Source: Bacteroidota bacterium
GTDB taxonomy: Bacteria; Bacteroidota; Bacteroidia; JAHEXY01
Length of the DNA stretch: 64,000 nucleotides
NCBI GenBank assembly: GCA_023251875.1
Contig: JAHEXY010000004.1
Location: 1 to 64,000, forward strand
Direction of reading: 5' to 3'
The notes below the pieces were generated by a model, which saw only the letters and a program-made list of their open reading frames with translations, was not told where the DNA came from and searched no databases. The first letter of the stretch is position 1, and every line of letters begins with the position of its first letter. A program made the position numbers and the translations under genes. Positions 1-64,000 of the stretch are shown one piece after another.

Positions 1-1
1 A

Positions 2-2215
2 ACTGGAAATAACGGTGCTACTGGATCTACCGGAGCTACAGGTGCTGCCGGTACTAACGGTACAAACGGAACTAATGGAGTAACGGGTGCTACAGGTGCT
101 CAAGGTGTAACTGGAAATAACGGGGCTACTGGTGCTACCGGATCAACAGGTGCTGCCGGAACTAACGGGGCAACAGGAGCAACAGGAGCTGATGGGGCAT
201 TAAATGCTTGGTCATTAACTGGAAATACAGGAACAACTGCTGGAACAAATTTCCTTGGAACTACAGATGTAAAAGATTTAGTAATTAAAACCAGTGGTTC
301 TGAAAGAATGAGAATATCGTCTGTCGGCAATGTTTCAATTGGAACTACCGCTACAACCTATAAATTTAATGTTATAAATGCGGAAAGTTATAGAACCTTA
401 AATCTCACAAATAGTTTTTCCACAACTTCTGATAAATATGGAATTTATAATGATGTATCTTCAGATGGTACCGGTAATAAATATGGAATAAAAAATAATG
501 TTTCAGCAGGTGGTACCGGAGTTACTCATGGTGTTTACAATGATATTACTCTTGGAGGTTCCGGTACTGTTTATGGAACATTTAACTTTTTTACTTCTTC
601 AGCAGGTGCAAATAATATAATTTATGGAGCGGGATCATCTATATCTGTTGAAACAACCCATACCGGAACAATTTATGGTTTGTATACTCATATTTATTCA
701 GGTGGTACTGGTACACATTATGGATCATGGGTGAGTCTAGATAACTCCGGAAGTGGAACGCATTATGGCTATTACGCCAATATGAACGGATATACAAATG
801 CTTATGCCGGTTACTTTATGGGTCGTGGGTATTTTAGTGATAATGTCGGTATTGGCACAACATCTCCTTCACAAAAATTACATATTTCAGGAGATATGAG
901 ATTAACTGGCGCTTACTATGACATGAATAATAGTGCAGGTACAAGTGGTCAAGTTCTTTCAACCACAGGATCAGGAACCGATTGGATTGATATTAGCGCT
1001 ATAACCTCTAATTCCTGGTCTTTGACTGGAAATGCAGGAACAACAGCAGGTACTAATTTTATTGGTACTACTGATGGACAAGCATTGGTATTTAAAACCA
1101 ATAATGCGGAAGTTGCTAGATTTGATGCAGGAGGAAATTTGGCAATAGGTACTACAAGTGCTTCTTCTCGATTAAAATTAGATGCTACAGGAACAGGTGC
1201 ATATATCAATATGAATGCTTCTAATAGTACTACATACGGCTTAAAAATATGGGATCAAAATACCTCTGCTACCGGTACTAAATATGGAATTTATACCTAT
1301 GTAGAATCTGACCAAAGTGGAAATAAATATGGTGGTTATTATTCTTCTAACGGTTCTTTAGGTGATAAATATGGTGTTTATGGCGCTGCCTATGGAGAAG
1401 GTGGTAATAACTATGGTGTATATGGTTATGCTACCGGCAATGGTGCTAAATATGGTGTATATGGAACTATTAATACTGCATATACAGGCACTGCATGGGC
1501 TGGATATTTTGATAAGGCTGATGTTTATATGAGTAATAATTTATCTATCGGGACTACGTCTCCTACTGGAATATTAAATGTTGTAAATTCAAATACTAGT
1601 ACATCTTCTGAATATTCTGGTTACTTTGAGAATAGCAGTTCTACATCCTCTACTAAATATGGAATAAGAAATTATATTAATAGTACAGGATCTGGTGGTA
1701 GATACGGAATTTCTAACAGCGTTTATTCAAATAGTACGAGTTCAAATTTTGCTTTATATTCTTATGCCAGTAATTCAGGTACAGGTGCTGCATGGGCTCT
1801 TTATGCAGTAGGAGATGCATATACAACTGCTGGTATTTGGAATTCTTCGGATGAAAGATTAAAACAAGAAATCCAACCTATTGAATCTCCTTTACAAAAA
1901 GTGATGAAATTAAATGGTAAATCATATTACTTTAAAAATGATGAAAATTTTAAAGATTTAAATTTACCTAAAGGAAAACAATATGGTTTTATTGCACAGG
2001 AGGTAGAAACAGTTTTTCCTGATATGGTAAGAGATATACATCATCCAATTGGATTAAACGACAAAGATTCTAGAAATGATAGTGAAGTAATATATAAGGG
2101 TATAAATTATGAAATGATTACTCCTGTACTTGTTGAAGCAATTAAAGAACAACAAAAAGAAATTGAAGAATTAAAGAAACAAATTGAATTGCTAAAACAA
2201 CAAAATCGGAAATAG
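2..2215 (+). CDS. Collagen-like, fibre-like surface protein with C-terminal S74 chaperone domain (5' partial)
   Basis: The reading frame enters from the left edge, so the N-terminus and any signal peptide lie outside. The first 65 or so visible codons are Gly-X-Y triplets of the GAT/GST/GTN type, as in bacterial collagen-like proteins. A module reading [14 protein letters not shown] appears twice (about 211-350 and 1015-1150), each followed by an IGTT strand. Between them are many short repeats centred on KYGIY or HYGxY. The last 125 residues start at [10 protein letters not shown] (1844) and contain GFIAQEVE and a terminal coiled coil of Glu, Lys and Gln. This is the peptidase S74 intramolecular chaperone domain, which in phage fibres trimerises the protein and cleaves itself at the Ser of the Ser-Asp pair. 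No T9SS sorting domain is present. Trimeric fibre assembly is inferred. The family assignment is firm; the biological role is unknown. Confidence 0.85.
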
Positions 2216-2220
2216 AAAAT

Positions 2221-2245
2221 AAAAATAATTGCAGCAATTATTTTT
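2221..2245. terminator. Bidirectional hairpin terminator between convergent genes
   Basis: A perfect 11-bp inverted repeat (2221-2231 with 2235-2245, three-base loop CAG) has an A-run on the left and a T-run on the right, so it can terminate transcription from both sides. It overlaps the stop codon of the minus-strand lipoprotein gene. Confidence 0.7.
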
Positions 2246-2828
2246 GTGTATCTCCAATTAACACCCAATTTTTATCGACAAAAAGTTTATCAATAAAAAT
2301 TTGAAAACTTTTTAATTCAGCAGGAACTTCATAACGGGCAGTAATGCTTTTTCTAAATCCATTTAGCGCAACTGATGTTATTACACTTGGTAAATCTGTA
2401 GCAGGCCCATCGTATTTATCATTCAATTCAAAATAATTTACCTCATTAATTTTTTGCTTGAGGGTTTCTATTTCCTCTTTTGAAAGCTTAGTAGAAAATC
2501 TACCTATTTTATCCACATTCATTTTTCCATCAAAAATAACATAGCCACTTGTATAAATTCTGGTTTTATAAGTAGGACATTTTCCAAAACAAGCCGTTCT
2601 CTCAATTGTAACAAACAAACTATCATCTTTAGCAATAGCTTGTTTTGTGTTGGCAGAATTTTGACTAAAATTAATTTCTTCTGTTTTTTGCGGACTTGAA
2701 TTTGTAGTCTGTTGTGGACTTTCTGTTTTAGTAGATGACACTACATCTTTATTTGTTTTACAAGCAGTAAAATTAAAAATTGAAAATTGACAAATAAGAA
2801 TTGAAACCAGTATAGTTTTTTTTTTCAT
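2238..2828 (-). CDS. DUF6438 domain lipoprotein
   Basis: A 196-residue protein. The N-terminus MKKKTILVSILI is followed by a hydrophobic stretch and the lipobox FTAC (Cys 22-23 region), so it is probably a lipid-anchored envelope protein. A Ser/Thr/Gln-rich linker of about 45 residues leads to a domain starting near residue 72 that contains ERTACFGKCPTYKTRIY and later YVIFDGK. The paired Cys in CFGKCP and this layout match DUF6438, a family common in Bacteroidota and of unknown function. The DNA for the signal-peptide region (about 2762-2800) is rich in AATTGA-type repeats like those elsewhere in the window, so part of the leader may be repeat-derived; that is inference. It stands alone, 28 bp downstream of lpdA on the same strand, and may be cotranscribed with it. 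Confidence 0.8.
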   Translation of the reverse strand: MKKKTILVSILICQFSIFNFTACKTNKDVVSSTKTESPQQTTNSSPQKTEEINFSQNSANTKQAIAKDDSLFVTIERTACFGKCPTYKTRIYTSGYVIFDGKMNVDKIGRFSTKLSKEEIETLKQKINEVNYFELNDKYDGPATDLPSVITSVALNGFRKSITARYEVPAELKSFQIFIDKLFVDKNWVLIGDTQK

Positions 2829-2856
2829 TTTTTATCGATCAATAACCATTAAACAA

Positions 2857-4245
2857 TTAGATATGTATCACTTCTCCATATGCTGCAGCTGTAGCTTCCA
2901 TGATGGCTTCACTCATAGTAGGATGTGGATGAACCGCTTTAATAATTTCATGTCCTGTTGTTTCTAGTTTGCGTGCTACAACAACTTCTGCAATCATTTC
3001 AGTAACATTTGAACCAATAAAGTGTGCTCCTAAAAATTCACCGTATTTAGCATCAAAAATAACTTTTACAAAACCTTCCTTTGCTCCTGATGCACTTGCT
3101 TTACCGGATGCTGAAAAAGGGAATTTACCCACTTTAATTTCATAGCCGGCTTCTTTTGCAGCTTTTTCAGTATAGCCAACAGAGGCAATTTCGGGTTGGC
3201 AATAGGTACATCCGGGAATATTTTTGTAATCAATAGGATCAGGATTTAACCCTGCAATTTTTTCTACACAAGTAATTCCTTCTGCTGAGGCAACATGGGC
3301 TAATGCTTGCGTAGCAAGAACATCACCAATTGCATAATAGCCGGGAATATTTGTTTCGTAAAATTTATTTACAAGAATTTTTCCTTTATCTGTTACAATA
3401 CCCACATCTTCAAGTCCAATGTTTTCAATATTTGAAGCAATGCCCACTGCTGATAAAACCGTTTCGCATTCAATAGTTTGCTCTCCTTTAGCAGTTTTAA
3501 TATTTACTTTACATGTATTTCCACTTTTTTCTACGGCAGTAACCGTTGCATCTACTAAAATTTCTATGCCTTGTTTTTTTAAAGAGCGAAGTAGTTGTTT
3601 AGACACTTCTTCATCCTCAACAGGAACTATATTGGGTAAATATTCAACAATAGTAACTTTTGTTCCAATAGCATTATAAAAATAAGCAAACTCCACTCCT
3701 ATTGCACCAGAACCCACTACTACCATTGATTTGGGTTGTTTCTTCAAATTCATAGCTTCGCGATAGCCAATAATTTTTTCTCCATCTTGTTTTAAATTAG
3801 GAAGCTCACGTGAACGAGCTCCCGTAGCAATGATAATATGGTTAGCAGCATATTCTGTAATTTTTCCATCATCTCCGGTAACGGCAACTTTTTTTCCTGC
3901 CTTTATTTTTGCAGCACCTTTAATCACATCAATTTTATTTTTCTTCATTAAAAATTGAACTCCTTTGCTCATGCCATCGGCAACATCTCTACTTCGTTTA
4001 ACAATTGAAGAAAAATCGGCTTGTGCATTTTCTACTTTTATACCGTATTCATTTGCATGATTGATGTATTCAAAAACTTGTGCACTTTTTAACAATGCTT
4101 TGGTTGGAATACATCCCCAGTTTAAACAAATTCCACCCAATTCAGCTTTTTCAATTATAGCGGTTTTTAATCCTAATTGCGAAGCTCTAATTGCAGCAAC
4201 ATAGCCACCAGGCCCACTTCCTATTACAATGATATCGTAGTTCAT
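2857..4245 (-). CDS. lpdA: Dihydrolipoyl dehydrogenase (E3)
   Basis: A 462-residue flavoprotein that reoxidises dihydrolipoamide in the pyruvate and 2-oxoacid dehydrogenase complexes and the glycine cleavage system, passing electrons to NAD+. The N-terminal FAD motif GSGPGG, the redox disulfide in GGICLNWGCIPTKALL (Cys40 and Cys45), the NAD-binding motif VGSGAIGVEF near residue 180 and the C-terminal catalytic pair in HPHPTMSE (His441, Glu446) are all present, and the length is typical. No E1 or E2 gene is nearby, so the partner complex cannot be told. A TAACTTTG box on the minus strand (4265-4272), about 20 bp upstream of the ATG, may be its -7 element. It is divergent from ettA across a 185-bp gap. 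Confidence 0.96.
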   Translation of the reverse strand: MNYDIIVIGSGPGGYVAAIRASQLGLKTAIIEKAELGGICLNWGCIPTKALLKSAQVFEYINHANEYGIKVENAQADFSSIVKRSRDVADGMSKGVQFLMKKNKIDVIKGAAKIKAGKKVAVTGDDGKITEYAANHIIIATGARSRELPNLKQDGEKIIGYREAMNLKKQPKSMVVVGSGAIGVEFAYFYNAIGTKVTIVEYLPNIVPVEDEEVSKQLLRSLKKQGIEILVDATVTAVEKSGNTCKVNIKTAKGEQTIECETVLSAVGIASNIENIGLEDVGIVTDKGKILVNKFYETNIPGYYAIGDVLATQALAHVASAEGITCVEKIAGLNPDPIDYKNIPGCTYCQPEIASVGYTEKAAKEAGYEIKVGKFPFSASGKASASGAKEGFVKVIFDAKYGEFLGAHFIGSNVTEMIAEVVVARKLETTGHEIIKAVHPHPTMSEAIMEATAAAYGEVIHI

Positions 4246-4430
4246 ATTTACTGTATTTATTACACAAAGTTAATATAATTAGAATCTATATTGTGATCTT
4301 ATTTTTAATTTTTTAATTGCTCAATTCTAAGAATTGTATCCTATTTAAAGATTGCTCATAAAAAAGAAATACCGATATTTGCAACAGAAAAACATTGAAA
4401 TTAAACTAACAAACTTTGAACTAAAAATAT

Positions 4431-6110
4431 ATGTCAGACGATAAAAAAGTAATATTCTCAATGGTTGGTGTGGGTAAATCATACGGACCTAGCAAACAAG
4501 TATTAAACAATATTTATTTATCATTTTATTACGGAGCCAAAATTGGGATTATTGGTTTAAATGGTTCCGGAAAATCAACCGTACTAAAAATTATTGCCGG
4601 TGTTGAACAAGCTTATCAAGGTAAAGTAACTTTTTCTCCAGGATATTCTGTTGGCTATTTGGCTCAAGAACCTGAATTGGATAATACCAAAACTGTAAAG
4701 GAAATTGTTCAAGAAGGCACACAAGAAATTGTTGATTTACTAAAAGAATACGAAGAAGTAAACAATAAATTTGCTGAACCTATGAGCGATGATGCTATGA
4801 ACAAGCTCATCGACCGTCAGGCCGTTTTAATGAATTTAATTGAGCAAAAAGATGCTTGGGAATTAGACAGCAAGTTAGAAAGAGCAATGGACGCTTTGCG
4901 TTGCCCAGACGGTGATGCATTGGTAAAAAATCTTTCGGGTGGTGAAAGAAGAAGGGTTGCTTTATGCCGATTATTATTAAAAGAACCGGATATTTTATTA
5001 TTGGATGAGCCCACCAATCACTTAGATGCTGAATCAGTGCAATGGTTGGAATTACATTTACAACAATACAAAGGAACAGTAATTGCTATTACACACGATA
5101 GGTATTTCTTAGATAATGTTGCCGGATGGATTCTAGAACTAGATAGAGGCGAAGGCATTCCTTGGAAAGGAAATTACTCATCATGGTTAGATCAAAAATC
5201 GAAACGCTTAGCGCAAGAAGAAAAAACAGAAAGCAAACGTAGAAAAACGCTTGAGAGAGAATTAGAATGGATTAGACAAGGAGCTAAAGGCCGACAATCA
5301 AAAGCAAAAGCTCGTTTAGGTGCTTATGATAAACTACTGGCTGAAGATTCAAAACAAAAAGAAGACACATTGGAATTGTTTATTCCTAACGGTCCGCGTT
5401 TAGGAACCAACGTAATTGATGCCGTAAACGTATCGAAAGCTTTTGGAGATAAATTACTGTATGACGATTTAAATTTCAAGCTTCCTCCGGCAGGTATTGT
5501 GGGTATTATTGGGCCAAATGGAGCCGGTAAAACAACTATTTTCCGGATGATTATGGGTGGTGAAAAAGCTGATGGAGGTCAATTTACTGTTGGGGAAACT
5601 GCAAAAATTGCATACATAGATCAATCACATAGTGCTATTGATCCTAACAAAACCATTTGGGAAGCCATTACAGGGGGCAATGAAAACATTGAAATGGGCG
5701 GACGCTTACTCAATTCTCGTGCTTATGTTTCTAAATTTAATTTTTCAGGATCGGATCAAAATAAAAAATGCGGAGTACTCTCAGGTGGAGAAATAAACAG
5801 ATTGCATTTGGCATTAACTTTTAGAGAAGAGGCCAATGTTTTATTATTGGATGAACCTACCAATGACTTGGATGTAAATGCCATTCGTGCTTTAGAAGAA
5901 GCCTTAGAACATTTTGCAGGTTGTGCCGTAATTATTTCTCATGATCGTTGGTTTTTAGATCGTATCTGTACACACATACTTGCATTTGAAGGCGATTCAA
6001 AAGTATATTTCTTTGAAGGTGGTTATAGTGATTACGAAGAAAATCGCAAAAAACGATTGGGCGATGTTGGACCAAAAAGAATTAGATATAGAAAATTGGT
6101 GGAAGGGTAA
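4431..6110 (+). CDS. ettA: Energy-dependent translational throttle protein EttA (ABC-F)
   Basis: A 559-residue soluble ABC-F ATPase with two nucleotide-binding domains and no membrane segments. The first domain has Walker A GLNGSGKST (42-50), signature LSGGERRRVALCR and Walker B DEPTNHLDAESVQWL. The second has GPNGAGKTT (from about 361), LSGGEINRLHLALTF and DEPTNDLDVNAIRAL. The charged linker near residues 250-330 (SKRRKTLERELEWIRQG) fits the P-site tRNA interaction motif. EttA binds the ribosomal E site and, when ATP is low, holds back the first peptide bond. Both the length and the close match to the EttA signature favour this over Uup or resistance-type ABC-F proteins. A nucleotidyltransferase/HEPN pair follows 22 bp downstream and might be cotranscribed. 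Confidence 0.95.
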   Translation: MSDDKKVIFSMVGVGKSYGPSKQVLNNIYLSFYYGAKIGIIGLNGSGKSTVLKIIAGVEQAYQGKVTFSPGYSVGYLAQEPELDNTKTVKEIVQEGTQEIVDLLKEYEEVNNKFAEPMSDDAMNKLIDRQAVLMNLIEQKDAWELDSKLERAMDALRCPDGDALVKNLSGGERRRVALCRLLLKEPDILLLDEPTNHLDAESVQWLELHLQQYKGTVIAITHDRYFLDNVAGWILELDRGEGIPWKGNYSSWLDQKSKRLAQEEKTESKRRKTLERELEWIRQGAKGRQSKAKARLGAYDKLLAEDSKQKEDTLELFIPNGPRLGTNVIDAVNVSKAFGDKLLYDDLNFKLPPAGIVGIIGPNGAGKTTIFRMIMGGEKADGGQFTVGETAKIAYIDQSHSAIDPNKTIWEAITGGNENIEMGGRLLNSRAYVSKFNFSGSDQNKKCGVLSGGEINRLHLALTFREEANVLLLDEPTNDLDVNAIRALEEALEHFAGCAVIISHDRWFLDRICTHILAFEGDSKVYFFEGGYSDYEENRKKRLGDVGPKRIRYRKLVEG

Positions 6111-6132
6111 TGTTTCAATTATTAAATAAATT

Positions 6133-6444
6133 ATGAACCACTCAGTAACTGATAAAATCAAAGAGGTCGTTAAATTAAGCGATGCTGAAGCACAAGTTAT
6201 TTTATATGGCTCAAGAGCAAGAGGTGATGCAAGAAAAGATTCTGATTGGGACATTTTAATTTTATTAAATAAACCCAACGTTACTTTAAAAGATGAACAA
6301 GAGTTGAGACATAAATTATTTGATGTTGAGCTTGAAACAGGCGAGGCCATTTCTACTTTTGTATATTCCTTAAATGATTGGAATGGTAAAATGACAATCA
6401 CCCCTTTTTATAAAAATGTAACTAGTGAAGGAAAATATTTGTGA
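6133..6444 (+). CDS. MNT-type minimal nucleotidyltransferase (COG1708-like)
   Basis: A 103-residue protein with the polymerase-beta superfamily motif GSRARGDARKDSDWD: Gly26-Ser27 plus the metal-binding Asp38 and Asp40. Small proteins of this family usually pair with a HEPN partner. In studied MntA/HepT pairs the nucleotidyltransferase adds AMP to the HEPN toxin and silences it. Here its stop codon overlaps the GTG start of a HEPN protein (GTGA), which implies translational coupling and supports a functional pair. The role as antitoxin is inferred from the family and the operon. It begins 22 bp after ettA. Confidence 0.88.
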   Translation: MNHSVTDKIKEVVKLSDAEAQVILYGSRARGDARKDSDWDILILLNKPNVTLKDEQELRHKLFDVELETGEAISTFVYSLNDWNGKMTITPFYKNVTSEGKYL

Positions 6445-6830
6445 GCGGTAACATAGATGACTATATAAAATATAGGATTGCAAAATCAGCCGAAGCAATA
6501 AATGATGCTAAAGTTCTTGCTCAAAACAAAAGCTGGAATGCATGTGTTAATAGATTGTATTATGCTTCTTATTATGTGGTATCCGCATTATTATTAAAAA
6601 ATAAGCTGAATGCACAAACTCATTCCGGTATAAAAACACTTTTAAATCTCCATTTTATAAAAACAGGAAAGCTAAGCAAAGAAGATGGGAAGCTTTATTC
6701 AGATTTAATGGATTGGCGCCATAAAGGCGATTATGGAGATATGTTTGATTTTGATGAAGAAACGGTGCAACCCTTAATTGAACCAGTTGTAACCTTTATA
6801 AGAACTGTTGAAATTATAATTCAAGAATAA
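6441..6830 (+). CDS. HEPN domain protein (COG1895 type), likely partner of the nucleotidyltransferase
   Basis: A 129-residue helical protein starting with GTG inside the stop region of the preceding gene. It contains NRLYYASYYVVSALL and, near residue 95, MDWRHKGDYGD, which matches the R-x(2-3)-DY motif of the COG1895 branch of HEPN proteins, not the R-x4-6-H ribonuclease motif of classic HepT. HEPN proteins act as RNases or as substrate-recognition partners of nucleotidyltransferases. Without the classical catalytic motif, RNase activity is uncertain. The four-base overlap with the nucleotidyltransferase and the matching families make a toxin-antitoxin-like module the best reading, but other roles remain possible. 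Confidence 0.85.
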   Translation: MSGNIDDYIKYRIAKSAEAINDAKVLAQNKSWNACVNRLYYASYYVVSALLLKNKLNAQTHSGIKTLLNLHFIKTGKLSKEDGKLYSDLMDWRHKGDYGDMFDFDEETVQPLIEPVVTFIRTVEIIIQE

Positions 6831-6847
6831 ATTTTAGCATATACAAC

Positions 6848-6873
6848 AGTAATACAAACTGCCTAGTATTACT
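6848..6873. terminator. Hairpin between convergent HEPN and DUF1015 genes
   Basis: An 8-bp perfect inverted repeat, AGTAATAC with GTATTACT, has a 10-base loop and overlaps the stop codon of the DUF1015 gene. There is no clear T-run, so terminator function is only likely from its position between two gene ends. Confidence 0.35.
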
Positions 6874-8116
6874 CCCCAATATTTAACTCATAAACCACCA
6901 TTCCGCTTCTCAATTTGGGTTCAATCCAAGTGCTTTTAGGAGGCATGGTTTTATTCATATCTGCAATTCGAGTAAGTTGTTCTATTGTTATGGGGTGAAG
7001 ACAAAAACCAATTTTCATTTCTCCACTATTCACGCGTTTTTCAATTTCTGCAATATTGTTTGAACCTCCGGTAAATGCAATTCGCTTGTCTCTCCTAAAA
7101 TCTTCAATTCTTAAAGTGGGAATGATGATGTAGTCATACAAAATACTTGCATCGAGAGAATTTACCGGATCGCTGTCAATTTCTAAACCTTCTTTAGGAA
7201 TTAATTCATACCAGTTTTCTTCTATATACATGCCTATATGCCTTTGCATACTGGGCACATAAGCTTTTTTGCCTTTTTTGGTAATTTTAAAGCAATCTCC
7301 TAGTTTACTTAAAAAAATATCTGTTCTCATGCCACTTAAATCTTTAGCCAATTTGCTATAATCATAAATTTTTAACTGGTTAAAAGGAAAGAAAATGCAA
7401 AGAAAATAATTAAAGGGTTCATTGCCTTTATAAGATTTTTCATCTCTTAATTCTGCGCCAAGCAAAGCTGAAGAAGCTGAACGGTGATGCCCATCTGCAA
7501 TATACAGGGCAGGAGTTTTCTTGAACGTTTCTACAATAGTTGCTATATTTTTTTCATTGTCTATAATCCATAGTTGATGGCTTATTCCATCTACAGAAGT
7601 AAAATTATATTCAGGCTCACTATGAACAATTTCTGCAATGAGAGATGCAATTTTTTGTTGTGGTTGGTAAGCCAAAATAATAGGCTCAGCATGTATATCG
7701 CAAATTTTTAAATAATCTTTTAAGGCTTTTTCTTTATTGAGGAGTGTTTGTTCGTGAATTTTTATTGTTTTATTAAAATAATCATCTATAGAAGCCAATC
7801 CAATTATGCCTGTACTTGAATAATTACCGCTTATTTGCTGATAGACATAAAATGATTCCTTTTCATCTTCTTGTAAAATGTTTTTTTCTTTAAAATCTAA
7901 ATAACGTTGTTTGCATTTTTTGTAATGTTCAACTGAGCTATTTTTTATTGTTCCGGTTTTATCTTCGGGTTTAATAATTTGTAAATATGAAAATTCATTT
8001 GAAGAAATCTCTTTTTGCAATTCCTCTTTGGAGTAAAAATCCATTGAACGAGAAGCTACCAAATGAACTAAGTCTTTTCTTGGACGGATTGCTTTGAAGG
8101 GTTTGATTATTGCCAT
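6869..8116 (-). CDS. DUF1015 family protein
   Basis: A 415-residue cytoplasmic protein with no signal peptide or membrane segment. The start MAIIKPFKAIRP, the central IADGHHRSASS and the C-terminal FCLHPITIEQL are hallmarks of DUF1015 (COG4198), a widespread family without a proven biochemical function. In many Bacteroidota this gene lies next to serA and serC; here a large T9SS protein gene stands between it and serA. That neighbourhood suggests a link to serine or amino-acid metabolism, but this is inference. Its upstream region contains a 16-bp tandem repeat (8121-8152). Confidence 0.9.
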   Translation of the reverse strand: MAIIKPFKAIRPRKDLVHLVASRSMDFYSKEELQKEISSNEFSYLQIIKPEDKTGTIKNSSVEHYKKCKQRYLDFKEKNILQEDEKESFYVYQQISGNYSSTGIIGLASIDDYFNKTIKIHEQTLLNKEKALKDYLKICDIHAEPIILAYQPQQKIASLIAEIVHSEPEYNFTSVDGISHQLWIIDNEKNIATIVETFKKTPALYIADGHHRSASSALLGAELRDEKSYKGNEPFNYFLCIFFPFNQLKIYDYSKLAKDLSGMRTDIFLSKLGDCFKITKKGKKAYVPSMQRHIGMYIEENWYELIPKEGLEIDSDPVNSLDASILYDYIIIPTLRIEDFRRDKRIAFTGGSNNIAEIEKRVNSGEMKIGFCLHPITIEQLTRIADMNKTMPPKSTWIEPKLRSGMVVYELNIGE

Positions 8117-8120
8117 TGAA

Positions 8121-8152
8121 AAATTGAAAGATTAAGAAATTGAAAGATTAGA
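8121..8152. repeat. Two-copy 16-bp tandem repeat
   Basis: Two near-identical units of AAATTGAAAGATTAAG type lie just upstream of the DUF1015 start codon. It is one of several A/T-rich short repeat types found between genes in this window. A regulatory role is not shown. Confidence 0.6.
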
Positions 8153-8269
8153 AAATTAAATGTGATATAAAAATTTCTAATATTTTAATTTTTCCCTATT
8201 TCAATTATTATTTTCCTTTTTTGCTTGAATTAATGAAAATCTATAACATTCTTATCAAACCCAATTATG

Positions 8270-10261
8270 CTATTCTTTAACTAACTTAATAGTTGTTTGT
8301 TCTGTTTTGGTCTTTATAGTTACGAAATAGACTCCAGCTAATTGATCGTTCATATCTATATTAAATAACTGCATGTTTTTAAAATGTAATTTTTTCATTT
8401 TATTTCCAATAACATCGTTAATACTCACAACAATTTCTTCATAATTAGATCCTAAATCAATAGAAAATTTATTGGTAGTAGGATTTGGATATACTTTTAA
8501 ATAACTCAGGAAATTCGGTTCAATAATACCTGCATTTGATATCGTATAACAGCTTGAAGTATCAATACAGCCATCTAATATTATTTGTACCGCGTACTGG
8601 CCATTTGCTGTTGGTATAAAACTAGAATAAACAGCCCCATTAATTGGGGAATTTGAATAACAATCCATCCATTGATAAGTAGCATTTAATACATTAGCGG
8701 TTAATGTATTTGTAGAAACCTGCACTGAAGTATCAACAATGCTATTGCATTGATTTATTTTTAGGATAAAAATATCATCTTTGCCACCCCAAGAATCTAA
8801 ATCAAAAGTATCTAAGCCTGGATCAAAATCTACAGTTGAACTAAATGACCCAGTAGTAAATATATTACCAATAGGATCTACAGAAATAGCATTTGAATAA
8901 CAATCTGGATAATAACCGGAAATATAATCTATACCTTGCATTTGAATAACCCACTCAAAATCTCCATCAGAGTCTAATTTTAGTATGAACATATCAGCAA
9001 AACTTAGATTATTAGATGTTAAATAATTGGTTCCAATATTTGGATCAAAATCTACAGTTCCATCAAAATAACCTGTAGTATAGATATTCCCACCTATGTC
9101 TACATCCAAAGAGTTTCTTCTATATCTATAATTGTGTTCACTACCTCCATCATATTCTATTTGTTTAGCCCAAACAAAATCTCCAAGTTTATTTAATTTT
9201 AGAATAAAAATATCTTCCCCGGTTGATGTTAAATTATAAGTTCCAGATCCTGGATTAAAATCAACAGTTTCTGTAAAAATTCCAGTACTATATATATTTC
9301 CAACAGTATCAACAGCAATAGAAAAACCATTATCAAAAGAATATGAAGTACTTTCCATTTGTTTAACCCATACAAAATTTCCATCAGGGTCTAATTTTTC
9401 TATATAAATGTCATCGTAGGAAGTTGCAGTTAAATCATAGGTCGATGTTCCAGGGTCAAAATCTACAGTTCCATCAAAATATCCAGTGGTATATATATTG
9501 TCATCATTATCAATGGCCATAGAATAGGCTGAGGCATCACAATAATTATTATTTTCTCCACCCATTTGTTTAGCCCAAACAAAATTGCCAGAAGCATCTA
9601 GTTTCTCAACAAAAATATTTATTCCTCCATTAAATGTGAGGTTATAGTTAGATAATCCAGGGTCAAAATCTACTGTGCCAAAAAATTCTCCAGAAGTGTA
9701 AACATTTCCTGATTTGTCAATGGCTATAGAATTGCCTATTGCAAAATAATATGGATCATAACTACAAACAGCTAACTTTGCCCAAAGCAAATCTCCATCA
9801 GAGTTTAATTTAACTATAAAAATTGAAGGTGAGCAGTAACCAGAAGAACCTGAAGATAAATAATATGTAGCAGAGGCAGGATTAAAATCTACTGTTCCGG
9901 CAATATATCCAGTAGCATAAACATTTCCCGAATCGTCAACAGCAATAGCATATCCTCTTCCCTCATCATAATCAGAACTATCTTCCATTTCTTTTGTCCA
10001 AATAATATTACCATTAATATCTATTTTTTGTATAAAAATAGTATTAAGTGGATATATTTTTAGCGGAGTTTCTTGTATATATCCGGTTGTATATACATTT
10101 CCATACTTATCTGAAGTTATTGCATAACCTTTATCATTATCAGCTTCTCCTATTTTAGTAACCCAATCAAAATTTTGAGCAAAAGAATTACTAAGGCATG
10201 AAAATAAAATAATAACTAATACAAGATTTAATTTTATTTTTAACTTGAAAAATTGTCTCAT
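8270..10261 (-). CDS. Secreted SBBP-type beta-propeller protein with T9SS type A sorting domain
   Basis: A 663-residue protein. The signal peptide (about residues 1-28) ends at SFAQ. The body is made of about seven repeats of 60-75 residues, each with a strand such as GNVYTTGYFDGTVDFDPG and a second such as GNFVWAKQM. These are SBBP (seven-bladed beta-propeller) repeats; DFDPG loops may bind calcium, which is inference. A region after residue 510 resembles an Ig-like domain. The last 80 residues (LKVYPNPTTNKFSID to KLVKE) form a type A T9SS sorting domain, so the protein should cross the outer membrane and be anchored or released at the surface. The substrate is unknown. It separates serA from the DUF1015 gene and may be a later insertion. 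Confidence 0.88.
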   Translation of the reverse strand: MRQFFKLKIKLNLVLVIILFSCLSNSFAQNFDWVTKIGEADNDKGYAITSDKYGNVYTTGYIQETPLKIYPLNTIFIQKIDINGNIIWTKEMEDSSDYDEGRGYAIAVDDSGNVYATGYIAGTVDFNPASATYYLSSGSSGYCSPSIFIVKLNSDGDLLWAKLAVCSYDPYYFAIGNSIAIDKSGNVYTSGEFFGTVDFDPGLSNYNLTFNGGINIFVEKLDASGNFVWAKQMGGENNNYCDASAYSMAIDNDDNIYTTGYFDGTVDFDPGTSTYDLTATSYDDIYIEKLDPDGNFVWVKQMESTSYSFDNGFSIAVDTVGNIYSTGIFTETVDFNPGSGTYNLTSTGEDIFILKLNKLGDFVWAKQIEYDGGSEHNYRYRRNSLDVDIGGNIYTTGYFDGTVDFDPNIGTNYLTSNNLSFADMFILKLDSDGDFEWVIQMQGIDYISGYYPDCYSNAISVDPIGNIFTTGSFSSTVDFDPGLDTFDLDSWGGKDDIFILKINQCNSIVDTSVQVSTNTLTANVLNATYQWMDCYSNSPINGAVYSSFIPTANGQYAVQIILDGCIDTSSCYTISNAGIIEPNFLSYLKVYPNPTTNKFSIDLGSNYEEIVVSINDVIGNKMKKLHFKNMQLFNIDMNDQLAGVYFVTIKTKTEQTTIKLVKE

Positions 10262-10334
10262 ATATACTTTTTAAAATCAAGAATTGAATTTGAGCCTATA
10301 TGTATTTGAGAACAATAATGTAACCAGAAAGAGA

Positions 10335-11309
10335 TTATTTACTATTAAAAAATTCAATTACTTTTTTAGCAAGCTCCTCTCCTATTCTCGCTTGGGCTTC
10401 TATAGTAGATGCTCCAATATGGGGCGTTACAGAAATAGTAGGCTGCATCAATAATTTCATGCTTGGTTCAGGTTCGTTTTCAAAAACATCTAAGCCGGCA
10501 AACTTAACTTTACCATTATTCATGGCGTGCATGAGATCCGATTCATCAATAACACCTCCTCGCGAAGTATTTACAATACCCACTCCTTTTTTCATTAAAG
10601 CAAATTCTTTTTCAGAGATCAACGATTTTTCACCTTTGCCCGTTGAAATATGAATACTAATGAAATCACTTTTTTGAAGCAGTTCGGGAAAAGAAATAAT
10701 TTCTAGAGCAAATGGAATTTTATGTTTGTGAATAGAAAGTTCCAAATCTACTTTGCCTTTAAAATGCCTATCATAGGCAACCACATGCATACCTAATGCG
10801 TATGCCATGCGCGCAACCTCTTTACCAATTCTACCAAAGCCAATAATACCAATGGTTTTATCTTTTAGTTCAATGCCTTTTGAAAAAGCAGATTTTAAAT
10901 CTTTAAAATGGGTATCGCCAGAAAGAGGCATTTCTCTATTTGATTCGTGCAAAAAACGACACATGCCTAACAAATGAGCAAAAACCAATTCTGCTACTGA
11001 ACGAGAAGATGCATTAGGTGTATTTACTACAGTAATTCCTTTTTTTTCTGCATGACTTACATCAATATTATCTATCCCAACTCCTGCCCTACCCAGTAAT
11101 TTTATACCCGGACATTTATCTATAATCTCCTTAGTAATTTTTGTTGCAGAACGAACAAGAACAGCATTAAAATTATTTTGATTTATTTCATCAGCTAAGG
11201 CATCTTGAGCAAAATTTTTTACAACCAATTGGTATCCGGCTTGTACCAACAATTTTTCACCAATGGGATCTATACCATCATTTGCTAAAATTTTAACCAT
11301 CTCTTTCAA
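10335..11309 (-). CDS. serA: D-3-phosphoglycerate dehydrogenase (short form)
   Basis: A 324-residue D-2-hydroxyacid dehydrogenase that oxidises 3-phosphoglycerate to 3-phosphohydroxypyruvate, the first step of serine synthesis. Visible motifs are GRAGVGIDNID, the NAD-binding GFGRIGKEVA, NTSRGGVIDE, DVFENEPEP and the catalytic His in TPHIGAST. It ends without the ACT regulatory domain, so the usual serine feedback through that domain is absent. Two starts are possible: MKEMVKIL as listed, or the second Met nine bases later, which fits the usual family start equally well. The serC gene lies upstream on the same strand, separated by about 540 bp with one small open frame, and supplies the next pathway step. 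Confidence 0.93.
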   Translation of the reverse strand: MKEMVKILANDGIDPIGEKLLVQAGYQLVVKNFAQDALADEINQNNFNAVLVRSATKITKEIIDKCPGIKLLGRAGVGIDNIDVSHAEKKGITVVNTPNASSRSVAELVFAHLLGMCRFLHESNREMPLSGDTHFKDLKSAFSKGIELKDKTIGIIGFGRIGKEVARMAYALGMHVVAYDRHFKGKVDLELSIHKHKIPFALEIISFPELLQKSDFISIHISTGKGEKSLISEKEFALMKKGVGIVNTSRGGVIDESDLMHAMNNGKVKFAGLDVFENEPEPSMKLLMQPTISVTPHIGASTIEAQARIGEELAKKVIEFFNSK

Positions 11310-11584
11310 AAAATAATTTATACTATTAGTTTTTTATTAAAAAATAATCCAAATAAAAAACAATTAAATTGATTCGCTAAAGTAACACTTTGTATTAATA
11401 TAATACAGGAGTCTTATCAATTATTTATATGATATTGTCTACCTTTTTAATGAAGAGAAAAGATTATTTAAAGGGTAGCTATTAATAAAAAGAACAAAAC
11501 AATACTTTATAAGCTAATAACACACAAATAGTAAGTGTCTAAAAGCTTATTCACTTATTAGGCGGTAAGAATTGGCACAAGAAA

Positions 11585-11788
11585 TTAATCTAACTTAAAG
11601 CAAAAATACTCCAAGTTTTTCTCGCTATTTACCTCCGTCTTTTTTAATATTTTACTGGAATCTATTATGGGTATATTCTTTTCCTGAATGAAACCTTTTT
11701 CAATATTTTTAATAAGCTCAAGTTTTTTAAGCAGATTATCCTGATTTAACTCTTCTGAAAAATCATTAAGGGGGCTTTTATCTAGCAT
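11585..11788 (-). CDS. Small hypothetical protein
   Basis: A 67-residue charged open frame between serC and serA, rich in Lys, Glu, Leu and Asn, with no signal peptide, membrane helix or recognised motif. A TATATTTG box on the minus strand (11818-11825) lies about 30 bp upstream of the ATG and fits the Bacteroidota -7 promoter element, which gives it some support. It could be a genuine small protein or a chance frame in AT-rich DNA. The rest of the 11310-11848 interval shows no other gene. Confidence 0.35.
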   Translation of the reverse strand: MLDKSPLNDFSEELNQDNLLKKLELIKNIEKGFIQEKNIPIIDSSKILKKTEVNSEKNLEYFCFKLD

Positions 11789-11848
11789 ATTGTTCTTTTT
11801 CTGAAAAATAATTTCTACAAATATATTAATTTCAACTAATTATCATAA

Positions 11849-12931
11849 TTATCCATTTTTCTTTTCAAAATCCCTCATCACATCTACCAATACTTCTACA
11901 CTTTCAATGGGCATGGCATTGTATATAGATGCACGGAAACCACCCACAGATCTATGTCCTTTTAATCCACTAATATTAGCTTGCTTTAAATACTTACTAA
12001 ATGCATCTTCTAATTCGGGTTTATTCATTACAAAAGTTACATTCATTAATGAACGATCTTCTTTTTCACAAGCACCTTTAAACATTGAATTACGGTCAAT
12101 TTCATTGTAAAGTAACGCTGCTTTTTCTTCGTTTCTTCGTTCTATCTCTTTTAAACCTAATTTTTTTATCCAACGCAAAGTGAGCATGCTTACATATACT
12201 GCAAAAACAGGAGGTGTATTAAACATAGAATCATTTTCAATATGTATTTTATAATCTAACATACTTGGAATTTTTCTTCCGGTTTTTCCCAATAGATCAT
12301 TCTTCACAATTACCATAGTTGTTCCGGCAGGACCCATATTTTTTTGTGCACCGGCATATATCAATCCAAATTTTGTTGCATCAATAGGTTTACTAAACAT
12401 ATCGCTCGACATATCGGCAACCAACATACACTCACAATTAGGCATATTTTTGTATTGCGTACCATAAATTGTGTTATTGGTAGTAATATGTAAATAATCT
12501 ACCTCCTTTGGGCAAACAATATTTTTAGGAATATAAGTATGGTTTTTATCTTCTGAAGAAGCAATAACATTTATATTACCTAACAGCTTTGCTTCTGCTT
12601 GAGCTTTTTTTGCCCAAACGCCTGTGTTAATATATGCGGCTGTACCTTCTGGTCTTAATAAATTAAAGGGAACCATTGAAAACTGTAAGCTAGCACCTCC
12701 CTGTAAAAACAAAACAGAATAGCCATCAGGCAATCCTAAAATTTCTTTTACAAGATTACGCGCTTCGTCCATCACCCCCATAAAATCTTTATCACGATGT
12801 GATACTTCTATAAGAGAAAGTCCGCTATTATTAAAATCAAGTATGGCTTCAGAAGCTTGTTTAACCACTTCTTGTGGTAATATTCCCGGGCCGGCACTAA
12901 AGTTATGTACTTTTGTTTTCGTCATTTCCAT
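11849..12931 (-). CDS. serC: Phosphoserine transaminase
   Basis: A pyridoxal-phosphate enzyme of class V that converts 3-phosphohydroxypyruvate and glutamate to phosphoserine; family members also act in pyridoxal phosphate synthesis. The start [31 protein letters not shown] and the cofactor lysine in [10 protein letters not shown] are diagnostic. The frame extends upstream to 13003, but the added 24 residues are not conserved-looking. The start chosen at 12931 ([11 protein letters not shown]) gives 360 residues, the usual length; the Met at 12925 is also possible. It lies upstream of serA on the same strand, so both enzymes of the first half of serine synthesis are here. Confidence 0.93.
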
Positions 12932-13103
12932 GGTATTAGATGTTTGTTGATCGTTGTTTTTATTCGAAAAAGATAATAAAGAAACGTATATTTGTAAGCT
13001 CAAAAAATTATTGGCATTTAAACGTATTCAAATACGAAGTTAATTTTTTTTAAGAAATATAAAAGAATAATATTTTAACAAAGTACTATTCTCAATGTTT
13101 TCT

Positions 13104-13140
13104 CTAACAACTAATAACGAACAACCAACAACGAATCTTA
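13104..13140. repeat. AACAACTAATAACGAA-type short repeat
   Basis: A run of imperfect AACAACTAATAACGA and AACAACCAACAACGA units ends exactly at the ATG of mpl. A close copy lies at 39574-39613, again abutting a gene end. Such repeats are common as intergenic clutter in Bacteroidota; no function is shown. Confidence 0.6.
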
Positions 13141-14490
13141 ATGAAAGTTCATTTTATAGCAATTGGAGGAAGTGCTATGCACAACCTAGCCATTGCACTT
13201 CATAAAAAAGGTTACCAAGTTACCGGGTCTGACGATGAAATTTTTGAACCATCAACCAGTCGATTAAATGCTTGCGGAATATTACCTGAGCAACAAGGTT
13301 GGTTTCCTGAAAAAATTAATAAAGAATTAGATGCCATTATTTTAGGCATGCATGCACGTAATGATAATCCAGAATTATTGAAAGCCCAAGAATTAGGCCT
13401 CAAAATATATTCTTATCCTGAATATATTTACGAACAAGCCATGAATAAAACCCGTGTAGTAATTGGCGGAAGTCATGGTAAAACTACCATTACTGCAATG
13501 GTAATGCATGTTCTTAAGCAATGTCACATGGAATTTGATTATATGGTAGGAGCCCAATTAGAAGGCTTTGATACCATGGTAAAACTTACCGATGCGCCTG
13601 TAATCATTATTGAGGGAGATGAATACTTAGCCTCTCCTATTGACCGCAGACCAAAATTTCATTTATACAGACCAGACCTTGCTTTAATTAGTGGCATAGC
13701 TTGGGATCATATTAATGTATTTCCCACTTTTGAAGAATATGTAGAACAGTTTAGAATTTTTGTTCACCGTATTGCCGATAAAGGTGTTTTAATTTATAAT
13801 GAAGAAGATGCAGTAGTAAAGGAAATTGGCGAAAAGGCTCCTACTTTTAAAGTAGCCTATAAAACTGCTGAACATAGTATTGAAAATGGTATAACCTTTG
13901 CGATTTGGAAAGATCAAAAATTTCCTTTAAAAATATTTGGCAACCATAACCTACAAAACTTAAGTGGCGCTAAACTAATATGCAAGCAATTGGGCATTGA
14001 ATGTGAAAAATTTTACCAAGCCATTTCAACTTTTAAAGGCGCTTCGCGAAGATTAGAAGTAGTGAGCCAACGTGGAGATACCGTTATTTATAAAGATTTT
14101 GCTCATTCACCTTCTAAATTAGGAGCCACAACCCGTGCGGTAAAACAACAATTTCCTGATAGACGATTAATTGCTTGTATGGAACTTCATACTTTTAGTA
14201 GTTTAAATAAAACATTTTTACAACAATACCATGGTACTATGCGCATTGCTGATAAAGCCATTGTATATTACAACCCTCACACTTTAGAGCATAAACATTT
14301 AGAACCAATAAGCAAAGAAGAAGTAAAATATGCTTTTGGCAATGGTAATTTGGTTGTACATACCAACTCGCAAGCTGTAATTGATGAGCTAAAAGGAAGC
14401 AGTTGGGATAAAACCAATCTATTATTGATGAGCTCAGGAAATTTTGATGGCATTAATTACGAGCAATTGGCTGAGGAAATTTTAAGTTAG
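13141..14490 (+). CDS. mpl: UDP-N-acetylmuramate:L-Ala-gamma-D-Glu-meso-DAP ligase (Mpl type)
   Basis: A 449-residue Mur ligase. The start MKVHFIAIGGSAMHNLA is the N-terminal nucleotide-sugar fold of the MurC/Mpl group. The ATP loop GGSHGKTTIT is near residues 108-117, followed by IEGDEYLAS and, in the central domain, GNHNLQNLSGA. Mpl joins recovered murein tripeptide to UDP-MurNAc during peptidoglycan recycling; MurC adds single L-Ala. SGDEY-like and HNLQN motifs and the start favour Mpl over MurC, and no dcw cluster genes are nearby, which supports this. It acts in the cytoplasm. The gene begins directly after a short repeat. Confidence 0.88.
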   Translation: MKVHFIAIGGSAMHNLAIALHKKGYQVTGSDDEIFEPSTSRLNACGILPEQQGWFPEKINKELDAIILGMHARNDNPELLKAQELGLKIYSYPEYIYEQAMNKTRVVIGGSHGKTTITAMVMHVLKQCHMEFDYMVGAQLEGFDTMVKLTDAPVIIIEGDEYLASPIDRRPKFHLYRPDLALISGIAWDHINVFPTFEEYVEQFRIFVHRIADKGVLIYNEEDAVVKEIGEKAPTFKVAYKTAEHSIENGITFAIWKDQKFPLKIFGNHNLQNLSGAKLICKQLGIECEKFYQAISTFKGASRRLEVVSQRGDTVIYKDFAHSPSKLGATTRAVKQQFPDRRLIACMELHTFSSLNKTFLQQYHGTMRIADKAIVYYNPHTLEHKHLEPISKEEVKYAFGNGNLVVHTNSQAVIDELKGSSWDKTNLLLMSSGNFDGINYEQLAEEILS

Positions 14491-14533
14491 TATTTTCAAT
14501 CTTTTAATTTTACAATTTTAAATATTTAATCAA

Positions 14534-15127
14534 ATGAACAAAACAACACTTATAATTTTAGCCGCTGTAGCAGGTTTTTTTATCTTAACCTTTTTTTGGG
14601 GAGTAGGCGTAAACAACAATATGGTTACTTATGATGAAGCGGTAACAAGCCAATGGGGACAAGTTGAAAACGTATACCAGCGTAGAGCAGATCTTATCCC
14701 TAATTTAGTGAGTACCGTAAAAGGCTATGCCAATTTTGAGCAAAAAACCTTAACCGATGTTATTGAAGCTCGTGCAAAAGCAACAAGCGTAACCATTGAT
14801 GCCAGTAAGTTAACGCCTGAGAATGTACAGCAATTTCAAGCAGCTCAAGGTGGTTTAACACAAGCCTTAGGGCGATTAATGGTAGTGTCGGAACAATATC
14901 CTGAACTAAAAGCCAACCAAAATTTTCTTGAACTGCAATCGCAATTAGAAGGTACTGAAAACCGCATTACAGTAGAGCGACAAAAATTTAATGAGTCAGT
15001 AAATATCTTTAACACCTACATCCGTAAATTTCCACAAAGTTTTATTGCCGGTTTTAAAGGCTTTGAAAAGAAAGGCTATTTTGAAGCTACTGCCGGAAGC
15101 GAAAAAGCTCCAGAAGTTAAGTTTTAA
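14534..15127 (+). CDS. lemA: LemA family protein
   Basis: A 197-residue protein with one N-terminal membrane segment (about residues 5-25, LIILAAVAGFFILTFFWG) and a helical body containing QVENVYQRRADLIPNLV and the FNESVNIFNTYIRKFP signature of LemA. It should sit in the inner membrane with the helical domain outside the cytoplasm. Function is not settled. LemA genes very often lie beside TPM/YgcG-type genes, as here, where two TPM proteins follow after an extra membrane protein gene. A repeat and a 173-bp inverted-repeat element separate it from the rest of the cluster. Confidence 0.93.
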   Translation: MNKTTLIILAAVAGFFILTFFWGVGVNNNMVTYDEAVTSQWGQVENVYQRRADLIPNLVSTVKGYANFEQKTLTDVIEARAKATSVTIDASKLTPENVQQFQAAQGGLTQALGRLMVVSEQYPELKANQNFLELQSQLEGTENRITVERQKFNESVNIFNTYIRKFPQSFIAGFKGFEKKGYFEATAGSEKAPEVKF

Positions 15128-15148
15128 TGTACCAATTTTATTATTTTC

Positions 15149-15190
15149 CAAACTCCCCCTCTCCTTTTGGGAGGGACAGTGGTGAGGTGT
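15149..15190. repeat. CTCTCC-TTTTGG-GAGGG dispersed palindromic repeat, copy 1
   Basis: An imperfect palindrome of the CCCTCTCCTTTTGGGAGGG type followed by GGTGAGGTG. Related copies are at 25500-25542 and 38491-38530. It lies in the gap after lemA. Confidence 0.7.
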
Positions 15191-15281
15191 TAAGAAAAAA
15201 ATTACGTATATGTCTTTTAACTTATATAAACTCTATTATTTGCCAAAAATCTAAATAACTCCATTATTAAAAAAAACATTA

Positions 15282-15454
15282 AGAGCCTGTTTAAATTTTA
15301 TAGTTTTATTTTACTGTCATGGCTAAAGCCCCTTTTTACATCTCATTTTACAACCCCAGACTTAAGTCTGGGGTTAAAAATCAATCAAAGATACGGGCTT
15401 TAGCCCTAAAAAAAGGATATAATCATTTTTTCAAATAAATTTTAAACAGGCTCT
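15282..15454. mobile_element. 173-bp MITE-like element with nested inverted repeats
   Basis: The ends are a perfect 14-bp terminal inverted repeat, AGAGCCTGTTTAAA (15282-15295) with its complement at 15441-15454. Inside are an 11-bp arm GGCTAAAGCCC (15321-15331) with its complement at 15395-15405, and a perfect 24-bp palindrome at 15352-15375. It encodes no protein. This is the form of a non-autonomous miniature element or a large structured repeat. No clear target-site duplication is visible. It lies between lemA and the next gene of the cluster, ending 20 bp before that gene's start, so it will be in the transcript leader and could fold as RNA. Confidence 0.7.
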
Positions 15455-15474
15455 AACTTTTTTTTATTTAAACT

Positions 15475-16563
15475 ATGTGGATCATTTTTCGTTTTGCATT
15501 AGCCGCAGCCGCATTTGGAATTCAATTTGTAAGTAAATACTCTTCTCTTTACTCTTCGAATGGAAAATATAAGCAAATCAAGTATTTTCAGAATATAAGT
15601 AGAAATAGTAAAAGTAAAAAAATCAATCATTTTGATATCGGCTTTGAAGTAAAATTGCATATTATGTTTACTTTTTATCTCGAAAATGAAAATGATCATT
15701 TTTTTAAACGCTTAGGATTATCAAATGAATTTCAAACAGGTGATATTGATTTCGACAGGAAAATTTACATTGCATGCGACCATCCTTTCTTATTAGATAT
15801 TTTAAAAAATAATGAGGTTGTAAGACAAAGTATTAAAAACCTATTCTTAAATGGTTTTACTAGAATATATTCTGATGGGAACGTCTTGTGGGCAAATAAA
15901 TTAATTCATAGAGAACCTAATAATAATGAAAAAGATTTGCTTTTTGATTTATTAAATCAATTTAATGCCTTAGATTCAAGCATTCCCAATCGTTTTACTG
16001 ATCAGTTTTTTTGGAAGGCAGTTGTAGTTCAAGGTCTCACTTGGTCAATCGCAGCTTCTGCTATTGGTAGTTTTTTTGAATATTTTTTTAGACTAGAAAA
16101 TGGATATTTAGAAAATTTTAAACTTTATCAATATGGAATAATTGCCGCAATTGCTCTTTTTATTATTTTCTTTGGTTTAACATTTCTTTTTCTAAAAGGT
16201 TCTTCAAGAGGACACAAAATAATTATTGAAAGTGCTATATTATTATTAATTGGCTTGCCAACACTTGGCTTTCAAGTGATATCTGATTTAAACAAATCGC
16301 TTGACCAATCAAATCCTGAAATTTATTTAAAAAAAATAATTACTACTGAAGCTCATAAACATACCTATCATCGTAGAGGCAGAACTAGAACTTGGTACAC
16401 CTATCATATTATAATTGATAACAGTAAAGATAATTTTATACCCCATAGTTTTGAAGTTAATTTCTCTACTTATCAACAAGCATCCTATGCAAAGCAATTA
16501 GAAATTGATGTAGCAAAAGGATGGCTAAACATTAAATGGTATAAACAATTAGTAGTACATTAA
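15475..16563 (+). CDS. Membrane protein of unknown function in the lemA-TPM cluster
   Basis: A 362-residue protein that matches no family I recognise. A weakly hydrophobic N-terminus is followed by a soluble region of about 150 residues, then three membrane segments at roughly 178-198, 217-240 and 249-270. The C-terminal 90 residues hold a Tyr/His/Arg-rich strand, TYHRRGRTRTWYTYHI, and then FSTYQQASYAKQLEIDVAKG. The strand pattern resembles small beta-rich domains that sit outside a membrane anchor, but this is inference. It lies between lemA and two TPM genes on one strand, 24 bp before the first TPM gene, which suggests a role in the same membrane process. Confidence 0.75.
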   Translation: MWIIFRFALAAAAFGIQFVSKYSSLYSSNGKYKQIKYFQNISRNSKSKKINHFDIGFEVKLHIMFTFYLENENDHFFKRLGLSNEFQTGDIDFDRKIYIACDHPFLLDILKNNEVVRQSIKNLFLNGFTRIYSDGNVLWANKLIHREPNNNEKDLLFDLLNQFNALDSSIPNRFTDQFFWKAVVVQGLTWSIAASAIGSFFEYFFRLENGYLENFKLYQYGIIAAIALFIIFFGLTFLFLKGSSRGHKIIIESAILLLIGLPTLGFQVISDLNKSLDQSNPEIYLKKIITTEAHKHTYHRRGRTRTWYTYHIIIDNSKDNFIPHSFEVNFSTYQQASYAKQLEIDVAKGWLNIKWYKQLVVH

Positions 16564-16587
16564 GCATTAGAAATAAATTTCAAAAAT

Positions 16588-17028
16588 ATGACCAACACAT
16601 TTTTTACAAAAGAACAACAAAGCAAAATAGAAAGCGCTATTAAACAAGCGGAACTTAAAACCTCTGGCGAAATACGTGTACATATTGAAACACATTGTAA
16701 AAAAGAAAACATTTTGGAACGAGCCTGGGAAGTTTTTCAAAAACTAAACATTCATAAAACTAAAGATAGAAACGGGGTAATTTTTTACCTAGCAATAGAA
16801 GATAAACGATTTGCTATTTTAGGTGATGAAGGCATTCACAAAAAAGTGCCTGCCGATTTTTGGGATAACATAAAAGCCTTAATGGAAACAGAATTTAAAT
16901 TAGGTCGTTTTACAGAAGGGCTTTCAACCGGAATTTCAATTGCAGGAGAAAACTTAGAAAAATATTTTCCTCATCATAGAAGTGATGTAAATGAATTGAG
17001 TGATGTAATTTCGTTTGAAGAAAATTAA
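16588..17028 (+). CDS. TPM domain protein without signal peptide
   Basis: A 146-residue protein consisting of one TPM domain (PF04536): IESAIKQAELKTSGEIRVHIE, GVIFYLAIEDKRFAILGD and a helical end. It has no signal peptide or membrane segment, so it probably works in the cytoplasm or next to the inner membrane. TPM domains (also seen in TLP18.3, Psb32 and MOLO-1) occur in membrane protein quality control and have been reported to have phosphatase activity in plants. It sits 24 bp after the membrane protein and 11 bp before a second, exported TPM protein, a common pairing. Confidence 0.85.
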   Translation: MTNTFFTKEQQSKIESAIKQAELKTSGEIRVHIETHCKKENILERAWEVFQKLNIHKTKDRNGVIFYLAIEDKRFAILGDEGIHKKVPADFWDNIKALMETEFKLGRFTEGLSTGISIAGENLEKYFPHHRSDVNELSDVISFEEN

Positions 17029-17039
17029 AATACTTACTA

Positions 17040-17906
17040 ATGCGATATTACTTATATATAAAACGAGAAGGAATTATATGTTTTTTGGATAGAAGTCCAA
17101 AGACAGAAGTCGGAAGCATCTTCGGACTTCGGACTTCCGTCTTCCAACTTTTGAAAAATAAAATTATTCTCTGCGCCATAGTGTTTCTGTGCTTAATTCT
17201 TTTTGCTTTCCCTAGCCAAGCTCAAGATTTTCCAGAGCCTATGCAACCCAAAAGGCTTGTTAATGATTTTTCAAACCTCATTCCTGACGATCAAGAACAA
17301 GCTTTAGAAAACAAATTAAGAGCCTATAATGATTCTACTTCTACCCAAATTGCTATAGTAGTTGTAGCTACAACCCAGCCTGATGAAGTTTCTGATTACA
17401 GTTTTAAATTAGCTGAAAAATGGGGTATCGGTAGAACGAGCAAAAATAATGGCATTCTTATTCTTGTTGCCCAAGACGACCATGATGTATTTATTGCAAC
17501 CGGTTATGGTATGGAAGGTACCGTTACGGATGCCATGGCTAAAAAAATTATTGAAGAAAACCTTGTACCTCATTTTAAAAATAGTGAATATTATGAGGGC
17601 TTAAATGAAGCCACAGATAAAATTATTGCTCTTGCTAGTGGAGAATATCAAGGTGACAATACTTCTTCTGATTCTGATGATAAAAAATTACCCGCTTTCT
17701 TTTTCTTCCTTTTATTTATTTTGTTCTTATGGTTAATCAGTAAAATTCCGGGTATTGGAGGAGGTAGAGGCGGGTTTGGTGGCGGTTATGGAGGTTGGGG
17801 AGGAGGCTTTAGTAGTGGAGGGGGATCTTTTGGTGGAGGCGGATCTAGTTTTGGAGGCTTTGGAGGAGGCAGCTTTGGGGGCGGTGGCGCAGGAGGCAAA
17901 TGGTAA
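17040..17906 (+). CDS. Exported TPM domain protein with Gly-rich tail (YgcG-like)
   Basis: The TPM domain (RLVNDFSNLIPDDQ, TQIAIVVVATTQP, GILILVAQDD, FIATGYGMEG) is followed by a membrane segment (LPAFFFFLLFILFLWLI) and a tail of about 50 residues made of Gly, Ser and Phe. This is the YgcG layout. The only ATG is at 17040, but codons 16-36 are encoded by a GGAAGTC-type repeat. The true signal peptide KNKIILCAIVFLCLILFAF starts right after it, and an in-frame TTG at 17151 would give MKNKII as a natural start and a 251-residue protein. Either the repeat was inserted near the start and removed the original ATG, or TTG is used. It is the last gene of the lemA cluster. Confidence 0.85.
   Translation: MRYYLYIKREGIICFLDRSPKTEVGSIFGLRTSVFQLLKNKIILCAIVFLCLILFAFPSQAQDFPEPMQPKRLVNDFSNLIPDDQEQALENKLRAYNDSTSTQIAIVVVATTQPDEVSDYSFKLAEKWGIGRTSKNNGILILVAQDDHDVFIATGYGMEGTVTDAMAKKIIEENLVPHFKNSEYYEGLNEATDKIIALASGEYQGDNTSSDSDDKKLPAFFFFLLFILFLWLISKIPGIGGGRGGFGGGYGGWGGGFSSGGGSFGGGGSSFGGFGGGSFGGGGAGGKW
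17089..17152. repeat. GGAAGTC-type inverted repeat at the start of the TPM gene
   Basis: A left arm of AGAAGTCCAAAGACAGAAG type and a right arm of CTTCGGACTTCGGACTTCC type form an imperfect hairpin. It belongs to the same family as the heptamer array at 44673-44800. It ends at the TTG that may be the real start of the TPM gene. Confidence 0.7.
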
Positions 17907-17921
17907 AATAAATTATTACTT

Positions 17922-20348
17922 CTACTTTACAATTACACTTTTTGAATACACTAAGTTTTTATAAAATACAACTACACTATACATGCCGCTTGGTAGATTT
18001 GCTTGTATTAAAACATTATTTGAAGTACTAGTATTTACAGTTTGAGCAAATACTTGCTCACCCATAGAATTGTATATTTTTATAGGTAATGCTGTTTCCT
18101 CCGGCAATTGTATTTTAATATTTATTTTATCAGTAGCAGGGTTTGGAAAAACGTACCATTGTAATAAATTGTTTTCAGTAATTGAATTAGCTGAAGTAAC
18201 AACTACTGTAGTTTTTTTTTCCCATTTCATGGCATCAAAAGCAATTTTATCATTGTTTATCCCGGTACTATCTCCTACCAATACATTTCCGGTTTGGCCG
18301 GCATAAAAATGATAGGTACCTAAATCTACCCATTTGCCTTGATTCATATTTTGATCTACATATACAGCAGTATCGCCATAAGCATAATGAATCAAATATT
18401 TTGCACTATTGGTTTCATTATCCAATAATGGAATATAAACCGACACCTTATAATCTCCATCTACAGCAAGAGTGGCTGTCCATGATACCGTACAAATAGA
18501 AGGACTAGAAGCCATAGTATAGGTCCACCAAAAGTGTTTATTATAAGCCCCAACAGTATCATCTCTAAAATAAATCATGTCTGAAGGTGTTTGATTGCCC
18601 ACATAAAATCCATGATTAAAATCAAGGTCATCAATAATCGTATCATTGTATGATTTTTCTTGTCCATGTACGTCCATTGTCCATGCAATGCCACCATAAC
18701 CATAACCTCCATCAAAATTTTCATACCCATTATTATATCCGGGCCAATCGTAATAAGCATCTGTACCATTGTAATCAGGCCAGGTTTGTCCGTTTTTATT
18801 TCCATATGGATCATTACAAATAATAGTACGTTGCGGATGTATTGCACCTGTTGCCAATACAATATGGCCTACCGAAGTTAAATAATTACATATAGGCTGT
18901 GGATAGCCATCTGCTAATTCTTTTAAAGTGTGTTGATAATTTTCTCCATCTAGTGCGGTATCAGCTTGCAAACCGTGAAGATTTAAATAATCATCCATAA
19001 TGGTATGTGGAGATGCTTTACTCCAAATATATCCATACCCTCCCCAAGCTGTAGTTCCATTTGCATTTGCTGAAAGATCAAATGTATTGGTATTAAACCT
19101 ATATTTTGCAGCCACATAATAGCCGTATTCGCTCGTATGCGAATACGGACAACAAACTGTATTTTCCCATTTGGGCAATTTATTATAATAGGCTAAAACC
19201 ATTACTGCCGTAGTGGGGCCACAAGAGCCACTTCCTGAATGCCAATCAGGCGTATCATACATTTGATGCACATAAGGCACATTAGCAATATATATTGTTG
19301 AAGCAGTTGAAGTGCTAGCATTGGTATTTCCATTTTTACTTGATTGATTTAGTGTAGTACCATCAAACAATAAACTAGGCTGATTCAGTACAGTAGAATT
19401 ACCATCCAAATCCATTTTGAAAATTTGTTTTTGATTGTAAGTATGGTATAAAACAGAGTTCCCATACACAGAAGGATTCATTTCAAAAATATCAGAAGAG
19501 GAAGTAAGTTGTTGGCTTTCCTTTTTAATTAAATCATAAATATAAAGATCTGATGCAAGAAGGTTTTGTTTTTCTATTTCTTGATATTGGTATACAATTG
19601 CATTATTATGTAACCATACCGGGGAAGCCATTTTTCCAATACCACAAATTTTGCTTGTTAATTTATTCCATACAAAAGTTTCTCCATTGAATGATTGAAA
19701 AAGAATTTGCTGAGCATTTGGCGACCATTGAGCAAATGCATATCCATTTTTACCATCGGTAATTTGCATAGTTTCAGAAGAATTTACATCAAGTAGGATT
19801 AATTGATCTTGCGAATTACTATATGCAATTGTACTAGCATCAGAAGCAATAACAGGCATGTTTACATATTCTCCTATTGCAAATGATTTAAAAAAACGTC
19901 CCTCTTGAAATAAATAAATTGCATCTTGAGAAGAACAAACCAAAATGCCATTATCAGCAAAACTAATTTGCCCACATAAATTTGAGCCAACAGCAAGTTC
20001 TTGTTCCGTATTGTTTTCTAAATTTATAAGAACCGGAATTTGTTTATTTTCTTCTGTAATTTTTTTATATCCCAGATACTTTCCCTTAGGTGAAACAGAA
20101 AAATACCTGCCGCAACCTTTAGTGTGGGCAATTACAGTAAGCCCTAAATTAGTATAGATATACAATTGATCACAATGATTGTTTGTGAAGACTAAACCAT
20201 AAGGTGTTTGAATAGGATGAATAACAAATCCTTCTTTTTCTATTTGGTAATAATCAACATCAGCATTTATCGATTTTTGATTTTGAGCATTAACGTATAG
20301 ACTTAATGGTAGAAGAAAGAAAAAAAGATGGCGTAATTTATTTTTCAT
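17922..20348 (-). CDS. Secreted C39-like cysteine peptidase with propeller, golvesin-like and T9SS domains
   Basis: An 808-residue protein with a signal peptide (about 1-21, ending YVNAQ). Residues 30-340 hold TolB/WD40-like strands such as YFSVSPKGKYLGYKK. A C39-like peptidase domain follows: VPYVHQMYDTPDWHSGSGSC, then GPTTAVM, gives the catalytic Cys near residue 376; His in SVGHIVLATG is near 493 and the Asn/Asp of NDPYGN near 513. Residues 590-710 resemble the golvesin C-terminal domain (KWVDLGTYHFYAGQ, KIAFDAMKWE). The last 80 residues, starting QWYVFPNPATDKINI, are a type A T9SS sorting domain. It should act at or outside the cell surface on unknown protein or peptidoglycan targets. Unlike bacteriocin-exporter C39 domains, it is not fused to an ABC transporter. 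Confidence 0.85.
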   Translation of the reverse strand: MKNKLRHLFFFLLPLSLYVNAQNQKSINADVDYYQIEKEGFVIHPIQTPYGLVFTNNHCDQLYIYTNLGLTVIAHTKGCGRYFSVSPKGKYLGYKKITEENKQIPVLINLENNTEQELAVGSNLCGQISFADNGILVCSSQDAIYLFQEGRFFKSFAIGEYVNMPVIASDASTIAYSNSQDQLILLDVNSSETMQITDGKNGYAFAQWSPNAQQILFQSFNGETFVWNKLTSKICGIGKMASPVWLHNNAIVYQYQEIEKQNLLASDLYIYDLIKKESQQLTSSSDIFEMNPSVYGNSVLYHTYNQKQIFKMDLDGNSTVLNQPSLLFDGTTLNQSSKNGNTNASTSTASTIYIANVPYVHQMYDTPDWHSGSGSCGPTTAVMVLAYYNKLPKWENTVCCPYSHTSEYGYYVAAKYRFNTNTFDLSANANGTTAWGGYGYIWSKASPHTIMDDYLNLHGLQADTALDGENYQHTLKELADGYPQPICNYLTSVGHIVLATGAIHPQRTIICNDPYGNKNGQTWPDYNGTDAYYDWPGYNNGYENFDGGYGYGGIAWTMDVHGQEKSYNDTIIDDLDFNHGFYVGNQTPSDMIYFRDDTVGAYNKHFWWTYTMASSPSICTVSWTATLAVDGDYKVSVYIPLLDNETNSAKYLIHYAYGDTAVYVDQNMNQGKWVDLGTYHFYAGQTGNVLVGDSTGINNDKIAFDAMKWEKKTTVVVTSANSITENNLLQWYVFPNPATDKINIKIQLPEETALPIKIYNSMGEQVFAQTVNTSTSNNVLIQANLPSGMYSVVVFYKNLVYSKSVIVK

Positions 20349-20819
20349 TATTCATTTGTAAAAGTTTTTAGGGGGACTTGAAGATAAAAAAAAATCAAGA
20401 AATAAGAAGTAAAACTATAGAAAAAGAATGGCTTGGATTGTCTTTGCTTTTTCCAGATCAAATGAATAGTATTAATTTTTCATCCTTTTTATTCCTTTTA
20501 TTTATCTCATTTATAGTAATATAGTTCTGTGTTTATTACTCAAATAGGCTTTCTTTAATTAAGAATAGGGTGAAAATGGATAGAAAATTTTATTTCTGAA
20601 ACAAGACCTTTGCATCGGATTTTTTAAAAGTAACAAATTTAGTAAACGCATTATCCCTTGCAATCATGAAAAAATTACTCCTCCGCTCCGACTGACCCAC
20701 ATGCGTTGTCATGCTGAGCGAAGTCGAAGCGTGCGAAGGAAACTGTTAAATGAAAAATAAAATTTAAACAGCTTCTTGTTGAAAAAACAATTTAAAACAT
20801 CTCCATTACTTTAATTAGC
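20349..20819. other. 471-bp intergenic region between divergent genes
   Basis: No open frame or RNA gene could be supported. It contains AT-rich sequence with long T-runs and, at 20707-20735, a copy of the TGTCATGCTGAGCGAAGTCG repeat. Promoters for both flanking genes should lie here, but no full consensus match was found. Confidence 0.6.
20707..20735. repeat. TGTCATGCTGAGCGAAGTCG-type dispersed repeat, copy 1
   Basis: The short element continues with AAGCGTGCG. A degenerate relative, TGTCATGCAGAGCATATTCG followed by AAGCATC, lies at 63650-63676. Sequences of this form are widespread intergenic repeats in bacteria; no function is assigned. Confidence 0.55.
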
Positions 20820-21716
20820 ATGTTCAATTCACTATTTAAAACTGCATTTACGCATCCAGATCCTTTTATTTACGCCATCTGGTTCTTTCTGCTTTTAATT
20901 TTAATTGAATATATAGTAAGTGTTAAACAACAACTGGAATATTATGAGAAGAAAGATACATTTGCAAATCTAGCTATGGCTCTCGGAGTTTCTTTTATAG
21001 GTTTTTTTGGTAAATCATTAGCTTTTTTATATTTCAGTTTTTTTTACGCACATAAATTATTTACCATTAATCAAAATAAATGGTGGACATGGCTTCTATT
21101 AATTATTTTAGTTGATTTTTCTTATTATTGGTATCATAGGTTATCACATGAAGTAAGATTTTTATGGGCATCTCACATTAATCATCACTCTTCTCAGTTA
21201 TTTAATTTTAGTACTGCGCTCAGGCAGGCATGGGTTGGGGCTTCATTCTATTATATATTTTGGTTATGGCTTGTTATTATTGGATTTACTCCTTGGTCAG
21301 TTTTATTCTGTATGTCGGCATTGCACATCTATCAATTTTGGGTACATACTGAAAGTATTAAAAAACTAGGATTTCTTGAAAAAATAATTGTTACCCCTTC
21401 TTTTCATAGAGTACATCATGGTTCAAACCCTCAATATATAGATAAAAACCACGGTGGCTTATTGGTTGTTTGGGATATGCTTTTGGGAACATATGAAGAA
21501 GAAAACGAAAAAGTAATTTATGGTTTAACTACAAATATTCATTCATTTAATCCATTAACAATAGCTTTTCATGAATATAAAGCCATTTGGCGAGACATTA
21601 AAAATACCGGATCCTTTAAAAATAAGCTAGGATATGTTTTTGGTACTCCAAGCTGGAAACCCAAAGCAGAGAAAAATACTAGTAACAATTACAAAGCCTT
21701 TAATTCTAAATCTTAA
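20820..21716 (+). CDS. Sterol desaturase / fatty acid hydroxylase family membrane protein
   Basis: A 298-residue di-iron membrane enzyme. It has about four membrane segments (near 15-35, 50-75, 85-105 and 140-165) and the three His clusters of PF04116: YHRLSH (around 105-110), HINHH (around 119) and HRVHHG (around 195) followed by NHGG. The irons held by these His residues activate oxygen to hydroxylate or desaturate a lipid chain. Bacterial substrates are mostly unknown; ornithine lipids, carotenoids and fatty acids are possible. It stands alone, with a small decayed gene 11 bp downstream. Confidence 0.9.
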   Translation: MFNSLFKTAFTHPDPFIYAIWFFLLLILIEYIVSVKQQLEYYEKKDTFANLAMALGVSFIGFFGKSLAFLYFSFFYAHKLFTINQNKWWTWLLLIILVDFSYYWYHRLSHEVRFLWASHINHHSSQLFNFSTALRQAWVGASFYYIFWLWLVIIGFTPWSVLFCMSALHIYQFWVHTESIKKLGFLEKIIVTPSFHRVHHGSNPQYIDKNHGGLLVVWDMLLGTYEEENEKVIYGLTTNIHSFNPLTIAFHEYKAIWRDIKNTGSFKNKLGYVFGTPSWKPKAEKNTSNNYKAFNSKS

Positions 21717-21727
21717 TAATTAATACA

Positions 21728-21993
21728 ATGAAAAAAGTCTACTCAGCAATTTTATTTTTGGGATGTTTGTTATGGATAACAAATATTGACGCTCAAACTA
21801 AAATTGAAAATAATTTCCAAAAATCGATACAAAAGAAGTTGCATGCTAGGATAAATAAAAAAACGGAAGTTGGAAATAATAAAGATTCTAATACACAAAA
21901 GTTTCTTAAAGTATCCAATAAAAATGCATTTATATATATCAGTTGAGTAATAAGGAAGGTGTTTTTTATTCCGGTAAATTAATTATTCAATAG
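21728..21993 (+). pseudogene. Remnant of a T9SS-secreted protein, frameshifted in a TA tract
   Basis: The open frame from 21728 encodes a clear signal peptide (MKKVYSAILFLGCLLWI to DAQ) and about 50 polar residues, then ends with TGA at 21944. Directly downstream, in another frame, lies IYQLSNKEGVFYSGKLIIQ followed by TAG at 21991. That is the typical end of a type A T9SS sorting domain. The two frames meet at a (TA)4 tract (21931-21938). Removing one TA unit joins them into an 87-residue product ending FIYQLSNKEG...KLIIQ. Even then the middle of a normal cargo protein is missing. It is best read as a deletion remnant with a slippage frameshift; a phase-variable small secreted protein is less likely. 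Confidence 0.65.
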
Positions 21994-22019
21994 ATGTGTT
22001 TATTAAAGATAAAGTAGTT

Positions 22020-22049
22020 TTTGTACTTCTTACAATTGCATTAACTTTG
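22020..22049 (+). promoter_or_regulatory. Bacteroidota housekeeping promoter, probably giving a leaderless mRNA
   Basis: TTTG at 22020-22023, an 18-bp spacer and TAACTTTG at 22042-22049 match the -33 and -7 elements. The ATG of the flavoprotein gene is at 22057, only seven bases after the -7 element, so transcription should start at or next to the start codon. Confidence 0.6.
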
Positions 22050-22056
22050 TAGTGAA

Positions 22057-23631
22057 ATGCAAACCCTACTTCAAATAAATGTTTTGCCTGAAATTGCTGT
22101 GCATGAGCATTTGTTAAAACAATACCTTGCAACAGAACTTCAAATTGAAGAAAAACAAATTACCGGTATCAAAATTAATAAGCGCTCCATTGATGCCCGT
22201 TCAAAAGAGGCGAAAATATTTTTAGACCTTACTGTATATATTAATGAAGCGCTTCCTGAAAAAAAAAATTATACTCCGGAATATCCTTACGTAAAAAACA
22301 AGCCTGTAGTGATTGTTGTTGGCTTTGGCCCTGCCGGCATGTTTGCAGCTTTGAGGTTAATTGAATTGGGCATAAAGCCTATTGTAATTGAAAGAGGAAA
22401 AGATGTTCGCACACGGAGACGAGATTTAGCTGCGATAAATAAAGAACAAATTGTAAACCCGGATTCAAATTATTGTTTTGGTGAAGGTGGTGCAGGCACT
22501 TATTCTGATGGAAAATTATATACGCGTTCAAATAAGCGCGGTAATCTTAAAAAAGTATTGGAAACATTGGTTGCTCATGGAGCCAAAGAAGATATTTTAA
22601 TTGATACCCATCCGCATATTGGCACCAATAAACTTCCCAACTTGGTTACTGCCATTCGGCAAACAATTATAAATGCAGGAGGAGAAATTTTATTTGATAC
22701 CAGAGTTGAAGATTTTATTATTCATGACAATTGTATAAAAGGAGTAATTACGCAAACCGGAGATAAAATTGAAGGCTTGGCTACTATTTTAGCAACAGGA
22801 CATTCTGCCCGTGATATTTATTATTTATTAGATAAAAAGAAAATTTTAATTGATGCAAAACCTTTTGCTTTGGGAGTAAGAGTTGAGCATCAACAAGCAT
22901 TAATTGATTCTATTCAATACCATTGTAAAACCAGAAGCGAATATTTACCGGCTGCTCCATATAGTTTAGTTGAACAAGTCGAGAAGCGTGGGGTATTTTC
23001 ATTTTGTATGTGTCCGGGAGGTTTTATTGTACCTGCTGCAACCTCTCCCGGAGAAATTGTGGTGAATGGTATGTCTCCATCAAAACGTGATTCAAAATTT
23101 GCCAATTCAGGAATTGTGGTTTCAATTGAATTAGAAGATTTTAAAAAATATGAATCGTTTGGCGCTTTAGCCGGATTAAAATTTCAACAAGAAATAGAAC
23201 ACAAAGCTTTTTTATTGGGAGGGAAAACGGTTGCCGCTCCAGCACAGCGTTTGTGTGATTTTGTAGACAATAAATTATCTGCCTCTTTACCCGAAACATC
23301 TTACCAACCCGGAATTACTTCTGCATTATTAACTGAAGTTTTGCCATACCATATAAGTAGTAGGCTTCAATTGGCTTTTAAAGCCTTCGATAAAAAAATG
23401 TACGGTTACTATACCAATGAAGCAGTTTTATTAGGTGTAGAATCGCGTACTTCATCGCCCGTTCGCATTCCTAGAAATTCAGAAACCTTAGAACATCCTC
23501 AAATAAAAGGTTTATTTCCTTGTGCCGAAGGAGCCGGTTATGCAGGTGGTATTATTTCTGCAGCTATAGATGGAGAAAGATGTGCGGAGATGTGTTTTGC
23601 ATCATTACATCATCGTCTTTTGAATAAATAA
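22057..23631 (+). CDS. FAD-dependent dehydrogenase, COG2509 family
   Basis: A 524-residue soluble flavoprotein. An N-terminal domain of about 85 residues precedes the dinucleotide-binding motif VVGFGPAGMFAALRL. CFGEGGAGTYSDGKLYTR and the C-terminal CAEGAGYAGGIISAAIDG are characteristic of COG2509 (uncharacterised FAD-dependent dehydrogenases). Substrates are unknown for this family. Length is normal. The promoter placed immediately upstream suggests a leaderless message. It has no operon partner: the next gene starts 116 bp later with its own ECF-like promoter. Confidence 0.9.
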   Translation: MQTLLQINVLPEIAVHEHLLKQYLATELQIEEKQITGIKINKRSIDARSKEAKIFLDLTVYINEALPEKKNYTPEYPYVKNKPVVIVVGFGPAGMFAALRLIELGIKPIVIERGKDVRTRRRDLAAINKEQIVNPDSNYCFGEGGAGTYSDGKLYTRSNKRGNLKKVLETLVAHGAKEDILIDTHPHIGTNKLPNLVTAIRQTIINAGGEILFDTRVEDFIIHDNCIKGVITQTGDKIEGLATILATGHSARDIYYLLDKKKILIDAKPFALGVRVEHQQALIDSIQYHCKTRSEYLPAAPYSLVEQVEKRGVFSFCMCPGGFIVPAATSPGEIVVNGMSPSKRDSKFANSGIVVSIELEDFKKYESFGALAGLKFQQEIEHKAFLLGGKTVAAPAQRLCDFVDNKLSASLPETSYQPGITSALLTEVLPYHISSRLQLAFKAFDKKMYGYYTNEAVLLGVESRTSSPVRIPRNSETLEHPQIKGLFPCAEGAGYAGGIISAAIDGERCAEMCFASLHHRLLNK

Positions 23632-23684
23632 TTGCATTCATAATCAGCTATTATGTTATTTTATAAATACCCAATTAACAGATA

Positions 23685-23720
23685 TTTGTAACCTTTTATA
23701 TGATTTTTACGTTTAATAGG
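23685..23720 (+). promoter_or_regulatory. ECF sigma factor-like promoter, copy 1
   Basis: GTAACC (23688-23693), a 16-bp T-rich spacer and CGTTTAATAGG (23710-23720) lie 28 bp upstream of the first tandem T9SS gene. The GTAAC-N16-CGT form is typical of promoters read by ECF sigma factors. The same motif precedes the genes at 25692 and 56850. Confidence 0.6.
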
Positions 23721-23747
23721 GTGTGCTTTACTTAAATTCCCCATCCT

Positions 23748-25487
23748 ATGAAAAAATTGCTAACTATTTTTACCGTACTTATAGCAAGTGTTACCCTTTG
23801 GGCGCAAACGCCTCAATTTGATGGCAAATTTCTTCCGGTAGTTGGTTCTGAATACAAACAAGTATGGGATAATGATGTTTCAAAGTTAACGGTTCCTCTT
23901 TCAGGTAATAGATTTTGGAATTATGAAAAAAAATTCAGCAGCAATTTAGATACTTTTAGTATTAAAACAGTTAGGCCAGATAGTACAATTCCCGGAAGTA
24001 TACTATGCGGATCTAAGTTTGTTACTTATGATAAAGATTCTATAGCTAATTTTTATTCCGTTACTTCAAGTGGGTTTTATAAAGTTGGATCTTATAATGA
24101 AAAGGCAGAAGCACAAGCAAAACCTATTTCTAGAGCCACAATAAAAGAACTTGTTTTTCCTTTTCAAATTAAAATTGGCCAAGCAGAAACCAATGGATCG
24201 AGTACATTTTCATTTTTAACGTACCAAGGTAATGATATGAAAATGGTGAGAACCAAGGTTAAGCATTTTATTAATGCCGGGCATGGCTCTTTGGCAACTC
24301 CTTATGGCGGTTTTAGTGATGTAATTTTAGAAAAAGAACTTGTAACTGAAACAGATAGTTTTTTTGTAAACGTTGGTGGTATATATGTATTTGCAGATTC
24401 TATTTTACCCGTTTCAAAATCGTATTATTGTCAGTTTCACTTTTTACGAAACAATACATTTGGTACTCCTGAATTAATGATGATACAAACTGATAGTGCA
24501 GTAAAAGTGGTTACTTATGGATGGTATGTAATTCCTGCAAAATTTGGTTATATAGCGGGATCAGTAAAAGACTCTGTTGGCAATGCCGTTACAGGGGATG
24601 TTTGTATATACCGTGTAAATTCAAACTTTAATCAGAATGATTTATTAGAAACGGTTTCAATTGATGTAAACGGGGCTTATATTTTAGATACCATTCCTTA
24701 TGGTCAGTATAGAATTGCAGTAAAACCTGATACTTCTGTTTACCGTAATGCAGTAGTAACCTATTTGGGCGATAGTACAAAATGGAACAAAGCAAAAATC
24801 ATAACAGTATTAAATGATACTAGCGGTGTTGATATTACTGTTAAATTTCATCCTCCATTAAAAGGCCATGGAAAAATTAAAGGTAATATTTCAATCAGTT
24901 CAGATTCCACTACAAGCAATAAAATGAAAACACAAGCAACAGATCCGAGTGTGGGAACTCATGTTATAATAGAAGATAGTAAAGGAGGCTTAGCAATAGA
25001 TGGAGATTCAAATATTGACGGTGATTTTACTTTTGATGGACTAGGTGATGGAGATTATACTGTATTTGTTGATTTACCCGGTCTTGAAATGTCGGCTACT
25101 TATACATTTACTATTTCTGGAAATACGGAAGTAAGTAACCTTGATTATGTAGTGGGGGAAGACTCGATCTATACCAGTTCTTCTTCTGTAGTAACAAGTG
25201 TGCAAAATGTAAAAGTAGATAATACTTTAAACGGAATGTGTATTTATCCAAATCCATACAAAGCTTTTACCAATATAAAAGTTGACATGGAACAAAAAGG
25301 AGAAATGACACTAGAAGTTTATAATATGGTTGGTAAAAAAATTACAACTATTGATCAATGTGAAAAAGAACAAGGCCAATATGTATATAAATTTTCTGCA
25401 AAAAGTTTAGGCTTTGCATCAGGTATGTATATGATCAAATTAACAACGCCTTCTCAATCGATGTCTTTAAAAATAGCAGAAGAATAA
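23748..25487 (+). CDS. Secreted protein with regulatory-like beta domains and T9SS sorting domain, paralog A
   Basis: A 579-residue protein. The signal peptide ends at LWAQ (about residue 20). A region of about 240 residues with HFLRNNTFGTPELMMIQTD is followed by a CarboxypepD-reg/SD-repeat-like beta-sandwich (GSVKDSVGNAVTGDVCIYR, DTIPYGQYRIAVKPD) and a second one (DGDFTFDGLGDGDYTVF). The last 80 residues, from CIYPNPYKAFTNIKV to MSLKIAEE, form a type A T9SS sorting domain. No enzyme motif is seen; it may be a structural surface protein. It is clearly paralogous over its full length to the next gene, and both share an upstream ECF-like promoter. A repeat and a strong terminator follow it. Confidence 0.85.
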   Translation: MKKLLTIFTVLIASVTLWAQTPQFDGKFLPVVGSEYKQVWDNDVSKLTVPLSGNRFWNYEKKFSSNLDTFSIKTVRPDSTIPGSILCGSKFVTYDKDSIANFYSVTSSGFYKVGSYNEKAEAQAKPISRATIKELVFPFQIKIGQAETNGSSTFSFLTYQGNDMKMVRTKVKHFINAGHGSLATPYGGFSDVILEKELVTETDSFFVNVGGIYVFADSILPVSKSYYCQFHFLRNNTFGTPELMMIQTDSAVKVVTYGWYVIPAKFGYIAGSVKDSVGNAVTGDVCIYRVNSNFNQNDLLETVSIDVNGAYILDTIPYGQYRIAVKPDTSVYRNAVVTYLGDSTKWNKAKIITVLNDTSGVDITVKFHPPLKGHGKIKGNISISSDSTTSNKMKTQATDPSVGTHVIIEDSKGGLAIDGDSNIDGDFTFDGLGDGDYTVFVDLPGLEMSATYTFTISGNTEVSNLDYVVGEDSIYTSSSSVVTSVQNVKVDNTLNGMCIYPNPYKAFTNIKVDMEQKGEMTLEVYNMVGKKITTIDQCEKEQGQYVYKFSAKSLGFASGMYMIKLTTPSQSMSLKIAEE

Positions 25488-25499
25488 AATTGAATAATT

Positions 25500-25542
25500 C
25501 CAAACTCTCCTTCTCCTTTGGGAGAAGGATGGGATGATGGCA
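25500..25542. repeat. CTCTCC-TTTGG-GAGAAGG dispersed palindromic repeat, copy 2
   Basis: Begins CCAAACTCTCC like copy 1 at 15149 and continues with TTCTCCTTTGGGAGAAGGATG. It lies between the stop codon and the terminator of paralog A, inside the transcribed region. Confidence 0.7.
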
Positions 25543-25547
25543 CAAAG

Positions 25548-25579
25548 AAACCTTAGGTAAAATCACCTAAGGTTTTTTT
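25548..25579 (+). terminator. Rho-independent terminator after paralog A
   Basis: An 11-bp perfect stem, AAACCTTAGGT with ACCTAAGGTTT, and a six-base loop are followed by a T-run to 25579. It separates the tandem paralogs into two transcription units. Confidence 0.85.
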
Positions 25580-25623
25580 ATTTTCTATTCTTTTTAAAGA
25601 AAAAAAAAATTAATTCATATTCT

Positions 25624-25659
25624 TTTGTAACCTTTTAAAACGTTTTTTCGTTTAATAGG
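25624..25659 (+). promoter_or_regulatory. ECF sigma factor-like promoter, copy 2
   Basis: GTAACC (25627-25632), a 16-bp spacer and CGTTTAATAGG (25649-25659), nearly identical to copy 1, lie 32 bp upstream of paralog B. Confidence 0.6.
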
Positions 25660-25691
25660 ATAATTGTATCTCCAACCCAAAACTTTACCTT

Positions 25692-27446
25692 ATGAATAAA
25701 TTACTTTCAACACTAGCCTTAATTGTAACCAGTACTACATTATGGGCTCAAGGACCAAGAATAGAAGGAACATACTTACCTGTTCCGGGAACTTCTTTAG
25801 TACAAGTTTATGATACTGTAGCTACCATGCTTGATGTACCAAGTTCAGGGCCTAATCAGGTATGGGACTATGCAAATAAATTTGTAAATGCTACAGATAC
25901 ATTTATTATTAGAACATACGATCCGGATAGTACGGCCTATGCAAAATATGCTAATGGAGCAAGCTTTGCTACGTTTTTAAGAACTCCTTTTGCTGAAGGC
26001 GATTCTGTATTAAGTTTTTATAAAGTTGATCCTAATAAAGGAGTATCAATTGTTGGTGGTTACTACGCCCAAGCCCAATACGATACTGTTTACTATTCAT
26101 TAGAAGATGAAGTAGTTTTGCCATTTGATATTAGTTTTGGCCATGATAATACACAAACATCTAAAATAGAAGCTAAACTGTTATATCAGGGTTATGAGGT
26201 AAAAGCAGTTAAAACAAAAAATAAAAGATTACATGCTTCGGGCTATGGTACACTCTCTACACCACTCGGAACTTTAAGTCAAGTATTAATGGGAGAAGAA
26301 ACTGTGGTTGAAATTGATAGTATCTACTTTAAATATTTAGGTAACTATGTATTTAGTCCATTTGTTTTTCCGGTTAAAACTAATTCATATAGACGTTATC
26401 ATTTTTTACGTAACAATACTTTTGCAACTTCTGAATTAATGATGTTGCAAGGTGATACTGCCGGTACTGATATTAAATTTGGATGGTTTACGCTACCAAA
26501 AGATTTTGGTCATATTGCAGGTGCTGTTAGAGATACTGCAGGTAATAATATTACAGCAGGAATGGCTCATTTATATCGTGATCATTCAAATTTTACAAAA
26601 GACGATATATTGGCAACTGCTGTAATTGATGGTAATGGCCATTATGAATTTGATACCATTCCTTATGGCCAATATAGAGTTGAAATTAAGCCTGATTCTG
26701 CTACCTACCCAACGGGAGTAGCTACCTATTATGGAGATACATCAAGATGGAATGGAGCAAATCCCATCAATTCAAAAGATACTTCCCAATGTGATGTAAA
26801 GATGAATTTTCACGAACCATTAAATGGCTCAGGAAAAATTTCAGGAAACATTAGCCTAAATTGGAATTTGTATAATGCTAATAAAATGAAAATGCTTTCC
26901 GGAGATCCAATTCCGGGTATTGATATTATTGTAGAAAAAACACCAGGAGGAAGCTTAACTGTGGATGGGGATTCAAATCTTGATGGTGATTTTACTTTTG
27001 ATGGATTAGGAGATGGAGACTACGAATTGTTTGTGGATGTACCGGGATTGGAAATGACAGGAACCTATACTTTTACAATTTCAGGTAATACGGTAGTAAA
27101 TGATCTTGACTTTACATTAGGAGCGGATTCAGTTTATCCTAATTCAACTTTAACGGGTGTTAGTAAAATAAAAGTGAACGATCCTAAAGCCGGAATATTT
27201 GCTTATCCTAATCCATATAAAGGATATACCAATATAAAAGTTGATATGGAACAAAAAGGTGAAATGACGCTTGAAGTTTATGACCTTGTTGGTAAAAAAA
27301 TAACTACAATTGATAAGTGTGTAAAAGAACAAGGAGAATATACTTATAAATTTAGTGCTAAAGATCTTGGTTTTGCATCAGGTATGTATGTTGTAAAACT
27401 AACAACACCTAATAAAATTACAAGCTTAAAAATAGCTGAACAGTAA
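25692..27446 (+). CDS. Secreted protein with regulatory-like beta domains and T9SS sorting domain, paralog B
   Basis: A 584-residue full-length paralog of the preceding gene. It has the same signal peptide type (ending LWAQ), the same HFLRNNTFATSELMMLQGD block, DTIPYGQYRVEIKPD and DGDFTFDGLGDGDYELF beta-sandwich strands, and a T9SS type A domain starting AYPNPYKGYTNIKVDMEQKG. The last 100 residues are almost identical between the two, while the N-terminal 200 differ more. This is a tandem duplication followed by divergence of the exposed part. Function is unknown; a surface structural or binding role is inferred. It has its own ECF-like promoter and a bidirectional terminator. Confidence 0.85.
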   Translation: MNKLLSTLALIVTSTTLWAQGPRIEGTYLPVPGTSLVQVYDTVATMLDVPSSGPNQVWDYANKFVNATDTFIIRTYDPDSTAYAKYANGASFATFLRTPFAEGDSVLSFYKVDPNKGVSIVGGYYAQAQYDTVYYSLEDEVVLPFDISFGHDNTQTSKIEAKLLYQGYEVKAVKTKNKRLHASGYGTLSTPLGTLSQVLMGEETVVEIDSIYFKYLGNYVFSPFVFPVKTNSYRRYHFLRNNTFATSELMMLQGDTAGTDIKFGWFTLPKDFGHIAGAVRDTAGNNITAGMAHLYRDHSNFTKDDILATAVIDGNGHYEFDTIPYGQYRVEIKPDSATYPTGVATYYGDTSRWNGANPINSKDTSQCDVKMNFHEPLNGSGKISGNISLNWNLYNANKMKMLSGDPIPGIDIIVEKTPGGSLTVDGDSNLDGDFTFDGLGDGDYELFVDVPGLEMTGTYTFTISGNTVVNDLDFTLGADSVYPNSTLTGVSKIKVNDPKAGIFAYPNPYKGYTNIKVDMEQKGEMTLEVYDLVGKKITTIDKCVKEQGEYTYKFSAKDLGFASGMYVVKLTTPNKITSLKIAEQ

Positions 27447-27465
27447 AAATGGATTGAATTAAAAT

Positions 27466-27503
27466 AAAAAGGCCTCGTGTAGATAAAACGTGAGGCCTTT
27501 TTT
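27466..27503. terminator. Bidirectional Rho-independent terminator
   Basis: The stem AAAAAGGCCTC pairs with GAGGCCTTTTT (11 bp), with T-runs on both strands. It lies between paralog B and the convergent metalloprotease gene. Confidence 0.85.
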
Positions 27504-27567
27504 ATATAAAATTTTAATCTTATTGGAGAAAGAAAGCAAATTTATAATTTTCAGTAAACACGCATAT

Positions 27568-29667
27568 TTAGTCTGCTGTTTTAGTAAGTTTTTTCTGATA
27601 AAGAGTATTACCTACTTTTAAATAGATAGTATAAATGCCAGTGGATAGATTGGAAATATTAATATTTAATTCGTTTTCTCCTTGCGTAATATCGCCTGAA
27701 TAAACATTCGTGATATTTTGACCCAACATGTTTACCAATTTTATTTCCGCATGTTGTTTCGAATCAGCATTAATTTTAATGGTTACATTATCTTTTGAAG
27801 GATTAGGAAAAATTTCAAAAGAATATTGGTCATTATCATCAATAGATTTAATGCCAGATGTACTTGAAACATTAATATTATCAACATATAAATTATTGGC
27901 ACTTCCTCCGCTTATGTATTCAAATTTAAAGCGGGTATTGGCTGTAGCAAATAATGAAGATATTTTAGCTGAATAATCTGTCCATGTAGTTGTTGAGTTT
28001 GGCGCAAAACTAGTAGCCCAATTTCCATTATTAATTAAATCAGTTCCATCAATTACTTTAAGTTGTATCCATGATTCTCCACAATCTTTTGAGGCAAGAA
28101 TTTTTAATTCATCTGTCATATCATCTGAACTAAAGGCTGTTGTTGCACAAGCATATTTAAAATTCAGATAAATGCTTGACATACCTGATAAATCAAAGGA
28201 TGGAGTCATTAATTCATCATCATCATTGGGTCTGCTTTCATAGGCATACATTTCTACAGAGGGACCGGAGAAACCATAATTTTTAGAATATTGCCAAACA
28301 GAAGGGTTTTTATCATTATTAATGGTTATCCATTCGTTATTAAAATCCGATTCAGAACTAAAATTTTCACTAAAAGGTGCAACATGATCTGCTGTTAGAG
28401 GGCTTACATATACGTAAGCTTGTGCTGTTTTAATATCAGAACCTTGTGCATTTGTTGCTGTTAATGAAACATCTTGCCAGCCGGCAGTATTAAATGTTAC
28501 ATCTACAACTTGGTCTGTAGTGCTTGATGCTGTGCCCGAAGAAAAACTCCAAGTTCTACCGGTTTCAGTTCCATTCCATGAAACATCTGTAAATTTTACT
28601 GATCCACCTTCGCAAACAAAATAATGATCGGCATAAAAATCGGCTTTAGGCTCACAAGTTTGACTGTATCCATCGTTAGTTCCTGTAGCTACTAAATTAG
28701 CTTCTGTCCATAAATTATTTCTATAGGCAATAGAATTATTTAAGGTAGCTTGCATTCTTGTTTTTTGTCCTTCGGTATACATTTTTGAACAATAGGAATA
28801 ATCCATATAGTTTTGATAATTTTCAACTACAGCTGTATCACAAACTTTAGAAGCACTTTCAGAAGGACAATGATCCCAACCCATGGTTTCAGGAGTATCA
28901 TTAACGCCATCATCTCCACATGCCACTCCGGGAGAATTTGTGCTTCCCCAAGGATGATCTAAATTTAAATAATGGCCAATTTCATGTGTTAAAGCACGTG
29001 AATCGTATTCACTTCCTGTTCCAATTCTTCCTATATATTGAGAAAGAATCATAATGCCATCTATTTGTGGATTCATAGCTCCAACATCAGGTTTATATGC
29101 ATATCCGGCAACACCATCTTTCATTGAATTAACTATCCAAACATTTAAGTATTTATGCTGTGCCCATGAATTTAATTTAGCTTCATCTCCGCCATTATAG
29201 GTTTCATACGATTCAATTCTGTCAATACCATTGGTGCAAAATCCATTTTCATCAATTTGTGCCAATCTAAATTCAATATGACAATCGGCAATAATTGATT
29301 TAAAATCATTCACAACAACAGAAGTATCTGCATTCAATTTTCTATAATCGCGGTTTAATACTTCTACTTCATCTTTTATTTGATCGTCAGAAATGTTTTC
29401 GTCTCCATAATTATGAATAACATGAAAAACAATAGGTATTATATACACTTGCTCATCGTTAGTTTTATAATTTTTTTGAGATTTTATCCATTCTTGAATG
29501 GCCTTTTCCATTTGCTCATGAATAACAGCTACTTCAGGATGATCTACAATTATTTTATTTGTGGCTTGCGTAGTTCCACAGTATTTAGGAGTTTGTGCAT
29601 TTACCATAGTAAATGAAAAAGATAGTAATGCAATACATAAAAAATGATATAGATGTTTTGTTTTCAT
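27568..29667 (-). CDS. Secreted M43-family zinc metalloprotease with T9SS sorting domain
   Basis: A 699-residue protein with a signal peptide (about 1-24, ending MVNAQ). The catalytic domain (about 70-320) has HEIGHYLNLDH: zinc ligands His228, His232 and His238 with general base Glu229. The Met-turn lies in NYMDYSYC. M43 (pappalysin-like) enzymes normally have Gly three residues after the second His; here it is Asn235. A PKD-like domain (about 340-425) and a jelly-roll-like domain (about 430-610, ending LYVDNINVSS) follow. The type A T9SS sorting domain begins at FEIFPNPSKDNVTI. It should digest proteins outside the cell. The preceding conserved block DGVNDTPETMG is also typical of M43. Confidence 0.92.
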   Translation of the reverse strand: MKTKHLYHFLCIALLSFSFTMVNAQTPKYCGTTQATNKIIVDHPEVAVIHEQMEKAIQEWIKSQKNYKTNDEQVYIIPIVFHVIHNYGDENISDDQIKDEVEVLNRDYRKLNADTSVVVNDFKSIIADCHIEFRLAQIDENGFCTNGIDRIESYETYNGGDEAKLNSWAQHKYLNVWIVNSMKDGVAGYAYKPDVGAMNPQIDGIMILSQYIGRIGTGSEYDSRALTHEIGHYLNLDHPWGSTNSPGVACGDDGVNDTPETMGWDHCPSESASKVCDTAVVENYQNYMDYSYCSKMYTEGQKTRMQATLNNSIAYRNNLWTEANLVATGTNDGYSQTCEPKADFYADHYFVCEGGSVKFTDVSWNGTETGRTWSFSSGTASSTTDQVVDVTFNTAGWQDVSLTATNAQGSDIKTAQAYVYVSPLTADHVAPFSENFSSESDFNNEWITINNDKNPSVWQYSKNYGFSGPSVEMYAYESRPNDDDELMTPSFDLSGMSSIYLNFKYACATTAFSSDDMTDELKILASKDCGESWIQLKVIDGTDLINNGNWATSFAPNSTTTWTDYSAKISSLFATANTRFKFEYISGGSANNLYVDNINVSSTSGIKSIDDNDQYSFEIFPNPSKDNVTIKINADSKQHAEIKLVNMLGQNITNVYSGDITQGENELNINISNLSTGIYTIYLKVGNTLYQKKLTKTAD

Positions 29668-29898
29668 AAAGATGAATTTTAAAATTTATAATTAAACGCC
29701 ACAAAATACCCCAATGAATTATAAAGGATAACCGCAAATAAAATAAAGGAAAAATATTTTCTTAACATATATGGGTATAATAGATATGCAAAGATACAAA
29801 GATGGGATGAAAATTTATGTTTATAAAAAACAAAAAAACAGATTCATCGGAAAGATAAGCTAGTTATTGTGGTAAGTTTTACTCAATTCACAATAAAA

Positions 29899-31080
29899 TT
29901 AAGGTATAAAGAGTGTTTTAGAGTCTACTATTGTTGAATTTGAATTTTGCAAGACTACTTCAATTAAACCATGAATAGTAGGGGCTAAAGTGATAGTATT
30001 TTTCAGGTTTTGAATTTCTGAGCTTGCAATTTTTTTGCCCAACACATCAAAAATGCTTACATAAAACGGCAATTTATTTTCGATCAAATCAATATGAATA
30101 TGTGAATGATTAGATGTTATAGAAAAAAGATTGGTATTGTTATTTAAATTTTCAATGCTATTTAAGGGTGAGGTAATTTCAAAAAGAGTTAATCTGTATA
30201 ATTGTTGACAGGTAGTATCGAGCCATTCATAATATGCACTTTCGCCCATACTTGGTACATGAATACTTTTATAATAAGTAAATAGGTTGGTATAAATTTT
30301 TTGGTCGTTCAAAAATTTATAAACTAAATAATCACCAAAAATATAATCGTTGTTGGTTTGGCAAATTAATTGTGTTTTATAGGGTACTTCCATATCGTAT
30401 CTATCATGTATTGCAATAAATGGAATGGTTTCATTTTGCAGCCATAATGTATCTTCAATACCTCCTGCCCAAGATACCACCCCGGCTACTTTATCAGAAT
30501 AGCCTGCGCTGCCGCTAGCAGTAAAATCTCCCAAATTATTGGCCATAACACTAGGCACTTCATCAATATCCCAATAGGCACAATGCATAGCTGTAATAGC
30601 GCCTGCAGAAGATCCTCCAACAAAAATTTGATTCGTATCAATGTTATATATAATGGCATTCTTTTTTATATATCGTACTGCAGCTTTATAATCTTGTGCG
30701 GCTCTGTATTCTGCTTCAATACCTCCTATACAGCCAGAAGAAGTTCCTAAGCCCAATCGATATTCAATAGATGCAGTTACATATCCTTTTTGGGCAAAAT
30801 ATTCACAAATGTAAACTTGATCAGAATCGGTATAAGATCCGGTTTGAAAACCACCGCCATGCATCCATAGTAAACATTTGCGACTGCTAGAAGTATCTCC
30901 ATCAGGCGTAAATAATCGTAATATTAATTTTTGATTTGTATTGTCTACCGTTTGATTTACGCCATATGTTAAATCACTATATGAAATAGACGAAAAGCAA
31001 GAATCGAGATAAGGGATTTGAGAGTGGAGTAGGTTAATACAACACAAAAAAAGTACAAATACAAGATTGTACGTTTTCAT
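29899..31080 (-). CDS. Secreted alpha/beta-hydrolase (esterase) with T9SS-like C-terminus
   Basis: A 393-residue protein with a signal peptide (about 1-21). The oxyanion-hole motif HGGG (74-77) and nucleophile elbow GGSSAG (Ser158) place it in the carboxylesterase/BD-FAE group. DRYD near residue 225 and a later His (SIHVPS) would complete the triad. The C-terminal 80 residues, with YVSIFDVLGKKIASSEI and DSKTLFIP, resemble a T9SS sorting domain, though the usual YPNP opening is degraded. It probably removes acyl or other ester groups from glycans outside the cell, which is inference. It is a single gene, with the metalloprotease downstream on the same strand. Confidence 0.85.
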   Translation of the reverse strand: MKTYNLVFVLFLCCINLLHSQIPYLDSCFSSISYSDLTYGVNQTVDNTNQKLILRLFTPDGDTSSSRKCLLWMHGGGFQTGSYTDSDQVYICEYFAQKGYVTASIEYRLGLGTSSGCIGGIEAEYRAAQDYKAAVRYIKKNAIIYNIDTNQIFVGGSSAGAITAMHCAYWDIDEVPSVMANNLGDFTASGSAGYSDKVAGVVSWAGGIEDTLWLQNETIPFIAIHDRYDMEVPYKTQLICQTNNDYIFGDYLVYKFLNDQKIYTNLFTYYKSIHVPSMGESAYYEWLDTTCQQLYRLTLFEITSPLNSIENLNNNTNLFSITSNHSHIHIDLIENKLPFYVSIFDVLGKKIASSEIQNLKNTITLAPTIHGLIEVVLQNSNSTIVDSKTLFIP

Positions 31081-31184
31081 ATTTCAGGGTTAAGGGGTTT
31101 CAATTGCAAAATTAGGTGCTTTTTGTTTACTAATTGGGTATTTGCAATTTACATTTTTTTATGAGAATCAGATACAATATTAGG

Positions 31185-31919
31185 TTAAATTTTGGAAGCC
31201 TCTTCTGTTTTAATGGAATAAGATATTAGTTGGTTCATTTCTTCAATTTCTTTTTCTGTAAAAAATCGCCACTTTCCCGTTCCCATATTTTCAAGTTGAA
31301 TGTTCATGATTCTAATGCGTTGTAGTTTTACAACTTCATAATTAAGAAAAGAACACATTCTTCTTATTTGCCTGTTGAGACCTTGGGTTAAGATAATTCT
31401 AAATACAAATTGGCTTTCTTTTTTTACAAAACATTTTTTAGTTACAGTATCTAGAATGGGAATTCCATTTGCCATTTTAGAAATAAATATAAGAGTGATG
31501 GGTTTGTTAACAGTAACCAAATATTCTTTTTCGTGGTTATTTCCTGCTCTTAAGATTTTGTTTACGATATCGCCATCGGAGGTTAAAAAAATTAAACCTT
31601 CTGAGGCTTTGTCTAAACGACCAATGGGAAAAATTCTTTGAGGGAAATTAATGTAGTTGATAATATTATCTTGAATGTGAAGCTCTGTTGTGCATGTAAT
31701 TCCAATAGGTTTATTAAAAGCAATGTAAACGGTTTTCTCAGGGCGTTTTAATGATTTGCCATCAACTTTAATATCATCTTCTAATGAAACTTTATCGCCT
31801 AATATTCCTTTTATTCCATTAATGGTTACTCTACCTTGTTCAATAATTTTGTCGGCTTCTCTTCTAGAACAGTAACCGGTATCACTAATGGCTTTATTTA
31901 AACGTAAGTTTTTTTGCAT
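31185..31919 (-). CDS. rluF: 23S rRNA pseudouridine synthase, RluF type
   Basis: A 244-residue enzyme. The N-terminal S4 RNA-binding domain ([19 protein letters not shown]) is followed by the RsuA/RluB/E/F catalytic domain with [17 protein letters not shown], where the Asp is the nucleophile, and [17 protein letters not shown]. The ITCTTE and YVAFNKP-type strands fit RluF, which modifies U2604 of 23S rRNA. RluF and RluB are close, so the exact target is less certain than the reaction. It stands alone, divergent from the giant adhesin gene. Confidence 0.88.
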
Positions 31920-32013
31920 ATTAAAAAGTAAATATCAAAAAAAGCTTGCAAATAACATTCTTTTGTTAAAAGAAAGTAGTTTCCCTGCTCCTAAAAAATT
32001 AAACGCTGAATTA

Positions 32014-32044
32014 TTTAAGATGCAATAATATATTCATACTTTTG
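32014..32044 (+). promoter_or_regulatory. Likely housekeeping promoter of the PKD/SprB-repeat adhesin
   Basis: TTTA (32014-32017), a 19-bp spacer and TACTTTTG (32037-32044) give a perfect -7 element and three of four bases at -33, with a leader of about 55 bases before the ATG. Confidence 0.45.
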
Positions 32045-32102
32045 CATCCCCCTTGATCTTAACCTCTCTAATTAGATTACTTAGATTATTTTTTTGTAGT
32101 AT

Positions 32103-35100
32103 ATGCGTATCCCCCTATTGCTATTTTTAATTTTAATTTGTTTTTCTTCATTCTCTCAAAATAATCTTGATTTTGAAAACGGCAATACAAGCGGATGGAC
32201 TTTATCCGGATTTGGTACAATTACAAATTCAGGAACTGATGCCTCTGTGGGTATTCAAAAAGTTTATTCCGGAAGTGGAAACTATTCATTTTGTTTAGGT
32301 AATTCCCCAACGTCTACTGCTTATACACTAGAATATAAAAACTATACTGTTACAAATAACAATGCCAGTTTTATTTACCATTATGCTGTAGTATTAAATG
32401 ATGGAGGGCACTCTGTTTCAGATCAACCCTATTTTGATATCTATATTTATGATAAAAACAATAACAAGATTCAATGCGCAACCTATGAAGTAAATGCCAC
32501 CACTGCTTCTACAATAGGATTTTCTACTAGTGCTGGTGGGTATTTATATAAAGATTGGACTTCTGTATTGGTTCCGCTTGATGCCTATATTGGCCAAACC
32601 GTTACTATACATTTTGAAACAAGATGGTGCGTTGCCGCAGTACATTGTGGCTATGCTTATCTTGATTGCGAAGCCAATCCCTTCGAGATTGTATCATCAT
32701 CACCATCTAGTTGTGGGGGACAATCATTCACACTTACGGCTCCTGTTGGCGCTCAAACATACTCCTGGTCAGGTCCCGGTGGATTTTCAGGCAGTACCCA
32801 AGTGGTTACAGCCAACGATCCGGGCACCTATACTTGCACTATTTTAAGTAAAAATACAAGTGGCGTCAATTGCACTTCTGATTTAAGTATTACCATTACC
32901 GGTAACCCTACAAATCCAAATGCAGATTTTTCGTATACGGGCCCCTGTACAGGTTCTGCCACACAATTTACAGATGCATCTACCATTTCAGGTTCAACCA
33001 TTAAAACATGGCAATGGGATTTTGGAGATGGCAATACATCAACACAACAAAACCCAACAAACACTTATTCTTCAACAGGTAATTATACCGTTAGCCTTAC
33101 TGTTACAACTAAAGAAGGATGCGATGCTACTACCACTCAAACAGTAAAAATATCAAAAGGGCCAACACTTTCGCTTACTACAACGGATGAAAATTGTAGT
33201 AAACAAGATGGAACAGCAACAGTAAGTGCAAGTAGTGGTTCAGGCACCTATTCTTATCAATGGTCAACTACTCCAAAACAAACTACATCAACGGCCACAG
33301 GACTTGCTGCCGGAACCTATACTGTTTCTGTTGATGATGGCGTATGCACTGCAACAGGTAAAACCACCGTATCCGCAAAATCAGGCCCTACTTTAACAGC
33401 AAGTTCCACTACCGAATATTGCGGAGCAAAAGACGGCACAGCAAGCGTTACCGCCAGTGGAGGAACAAGCTCAAACTACACCTATTCATGGAATACTACA
33501 CCTATTCAAACCACAACAACAGCCAGCAATTTAAGTGCAGGCAATTATAAAGTAACAGTAGATGATGGCACTTGCACTTCAACATCAACCGTAACGGTTA
33601 GCGCTTCTGCTGCACCCACATTAACTTTTACAACAAGCAATGAACAATGCGGAGCAAAAGATGGTACAGCCACCGTTAAGGCCAGTGGAGGAACTGGAAC
33701 CTATACTTATGCTTGGAATACTTCTCCCACACAAACAACAAAAACAGCTAGCAATCTTGCTGCTGGTACTTATACAATTTCTGTTAACGATGGATTTTGT
33801 ACAACAATTGATAGCACCATTGTTTCAAGTAATAATTCTCCTGTTTTAACAATGAGTAAAACAGATGAAAATTGTTTAAAAGGAGATGGAACCGTAACCG
33901 CTACAGTGAACGGAGGAACCGGTTCGTATTCTTATTTATGGAATAATGGCTCTACTGTTGCTACTCTTATCAATGTTTCTTCAGGAGTTTATAGCGTAAA
34001 TGTTGACGATGGTATATGTAAAGTTTCAAGCTCTATTACAGTTAATACTTCTGCTGTTCCTGTTTCAAACTTCACAACAAAAAACAGTTGCTTGTATGAT
34101 GATGCCTTGTTCAACAATACTTCAACCATAAGTTCGGGAACCATATCTTCTTATCAATGGAATTTTGGAGATGGAACTACTGCTACATTACAATCGCCCT
34201 CTCACTTATTTAGTATTTCAGGAAATTACAATGTGAGTTTAATTGCTGTTTCAGGAAGCAATTGTGTGGATACTTCAGTGCAAAGCATTACCATTTTTGC
34301 TGTGCCACAGGCCGCCATTACTACAAGTAATGTATGCGATATGCAAGCTGCAATGTTTACAGATGCATCCAATTTAAACGGAAGCACTATTAATGCATGG
34401 CAATGGAGCTTTGAAACAGGTTCAAGCTCTGTTGAACAAAATCCATCTGTTGTTTTTTCTACTGTGGGAAAATATTCCCCCTCACTTATTGTTACTACTA
34501 CAGATGGTTGCTCAGATACGGCAACAACAGCAATAGAAATTTATCCTGTACCCATTACTGATTATACAACCAATAATGTTTGTTTAAATGAACTGAGCAG
34601 CTTTACCAATCTTTCCTATTTAAGTTCCGGCAACATGACCTACCAATGGAATTTTGGTGATAATAGCAACACATCCACTCAAACCAGTCCTAACTACACT
34701 TATTTGCAAGACGGATCGTATAATGTCAGCTTGATTTCGCTTTCAGATAAAGGTTGTACCGATACCATTACCCAAGTACTCACTATTTATCCTTTGCCCG
34801 ATGTAAATTTTATTCCTGATCAGTATAAGGGCTGTATTGATTTAGATATCGATATTACCAATAACACAAGTATTAGTTCTACCAATATAACCTCTTACCT
34901 TTGGAATTTTGGTGATGGCAATACCGCTTCGCAAAACAATCCTTCGCATACTTATACAACAGCAGGAAATTACAATGTGTATCTTACGGCTACTTCTGAT
35001 AAAGGTTGTGTAAATACCAATGATACTGCTGTGGTAATCGAAGCCTATTCATTACCCGTAGCTGATTTTTCGTATGCTCCCGATTACATCACCATTATGA

Positions 35101-35570
35101 ATCCTAAAGTTGAGTTTACTGATTTATCTATTGATGCAAATGCTTGGAATTGGATATTGGAAGATGGCAATAGCAGCACAGAACAAAATCCCAAATACAC
35201 CTATGCCGATACAGGTAATTACACAATTGAATTATGGATCAGCAATGTGAACGGCTGTGTTGATTCTATTAGCAAATCATTACGAATTGAACCTGAATTT
35301 ATGTTATACATTCCTAATACATTTACCCCAAATGGAGATCAAACCAATGATTTGTTTTTTGCCAAGGGTTGGGGAATTATTGAATTGAGCATGACTATTT
35401 TTGATCGTTGGGGAAATACCATTTACACCGCTTCGGGTTTAAAGGCTACCTGGAATGGAACCGTTAAGGGAAACAAGGCGCAACAAGAAGTCTATCTCTA
35501 TGAATTTATGGTGAAAGATGTCTTTAATAAAAATCACACCTACAAAGGAAAAATTAATTTGGTGAGGTAG
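32103..35570 (+). CDS. Large PKD and SprB-repeat adhesin with T9SS type B sorting domain
   Basis: An 1155-residue secreted protein. Signal peptide 1-19 (ending SSFSQ) is followed by a jelly-roll-like domain to about 190, an Ig-like region to 270 and a PKD domain (WQWDFGDGNTS) to 352. Next come about four SprB-type repeats of 75 residues (353-652), each with ENC or EQC, GTGTYTYxW, LAAGTYTVSVDDGxC. Four to five further PKD domains run to about 1060. The last 90 residues, starting IPNTFTPNGDQTND and including FDRWGNTIY, are the gliding-motility-associated (CHU_C, type B) sorting domain. Proteins of this build are surface adhesins, SprB being the gliding adhesin of Flavobacterium. Whether this cell glides is unknown. 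Its stop codon is one base from that of the convergent phosphatase gene. Confidence 0.92.
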   Translation: MRIPLLLFLILICFSSFSQNNLDFENGNTSGWTLSGFGTITNSGTDASVGIQKVYSGSGNYSFCLGNSPTSTAYTLEYKNYTVTNNNASFIYHYAVVLNDGGHSVSDQPYFDIYIYDKNNNKIQCATYEVNATTASTIGFSTSAGGYLYKDWTSVLVPLDAYIGQTVTIHFETRWCVAAVHCGYAYLDCEANPFEIVSSSPSSCGGQSFTLTAPVGAQTYSWSGPGGFSGSTQVVTANDPGTYTCTILSKNTSGVNCTSDLSITITGNPTNPNADFSYTGPCTGSATQFTDASTISGSTIKTWQWDFGDGNTSTQQNPTNTYSSTGNYTVSLTVTTKEGCDATTTQTVKISKGPTLSLTTTDENCSKQDGTATVSASSGSGTYSYQWSTTPKQTTSTATGLAAGTYTVSVDDGVCTATGKTTVSAKSGPTLTASSTTEYCGAKDGTASVTASGGTSSNYTYSWNTTPIQTTTTASNLSAGNYKVTVDDGTCTSTSTVTVSASAAPTLTFTTSNEQCGAKDGTATVKASGGTGTYTYAWNTSPTQTTKTASNLAAGTYTISVNDGFCTTIDSTIVSSNNSPVLTMSKTDENCLKGDGTVTATVNGGTGSYSYLWNNGSTVATLINVSSGVYSVNVDDGICKVSSSITVNTSAVPVSNFTTKNSCLYDDALFNNTSTISSGTISSYQWNFGDGTTATLQSPSHLFSISGNYNVSLIAVSGSNCVDTSVQSITIFAVPQAAITTSNVCDMQAAMFTDASNLNGSTINAWQWSFETGSSSVEQNPSVVFSTVGKYSPSLIVTTTDGCSDTATTAIEIYPVPITDYTTNNVCLNELSSFTNLSYLSSGNMTYQWNFGDNSNTSTQTSPNYTYLQDGSYNVSLISLSDKGCTDTITQVLTIYPLPDVNFIPDQYKGCIDLDIDITNNTSISSTNITSYLWNFGDGNTASQNNPSHTYTTAGNYNVYLTATSDKGCVNTNDTAVVIEAYSLPVADFSYAPDYITIMNPKVEFTDLSIDANAWNWILEDGNSSTEQNPKYTYADTGNYTIELWISNVNGCVDSISKSLRIEPEFMLYIPNTFTPNGDQTNDLFFAKGWGIIELSMTIFDRWGNTIYTASGLKATWNGTVKGNKAQQEVYLYEFMVKDVFNKNHTYKGKINLVR

Positions 35571-35571
35571 A

Positions 35572-36360
35572 CTATAATGAATTATTCAATAATTTCCCTG
35601 AAGAAAATAATTTGTGTAAATACTCATCTGTTTTTGTTTGTTCAGCAATATTAAGATGTTGCATACGATGTGCATCAGTTGCTACAAACTCAAAAACATT
35701 CATATCAATCATTTTATGCGCCATCTTTTGTGCTAGTACAGAATAGTGGCCCGTTAATGAATTAATATTTAACTGAAACAAAACACCTGAATCTTTTAAC
35801 TTTTGAAATTCTTCAAATTTATCTGACCAATAAGGATATCGTTCCGGATGTGCTAATATGGGAGTATAACCACTCATCACTAAATTCATGATTACTTGCT
35901 GAACATTAGATGGAGGATACACATAAGATAATTCAACCAGAACATAGTTCTTTCCAAATGTTAAGAGCTGATGGTTGTCTAATTTATTTTCAAAATCTTC
36001 ATCAATATAATATTCAGCTGCAGCAAATATTTCTATATCTATATTCTCTTCTTTTAATCTGTTTTTAACTTTTTGTAATCCACCTAAAATAATCTCCGGT
36101 GTATTTTTATAGAAATCGGCCATGATATGTGGCGTAGTAATTATTTTTTTATAGCCAAACTGTTGTAGTTTTTTAATAAGTGAAATAGATTCATCAAGTG
36201 TTTTAACGCCATCATCTATACCTGGAATTAAATGCGAATGCATATCTGTTACCAAAACAGAAAAATCAAGAGGATCTAGTTCTTTCTTTTTTCGGGAAAA
36301 TAATTTCTGAAGCGTACTTTTAAATGTACCTGAATGTTTATTTGCTTGCAATACCGACAT
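35572..36360 (-). CDS. CpsB/CapC-type tyrosine-protein phosphatase (PHP family)
   Basis: A 262-residue metal-dependent phosphatase of the PHP superfamily. The motif TDMHSHLIPGIDDG near residue 37 and the later TTPHIM, HPERYPYW and TDAHRM supply the metal ligands. In capsule systems such enzymes dephosphorylate the Wzc/CpsD tyrosine kinase and so control chain length and export. It is the last gene of a nucleotide-sugar operon; its start overlaps the end of the upstream epimerase gene by 23 bases. No kinase or polymerase is in the window. Confidence 0.9.
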   Translation of the reverse strand: MSVLQANKHSGTFKSTLQKLFSRKKKELDPLDFSVLVTDMHSHLIPGIDDGVKTLDESISLIKKLQQFGYKKIITTPHIMADFYKNTPEIILGGLQKVKNRLKEENIDIEIFAAAEYYIDEDFENKLDNHQLLTFGKNYVLVELSYVYPPSNVQQVIMNLVMSGYTPILAHPERYPYWSDKFEEFQKLKDSGVLFQLNINSLTGHYSVLAQKMAHKMIDMNVFEFVATDAHRMQHLNIAEQTKTDEYLHKLFSSGKLLNNSL

Positions 36361-37357
36361 GTTCTTTAGTTAAATGATATTTTTTAAACCACTCAACAGT
36401 AATTTTTAATCCATCCTTAAGTTTTACCTTAGGATTATATTCAATCATTTGATGTGCTAAAGAGATATCGGCCAATGAATCATGAATATCTCCATCTCTT
36501 TTTGATCTATAGGTTGGATTTATTTTTGAATCTAATAAATCTTTTATAGTATTAAACAATTCATTAATTGAAATTCTATCTCCCACAGCAATATTGTAAA
36601 CTTTATTTAAAGCATTTTTATTACTTGTAAAAAGTGCCTTTATATTGGCTTGTACAGCATTTTCTACATATGTGAAATCCCGGGTTTGTTCGCCATCACC
36701 ATTAATAAATGGAGAATTACCATTTGCCAAATAATCAACAAACAAAGGAATTACAGCAGCATAAGGTCCTTGAGGACTTTGACGCGGACCAAAAATGTTA
36801 AAATACCTAAGACCTATTACTTCAAAGCCATACACTTTATAAAATACATCTGCATATATTTCATTGGTAAGTTTTGATACAGCATACGGGGATAAAGGTT
36901 TGCCAATTTGATCTTCTGTTTTAGGAAGTTCTAAACTATCTCCATAAACAGACGATGAACTTGCATAAACAAAACGCTTTATTTTATTTTCTTTTGCTGC
37001 AGTTATCACATTTAAAAATCCACTTACGTTTGCAAGATTGGTTGCCACAGGATTATCAATGGATCTAGGAACGGAGCCCAATGCAGCTTGATGCAATACG
37101 TAATCAATTTTATCTGTCGCTATTAAACACGTTGTATAATCTGTAATATCTCCTTTAATAAATTCAAAATTAGGATAATTTTCAAAAGCTTCAATATTTT
37201 CAATAAATCCTGTAGATAAATCATCAAGAACTTTAACTTTACCGGCTCCATGATTTAAAAGATATTCTACTATATGAGAGCCAATAAATCCGGCACCACC
37301 CGTAACTAGGAATGAATATTTTTTAAGTTCTATATTTTCAGGGTGAAAGGTATGCAT
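36338..37357 (-). CDS. UDP-GlcNAc/UDP-GlcNAcA 4-epimerase (WbpP/TviC-like)
   Basis: A 339-residue extended short-chain dehydrogenase. The NAD-binding VTGGAGFIGSHIVEYLL starts near residue 17; the catalytic Ser-Tyr-Lys set is in YASSSSVYGD and SPYAVSKL. LRYFNIFGPRQSPQGPYAA and FINGDGEQTRDFTYVENA are close to WbpP and TviC, which epimerise C4 of UDP-N-acetyl sugars or their uronic acids. The nearby TviB-like dehydrogenase fits this: together they would make UDP-GalNAcA from UDP-GlcNAc, as in Vi antigen synthesis. Substrate choice is inferred from similarity and neighbours. It lies 24 bp after rfbB. Confidence 0.85.
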   Translation of the reverse strand: MHTFHPENIELKKYSFLVTGGAGFIGSHIVEYLLNHGAGKVKVLDDLSTGFIENIEAFENYPNFEFIKGDITDYTTCLIATDKIDYVLHQAALGSVPRSIDNPVATNLANVSGFLNVITAAKENKIKRFVYASSSSVYGDSLELPKTEDQIGKPLSPYAVSKLTNEIYADVFYKVYGFEVIGLRYFNIFGPRQSPQGPYAAVIPLFVDYLANGNSPFINGDGEQTRDFTYVENAVQANIKALFTSNKNALNKVYNIAVGDRISINELFNTIKDLLDSKINPTYRSKRDGDIHDSLADISLAHQMIEYNPKVKLKDGLKITVEWFKKYHLTKEHVGIASK

Positions 37358-37381
37358 GAGTCTTTAAATTCAAATTTCTAT

Positions 37382-38440
37382 TTATGCAATATTATATTGT
37401 TGTTTGTAATAGGTTTTGTATGCTCCGGATGTAATATGATTTAACCATGCTTCATTTGCAAGATACCAATCAACTGTTTTTTCTAAACCTTGTTCAAAAG
37501 TAACAGATGGTTTCCAACCCAATGCCGCTTGAATTTTTGATGAATCAATAGCGTACCTTAAATCATGGCCTGCTCTGTCTTTTACAAAAGTAATGAGTTT
37601 AGCTGATGTTCCAGCAAGTCTATTTAGCTTTTTATCCATTATTTCACAAAGCTTATGAATCAAGTCTATATTTTTCCACTCATTAGATCCTCCTATATTA
37701 TAGGTCTCTCCAATTTTTCCTTTATGATAAATCATATCAATTGCTAAAGCATGGTCTTCAACAAACAGCCAATCGCGTATGTTTACACCCTCTCCATATA
37801 CTGGAACGGGTTTGTTATTTTTAATATTATTAATGGCAAGTGGGATTAATTTCTCCGGAAACTGGTGAGAACCATAATTATTGGAGCAATTAGAAATTAC
37901 CACGGGTATTTTAAAAGTATGATGATACGCCCGCACCAAATGATCTGAACTTGCCTTTGAAGCAGAGTAAGGGCTACGAGGATCATAAGAAGTCTCTTCA
38001 GTAAAAAAGCCACTTTCTCCTAATGAGCCATATACTTCATCTGTTGAAACATGATAAAATCTTTTCTCATCAGTATTTTTACAAATACTTCTAAATGCAT
38101 TGAGCAAATTTGCTGTACCAATAATATTGGTATTGATAAATTCAATTGGATTTGAAATGGAACGATCAACATGTGATTCTGCAGCCAAATGAATAACGCC
38201 ATCAAATTGATGTTCTTCAAATAATTTAAAAATAAAATCAGCATCAACAATGTCTCCTTTTACAAAACGATAATTGCTTTTAGTCTCAATTTCTTTTAAA
38301 TTTTCAAGATTACCTGCATAAGTAAGCTTATCTATATTTATAATCAAACAGTTTGAATAATTATTCACAAAGCGCCTTATTACATGGGAACCAATAAATC
38401 CGGCACCTCCGGTAATCAATATTTTTTTTTCAAACATCAT
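37382..38440 (-). CDS. rfbB: dTDP-glucose 4,6-dehydratase
   Basis: A 352-residue extended short-chain dehydrogenase that makes dTDP-4-keto-6-deoxyglucose, the branch point to L-rhamnose and other deoxysugars. Motifs are TGGAGFIGSHVIRRF, HLAAESHVDRSI, the catalytic STDEVYGSLGE and SPYSASKASSDHLVRAY, and SNCSNNYGSHQFPEKLIP. Length and motifs are standard. The other dTDP-rhamnose genes (rfbA, rfbC, rfbD) are not in this window, so they must be elsewhere or the product goes to another sugar. It is the fourth gene of the operon, 33 bp after galE. Confidence 0.95.
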   Translation of the reverse strand: MMFEKKILITGGAGFIGSHVIRRFVNNYSNCLIINIDKLTYAGNLENLKEIETKSNYRFVKGDIVDADFIFKLFEEHQFDGVIHLAAESHVDRSISNPIEFINTNIIGTANLLNAFRSICKNTDEKRFYHVSTDEVYGSLGESGFFTEETSYDPRSPYSASKASSDHLVRAYHHTFKIPVVISNCSNNYGSHQFPEKLIPLAINNIKNNKPVPVYGEGVNIRDWLFVEDHALAIDMIYHKGKIGETYNIGGSNEWKNIDLIHKLCEIMDKKLNRLAGTSAKLITFVKDRAGHDLRYAIDSSKIQAALGWKPSVTFEQGLEKTVDWYLANEAWLNHITSGAYKTYYKQQYNIA

Positions 38441-38473
38441 ATATCAATTATTTCTAATTTTAAAATTATTTAT

Positions 38474-39535
38474 CTATGGAAGATGTCTTTCCTCCCTCTC
38501 CTTTGGAGAGGGCTGGGGAGAGAGGTGTTGTTCCCATTTCCAGGCTGAATCAAGCATATCGTACAAATTCAAATGTGCTTTCCAACCTAATTCTTCATTT
38601 GCAAAAGTAGTATCGGCATAAATTGAAACAATATCACCAGCTCTTCTTTTTGCTATTTTATAATTTAATTTCTTATTCGAAACTTTCTCAAACGCATGAA
38701 TAACTTCTAAAACCGAATTGCCAATACCCGTACCGATATTAAACACCTCATAGTTTTTTTTATTTTTAGAGCTTAATAAACGATTGAGAGAAATAACATG
38801 AGCCTTTGCCAAATCAACTACGTGTATAAAATCTCTAATACAAGAACCGTCAGGAGTTGGATAATCATTACCAAAAACGCTTAAACAATCTCTTTTACCA
38901 ATAGCCGTTTGTGTAATAAAAGGAACCAAATTATTGGGAACTCCAATTGGATACTCCCCTATTAATGCTGAACTGTGAGCCCCGGCAGGATTAAAATACC
39001 GTAAAGCAATACATTTAATTTGATCATTTGAATGAATAGTGTCTTGTATAATTTTCTCACAAATTTGTTTGGTATTACCATAGGGAGAATTTGCTTTTAG
39101 CATTTCAAAATTTTCTGTTACGGGTAATTGAGCCGGCTCTCCATATACAGTACAGGAAGACGAAAAAACAAAATTGGTAACATTATAATTTTGCATGCAT
39201 TTCATCAAATTAATTAATGAAACCAGATTATTATAATAATATTTTAAAGGAGCTACAACACTTTCGCCAACAGCTTTAAACGCAGCAAAATGTATAACAC
39301 CTGTTATTTGGGGATATTTCTTAAACAGATTATTGAGTTGTGTTTCATCACAAACATCTATCAATTCAAAATGGGCTTGAATGCCTGTAATAGAAAAAAT
39401 AGCATCAACAACGCTGGCATTTGAATTAGCAAGATTATCTGCAATTACAACATCAAAACCACTTTGTTGAAGTTCAACAACGGTATGCGATCCAATATAC
39501 CCTGTACCACCTGTTACTAAAATGAGAGGTTTCAA
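38474..39535 (-). CDS. galE: UDP-glucose 4-epimerase with repeat-encoded C-terminal tail
   Basis: A 353-residue enzyme that interconverts UDP-glucose and UDP-galactose, with NAD motif TGGTGYIGSHTVVEL, catalytic SSSCTVYG and NSPYGNTKQICEK, and RYFNPAGAHSS. The normal GalE fold ends near WKWEQ, about residue 337. The last 16 residues (HLSPQPSPKEREERHLP) are encoded by a dispersed palindromic repeat (38491-38530) also found between genes elsewhere. The repeat has evidently inserted at or before the original stop codon and supplied a new tail. The tail is charged and unlikely to affect the active site. It is the third gene of the operon. Confidence 0.94.
   Translation of the reverse strand: MKPLILVTGGTGYIGSHTVVELQQSGFDVVIADNLANSNASVVDAIFSITGIQAHFELIDVCDETQLNNLFKKYPQITGVIHFAAFKAVGESVVAPLKYYYNNLVSLINLMKCMQNYNVTNFVFSSSCTVYGEPAQLPVTENFEMLKANSPYGNTKQICEKIIQDTIHSNDQIKCIALRYFNPAGAHSSALIGEYPIGVPNNLVPFITQTAIGKRDCLSVFGNDYPTPDGSCIRDFIHVVDLAKAHVISLNRLLSSKNKKNYEVFNIGTGIGNSVLEVIHAFEKVSNKKLNYKIAKRRAGDIVSIYADTTFANEELGWKAHLNLYDMLDSAWKWEQHLSPQPSPKEREERHLP
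38491..38530. repeat. CCCTCTCC-TTTGG-AGAGGG dispersed palindromic repeat, copy 3, inside galE
   Basis: CCTCCCTCTCCTTTGGAGAG followed by GGCTGGGGAGAGAGGTGTT. It contains a near-perfect 19-bp palindrome and is translated as the end of GalE on the minus strand. Confidence 0.75.
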
Positions 39536-39573
39536 ATATATTTTTTTATCCAGTTATAAAAAAAATGTATGTA

Positions 39574-39613
39574 CAACTAACAACTATAAACCAACAACTA
39601 ATAACGATTCTTA
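39574..39613. repeat. AACAACTAATAACGA-type short repeat, copy 2
   Basis: Imperfect CAACTAACAACTATAAACC and AACAACTAATAACGATTC units run up to and into the stop codon of the nucleotide-sugar dehydrogenase gene. Related to 13104-13140. Confidence 0.55.
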
Positions 39614-40900
39614 CAAACTCCAATATTCAAGAGTTTTTAATTTATTCTTGTAAATACCTTTTAAATCAACTAAAAGGCCTTTAGGGGCAAGTATCGATTT
39701 AAAATATTTTTCATTTAAATTTAAATATGGTTTATGATTAACAGCTACAATAACGGCATCATAACCATGTCCAATATTCTTAGATAATTCAAAACCATAT
39801 TCGTGCTTTAATTCATCTGATTCAGCATGCGGATCAATAACCGTAACATTTACGCCAAATGATTTTAATTCATTAATTACATCTGCCACTTTTGAATTGC
39901 GTATGTCTGAAACATTTTCTTTAAATGTAGCTCCCATTACCAAAACATTGGCTTTTAAAATATTTTTGCCATTGGCTACAATTTTTTTAACAGTTTGGCG
40001 TGCTACATAAAACCCCATAGAATCATTTACATCACGACCAGAATTTATCACTTTTGAATGATAGCCTGTTGTTTTGGCTTTAAAAGTTAAATAATAAGGA
40101 TCTACCCCAATACAATGACCTCCTACTAAGCCAGGATAGAATTTCAAGAAATTCCATTTGGTTCCTGCAGCTTCAAGTACATCGTATGTATTAATATCTA
40201 AACGATCAAATATTACAGAAAGTTCATTCATCAATGCAATATTTACATCACGCTGCGTGTTTTCAATAATTTTTGCAGCTTCTGCTACTTTAATAGTTGA
40301 AGCTCTATGAACGCCTGCTTCAACAACTAATTCATACACTTTTGCTACCGTATTTAAGGTTTCTTTATCACAACCCGAAACTACTTTAATTACTTTTTTT
40401 AAGGTATGTTCTTTATCACCGGGATTAATTCTTTCAGGAGAATAACCTACCTTAAAATCTTTCATAAATTTTAAACCGGATATCTCTTCCAAAATGGGAA
40501 TACAATCTTCTTCCGTACATCCCGGATAAACGGTAGATTCATATACAACAATATCTCCCTTTTTAAGAGCTTTTGCTACTGTACGGGTTGCACTTAATAG
40601 TGGGGTAAGATCTGGTAAATTATGAACATCTATAGGAGTAGGCACTGCAACAATAAAAAATGTTGCTTGTTTTAAGTCTTCAATTTTATTCGTAAATAAA
40701 ATATCACTCCCTTTAAATTCTGCAGCACTTAATTCATTACTGGGATCAATGCCTTTTTTCATTAATGCCACACGCTTTTCATTAATATCAAAACCTATAA
40801 CAGAAATCTTTTTTGCAAATTCTAATGCAATTGGAAGTCCAACATAGCCTAAGCCAATAACAGATAATTTTGTTTTTTTCTTAATAAGGTCGTTATACAT
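39611..40900 (-). CDS. UDP-N-acetyl sugar 6-dehydrogenase (WbpA/TviB-like)
   Basis: A 429-residue NAD-dependent dehydrogenase that oxidises C6 of a UDP-sugar twice to the uronic acid. The N-terminal SVIGLGYVGLPIALEF, VAVPTPID, STVYPGCTE and the catalytic Cys in GLVGGHCIGVDPYYLT are all present. Similarity is closest to TviB and WbpA (UDP-GlcNAc or UDP-GalNAc to uronic acid) rather than UDP-glucose dehydrogenase, as shown by YSPERINPGD. With the WbpP/TviC-like epimerase and WbpB-like dehydrogenase around it, it should feed N-acetylated uronic acids into a surface polysaccharide. It is the second gene of the operon. Confidence 0.9.
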   Translation of the reverse strand: MYNDLIKKKTKLSVIGLGYVGLPIALEFAKKISVIGFDINEKRVALMKKGIDPSNELSAAEFKGSDILFTNKIEDLKQATFFIVAVPTPIDVHNLPDLTPLLSATRTVAKALKKGDIVVYESTVYPGCTEEDCIPILEEISGLKFMKDFKVGYSPERINPGDKEHTLKKVIKVVSGCDKETLNTVAKVYELVVEAGVHRASTIKVAEAAKIIENTQRDVNIALMNELSVIFDRLDINTYDVLEAAGTKWNFLKFYPGLVGGHCIGVDPYYLTFKAKTTGYHSKVINSGRDVNDSMGFYVARQTVKKIVANGKNILKANVLVMGATFKENVSDIRNSKVADVINELKSFGVNVTVIDPHAESDELKHEYGFELSKNIGHGYDAVIVAVNHKPYLNLNEKYFKSILAPKGLLVDLKGIYKNKLKTLEYWSL

Positions 40901-40920
40901 TGTAAATAGATAATTGAAAA

Positions 40921-42021
40921 TTATATTAATATTGGTTTTACCTCAGTGTTATGTTTTTTATTCTGAGCAATGGTATTGTCTTTATTTCTTAAAGCATAAA
41001 TTCTTTCAATAATGTCAACTACTTTTAATCCTTCTAATGCATTGGTTGTGATACTTGTTTTTCCTTTTAATGTATCAACCACATTTTCAATAATAAAATG
41101 ATGGTTGGCGGCCGATCCCTTATAAGTACCATAATCATTTGCGGGACTAGCCGGAGGTAATGTAGGCATTTGATAATCCTGAATATGACAATATTCTACT
41201 TCATTCATATACTGACCTCCTATTTTAACACTTCCTTTGCTACCTATAATGGTCATGCTACTCTCTAAATTCTTATCCCAAATAGCCGTTGAATAATTAA
41301 TAGAACCAATACCTTCGTTTACAAAATTAAAGTTAACCAATCCTGAATCTTCAAAATCGGTAGAATGGGTATGTGAAAAATCTCCAAACTTAGCTTGTAT
41401 ATTATAGATGTCGCCAAAAAGCCAATACATAATATCAATAAAATGAGAAAACTGAGTAAAAAGTGTACCTCCATCTAATTCTTGGGTCCCTTTCCATCCC
41501 CCGGCTTTGTAATATCGATCATCTCTATTCCAGTAACAATTAAGCTGAACCAAAAAAACATCGCCTAATAATTTCTGCTCAATTACATCTTTAATCCACA
41601 CCGATGGGGGGGAGTAGCGATTTTGCATCACACAAAACAAATGCTTAGAAACTTGTAATGATTTAAAAATGATAGCCTCACAGCTTGCTTTTGTAAGTGC
41701 CATAGGTTTTTCACAAACAACGTGATGCTTGTATTCTAGGGCTTTTAATGAATGTTCACCATGTAATCCATTAGGCGTACAAATATTTACTACGTCAAAC
41801 TCTATTTCTGAATTAAAAAGGGCCTCAACTGTAGAAAAAAAAGGCACATTGTATTCTTCTATTCCAAGCTCTTGCTTTGTTTTTACATCACAAAGAGCAA
41901 CTAACTCAGCCTCAGGGTTTCTCTTAATCATTTCAGCATGCCGCTTTCCAATATGGCCACAACCCAGCACTGCAAATCGAATTTTACGATTGTTTGAATC
42001 CTTTACATTTGCATTGTTCAT
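40921..42021 (-). CDS. Gfo/Idh/MocA-family oxidoreductase, WbpB/WlbA-like
   Basis: A 366-residue NAD-dependent sugar dehydrogenase. The N-terminal FAVLGCGHIGKRHAEMI is the nucleotide-binding motif and VVCEKPMALT carries the conserved EKP lysine. GGGxLxxQxSHFID-type sequence (DGGTLFTQFSHFIDIMYWLF) supplies the active-site His. WbpB and WlbA oxidise C3 of UDP-GlcNAcA on the way to 2,3-diamino uronic acids. The aminotransferase and acetyltransferase that complete that route are not here, so the exact product is open. It is the first gene of the six-gene operon and has a perfect promoter upstream. Confidence 0.85.
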   Translation of the reverse strand: MNNANVKDSNNRKIRFAVLGCGHIGKRHAEMIKRNPEAELVALCDVKTKQELGIEEYNVPFFSTVEALFNSEIEFDVVNICTPNGLHGEHSLKALEYKHHVVCEKPMALTKASCEAIIFKSLQVSKHLFCVMQNRYSPPSVWIKDVIEQKLLGDVFLVQLNCYWNRDDRYYKAGGWKGTQELDGGTLFTQFSHFIDIMYWLFGDIYNIQAKFGDFSHTHSTDFEDSGLVNFNFVNEGIGSINYSTAIWDKNLESSMTIIGSKGSVKIGGQYMNEVEYCHIQDYQMPTLPPASPANDYGTYKGSAANHHFIIENVVDTLKGKTSITTNALEGLKVVDIIERIYALRNKDNTIAQNKKHNTEVKPILI

Positions 42022-42059
42022 ATTCTAATAAATTGGATAAACTAGGCCATTTGAGCCTG

Positions 42060-42090
42060 CAAAATTAATTTTTAAACTGAGAGCTTCAAA
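42060..42090 (-). promoter_or_regulatory. Housekeeping promoter of the nucleotide-sugar operon
   Basis: On the minus strand, TTTG (42087-42090), a 19-bp spacer and TAATTTTG (42060-42067) match the Bacteroidota consensus in sequence and spacing. The first ATG is 39 bases downstream. Confidence 0.65.
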
Positions 42091-42212
42091 ATTAAATGCT
42101 TAAATATTACTTTATTGTTGAAAAAAACTAAAATAAGCTACCATTTTAAGGGATAACATAAAATAAAAAATACATATTTAACAAAACACGGCATTAAAAA
42201 TATGGGGTAGTA

Positions 42213-42243
42213 TTGGAAAAAACATATATAAATTGTAAATTTG
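42213..42243 (+). promoter_or_regulatory. Possible promoter of glutamine synthetase
   Basis: TTG (42213-42215), a 20-bp spacer and TAAATTTG (42236-42243). The -7 element is perfect; the -33 element is partial. It implies a long leader. Confidence 0.35.
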
Positions 42244-42395
42244 ATTCATAAAAATAGGGGTGTTGATAAAAAAATAATCATTTTTATTATGTTGGCTCAA
42301 AAATATACCTACATTCGTTCATCCAAAAAAATGCTTGCTGCAAGCAAAATAAATTTTAGAAACAAAACTATAAACCAATTTTAAAATTCAACATT

Positions 42396-44672
42396 ATGGG
42401 AAGTTTAAGAAAAAGTGCACTTCATGAAATTTCTACCAGAAAGCCTGTTCCAGTAACAACTCCTTCTGATAAAGTTTCTGATTATTACGGTACAAATGTG
42501 TTCAACAAAAACACCATGAATAAATACCTCTCAAAAGAGTCGTATGAAAAAGTAATGGAAGCAATTGAAAATTCTACTAGAATTGATCGTAAAATTGCCG
42601 ATCAGGTAGCACATTCAATGAAAACATGGGCATTAGAAAAAGGAGCAACACATTTTACACACTGGTTTCAGCCTTTAACAGGCTTAACAGCTGAAAAACA
42701 TGATGCTTTTTTTGAACCTACAGGCAATGGAGATGCTATTGAGAAATTTAGCGGCAGTGAATTAGCACAACAAGAACCGGATGCATCAAGCTTTCCGAGT
42801 GGAGGTATTAGAAACACTTTTGAAGCAAGAGGCTATACAGCATGGGATCCTGCATCACCTGCATTTATTTTAGGAAAGACACTTTGCATACCTACTATAT
42901 ATATATCCTATACCGGAGAAACGCTTGATGTTAAAACACCGCTTCTTAAAGCATTAACGTCTATAGATAAAGCTGCTACTGAAGTTTGCCAATATTTTGA
43001 TAAAAATGTTACCAAAGTTTCTGCAACCTTAGGTTGGGAGCAAGAATATTTTTTGGTTGACAGTGCATTATTCAATGCTCGCCCTGATCTTGAATTAACA
43101 GGCAGAACTTTATTTGGCCATGCTCCTGCAAGAGGACAACAATTAGAAGATCATTATTTTGGTTCTATCTCTGAAAGAGTGCTTGCATTTATTCGTGAAT
43201 TAGAAACCGAGTGTTTAATATTAGGTATTCCTGTTCGTACGCGCCATAACGAAGTTGCTCCTAATCAATTTGAGTGCGCTCCCATTTTTGAAGAAGCTAA
43301 TTTAGCTGTTGATCACAACTTGCTTTTAATGGATGTGATGGAAAAAGTTGCCAGACGCCATAATTTTAGAGTGTTGTTACACGAAAAACCTTTTGCAAAT
43401 GTAAACGGATCGGGTAAACACAACAACTGGTCGATGCAAACGGATACTGGGGTTAATTTATTACGCCCGGGAAAAACGCCAAAAACCAATCTTCAATTCT
43501 TAACATTCTTTGTTAATACTATTAAAGCAGTTCATGAATATGCCGATATATTAAGAGCAAGCATTGCATCTGTAGCTAACGATCATCGCCTTGGCGCTAA
43601 CGAGGCTCCTCCTGCCATTATTTCAATTTTTATTGGCGAGCAATTAACTAAAATATTAACGGAACTAGAAGAAAAGGTACATTCAGGAAAATTAACACCT
43701 GAAGAAAAAACCAATATCAAATTAAACATTGGACGTATTCCTGAAATATTATTGGATAATACCGATAGAAACAGAACTTCTCCATTTGCTTTTACAGGAA
43801 ATAAATTTGAATTCCGTGCTGTGGGTTCATCTGCAAATTGCGGTTGGCCAATGACTGTACTTAATTTAATTGTTGCCGATCAACTTCGTAAATTTAAAAA
43901 AGAAGTGGATGCTCAAATAGAAAAAGGATCGGATAAAGATGTTGCCATTCTTCAAGTATTGAGAGACTATATTATTACATCAAAAAAAGTATTGTTTGAA
44001 GGAAACGGATATAGCGAAGAGTGGGAAAAAGAAGCAGCTAAAAGAGGTTTGCCAAATGTAAAAACTACTCCTGAAGCATTAGATGCATTGGTAACCAAAA
44101 AGAATGTTGCTTTATTTACAACGCATGAAGTTTTTTCTGAGCGAGAAGCGCATAGTCGCCATGAAATTGCTCTTGAAAACTATCTTAAAAAATTACAAAT
44201 TGAAGCCAGAGTTGCAGGAGAATTAGTATACACGCACATTATTCCTGCTGCACTTAAATACCAAAATCTTTTAATTGAAAATGTAAAGGGACTTACCAGT
44301 ATTGGGTTGGGTGTTATGGAAATGGCTACTGAACCTGTTTTAGAAACAACAGGAGCAACTAAAACTGCAAAAACAGCATTTAAATCGATAACCAAAGAAA
44401 CAGCCGATACTAATTTTTCAAGCACTCAGTTGGAACTAGTAAAAAGCATTTCATACCATGTAAATACTATAAAAACAGGTGTGGATAAAATGGTAAATGA
44501 GCGTAAACTTGCAAATGCACATGCTGATACCCGAGACAAGGCTTTTGCTTATTGCAACAATGTAAAACCTTATTTAGAAGAAATTCGCTACCATGTTGAT
44601 AAACTCGAGATGTTGGTAGAAGATGAATTGTGGCCATTGCCAAAATACCGCGAGATGTTGTTTACGAGATAA
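42396..44672 (+). CDS. glnN: Glutamine synthetase type III
   Basis: A 758-residue enzyme that joins ammonia and glutamate using ATP. The start (GSLRKSALHEISTRKPVP), HWFQPLTGLTAEKHDAF, LGWEQEYFLVD, RHNEVAPNQFECAPIFEEAN and NGSGKHNNWSM are hallmarks of the large type III enzymes common in Bacteroidota and cyanobacteria. These form double-hexameric rings and lack the adenylylation Tyr control of type I. The Glu in EQEYF and the His/Glu residues in RHNE and AP form the metal site. Expression is usually nitrogen-controlled; nothing here shows that directly. A heptamer repeat array begins directly at its stop codon. Confidence 0.95.
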   Translation: MGSLRKSALHEISTRKPVPVTTPSDKVSDYYGTNVFNKNTMNKYLSKESYEKVMEAIENSTRIDRKIADQVAHSMKTWALEKGATHFTHWFQPLTGLTAEKHDAFFEPTGNGDAIEKFSGSELAQQEPDASSFPSGGIRNTFEARGYTAWDPASPAFILGKTLCIPTIYISYTGETLDVKTPLLKALTSIDKAATEVCQYFDKNVTKVSATLGWEQEYFLVDSALFNARPDLELTGRTLFGHAPARGQQLEDHYFGSISERVLAFIRELETECLILGIPVRTRHNEVAPNQFECAPIFEEANLAVDHNLLLMDVMEKVARRHNFRVLLHEKPFANVNGSGKHNNWSMQTDTGVNLLRPGKTPKTNLQFLTFFVNTIKAVHEYADILRASIASVANDHRLGANEAPPAIISIFIGEQLTKILTELEEKVHSGKLTPEEKTNIKLNIGRIPEILLDNTDRNRTSPFAFTGNKFEFRAVGSSANCGWPMTVLNLIVADQLRKFKKEVDAQIEKGSDKDVAILQVLRDYIITSKKVLFEGNGYSEEWEKEAAKRGLPNVKTTPEALDALVTKKNVALFTTHEVFSEREAHSRHEIALENYLKKLQIEARVAGELVYTHIIPAALKYQNLLIENVKGLTSIGLGVMEMATEPVLETTGATKTAKTAFKSITKETADTNFSSTQLELVKSISYHVNTIKTGVDKMVNERKLANAHADTRDKAFAYCNNVKPYLEEIRYHVDKLEMLVEDELWPLPKYREMLFTR

Positions 44673-44800
44673 GAAGTCGGAAGTCGGAAGTCGGAAGTCG
44701 GAAGTCGGAAGTCGGAAGACGGAAGTCGGAAGACGGAAGTTGGAAGAATGGGAATCTTCTGACTTCCGACTTCGGTCTTCTAGCTTCTGTCTTCTTTTTT
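44673..44800. repeat. GAAGTCG heptamer array with inverted arm
   Basis: Ten tandem heptamers of GAAGTCG, with GAAGACG and GAAGTTG variants (44673-44742), are followed by a short spacer and an inverted arm of CTTCTGACTTCCGACTTCG type (44755-44794) and a T-run. The whole can fold into a long imperfect hairpin, so it may end glnN transcription. A related copy is at 17089-17152. Confidence 0.8.
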
Positions 44801-44829
44801 CTCCCTGATTAATTCCCTTAAATGTTCTT

Positions 44830-44859
44830 TTTGATTGTTTATAAATTTATCTACCTTTG
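44830..44859 (+). promoter_or_regulatory. Housekeeping promoter of the PorE-like gene
   Basis: TTTG (44830-44833), an 18-bp spacer and TACCTTTG (44852-44859), with a leader of about 55 bases before the ATG. Confidence 0.6.
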
Positions 44860-44919
44860 TACGCCCTTTATTTCGAATACCCTTATTTATTTTGATTTAA
44901 TTAATTATAATTTTTTTCT

Positions 44920-46980
44920 ATGAAATTTAACTTATTGTTGATTGCTGCTGTTTTATTCTTAAACAGTTTTGTTGTTAATGCGCAGAAGGACTATGCCAAA
45001 GACGCTGATAGAGCCTTTACTTCTGAAGAATATTATACTTCAATTGATTTATACAAAAAAGCGTATTCAAAAGAAAAATCAAAAGATAAAAAAGCTGAAA
45101 TCGTTTATAGAATAGCTGAATGTTATCGTTTAATCAATAATACTAAGCAAGCTGAGACTTGGTATAAAAAAGCTGATAAGATCAATTATCCGGACCCTAT
45201 GGTTATTTTCTATTTAGCTGAAACTGAAAAAATGCAAGGTAAATATGAAGATGCGCTTGTGCAATACAATCGCTATTTAGAAAAAAAAGCGGGAGACAAA
45301 AAAGCGGTTAATGGTGCTAAATCATGTGAGGAAGCTAAAAAATGGCTTGATAATCCTACACGTTATAAAGTTGAAAACGTTGCTTTATTAAATACAAAGC
45401 AAGATGATTTTTGTCCTACCTATGCTAAAAAAGATTACAAATCTGTTATTTTCACCTCGTCACGTGAAGGTACTACAGGTACAGAAGTGGATGGCCGCAC
45501 AGGAGAAAACTTTAGAGATTTATTTATTACCCAAATAGACAAAAAAGGAAAATGGAGCACTCCTACCCCACTTGGAGAAACCATTAATTCAAAAGATAGC
45601 GAAGGAGCTGCTTGTTTGAACAAAAAAATGAATACCATTTATTTTACGCGTTGTTTGGAGGAAAAAAACAAAGCAATGGGTTGCCAAATTTATACTGCAA
45701 AAAGTAAAGGACAAGATTGGGCTGAATCAGCTGTATTTCCCGTTGTACCAGATTCAATAACTGTTGGGCATCCATCTATTTCTGATGACGAAAATGATTT
45801 TTATTTTACTTCAGATATGCCTGGTGGCTATGGAGGCAAAGATATTTGGGTAGTACATTATGATAAAAAAGCGAAAACTTGGAGTGCGCCTCAAAATGCA
45901 GGTTCTGTAATCAATACAGAAGGAGACGAAATGTTCCCTTACATTCATTCAGATGGTTCATTGTATTTTTCTTCAAACGGACAAGTAGGTATGGGCGGTA
46001 TGGATATTTTTAAAGCTGAAAAAACAGGTGACAAATGGGATAAAATAACCAACATGCGTTATCCAATTAACTCAGCTGCTGATGATTTTGGAATTATTTT
46101 TGAAGACAAAGCAGAAAAAGGATATCTTACATCAAACCGTGATGGCGGTAAAGGAGGTGACGATTTGTATTCATTTGCTCTTCCTCCATTGGCATTTACA
46201 GTACAAGGGGTAATCACAGATAAAAAAACGTTGAAGGCTATCCCGGGAGCTACAGTTAGTTTAGTAGGTACTGATGGTAGTTCTGTAGAGGTTACTACTG
46301 ATAAAACAGGTTCTTATAAATTTGATTTAAAGCCTAACACTTCTTATGTGATTATGGCCGGACATCCTGATTACTTAAAAAACCAAGCAAAAGAAACAAC
46401 TGTTGGTATTGAAGAAGATCGTAATTTCACACATGATCTTGCTCTTGATCCTAAATCTAAAGCTATTGAACTTCCCAATATTTTTTATGACTTAGCTAAA
46501 TGGTCATTACGTCCTGAATCTGAAGAAGCATTAAACAAATTAGTTGAAACCTTGAACTTAAACCCAACCATTGTAATTGAGTTAAGTTCCAATACCGACT
46601 TTAGAGGTAGTGATGCCTATAACCAAGACCTTTCTCAAAAACGTGCACAATCAGTAGTTGATTATTTAATTGCTCATGAAATTGATCCTGAAAGATTGGT
46701 TGCAAAAGGATATGGTGAAACAAATCCTAAAGTAATTGACAGTAAAAAAGACGAAGAAGCGTCCCATTTTAAAATGGGAACCAAATTAGATGAAAAATTC
46801 ATTACTGGTATACCAAAAGATGAGGACAAAGAAATAGCTCACCAAATGAATCGTAGAACAGAGATGAAGGTATTGAGAGATAATTTTGTTCCTAAGCCAA
46901 AAACAGAAGGGAACGGAACAACAACACCTTCACCGGAAGGCAACAATACACAACCTGAACAAGATAAATCGAAAAATTAA
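44920..46980 (+). CDS. PorE-like OmpA-family protein with TPR and beta-propeller domains
   Basis: A 686-residue envelope protein. The signal peptide ends at VNAQ (about 1-21). TPR helices follow to about 150, then PD40/WD40-like strands (165-425) with repeated FTSSREG, FYFTSDMPGGYGGKDIW and LYFSSNGQVGMGGMDIF. Residues 425-510 are a carboxypeptidase-regulatory-like beta-sandwich (GVITDKKTLKAIPGATVSL). From 516 comes the OmpA peptidoglycan-binding domain, with DLSQKRAQSVVDYL and KGYGETNP. The same four-domain order is found in PorE of Porphyromonas gingivalis, a periplasmic T9SS component that ties the machine to peptidoglycan. Bacteroidota have several such paralogs, so a direct role in T9SS is likely but not certain. 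Confidence 0.88.
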   Translation: MKFNLLLIAAVLFLNSFVVNAQKDYAKDADRAFTSEEYYTSIDLYKKAYSKEKSKDKKAEIVYRIAECYRLINNTKQAETWYKKADKINYPDPMVIFYLAETEKMQGKYEDALVQYNRYLEKKAGDKKAVNGAKSCEEAKKWLDNPTRYKVENVALLNTKQDDFCPTYAKKDYKSVIFTSSREGTTGTEVDGRTGENFRDLFITQIDKKGKWSTPTPLGETINSKDSEGAACLNKKMNTIYFTRCLEEKNKAMGCQIYTAKSKGQDWAESAVFPVVPDSITVGHPSISDDENDFYFTSDMPGGYGGKDIWVVHYDKKAKTWSAPQNAGSVINTEGDEMFPYIHSDGSLYFSSNGQVGMGGMDIFKAEKTGDKWDKITNMRYPINSAADDFGIIFEDKAEKGYLTSNRDGGKGGDDLYSFALPPLAFTVQGVITDKKTLKAIPGATVSLVGTDGSSVEVTTDKTGSYKFDLKPNTSYVIMAGHPDYLKNQAKETTVGIEEDRNFTHDLALDPKSKAIELPNIFYDLAKWSLRPESEEALNKLVETLNLNPTIVIELSSNTDFRGSDAYNQDLSQKRAQSVVDYLIAHEIDPERLVAKGYGETNPKVIDSKKDEEASHFKMGTKLDEKFITGIPKDEDKEIAHQMNRRTEMKVLRDNFVPKPKTEGNGTTTPSPEGNNTQPEQDKSKN

Positions 46981-47001
46981 GTTTTATTTTTAGATAAAAT
47001 T

Positions 47002-47042
47002 AAAAGCGTCTTGATCTAAAAGGTTAAGGCGCTTTTATCTTT
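47002..47042 (+). terminator. Rho-independent terminator of the PorE-like gene
   Basis: The 11-bp stem AAAAGCGTCTT pairs with AAGGCGCTTTT (one T-G pair), with a T-rich tail, 21 bp after the stop codon. Confidence 0.75.
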
Positions 47043-47059
47043 TAACAAAAAAATGATTC

Positions 47060-47084
47060 CTGCTAATATCCTTAAGATTAGCAG
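47060..47084 (-). terminator. Likely terminator of the glycosyltransferase-ppk2 operon
   Basis: On the minus strand, CTGCTAAT pairs with ATTAGCAG across a nine-base loop, and TTTTTTT follows six bases later. It lies 16 bp past the ppk2 stop codon. Confidence 0.5.
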
Positions 47085-47099
47085 TACCTTAAGAAAAAA

Positions 47100-47849
47100 T
47101 TACGTTGTTTTAAGCCCCGGAAATTTCATTTTAAAACCTTCTAGAGTCTCAACAATTTTTTTGGCAATAACATATTCTTTATACCAATTTTGATCAGCGG
47201 GAACAATATGCCAAGGAGCGTATTTAGAACAATTTTCAAATGCATCTTCATAGGCATCCCTATAATCATGCCAATACTCGCGTTCCTTAATATCTTCATC
47301 ATTGTGTTTCCACATTTTGGTTTTATCGCTCAAGCGTTCTTGTAAACGTTTTAATTGCTCTTCTTTAGAGATATGTAGGTAAAACTTTAAAACTGTAGTA
47401 CCAGAATCTTTTAAAAGATTTTCAAAATTATTAATATGCTCAAATCTTTCCTTCACCTTATCTTTATCAATCCATTTATGAACTCGCTGTATGAGTACAT
47501 CTTCATAATGCGAACGATTAAAAATATGAATCATGCCTTTTTCAGGAACATTTTGATGAATGCGCCAAAGAAAATCATGTTTCATCTCCAATTCAGTAGG
47601 TTTTTTAAATGCAATAACCCTGCATCCCATGGGATTGATGGTATCAAATACATGTTTAATGGCCCCATCTTTTCCTGAAGCATCCATACCTTGCAAAATA
47701 ACAAGCAGAGCATGTTTACCTTCTGCAAATAATAAATTTTGAAGCTCTTCTAATTTTATTTTTAATTTCAAAAGATCATGATTGGTTTTCTCCTTATTAA
47801 ATTTTTTAGGAGCACGAGTATCTATGGCATTTAATTTATTTTTTTTCAT
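47100..47849 (-). CDS. ppk2: Polyphosphate kinase 2 family protein
   Basis: A 249-residue P-loop kinase that transfers phosphate between polyphosphate and nucleotides (ADP, GDP or AMP, depending on subclass). The Walker A loop GMDASGKDG is at residues 54-62, DTINPMGCRV follows and the lid motif NRSHYEDVL is at 111-119. Length and motifs fit single-domain PPK2. Subclass, and so the preferred nucleotide, cannot be settled by eye. It is the third gene of an operon with two glycosyltransferases, six bases after the second. It might recycle UDP/GDP-type nucleotides or energise sugar activation, but that link is inferred from position only. Confidence 0.92.
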   Translation of the reverse strand: MKKNKLNAIDTRAPKKFNKEKTNHDLLKLKIKLEELQNLLFAEGKHALLVILQGMDASGKDGAIKHVFDTINPMGCRVIAFKKPTELEMKHDFLWRIHQNVPEKGMIHIFNRSHYEDVLIQRVHKWIDKDKVKERFEHINNFENLLKDSGTTVLKFYLHISKEEQLKRLQERLSDKTKMWKHNDEDIKEREYWHDYRDAYEDAFENCSKYAPWHIVPADQNWYKEYVIAKKIVETLEGFKMKFPGLKTT

Positions 47850-47855
47850 TGTGTG

Positions 47856-49055
47856 TTATTTAAATTGATTACGCTGAGTTGGTGTCCAAATACCGGAGTT
47901 TACTCCCTTAAGAAAACGAAAAAAACCTATTAAAAGGGCTACATTCATACTTAAAAAATGTGATACCAAACGAGGGATAAGTGGATGCAAATTAATTTTG
48001 TTTAATATAAAATCAATTATTGGCATTAAGAAAATAATTATTTGTACAACCAAAGTAGTTGTATAAAACAGATGCATTTGAACAGGTAAATTTTGAAAGT
48101 AAAAAACCAAAAGAAGATTACTTATCAATGCAAAAATGATAAAAAATGGCCCCTTCCAACGTAAAGCTTTGTGAGAAAAAAAACTAAACGAAACAGCATT
48201 CAATTTAAAAAGTAAGGGATAAAAATTTGATAGATTTTGGAAATTTCCGGTAGCAATTCTTATTTTTCTCCTGAATTCTTCTTTTAAGATACTCGATACA
48301 TCTTCATACACTACTGCTAAAGGTTCATTAATAGCTTTACCTCCTTTTTCAAAAATTTTCATATTGATGTAAAAATCATCCACCAATAAGTTAGATGGAA
48401 TTTCTGAATAATATTCTTTCCTTATGGCATAACAGCCTCCAAAGGGGCCCATCATATTACCCCAAATTTTTCCTTCCGCATTTTTAATATTCACTTCTCC
48501 TTTAATATATGTTTTCTCTTGCCGAGATATGCCTTCTTTTTTTAAACCCTTATGTTGCATATTACTATCAACAAGAGCAATTTCAGCATTCTTAAAATGC
48601 TTCAGCATTTCAAACATAGCTTCCTGATTTAGCATTACATTGGCATCAGTTAAAAGCAATATGTCGTTTTTAGCAAGAGAAACTAAATGATTCACTACAG
48701 AAGGCTTCCCACTTCTTTGAGTAAATACTATTAATCGTAGATGGGGAAACTTCTTCTCACATTTTAAAATAATTTCATTTGTTGCATCAGTACTTGCATC
48801 TGAACCTATCAATACTTCAACATTTTCTATTGGATAATTGCTTGAAAAGACGCTTTCAATTTTTTCTTGAATAACAGCCTCTTCATTATACGCTGGGATA
48901 AGAACACTTACCGTAGGGAGGTACTCTCCTCTTGTAAATACAATTGGGTTATTTTTTTTACTGGCAGAAAGTATTTTTACTAAAAGAGGATAAATAAAAT
49001 AGGTATACACTAAAGCTACAGAACAAAACCATATTATAATTTGAGTAAGAATCAT
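47856..49055 (-). CDS. Membrane glycosyltransferase, family 2
   Basis: A 399-residue processive-type GT2 enzyme. One membrane segment lies at the N-terminus (about 5-25) and three near the C-terminus (about 290-370). The GT-A domain has PTVSVLIPAYNEE, IGSDASTDAT, LLTDANVML (in place of a DXD) and the acceptor/catalytic region VYEDVSSILKEEFRRKIR. Such enzymes extend a polysaccharide or glycosylate lipid at the inner membrane face. Its start codon shares one base with the stop of the GT4 gene, showing close coupling. The donor sugar is unknown. Confidence 0.88.
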   Translation of the reverse strand: MILTQIIIWFCSVALVYTYFIYPLLVKILSASKKNNPIVFTRGEYLPTVSVLIPAYNEEAVIQEKIESVFSSNYPIENVEVLIGSDASTDATNEIILKCEKKFPHLRLIVFTQRSGKPSVVNHLVSLAKNDILLLTDANVMLNQEAMFEMLKHFKNAEIALVDSNMQHKGLKKEGISRQEKTYIKGEVNIKNAEGKIWGNMMGPFGGCYAIRKEYYSEIPSNLLVDDFYINMKIFEKGGKAINEPLAVVYEDVSSILKEEFRRKIRIATGNFQNLSNFYPLLFKLNAVSFSFFSHKALRWKGPFFIIFALISNLLLVFYFQNLPVQMHLFYTTTLVVQIIIFLMPIIDFILNKINLHPLIPRLVSHFLSMNVALLIGFFRFLKGVNSGIWTPTQRNQFK

Positions 49056-50260
49056 TATTTAAGGCTAAAAGTATTTTGATAAAACCCGATCAAATCATTT
49101 GCAGTAGCAGATGCACTAAAATAATGATGAGAAAAATCACTTGCATTTTTTCCAATCATTTTTACCAATTCAGGGTTGTTAACACACTCCGTTATTTTAG
49201 CAATAAATTCTTTTTCTGTATTTGCAATCATAATATTTTTATCTCCGGTATAATCAATTCCCTCAGCACCAAGAGTAGTTGAGATAATCGCTTTTTTCAA
49301 TGCCATGCCTTCAACAATTTTTATTCTCATTCCGCTGCCCGCAAACAAAGGTACGAGCATAATGCTATATTTATTCATGAAATCATAAGCATTTGCGACC
49401 TCCCCATGAATAAGCACATTCTTAAAATTTGTTTTCTTTATTTCTTCAGGCATATTACGTCCGGCAATATGAAACTCTACATTCGGAAATTTTGTATGTA
49501 TATCATTCCATACCTGATGCAAAAACCATTTTAAGCCTTCTATGTTGGGCAGCCAGTCAAGTGCTCCAATAAAAAACAAGGATGGAATATTAGAAGAGGG
49601 GTTAATAGTATTTTTTATTTCATTTTGATCAAACGAAGCAGGACAAATATGAATGGGTAATTTACAGCCCAGTTTTTTATAATCTTCAGCATCTTCTTTA
49701 GTGATTGAAATTACACAATCGTATTTATTAAACTGAGCAATTTCAAATGCTTTTAATTGTTTGGTTAAAATAGTTAAATATACTTTCTTGAATCTCTTAG
49801 CATGTTTTGCATTGCCTTTCCATATTTTATACTCAACATTATGTGCACGCAAGGCAATTTTAGCTGATGAATATTGACGAATTATTTTTATATAGGATGC
49901 TAAAGAAAGCCCTTCTAATTGTATAATATCATATTTATTTTTCTGAAGTAACTCAATTAATTTATTTTCATAAGGAATGGAAATAAATCTAGCCATGTTA
50001 TAAGACTTATTCTTTAGCAAACACAAAAAAGCATCCAGTGGATTTAAAGAAGTATCTATATTTACACAATAAATTTCTGCAATTGATTTTATTTTCTGAG
50101 GTAATTCATCACAATTATAATAATGCTTATTGGTATTCATAGCCAACAGTGTAACTTTATGCCCCTTAGCAGCAAATTCTTTGGTAAGATTGAGTACCGC
50201 TATAGCACCTCCGTCTTTAGGAGGATAAGGTAATTTATTACAAAGTTGTAGTATATTCAT
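49055..50260 (-). CDS. Glycosyltransferase, family 4
   Basis: A 401-residue GT-B enzyme without membrane segments. The N-terminal LQLCNKLPYPPKDGGAIAV loop and the C-terminal nucleotide-sugar site (GSGMRIKIVEGMALKKAIIS) with its conserved Glu are typical of GT4 retaining transferases. IFFIGALDWLPNIEGLKWFL-type sequence (SLFFIGALDWLPNIEG) marks the second domain. It starts an operon with a GT2 enzyme and PPK2. A perfect promoter lies just upstream, inside the longest possible frame of the divergent cytochrome gene. Acceptor and donor are unknown. Confidence 0.9.
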   Translation of the reverse strand: MNILQLCNKLPYPPKDGGAIAVLNLTKEFAAKGHKVTLLAMNTNKHYYNCDELPQKIKSIAEIYCVNIDTSLNPLDAFLCLLKNKSYNMARFISIPYENKLIELLQKNKYDIIQLEGLSLASYIKIIRQYSSAKIALRAHNVEYKIWKGNAKHAKRFKKVYLTILTKQLKAFEIAQFNKYDCVISITKEDAEDYKKLGCKLPIHICPASFDQNEIKNTINPSSNIPSLFFIGALDWLPNIEGLKWFLHQVWNDIHTKFPNVEFHIAGRNMPEEIKKTNFKNVLIHGEVANAYDFMNKYSIMLVPLFAGSGMRIKIVEGMALKKAIISTTLGAEGIDYTGDKNIMIANTEKEFIAKITECVNNPELVKMIGKNASDFSHHYFSASATANDLIGFYQNTFSLK

Positions 50261-50286
50261 TAAATGAAATTCCTTCTATGGTTTTT

Positions 50287-50317
50287 CAAATTTACTTCTT
50301 ATACTGTGATGAACAAA
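50287..50317 (-). promoter_or_regulatory. Housekeeping promoter of the GT4-GT2-ppk2 operon
   Basis: On the minus strand, TTTG (50314-50317), a 19-bp spacer and TAAATTTG (50287-50294). The GT4 ATG is 26 bases downstream. Its position argues that the divergent cytochrome gene starts at 50309 or later. Confidence 0.65.
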
Positions 50318-52330
50318 ATATTAAAGTTAATGAGGTTTAAATGTAGTGATGTATTCCTTTTTATACTTCATGTAACCATTTTTCAGTTACTTGTTGGCTG
50401 TAATGATTCTAGTCCTAAAACAACTCCCCTACCCTATCTTAATTTAAATGATACAGTAAAATATGTAGGCATGAACACATGCAAACAATGCCATTACAAT
50501 ATTTATGAAACTTTTATTCATACAGGAATGGGGCAATCATTTGATACTGCCAGCCATCAAAAAAGTAAATCAATTATTGAATCCAATACTCAAATTTATG
50601 ATACGTATTCTAATTTTTATTATAAACCTTTTTGGGAGAAGGATCATTTGTATATCAAAGAATATCGACTAAACAATGAGGATACAAGCCATACAAGAAC
50701 TGAACATGTAGATTACATAGTGGGATCTGGGCAACATACCAATTCTCATATTTGTAGCCGCAATGGCTATCTCTACCAAATGCCCATGACTTTTTACACG
50801 CAAAAAGCAGAATGGGATTTACCACCCGGTTTTGAAAAAGGTTTTAATTCACGCTTTGAAAGAAAAATTGGATTAGAATGTATGGCTTGCCATAATGCTT
50901 ATCCAGGTTTTGTTGAAGGGTCAGAAAATAAATTTTATACCATTCCTGATGGAATTGATTGCGAACGCTGTCACGGCCCCGGAGGTTTGCACGTAAAACA
51001 AAAAATGGAGGGTAGTATGGTTGATACTTCTCAATACATGGATTATTCAATTGTAAATCCAGGTAAACTTCCTATCGACTTGCAATTTGATGTTTGCCAG
51101 CGCTGCCACTTACAGGGGAATGCTATTTTAAAAGAAGGCAAATCATTTTATGATTTTAAACCCGGAATGAAATTATCTGAAGTAGTGGACGTTTTTCTCC
51201 CCAAATACAAAGGGGCAGAAGATGAATTTATTATGGCATCACACGCAGATAGATTAAAAATGAGTCAATGCTTTCTTAAAAGTTTTAAACCATCCGATAA
51301 AGGAAGTTTGCGGCCGTATAAAGAATCTCTCACTTGTGTTACCTGTCATAATCCACATGTGAGTGTTAAGTTTACCGATAAAGAAGTATTTAATAATGCT
51401 TGTAAAAAATGCCACAGTGCTCCTACTCATAAAGAATGTGCTGCTGAAATTACGCTAAGAAATAAAGAGCTGGATAATTGTGTAAAATGCCACATGCCCA
51501 AATCAAATACTATTGATATACCCCATGTAATTTCTACCGATCATTTTATTCGAATTCCTGTTTCGATAACTGAAAAAGAAAAGGTACGTCAATTTATAAG
51601 CCTTTCTTGTATTAACGATCCTCAACCTGATAACAGAACAAAAGCAAAAGCTTATTTAAATCAATTTGAAAAATTTGATTCAAAACCTTATTTACTCGAT
51701 TCTGCTCAACGATTTATTAATACAAATTCCATTGATGCAATAAAAGAAAACATTGATGTACTTGTTCATTTGTATTTTTTAAAAGAAGACTATAATAGCA
51801 TTGCATCAATAGTAAAACAAGTAGAACAGGATTATTTATTCAAACAAAAATTAATTCATTCATCCTATAGTAATGATGATGCTTGGACATGTTATCGAAT
51901 TGGAGAAGCATTCAATAATTTAGTAAATTATGAAACTGCCTTACCTTATTTAAAACAGGCTATAAAGTTAGCTCCCTTTAATCTTGAATTTTTAAATAAG
52001 TATGCCAATACACTTATGAATTTAAAACAAACTGATGAAGCTATTCTTATTTATCAAAATATCTTAGAGGAAGATGAAAAATATTTTCAAGCCATGTCGA
52101 ATTTAGGTTTTGCATATGTCATACAGGGCAAAATTGATTTGGCTGAAAATCTCTATAATAAAGCCATAGAACTTAGTCCCGATTATGAACCTGTATTATT
52201 AAATAAAGTAGGATTGTTTATTTACAAAAAACAATATGATGATGCTAAGAAATTACTGGTACAGATTATCACGAAAAATCCTAACAATACAAAAGCAAAG
52301 GAAATTTTAGAACAACTAAAGAATATATAA
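50309..52330 (+). CDS. Seven-heme cytochrome c lipoprotein with C-terminal TPR domain
   Basis: A 673-residue protein from the chosen start (the frame is open from 50264, but that would overlap the divergent promoter). A lipoprotein signal ends at LLVGC. Seven heme-binding CxxCH sites follow: CKQCH, CMACH, CERCH, CQRCH, CVTCH, CKKCH and CVKCH. The first lies in YVGMNTCKQCH, as in cytochrome c554/NrfA-related multiheme proteins. The last 200 residues hold TPR repeats (YETALPYLKQAIKLAPFN, AENLYNKAIELSPDYEP). It should be anchored in the envelope and carry electrons, or act as an oxidoreductase; the TPR part would bind a partner protein. No terminal reductase genes are adjacent. Such cytochrome-TPR fusions occur in several phyla but have no known function. 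smpB follows after 27 bp. Confidence 0.88.
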   Translation: MNKILKLMRFKCSDVFLFILHVTIFQLLVGCNDSSPKTTPLPYLNLNDTVKYVGMNTCKQCHYNIYETFIHTGMGQSFDTASHQKSKSIIESNTQIYDTYSNFYYKPFWEKDHLYIKEYRLNNEDTSHTRTEHVDYIVGSGQHTNSHICSRNGYLYQMPMTFYTQKAEWDLPPGFEKGFNSRFERKIGLECMACHNAYPGFVEGSENKFYTIPDGIDCERCHGPGGLHVKQKMEGSMVDTSQYMDYSIVNPGKLPIDLQFDVCQRCHLQGNAILKEGKSFYDFKPGMKLSEVVDVFLPKYKGAEDEFIMASHADRLKMSQCFLKSFKPSDKGSLRPYKESLTCVTCHNPHVSVKFTDKEVFNNACKKCHSAPTHKECAAEITLRNKELDNCVKCHMPKSNTIDIPHVISTDHFIRIPVSITEKEKVRQFISLSCINDPQPDNRTKAKAYLNQFEKFDSKPYLLDSAQRFINTNSIDAIKENIDVLVHLYFLKEDYNSIASIVKQVEQDYLFKQKLIHSSYSNDDAWTCYRIGEAFNNLVNYETALPYLKQAIKLAPFNLEFLNKYANTLMNLKQTDEAILIYQNILEEDEKYFQAMSNLGFAYVIQGKIDLAENLYNKAIELSPDYEPVLLNKVGLFIYKKQYDDAKKLLVQIITKNPNNTKAKEILEQLKNI

Positions 52331-52357
52331 AATCATAAGAATTGCTAATTTTACAAA

Positions 52358-52828
52358 ATGGCTACAGATGCAAAAAAAGATTACAACAATGTAAACATTA
52401 AGAATAGGCGGGCAAGTTTTGAATATGAATTTCTCGATAAATATACTGCCGGAATGCAATTATTGGGTACCGAAATTAAATCGATCCGTGAAGGAAAAGT
52501 AAATTTAGAAGATGCCTATTGCATGTTTATTAATGGAGAGCTTTGGGTTCGTAATTTAAATATTTCGGAATATAAATTGGGTACGCATTTTAATCACGAG
52601 CCCAAAAGAGACCGTAAATTATTGCTCAATAAAAAAGAGCTTACCAAACTACAAGAAAAAGTAAAAGTGAAAGGTCTCACCATTATCACTACGCAACTTT
52701 TTATTAATGAAAAAGGCAGAGCCAAATTAAATATTGCTTTAGCAAAAGGCAAAAAACTGCACGACAAGAGGGATAGCATTAAACAAAAAGACATGCAAAG
52801 AGAAGTTGATAGGGTTTTTAAAAGGTAA
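52358..52828 (+). CDS. smpB: SsrA-binding protein SmpB
   Basis: A 156-residue RNA-binding protein that brings tmRNA to stalled ribosomes for trans-translation. [39 protein letters not shown] and the C-terminal [20 protein letters not shown] are diagnostic; the tail enters the decoding centre. Length is typical. The tmRNA gene is not seen in this window. It is 27 bp after the cytochrome gene and one base from the stop of the convergent lgt gene. Confidence 0.97.
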
Positions 52829-52829
52829 T

Positions 52830-54002
52830 CTAACTTTGCGTTTGATACATTTGCAAAAACTTTTCTTTGTTCTTATTTAAATACAACATTCCAATTACTC
52901 CAATTGCTATTAGAGAAACCGCAATAATTTGCGCTTGAGAAAGTTCTATCCCTAAGAAATTGTATTTATCATTGATTCTGATGGTTTCTATTAAAAATCG
53001 TTCTATTCCGTTAACAATTAAATACACGCAAAATAAAATTCCGGGGGTTGTAATTCTTTTACGAATACTCCATAAAAACAAGAATAAAATAGTGCCCATT
53101 ACAGTTTCATAAAATGGAGTGGGCCATGCTTTTCCAGTAATACTTTCTAAACCCATATTGATAAAATCTTGTTTTAAATTAGCATGTATTACATTATTGG
53201 GATAATCAAATGACCACATCCAATCGGGCAAAAACGACATCCAGCCTGGCTTTGGAGCATCATTGGGTAAGCCCCAATCACCATCACCTGCCAATTGACA
53301 ACCAATACGAGCAATAGCATAGCCAAGCATCAAAGCAGGTGCAGCAGCATCACAAAGAGGAAGAATACCAATCTTATTTTTCTTAGCATAAACAAGAAGG
53401 CCAATAGTTGCGCAAATAAGTCCCCCATAAAAAGCTAATCCTGAAAAAGAGAGAATAACACCTAAAGGATCTTTCATAAGCGCATCTATATTTTCAATTA
53501 CATCAAATAATTTAGCACCTGCGATACCTAAAACCGCTGCAATAGTTACAATATTAGCCATGTGCTGGTGAGGTAAAATGGCTTCTTCAACCCATTCCGG
53601 TTTTGGTAATTTATTTTTCTGCTTTTCGCGATAATGAAAAAATACAGAAATAGCTGCTCCTAAGATACCTCCTAAAATATTGCCTTCTCCCGAAAGCAAT
53701 AATGCTTGAGGATTAGATGAACAGCTTTGGTAATTAAATATTCCAAACAATAATTTATATCCAACAAAAAATCCAATAGCACCGTTAATGATCATGCTTG
53801 TTACAGAAGCAGGTTCTCCTTTTAAAAATTTTTGGGTAGATGAATGCATTAATCCACCCGCTTCTTTGCGCTGCATTTCTTTGCTTACCAAATAGGCACA
53901 AACAATAAAAGTTACAGCCAAAAAGAAACCATAAGTTTGTATGGGCAATGGCAGGTAGATACCTAAAAGATCTTTGAGCATGTCGGTTATGGTAGGATAC
54001 AT
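52830..54002 (-). CDS. lgt: Prolipoprotein diacylglyceryl transferase
   Basis: A 390-residue inner-membrane enzyme with seven or so membrane segments that transfers diacylglycerol from phosphatidylglycerol to the lipobox Cys of prolipoproteins. IQTYGFFLAVTFIV near the start, GLIFYGG-type ISGLAFYGGLICATIG and the signature YAIARIGCQLAGDGDWGLP are recognisable, the last being the Bacteroidota form of the usual GRxGNFxNxE motif. It is longer than the Escherichia coli enzyme (291 residues), with additional loops. It may be the last gene after pabB and mtaB on this strand, although a 98-bp gap with AATTACTAATT-type repeats separates it from mtaB. Confidence 0.93.
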   Translation of the reverse strand: MYPTITDMLKDLLGIYLPLPIQTYGFFLAVTFIVCAYLVSKEMQRKEAGGLMHSSTQKFLKGEPASVTSMIINGAIGFFVGYKLLFGIFNYQSCSSNPQALLLSGEGNILGGILGAAISVFFHYREKQKNKLPKPEWVEEAILPHQHMANIVTIAAVLGIAGAKLFDVIENIDALMKDPLGVILSFSGLAFYGGLICATIGLLVYAKKNKIGILPLCDAAAPALMLGYAIARIGCQLAGDGDWGLPNDAPKPGWMSFLPDWMWSFDYPNNVIHANLKQDFINMGLESITGKAWPTPFYETVMGTILFLFLWSIRKRITTPGILFCVYLIVNGIERFLIETIRINDKYNFLGIELSQAQIIAVSLIAIGVIGMLYLNKNKEKFLQMYQTQS

Positions 54003-54100
54003 ATCTTTTTTTAATTACTAATTTCTAATGACTAATTACCAATTTTTCATCAATTTAATTACTTATCCATTCTGTAATTCACTCACTCAGCAACTCAATT

Positions 54101-55399
54101 CTAATGCACTAAAATATTTCCATCAATATCAATTGTAAACAACTTTACTTGTTGCAACTGATTTACCAATTGCGCATCATACTTGGTTTTCGCCTTCACA
54201 TAATTTTCAGTAAAGCCGTACATAAAATTTTCTTTGTGTTCGGCTTCCCAAAGTACAGTAAAAGTTTTTCCTAATTGCTGTTCGTAAAAGTATCTGTGTT
54301 TTTTATCAGAGAGAGCATGTAGCATTTTACTTCTTTCTTTTCTTACCTCTTGTGGCACTACTCCCTCCATTTCAATAGCGGCAGTATTTTCTCTTTCTGA
54401 ATAAGTAAACACATGCAAATACGAAATATCTAATTCGTTTAAGTATTGATGCGTTTCCATAAAATAAGCATCTGTTTCACCGGGAAAGCCAACAATCACA
54501 TCTACTCCAATACAACAATTAGGCATTAATTCTTTTATTTTTCTTACTCTATCTGTATAAACTTCACGTTTATATCTCCTCCTCATATTTTTTAAAATTT
54601 CAGGTGAGCCCGATTGCAAAGGAATATGAAAATGCGGAACAAATTTTTCTGATTGTGCAACAAATTCTATTATTTCATTGGTAAGCAAATTGGGTTCAAT
54701 AGAAGAAATTCTAAACCGTTTTACACCTTCAATTTTATCAAGAGCTTTAACTAAATCAAAAAAAGTTTCATCATTGGGTTTTCCAAAATCTCCAATATTT
54801 ACACCTGTCAATACAATTTCTTTTACTCCGCTTTGTGCAGCTTCATGGGCAATTTTTAGTGTATTCTCAATTGTTTCACTTCTGCTTTTTCCTCTTGCAA
54901 GAGGGATTGTACAAAAAGCACATTTGTAATCGCAGCCATCTTGCACTTTTAAAAATGTTCTTGTTCTGTCACCGGCTGAATAAGAAGGAAAAAAAGCATT
55001 AACGTGATGAATATCGCAACTGTTCACTAATGCATGCGTTCTTTTTTCTAAATTTTTATCAATATGATTAAACAAATTAAATTTTTCGGAAGCCCCCAAC
55101 ACTATATCAACTCCGGGAATTTGTGCTATTTCTTGTGGCTTAAGTTGCGCATAACATCCCATAATGGCAACATAAGCTTCGGGAGAATTTTTTAAGGCTT
55201 GCCTAACTATGCTTCTACATTTTTTATCTGCATTATCAGTTACCGAACAAGTGTTGATTACGTATACATCAGCAACTTCTTCAAAATCAACTTTTACAAA
55301 ACCTCGATTTAAAAAATCGCGAGCAATAGTTGATGTTTCTGAAAAATTCAGCTTACATCCCAAAGTATAAAAAGCAACTTTTTTAGCAGTAATTTGCAT
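54101..55399 (-). CDS. mtaB: tRNA t6A37 methylthiotransferase MtaB
   Basis: A 432-residue radical-SAM enzyme that adds a methylthio group to t6A37 of tRNAs reading ANN codons. An N-terminal UPF0004 domain (FYTLGCKLNFSETSTIARD, INTCSVTDNADKKCRSIVRQ, GCYAQLKPQEI) holds one iron-sulfur cluster through three Cys. The radical-SAM Cys triad is in CDYKCAFC, and a C-terminal TRAM-like region follows. KLNFSE and VTDNADKKC mark MtaB rather than MiaB or RimO. A TACCTTTG box on the minus strand (55404-55411), five bases before the ATG, may give an extra leaderless transcript. It is 19 bp after pabB. Confidence 0.95.
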   Translation of the reverse strand: MQITAKKVAFYTLGCKLNFSETSTIARDFLNRGFVKVDFEEVADVYVINTCSVTDNADKKCRSIVRQALKNSPEAYVAIMGCYAQLKPQEIAQIPGVDIVLGASEKFNLFNHIDKNLEKRTHALVNSCDIHHVNAFFPSYSAGDRTRTFLKVQDGCDYKCAFCTIPLARGKSRSETIENTLKIAHEAAQSGVKEIVLTGVNIGDFGKPNDETFFDLVKALDKIEGVKRFRISSIEPNLLTNEIIEFVAQSEKFVPHFHIPLQSGSPEILKNMRRRYKREVYTDRVRKIKELMPNCCIGVDVIVGFPGETDAYFMETHQYLNELDISYLHVFTYSERENTAAIEMEGVVPQEVRKERSKMLHALSDKKHRYFYEQQLGKTFTVLWEAEHKENFMYGFTENYVKAKTKYDAQLVNQLQQVKLFTIDIDGNILVH

Positions 55400-55418
55400 A
55401 CTGCAAAGGTAGCGAATA

Positions 55419-56756
55419 TTATTCGCTTTCTACATGCTTCTTACTAAGCACATCTATAATGGCTTTTCCTTTTAGCAAACATTCTTTGTATTCATTTTCA
55501 GGAATAGATTTGGCCGTTATAGCACTGCCAACCATATATGATAGGTATTGATTAGATGCATTGTAAAAAAGACTCCTGATGACCACATTAAAATCAAAAT
55601 CACCTTGTGGACTTATATAGCCAACTGAGCCGGAAAATAATCCCCTTTTTGTAGATTCAAATTTTTCAATTAATTCCATTGCTTTTATTTTGGGCGCTCC
55701 TGTCATTGATCCCATTGGAAAACAAGAATGAATAACATCCGTAAAATGAAAAGAATCTTCTATTTGAGCACTTATAGTAGATACCATTTGATGTACCTGT
55801 TGGTACGAATAAATTTTGCAAAGCTCTTCTACTTTTACACTTCCTTTTTTTGCAATTTTCGAAAGATCGTTTCTCACCAAGTCAACAATCATAATATTTT
55901 CTGATCGTTCTTTTTGATCTGTAAAAAGTTGGGTTTTCAAACTCTCGTCTTCATACAAATTATTTCCCCTTTTACTAGTTCCCTTTATGGGTTGAGAAAT
56001 AACTTTATTTCCTTTCTTCATTAAAAATCTTTCCGGACTTGCACACATCAAATATTGATCATTCCATCGATAATAAACTGAAAAGGGAGTAGGGGATTTT
56101 TTTTTTAAACAAGTATATATTTCTACTGGATCCAATCCTTCTGTTTTTGTATAAAATTCCTGACAAAAATTTATTTCATAAATATCTCCTGACTGGATAT
56201 GTTGTTTCAACAACTGAATTTTTTCTAAATATACTTCTCTTGATATTTTAGGGGTAAAATTGACAATTGATGATTGATAATTGATAATTGACAATTGATA
56301 ATTATTAATTTCCTCATATAAATTTTTTATTTGCTCAGCAGAATAATTTTCTTGAAAAAATTCAATGGTAAGAACATTTTCTTTTACCAAAAAGATAAGT
56401 TTGGCTTGAAAAAAACAGAGTATAGGAAAATTTAAATGATCACTATTATTTGAATGTAGATCTTCGATTTCGTTTTTTATATCGTAGGATAAAAAACCAA
56501 AAAGCCAATCTTGATGTTTTAAATGAAACTCTTTTAATTGTTGTAAGCTTTTTTCATTCTCGTTTATAATCTGTAATTCATCCAATTTGTCAACAGCTAC
56601 AATACAATCATAATTAGAGAAATTAGGATTGAGTTCATCGCTATTGGCATTACAACTATCAAAGTAACAACAACATTTAAAATTACTTGCCCATCTTAAA
56701 ATATTTTGCTTAAGCAAAGAAACATTATCTAAACTAAATTTTAAATTATTTCTCAT
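55419..56756 (-). CDS. pabB: Aminodeoxychorismate synthase component I, with repeat-encoded linker
   Basis: A 445-residue chorismate-binding enzyme for 4-aminobenzoate and folate synthesis. Conserved blocks in the second half are SGDIYEINFCQEF, SPERFL, PIKGTSKRG, MIVDLVRNDLSKI, FPMGSMTGAPKIKAME and RGLFSGSVGY. PIKGT with the Lys fits PabB rather than anthranilate synthase TrpE. Residues 151-167 (NNYQLSIINYQSSIVNF) are encoded by a tandem AATTGACAATTGAT-type repeat (56257-56313), in frame, between the N-terminal region and the chorismate domain. The linker is expected to tolerate this. No amidotransferase (pabA) gene is adjacent. It is followed by mtaB after 19 bp. Confidence 0.92.
   Translation of the reverse strand: MRNNLKFSLDNVSLLKQNILRWASNFKCCCYFDSCNANSDELNPNFSNYDCIVAVDKLDELQIINENEKSLQQLKEFHLKHQDWLFGFLSYDIKNEIEDLHSNNSDHLNFPILCFFQAKLIFLVKENVLTIEFFQENYSAEQIKNLYEEINNYQLSIINYQSSIVNFTPKISREVYLEKIQLLKQHIQSGDIYEINFCQEFYTKTEGLDPVEIYTCLKKKSPTPFSVYYRWNDQYLMCASPERFLMKKGNKVISQPIKGTSKRGNNLYEDESLKTQLFTDQKERSENIMIVDLVRNDLSKIAKKGSVKVEELCKIYSYQQVHQMVSTISAQIEDSFHFTDVIHSCFPMGSMTGAPKIKAMELIEKFESTKRGLFSGSVGYISPQGDFDFNVVIRSLFYNASNQYLSYMVGSAITAKSIPENEYKECLLKGKAIIDVLSKKHVESE
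56257..56313. repeat. AATTGACAATTGAT-type tandem repeat inside pabB
   Basis: Five imperfect units of the form AATTGACAATTGATGATTG and ATAATTGATAATTGACAATT lie within the coding sequence, in frame, encoding Asn/Tyr/Gln/Ser/Ile-rich residues 151-167. Similar DNA is a common intergenic repeat in Bacteroidota. Confidence 0.75.
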
Positions 56757-56797
56757 CAGGCAATTGCATTGTTTCTCAAATTAAATTACGTGTCAAA

Positions 56798-56833
56798 AGT
56801 ATAACCTTTTAATGATTTTTACGTATAAGTAGG
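56798..56833 (+). promoter_or_regulatory. ECF sigma factor-like promoter, copy 3
   Basis: ATAACC (56801-56806), a 15-bp T-rich spacer very like that of copy 1, and CGTATAAGTAGG (56822-56833), 16 bases upstream of the fibre-like gene. A possible minus-strand -7 box for pabB (56794-56801) overlaps it. Confidence 0.5.
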
Positions 56834-56849
56834 TAAATCTATATCTGGT

Positions 56850-58817
56850 ATGAATAAATTTACCTTGCTATTTATACTTTTTTTATTTTCTTGTCTTTAT
56901 GGAATAAAAAGTTTTGCTCAAGGTGTAGCTATTAATACTACCGGAGCAACTCCTAATTGTATGTTAGATGTGAGGGCAAGCGTAAGTAGTGGTACCGCTA
57001 TAAAAGAAGTGTTACGAATACAAAGGGATTATTCTGATGTTGCCGGTGCAAATGGTATTGGTTGTTCTCAAACTTTTTACCTTGAAAATAATTTAGAAGG
57101 AACAATGGCCAAAGCTGCAACAATACAAGCTATGTTAGATAATGCCACTAATACTACTGAAGATGGAACCTTGGTTTTTAATGTTTCAAGAGGAGGAACT
57201 TTAAAAGAAAGCATGCGTTGTGATGGAACCTTAAACTTTATAGGCATTAATCAATCATCTCCAAGCGCAAGGTTGGATGTGAAAGATGGTTTAAGTAATA
57301 ATACACAAACTGAAGTGGTAAGAATAGAAAGAGAAAATACTGGAGTAGCAACTGCTGGCGGTACAGGCATAGGAGAAACTATTAATTTTTACTTAGAAAA
57401 TTCTGTTGATGGTACTTTAACAAAAGCGGGAGCTGTAGGTTCTGTTTTTGATGTGGCTACCAGTGGCTCAGAAGAAGGCTCTTTAACTTTGGCTTATGCT
57501 CAAAACAATGTTTTGAAAGAGGGTATGCGAGTTGACGGAACTGCAGGTTATGTAGGGATTAACACGATCACTCCGTCTGCTCGATTAGATGTTGTTGAAG
57601 GTAGCCTTGTTGATAATACAACATTAGAAGTGCTTAGGGTAGAAAGAATAAACTCCACTGCTGCAACTGGCGGGGCGGTAAATATAGGCGCATCTGAAGG
57701 ATTTTATCTTGAAAGTAGTACTGATGGTACAATGTTAAAAGGCGGAAGTATTGATGTTATATTGGAAAATGTAACTGCTGCAAGTGAAGTAGGAAGCATG
57801 CTTTTTAAAGTAGCCCAATCCGGAACTGTAGCGGAAGCAATGCGTGTTGATGGAACTTCCGGTTATGTGGGTATTGGTCAAACCAATCCCCAGGCACCAT
57901 TGCATGTTACTTATACAGATGACGCAGCTAATACGGTACCCATGATAAAAATTGAAAGAACAAAGAAAACGGGTGCTGGTGTTGCCAGCCAGGGTGCTGC
58001 TTTTCAATATTTTTTAGAAGATGATGGAGGAAATTCAGTTAACGTTGTTTCATTGGATGCTGTGCAGGATGTGGCTACAGCAGGTAATAACCAAGAGGCT
58101 ACATTACGTTTTTTAACAAAAATTGCAGGTAGTGGTACCGTGGCGGAACAAATGCGTATTGATGGAACTGCTGGTTATATTGGTATGGGAGCAACAAACC
58201 CATTATCAAAATTAGATGTTGTACAAGATGATAACAACAATACCGTTTTGCAAGTATTAACTTTAGAAAGAAATAAAACTACAGGAGCCGCTTCTGCAAA
58301 TGGCATTGGAGAACAAATTGCATTTTTAATTGAAGACGGTGGAGCCGCATTGCAAGAGCATGCCGATATTGATGCCCGTTTAATAAATTATACCGATGGA
58401 AGTGAGGATGCCGCAATTGAATTTAGATGTACCACAGACGGAACTACAGATAAAATGATTATGGGTATTATTGGTGATCAGGGAGGGGCAGTAACTTTTT
58501 TTGGTGGGGTTGAATACCCCGTGCGATCTGTAAGTGGCAATGGAGCAAATACAACATTAGATCGTAGTGACTATTTTATAAAAGCTACTGCTACCGGAGC
58601 TGCTGACTATACTGTTAATTTACCCCCTGTTAACGGAACAAATATTGTGGGCCATGTTTATGTAATAAAAAGAATGAATGCAACTGCCGGAAATGATATT
58701 ATAATTGATGCCAATGGAACTGAAACTATTGATGGTGCTATTACTTTGTCATTATTAAATCAATATGATTGCGCTACTTTAATTTCAAATGGTACCGAAT
58801 GGAGTATTATGAAATAG
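56850..58817 (+). CDS. Secreted repeat protein with phage-fibre-like C-terminus
   Basis: A 655-residue protein with a signal peptide (about 1-24, ending KSFAQ). Five repeats of about 100 residues follow, each with SARLDVxxG, VLRIER or VVRIER, FYLENSxDGT and MRVDGTxGYVGI. The repeats start with the same IGxTxPSARLDV strand seen in fibre proteins that carry S74 domains, including the first gene of this window. The last 90 residues (DRSDYFIKATATG, IDANGTETIDGAITLSL, ISNGTEWSIMK) resemble the tip domain of some phage tail fibres. There is no T9SS sorting domain. A role as an extracellular fibre or adhesin is inferred. It has an ECF-like promoter and a weak terminator. Confidence 0.8.
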   Translation: MNKFTLLFILFLFSCLYGIKSFAQGVAINTTGATPNCMLDVRASVSSGTAIKEVLRIQRDYSDVAGANGIGCSQTFYLENNLEGTMAKAATIQAMLDNATNTTEDGTLVFNVSRGGTLKESMRCDGTLNFIGINQSSPSARLDVKDGLSNNTQTEVVRIERENTGVATAGGTGIGETINFYLENSVDGTLTKAGAVGSVFDVATSGSEEGSLTLAYAQNNVLKEGMRVDGTAGYVGINTITPSARLDVVEGSLVDNTTLEVLRVERINSTAATGGAVNIGASEGFYLESSTDGTMLKGGSIDVILENVTAASEVGSMLFKVAQSGTVAEAMRVDGTSGYVGIGQTNPQAPLHVTYTDDAANTVPMIKIERTKKTGAGVASQGAAFQYFLEDDGGNSVNVVSLDAVQDVATAGNNQEATLRFLTKIAGSGTVAEQMRIDGTAGYIGMGATNPLSKLDVVQDDNNNTVLQVLTLERNKTTGAASANGIGEQIAFLIEDGGAALQEHADIDARLINYTDGSEDAAIEFRCTTDGTTDKMIMGIIGDQGGAVTFFGGVEYPVRSVSGNGANTTLDRSDYFIKATATGAADYTVNLPPVNGTNIVGHVYVIKRMNATAGNDIIIDANGTETIDGAITLSLLNQYDCATLISNGTEWSIMK

Positions 58818-58880
58818 ATATCCAAAATTGATCGCTCCTAATAACTCGAAAACTTTTCTTCTTTTTATTTCTTAGCATTC

Positions 58881-58902
58881 AGCTAATGTTAGCTATTTTT
58901 TT
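58881..58902 (+). terminator. Weak terminator after the fibre-like gene
   Basis: The short stem AGCTA with TAGCT is followed by a run of seven T. It is weak in GC content, so confidence is limited. Confidence 0.35.
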
Positions 58903-58995
58903 ATCAGCTTCATCTTAAAAGCATGGCTTTTTTCACCTGATAAAATAGAAAATTTGTATTCTTTTGCTTTCCCAAAAAACAGTTTATTAATATTC

Positions 58996-59003
58996 TATCT
59001 TTG
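58996..59003 (+). promoter_or_regulatory. Possible -7 element of the beta-helix protein gene
   Basis: TATCTTTG lies 43 bases upstream of the ATG. No TTTG is at the expected distance for a -33 element. Confidence 0.35.
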
Positions 59004-59046
59004 CCATGTAAAAATGACAAGATAGACCCAAATTAATAAACCCAAT

Positions 59047-62000
59047 ATGAATACCTGTTTAAAATTCTTTACAAAAGTTCGATTGTTCGCTTTCTTTCTA
59101 GCAACAATTACCACAACACAGCTTTTTGCTGTAACAACTACATGTACAACAAGTGGAGCATGGACAAGTTCCGGAACATGGGATAATGGCGTACCTTCAT
59201 CTACAACTGATGTAGTGGTACCTTCCGGTAAAACTGTAACAATGGATGGCGTTGGAGTTTCATGTAAGTCAATTGCATTAACAGGCACGCTTAACTGGAC
59301 TCAATCACGTGCCACTGCTGTTGGAACAGGAGGTATTACCATGTATAATGGAGCATCAATAACAGGATCTGTTTTAGCAACAGGAACACTAACTTGTTCG
59401 GGTAATTTATCTATACCAAGCTCTGCCGTAGTTACTATTGCAAAAGTAACACTGAATATTTCAGGTAATACTACCATTTATGGAGGAGGAGCTCAAGTAA
59501 ATTTTACTAATGTTAATGGAACCAAGACTTTTTCAAATATTACTATTAATAGTGGTGGTACTTGGAATTGCTCTGTAAATGAAAGTTTTGATATTTCAGG
59601 AAACTTACAATGCGATGGTACTTTTACAAGTGGTGCAGGTGATTATTTTTTTACAGGAACTTCAGCAACAATTGGAGGAACACTTAGCATGGATTCACTA
59701 GAAATAAATAGTGGAGGAAGTGTAACCAATAATGGTACTTTAACTATTAATTCAAAACTTGCAACCTCAACAGGAACAGGAACTTTAATTAATGGAACAG
59801 GAGCAACTTTAAATATTAATGTTCCATCAACAAAAGATATTTCAATTACTACATTTACTGCTTCGGCAACAAATAATACAGTAAATTATGCTAATTCCAG
59901 TGGTGTTTATCAATATATTGAAACACCAAGTTCTTCTACTTTCTACAATTTATCAATTTCGGGTTCAGGCAATAAATATGTAATGGGAGATATAACTGTT
60001 AGTGGCAGTCTTGCCATTTCGGGTTCTGCAGTATTGCGAAGTGAATCACATCAAATTACTGGTAATGGCACGGGTACTTTTACAATGGCTTCAGGTACTG
60101 AACTAAGTTTAGGACTTATTGGTAGTTCAACTAATGTGCTTTTTCCTACAAACTTTACAGCATCAAATACTACTCTTAATGCGGCAAGCCTTGTTAGATA
60201 TGATACAGAAGGAAGTCAAAGTATTTCAAGAACGCCTACCTATGGTAATCTTGAAATTAATGGATGGGCTGCTACTTGTACAAAAACACTTTCCGGCTCT
60301 GGATCACTTGTAGTTTCAGGAGATCTTACACTAAGCGAAAGTACTGGAAATTTAACCTTAGATATTACCACAAGTACTTTAAATGTTAGTGGTAATATTG
60401 CAGGAGATGCAGATTTAAATGCAAGCACAGGAACTATTTTTATTGGAGGTAATTATTCAAATACCGGTACACTTACTGTAGGTTCAAATATTGTAAATTA
60501 TAATGGAACCAGTGATCAAGTAGTGAAAATTGCAAATTACTATGTATTGACTATTCAAAAAGCAAGCGGTACTGCAACTATAAGCAATAGTGGTACTTTA
60601 ACAGCAACTACGCTTAATAATCTTTCCGGAACAATTTCTTTAAGTAATGCTGCAACCATTAGCAATGTAGATATTCAGGGAACGCTTCAATTAACATCAA
60701 CATCTAGCGGAATTAATATTGATGATTTTAAAATTTATTCAGGAGGAACGGCTACACATAGTTCAGCTATCACTGTTAATGTTTCCGGAAATTTTACCAA
60801 CAATGGAACCTTTACAGTAGGTGGCTCTAGCTATAATTTTACCGGTACAGCAAAACAATTTAGCGGATCTTCAGCCACAAGTTTTAGTAACATTCAAGTT
60901 ACGGGAACCTATACCAATAACATGACCGTTTCTTTAAGTGTAAAAGATGTAACAGGTAGTGGCTCTCTTACCAATGCAAGCAATAAAACATTATACATTA
61001 GTGGAGTAAATACAGTAACAACATTTGATGCCACTGCAAGTGGAAATTCAGTAGAATATAATTCAACATCTTCTCAAATCATACGAGCTACAAGTTATTA
61101 TCATTTGATTAGTTCATCTACGGGTAGCAGAACCATTAGTTCTGGAACTACAGTAAAAATTGCAGGTACATTTACTACAGGTTCTAATGGTTATACTACT
61201 ACCGGAAGTACAGTTGAATTTAATGGTAGTAGTGCTCAAGTAATACCTCAATTCAATTTCTATAATTTAGTGAGTTCATCTACAGGAACTCGTACATTTA
61301 ATTCTTCAACCATTATTGGAATTGCCGGAGCTTTTACAATTGGTAGCAATTCATATACTGTTACGGGCAGTAGAGTTGATTTTAATGGAAGTGGAGTACA
61401 AACTATTCCTGCCTTTACTTTTTACAATTTGACTGTTTCAAATAATAATTCAGTTAGTTTAGCTGGAGCTGTTACCGTAAATGGCAATTTTGATAACCAA
61501 GGACAATTTAGTGCAGCAACTTATGCTATTTCTTTAGCCGGTAATTGGAATAACGATGGAGTATATACCAATACAACTAATACCCTAACACTAAGTGGCA
61601 CTTCAGACCAATCTATTACAGGTTCTTCATCCACTACATTTACTAATTTAACTATTAATAAATCTTCAGGTACATTAACTTTAAGTGCAGCAACAACTGT
61701 TAATGGAACTTTAACACTTACATCTGGCAAAATCTATACTACTTCTACCAATCTCTTAACGCTTGGTTCATCTGCATCTGTTACCGGAGCCTCTAATAGT
61801 AGTTATGTTGATGGACCTGTAGCTAAAGTTATGACCAGCACTTCTGCGTTTACATTTCCTACAGGAAAAAATGGGCGCTACCAATCTGTTGCTGTAACTC
61901 CTGCATCTGCTGTTTCTGTTACTTTTAGATCCGAATATTTTGATGCTACAACCAATAATAGCCCGTGTGGAACAGGTATTCAACATGTAAGCCAAGTAGA

Positions 62001-62811
62001 ATATCATCAAGTGGACAGAACAAGTGGGACTACCAATGCTTATGTAACTTTATCTTGGGGTACCCAAAGTAAAGTTGATGGTTCAGCTTTAGCCGATTTG
62101 CGTGTTGCCAGATGGAATGGTTCACAATGGGAAGATAAAGGACAAGCTTCTGTTTCCGGTAGCAGCTCTTCAGGAACAATAAAATCAAATCTTGTTACAA
62201 GTTTTAGTCCTTTTAAATTAGCATCTGCTACTTCTAGTAATCCGCTACCTGTTAATTTAGTTAGTTTTAGTGCTGAAATTGTAAAAGAAAGTATCCAATT
62301 AAATTGGGAAACTGCCTCTGAAATAGACAATGACTATTTCTCTATTGAAAAAAGTACTGATGGAATTTCTTTTGAAGAAATTGAAAAAATAGCAGGTAAT
62401 GGCAATAGCAATGTGCCTATTAATTATTCTTTTATTGACGAAAATCCTCACAATGGAATTTCTTATTATCGATTAAAGCAAGTTGATTTTAATGGTGCTT
62501 ATGAATATTCTGCAATTGTATCTGCTAATTTTGAAAAAGAAACTGATAATGGATTTGTAATTCTTAATGGAAATTTAAGTTCTTCTAGTTTAAAAATGAT
62601 TGTGAATGGCTACAGCGATCAAACGTGCTATTTTAAAATAGTTGATCTTTCAGGAAAAGTATGTAGCATATTTAATTATGCAATACATGGAAATAGCGAA
62701 ATGCTAAGCATTAACATGGAAAAAGAACTTCAATCGGGCATTTATTTAATATTGATGTCTTCTGCTGATGAAAAAGTATACAGCCAAAAAATGTTAATTC
62801 AATACTATTAA
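59047..62811 (+). CDS. Large secreted beta-strand repeat protein with T9SS sorting domain
   Basis: A 1254-residue protein with a signal peptide (about 1-28). An opening of the kind GAWTSSGTWDNGVPSSTTDVVVPSGKTVT, here split over residues 35-65, is common in surface proteins of this phylum. Then come about 900 residues of Ser/Thr/Gly-rich short strands (NISGNTTIYGGG, FNGSGVQTIPAFTFYNL, NGTLTLTSGKIYT), probably a long beta-helix or filament. Near 1085 begins a conserved beta domain (PLPVNLVSFSAEIV, IQLNWETASEIDNDYFSI) that usually precedes a sorting domain. The final 80 residues (FKIVDLSGKVC, QSGIYLILMSS) form a T9SS type A sorting domain. An adhesin or surface-layer role is inferred. Confidence 0.86.
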   Translation: MNTCLKFFTKVRLFAFFLATITTTQLFAVTTTCTTSGAWTSSGTWDNGVPSSTTDVVVPSGKTVTMDGVGVSCKSIALTGTLNWTQSRATAVGTGGITMYNGASITGSVLATGTLTCSGNLSIPSSAVVTIAKVTLNISGNTTIYGGGAQVNFTNVNGTKTFSNITINSGGTWNCSVNESFDISGNLQCDGTFTSGAGDYFFTGTSATIGGTLSMDSLEINSGGSVTNNGTLTINSKLATSTGTGTLINGTGATLNINVPSTKDISITTFTASATNNTVNYANSSGVYQYIETPSSSTFYNLSISGSGNKYVMGDITVSGSLAISGSAVLRSESHQITGNGTGTFTMASGTELSLGLIGSSTNVLFPTNFTASNTTLNAASLVRYDTEGSQSISRTPTYGNLEINGWAATCTKTLSGSGSLVVSGDLTLSESTGNLTLDITTSTLNVSGNIAGDADLNASTGTIFIGGNYSNTGTLTVGSNIVNYNGTSDQVVKIANYYVLTIQKASGTATISNSGTLTATTLNNLSGTISLSNAATISNVDIQGTLQLTSTSSGINIDDFKIYSGGTATHSSAITVNVSGNFTNNGTFTVGGSSYNFTGTAKQFSGSSATSFSNIQVTGTYTNNMTVSLSVKDVTGSGSLTNASNKTLYISGVNTVTTFDATASGNSVEYNSTSSQIIRATSYYHLISSSTGSRTISSGTTVKIAGTFTTGSNGYTTTGSTVEFNGSSAQVIPQFNFYNLVSSSTGTRTFNSSTIIGIAGAFTIGSNSYTVTGSRVDFNGSGVQTIPAFTFYNLTVSNNNSVSLAGAVTVNGNFDNQGQFSAATYAISLAGNWNNDGVYTNTTNTLTLSGTSDQSITGSSSTTFTNLTINKSSGTLTLSAATTVNGTLTLTSGKIYTTSTNLLTLGSSASVTGASNSSYVDGPVAKVMTSTSAFTFPTGKNGRYQSVAVTPASAVSVTFRSEYFDATTNNSPCGTGIQHVSQVEYHQVDRTSGTTNAYVTLSWGTQSKVDGSALADLRVARWNGSQWEDKGQASVSGSSSSGTIKSNLVTSFSPFKLASATSSNPLPVNLVSFSAEIVKESIQLNWETASEIDNDYFSIEKSTDGISFEEIEKIAGNGNSNVPINYSFIDENPHNGISYYRLKQVDFNGAYEYSAIVSANFEKETDNGFVILNGNLSSSSLKMIVNGYSDQTCYFKIVDLSGKVCSIFNYAIHGNSEMLSINMEKELQSGIYLILMSSADEKVYSQKMLIQYY

Positions 62812-62878
62812 TTACAATTGAATGTTGTAGATGCTGAGCATGTTTAGTAAATTGCCGTTTACAAATATTTATTTATAA

Positions 62879-63613
62879 GTGTCAGACAGCATTGTAATTA
62901 TACCAACCTTTAACGAAAAGGAAAATATTTCGAAAATGATTCGAAAAGTATTTTCCCTGCCTTATACTTTTCATGTATTGGTTATTGACGATGGCTCGCC
63001 TGATGGTACTGCTCAAATTGTAAAAGATTTGATGAAAGATTTTCCTACACAATTATTTATTGAAGAAAGAAAAGGAAAACTAGGGCTTGGAACGGCCTAC
63101 ATTCATGGTTTTAAATGGGCTTTAGCAAAGGGATATGAATATATTTTTGAAATGGATGCCGATTTTTCCCATAATCCTGAAGATTTAATGCAATTACTCG
63201 AGGCCTGTGTAAAAGGCGCTGATGTAGCCATTGGCTCACGTTATATTACAGGCGTAAATGTAGTAAATTGGCCTATGAGTAGGGTGCTGATGTCGTACTT
63301 TGCTTCTGTATATGTTCGTAGAGTAACAGGTATTAAAATCATGGATACTACAGCCGGATTTAAATGTTATAGAAGAAAAGTATTGGAAACCATACGGCTA
63401 GATAAAATAACTTTTATTGGCTATGCTTTTCAAATTGAAATGAAATTTACTGCCTGGAAATATGGATTCAACTTGGTTGAAGTACCTATCATTTTTACCG
63501 ATAGAAAAGAAGGGCAATCGAAAATGAGTTCAGGTATTTTTAAAGAAGCAATTCTTGGTGTGATGCAAATGAAATGGAAGAGTTTTTTTCGAAATTATAA
63601 AAGAAATATTTAA
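62879..63613 (+). CDS. Dolichol-phosphate-mannose-synthase-like glycosyltransferase (GT2)
   Basis: A 244-residue polyprenol-phosphate glycosyltransferase starting with GTG. SIVIIPTFNEKENISKMI, LVIDDGSPDGTAQIV and the metal-binding EMDADFSHNPEDL are the standard motifs of the DPM1 group, as is GSRYITGVNVVNWP. It lacks the C-terminal membrane segments of longer relatives, so it is probably a soluble enzyme bound to the inner membrane that loads a sugar, often mannose, onto undecaprenyl phosphate. The donor sugar is inferred. The next gene, dihydroorotase, starts 71 bp downstream after two repeats. Confidence 0.92.
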   Translation: MSDSIVIIPTFNEKENISKMIRKVFSLPYTFHVLVIDDGSPDGTAQIVKDLMKDFPTQLFIEERKGKLGLGTAYIHGFKWALAKGYEYIFEMDADFSHNPEDLMQLLEACVKGADVAIGSRYITGVNVVNWPMSRVLMSYFASVYVRRVTGIKIMDTTAGFKCYRRKVLETIRLDKITFIGYAFQIEMKFTAWKYGFNLVEVPIIFTDRKEGQSKMSSGIFKEAILGVMQMKWKSFFRNYKRNI

Positions 63614-63676
63614 ATGATTAGCTAATGTGATGATTAGCTAATTAGCTAATGTCATGCAGAGCATATTCGAAGCATC
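63614..63676. repeat. ATTAGCTAATGTGATG-type repeat followed by a TGTCATGC-type element
   Basis: 63614-63650 has three ATTAGCTAAT units, each an imperfect palindrome. 63650-63676 is a degenerate copy of the element at 20707-20735. Together they fill the gap before pyrC. Confidence 0.6.
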
Positions 63677-63684
63677 TTACAAAA

Positions 63685-64000
63685 ATGCCAAACACAATCT
63701 TAATAAAAGACGTAAGTATAGTAAATGAAGGAAAAGTATTTGATGGAGCTATCTTTATTCTCGACAATAAAATCGATAAAATATTAAAAAAAGAACAGCT
63801 TCAAGAAATTGATCAAATTAAACTGCAACATCCTTCTCTTCAAATAATAAATGCGAAAGGCAAGTTTCTCTTACCTGGAGCTATTGACGACCAGGTTCAT
63901 TTTCGAGAGCCTGGTCTAACACACAAAGCAGACATCTATACCGAATCAAAAGCTGCTGTAGCAGGGGGTATTACTACTTTTATGGAAATGCCGAATACGA
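63685..64000 (+). CDS. pyrC: Dihydroorotase, N-terminal part (3' partial)
   Basis: The first 105 residues of an amidohydrolase-family enzyme for pyrimidine synthesis, cut by the right edge. The start [21 protein letters not shown] is followed by [19 protein letters not shown] and [12 protein letters not shown], which identify dihydroorotase. In most members the zinc-binding motif reads DxHVHxREPG; here it is [10 protein letters not shown], with Gln in place of the first His. I recall this variant as usual in Bacteroidota enzymes, so it probably does not mean loss of function, but it changes one metal ligand. An allantoinase or hydantoinase is less likely. Confidence 0.88.

Follow-up and report, generated by a model that had tools for sequence, protein, structure and literature searches.

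The window analysed here is a stretch of 64,000 nucleotides from the genome of a Bacteroidota bacterium of the class Bacteroidia (4.8 Mb in 23 contigs), in which a lemA gene, a 362-aa open reading frame (ORF) and a TPM-domain gene follow each other on the same strand. Between lemA and the ORF lies a short sequence built of three nested inverted repeats (Table 1). Direct reading and a repeat search recovered all three repeats of the preliminary description: a perfect 14-bp terminal pair (15282-15295 / 15441-15454), which extends imperfectly to 31 nt at 87%, encloses a perfect 11-bp inverted pair (GGCTAAAGCCC at 15321-15331 and GGGCTTTAGCC at 15395-15405) and this, in turn, a perfect 24-bp palindrome. 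The extent of 173 bp given there needs a small correction, since the triplet TAA is duplicated on both sides and the outermost A/T of the 14-bp repeat is thus part of the target duplication and not of the element, which runs from GAGCC to GGCTC over 171 bp. No ORF of at least 80 aa overlaps the 173-bp sequence, in agreement with the lack of coding capacity described before, and the impression of an order greater than chance is borne out by a folding energy of -60.9 kcal/mol, compared with -26.6 ± 3.5 in 200 dinucleotide shuffles (z -9.8), none of which folded as well. The element also has the arrangement of a REPIN, in that a spacer separates two REP-like palindromes in inverted orientation.

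Table 1. Features of the element and of its neighbourhood (positions are those of the window)
Feature	Position	Strand	Remarks
lemA (LemA family), upstream gene, context	14534..15127	+	PF04011, 203 bits
Target-site duplication, left (TAA)	15280..15282	.	Equals 15454-15456
IS5-type MITE, 171 bp, with REPIN-like core	15283..15453	+	10 near-full copies in own genome; target-site duplications
Left terminal inverted repeat GAGCCTGTTTAAA	15283..15295	+	Ends common to autonomous IS in L139
Left REP-like hairpin TCATGGCTAAAGCCC	15317..15331	+	Matched by hairpins on both sides of the L104 Y1 gene
Innermost 24-bp palindrome AACCCCAGACTTAAGTCTGGGGTT	15352..15375	.	From sequence; stems in other copies differ and are again self-complementary
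Right REP-like hairpin GGGCTTTAGCC, inverted partner of the left	15395..15405	-	Sequence and repeat search
Right terminal inverted repeat (TTTAAACAGGCTC)	15441..15453	-	Sequence and repeat search
Target-site duplication, right (TAA)	15454..15456	.	From sequence
362-aa ORF, context	15475..16563	+	Starts 22 bp past the element
TPM-domain gene, context	16588..17028	+	PF04536, 82 bits

When the genome was searched with the 173-bp sequence, ten near-full copies were obtained (at least 165 of 173 bp, 89-100% identity) in both orientations, three of them identical, together with truncated copies. Identical copies adjoin unrelated genes, and nine of the ten near-full copies are free of ORFs of at least 80 aa, the remaining one (L010) overlapping an unconfirmed frame of about 95 aa; the 171-bp element is therefore short, non-coding and multi-copy, as is expected of a MITE. 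The innermost palindrome occurs in four variants among these copies (L003, L010, L012 and L015), each of them self-complementary, a constancy that may reflect selection on structure or template-switch correction. A plasmid-borne element was also considered and rejected, as none was found.

Outside GAGCC...GGCTC, a 3-bp target duplication was present in 11 of the 12 elements of this genome having both ends and in 21 of 27 places elsewhere (20 MITEs and an autonomous IS), the duplicated triplet being nearly always TTA or TAA. Overall, 32 of 39 compares with 506 of 1482 mismatched pairs (34%), a match rate that arises because the target sites are alike. A target-site duplication of fixed length, here 3 bp, is another mark of MITEs. 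This count leaves aside L008, L009 and L011 (one end damaged or missing), C5:107240, L152 and several solo or decayed ends returned by a two-mismatch search for the terminal inverted repeat (TIR); a TIR-like site at C21:204, with no second end nearby and the end of a gene as its interior, was not counted either. The exact 19-bp TIR occurs in 16 of 395 genomes of the class, and its reversed-pattern control in none. In a genome of another family (G158, locus L139), an autonomous IS of 863 bp has the same ends as the MITE and a TTA duplication, and encodes just one IS5 transposase of 252 aa (191 bits for NF033580, whose cut-off is 110). The TIRs are thus common to an autonomous IS of the family, although one found in a different genome and not in the own one. 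Relatives of this transposase are present in 16 of 395 genomes, the own assembly contains none (0 at E<=1e-20), though multi-copy ISs look collapsed at its contig starts, and a search of the own genome with PF01609 gave no match above the cut-off. A sub-threshold PF01609 fragment of 43 residues was rejected as the partner IS, no TIR being visible in the stretch examined. The 171-bp sequence is an IS5-type MITE, an element of the expected kind with an unusual two-part build, and its copies, duplications and same-ended autonomous relative support the earlier suggestion of a MITE moved by an outside transposase.

The same ends are found around different interiors. In the own genome GAGCC ends enclose four further palindromic cores (L029, L061, L062 and L063), and in other families yet other, unrelated cores with the same 3-bp duplication. 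The core of the element, for its part, is also found between other ends (AGTTCGGTAGTTTTT in L068/L069, AACGCAAGTTGCTAGTT in L076/L079) and, without ends, in L074, L080 and L082. One of the further elements (L062:206-555, G000:C15) shows apparent nested layers, in which a GAGCC MITE contains a palindrome of TTCGGCTACGCTCAG type and this contains a unit edged by GTTTAGTTAAG/CTTAACTAAAC, which holds a repeat found beside the Y1 gene of L105; it looks like the MITE of L061, which is without the inner unit, plus an inner palindromic repeat. Two GAGCC MITEs at other loci (L127:1501-1943 and L166:2293-2650) are interrupted by TIR-bounded palindromic elements with ends ATGTTACGCAAA and CAGAGCAAACGCATGAAA.

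The preliminary description had also called the sequence REP-like, and its interior does match repeats beside a resident transposase gene. The own genome encodes seven Y1_Tnp genes, six of them with the Y---Q--HH signature, and at one Y1 gene (L104, C5:134824) GGCTAAAGCC/GGCTTTAGCC hairpins stand on both sides; it is these that the interior GGCTAAAGCC...GGCTTTAGCC pair of the element matches. The foot next to the hairpin is TCAT/TCAG or TTAG, the GT[AG]G foot being absent, and among NCBIfam models the L104 protein scores 57.9 bits for IS200, just above the cut-off of 55, and 28 bits for REP_Tyr (NF047646), under the cut-off of 80. In the same locus, the Y1 gene has its stop codon within the downstream REP hairpin (L104:1915-1923, CATGGCTAA). 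The REP motif gave 30 pattern matches in the own genome, 26 of them genuine and four being chance one-mismatch matches in coding DNA. Twenty-four of the genuine copies lie in MITE-like elements (18 in ten intact-TIR MITEs, three in decayed remnants of the same MITE and three in AGTTCGG-ended elements), the remnants and the coding matches having been assigned by eye; the other two lie beside the L104 gene, and no free-standing copy is found among the 30 matches. Three of the five core types match the flank of a resident Y1 gene (core1 that of L104, L063 that of L101 and L062 that of L105), each with a better match than at least 73 of the 74 control pieces, and the other two (L061 and L029) have no match to such a flank above these controls.

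A profile made from three L104-like proteins found relatives in 195 of 395 genomes, the best 30 loci of which were examined; these loci are not independent, as those with the hairpin come from about 15 families and include three near-copies in one genus. The hairpin motif GGCTNNAGCC lies within 300 bp of the Y1 gene in 26 of the 27 loci scored by script (24 upstream, 12 downstream), compared with two of 27 flanks 500-1100 bp away, and its background is 15 occurrences in 707,719 bp. Three further loci of the clade, checked beyond these 27, also carry it, which brings the total to 29 of 30; a repeat beside the Y1 gene, as in REPIN/RAYT systems, is therefore found at L104 on both sides and throughout nearly all of the sampled clade. 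Near other Y1 genes the hairpin was not detected (0/9 other Y---Q--HH and 0/7 NP-type genes, 0/16 in all), L289 and L299 being excluded from this comparison as members of the clade. The pair GGCTAAAGCC...GGCTTTAGCC occurs upstream, ordered as in the element, in four of the 27 loci (L347, L357, L363 and L370). Core-like matches in 60 relatives fell in three genomes (G037, G056 and G058), all with a Y1 gene of the L104 kind, an association noticed post hoc. In many cases no more than about 10 bases separate the end of the upstream hairpin from the Y1 start, whose position is approximate, and a hairpin acting as regulator of the Y1 gene, and not as substrate, is a live alternative.

Repeats are not restricted to this clade. 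The similarity between upstream and downstream flanks exceeds the 95th percentile of mismatched pairs (30.5) in seven of nine non-clade Y---Q--HH genes, L101 and L294 being those in which it does not; within the clade it exceeds its own, higher control in only 9 of 27. Similar palindromic repeats, mostly of a different family for each Y---Q--HH gene, are seen on both sides in L100, L102, L103, L105, L290, L295 and L300.

We consider it likely that the element is a non-autonomous MITE of the IS5 family with a REPIN-like cargo that belongs to a resident Y1 (HUH, IS200-like) transposase. An IS5-type DDE transposase would recognise in trans the GAGCCTGTTTAAA ends displayed by the anatomy of the element, and the 171-bp unit would have been inserted into AT-rich DNA between genes, duplicating 3 bp of the target (TTA/TAA); mobility, like any effect on the lemA-TPM genes, is inferred. 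The core, in which a GC-rich palindrome separates two inverted GGCTAAAGCC hairpins, probably derives from the Y1-flanking repeats, as motif, arrangement and co-occurrence suggest, and the Y1 repeat of this genome would then be carried by MITEs and not stand alone. The element could instead be a plain IS5-type MITE, with an interior that is filler and resembles Y1 flanks by a coincidence of short palindromes. We regard this as unlikely, although the core matches the flanks over a short length (26 bp at 88%), these genomes are rich in palindromic intergenic repeats and not every core type has a matching flank; a motif as rare as GGCTNNAGCC would hardly be expected beside nearly every Y1 gene of the clade, nor copies of the motif in the own genome to be confined to MITE-like elements and the vicinity of a Y1 gene. 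Far less probable is that the Y1 enzyme itself moves the whole as a REPIN, of which the outer TIR would be a part. The layers are symmetric, and Y1 genes of the L104 type are flanked by palindromic repeats, yet in other families the GAGCC ends, again with a 3-bp duplication, surround unrelated cores, they bound an IS5 transposase gene, and the L104 Y1 locus is without a GAGCC TIR; moreover, target duplications are not known from Y1 enzymes.

Regarding the locus itself, lemA is followed by the first TPM gene in 77 of the loci of 80 relatives, the remaining three having no TPM1 match, and the gap between both genes is 6-188 bp in these 77 relatives, compared with 1461 bp here, a distance that includes the 362-aa ORF. 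This ORF has no match in Pfam or NCBIfam and is absent from the lemA loci of the 80 relatives. The TIR was found between lemA and TPM in none of the 77 relatives, none of them close enough for an exact-site alignment, and the own genome is the sole member of its family in the sets searched. These comparisons suggest that the insertion at the lemA locus happened in the own lineage. The position in the leader of the next gene and the strong RNA fold, both pointed out previously, are right as geometry. A conserved structure regulating the lemA-TPM operon as leader or terminator, which such a fold 22 bp before the next ORF could suggest, is the least probable reading and is refuted as a conserved element by its absence from all 77 gaps, by identical copies beside unrelated genes and by Rfam, in which nine matches, all far below gathering scores, led us to reject a known RNA family; the sequence is thus neither single-copy nor conserved in place, and an effect acquired locally is possible. 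As an IS5-type MITE, the unit beside lemA may be a recent neutral insertion, whose strong hairpin could, speculatively, terminate or stabilise transcripts.

Porphyromonas gingivalis is known to harbour MITEs whose interiors vary between IS5 ends, including BrickBuilt and MITE464/PgRS (PMC4596501). As described there, these elements resemble the one studied here in their host phylum (Bacteroidota), in ends common to IS5-family ISs, in their intergenic position, in their 10-20 copies and in the presence of the same ends around unrelated interiors; unlike it, BrickBuilt is described with interiors of tandem direct repeats and not REPIN-like palindromes, with a TIR of the type GAGACC.. and with irregular target duplications (PMC4596501). 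In Coxiella burnetii, QMITE2 is a MITE containing a repetitive extragenic palindrome, and thus an earlier example of a REP within a MITE, but its REP is of the GTAG type with direct repeats of 7-9 bp, whereas the 171-bp element has the GGCTAAAGCC hairpin and a 3-bp TWA duplication (PMC10969869). Two inverted palindromes with a spacer, and the clustering of such repeats beside a Y1 gene, are shared with REPIN/RAYT systems, although classical REPs are described as free-standing and with GTAG/GTGG feet (PMC3116915), in contrast to the own genome.

The Y---Q--HH motif, on which the assignment to TnpA-Y1 subclass 1.2 is based, is present in six genes of the own genome, in the L104 protein and in its clade, all from Bacteroidetes like the subclass (PMC6006769). 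In the 2018 classification this subclass is presented as generally without terminal structures, Table 1 and the subclass section giving 'no' for REP (PMC6006769), whereas in our sample hairpins flank the gene in nearly every member of one clade. The automated REP search of that work used canonical GT[AG]G feet (PMC6006769), which the clade hairpins do not have. Among the papers listed in our literature search, in part judged by title and the start of the abstract, none was found to report the clade hairpin or a MITE with such a REPIN in Bacteroidota. As a MITE the element is ordinary, and its useful part is the link that it exposed between Y1 and hairpin: a Y1 group described as repeat-less in 2018 adjoins a specific hairpin in 29 of 30 genes sampled from one of its clades, so that its substrate becomes directly testable. 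The findings also suggest a way in which REP repeats lacking a transposase of their own can be maintained or disseminated, as passengers of other mobile elements. As a tentative generalisation, for which we would not quite claim an even chance, the subclass 1.2 Y1 (HUH) enzymes of Bacteroidia might each have a cognate REP (GGCTTTAGCC in one clade), with REPINs as cargo in DDE MITEs of IS5 type and of at least two other end types, giving rise to two-system miniature elements, often nested in several layers.

Two minor observations concern the own genome. In L008 (G000:C20:78264) 25 bp of the right flank are repeated directly in the place of the left TIR, a structure that suggests a one-ended or repair-mediated event. 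Repeated sequences of two kinds stand at contig starts (C1, C4, C7, C10 and C19 for one; C3, C13 and C15 for the other), with N at the starts of two small contigs, and they are probably collapsed multi-copy insertion sequences.
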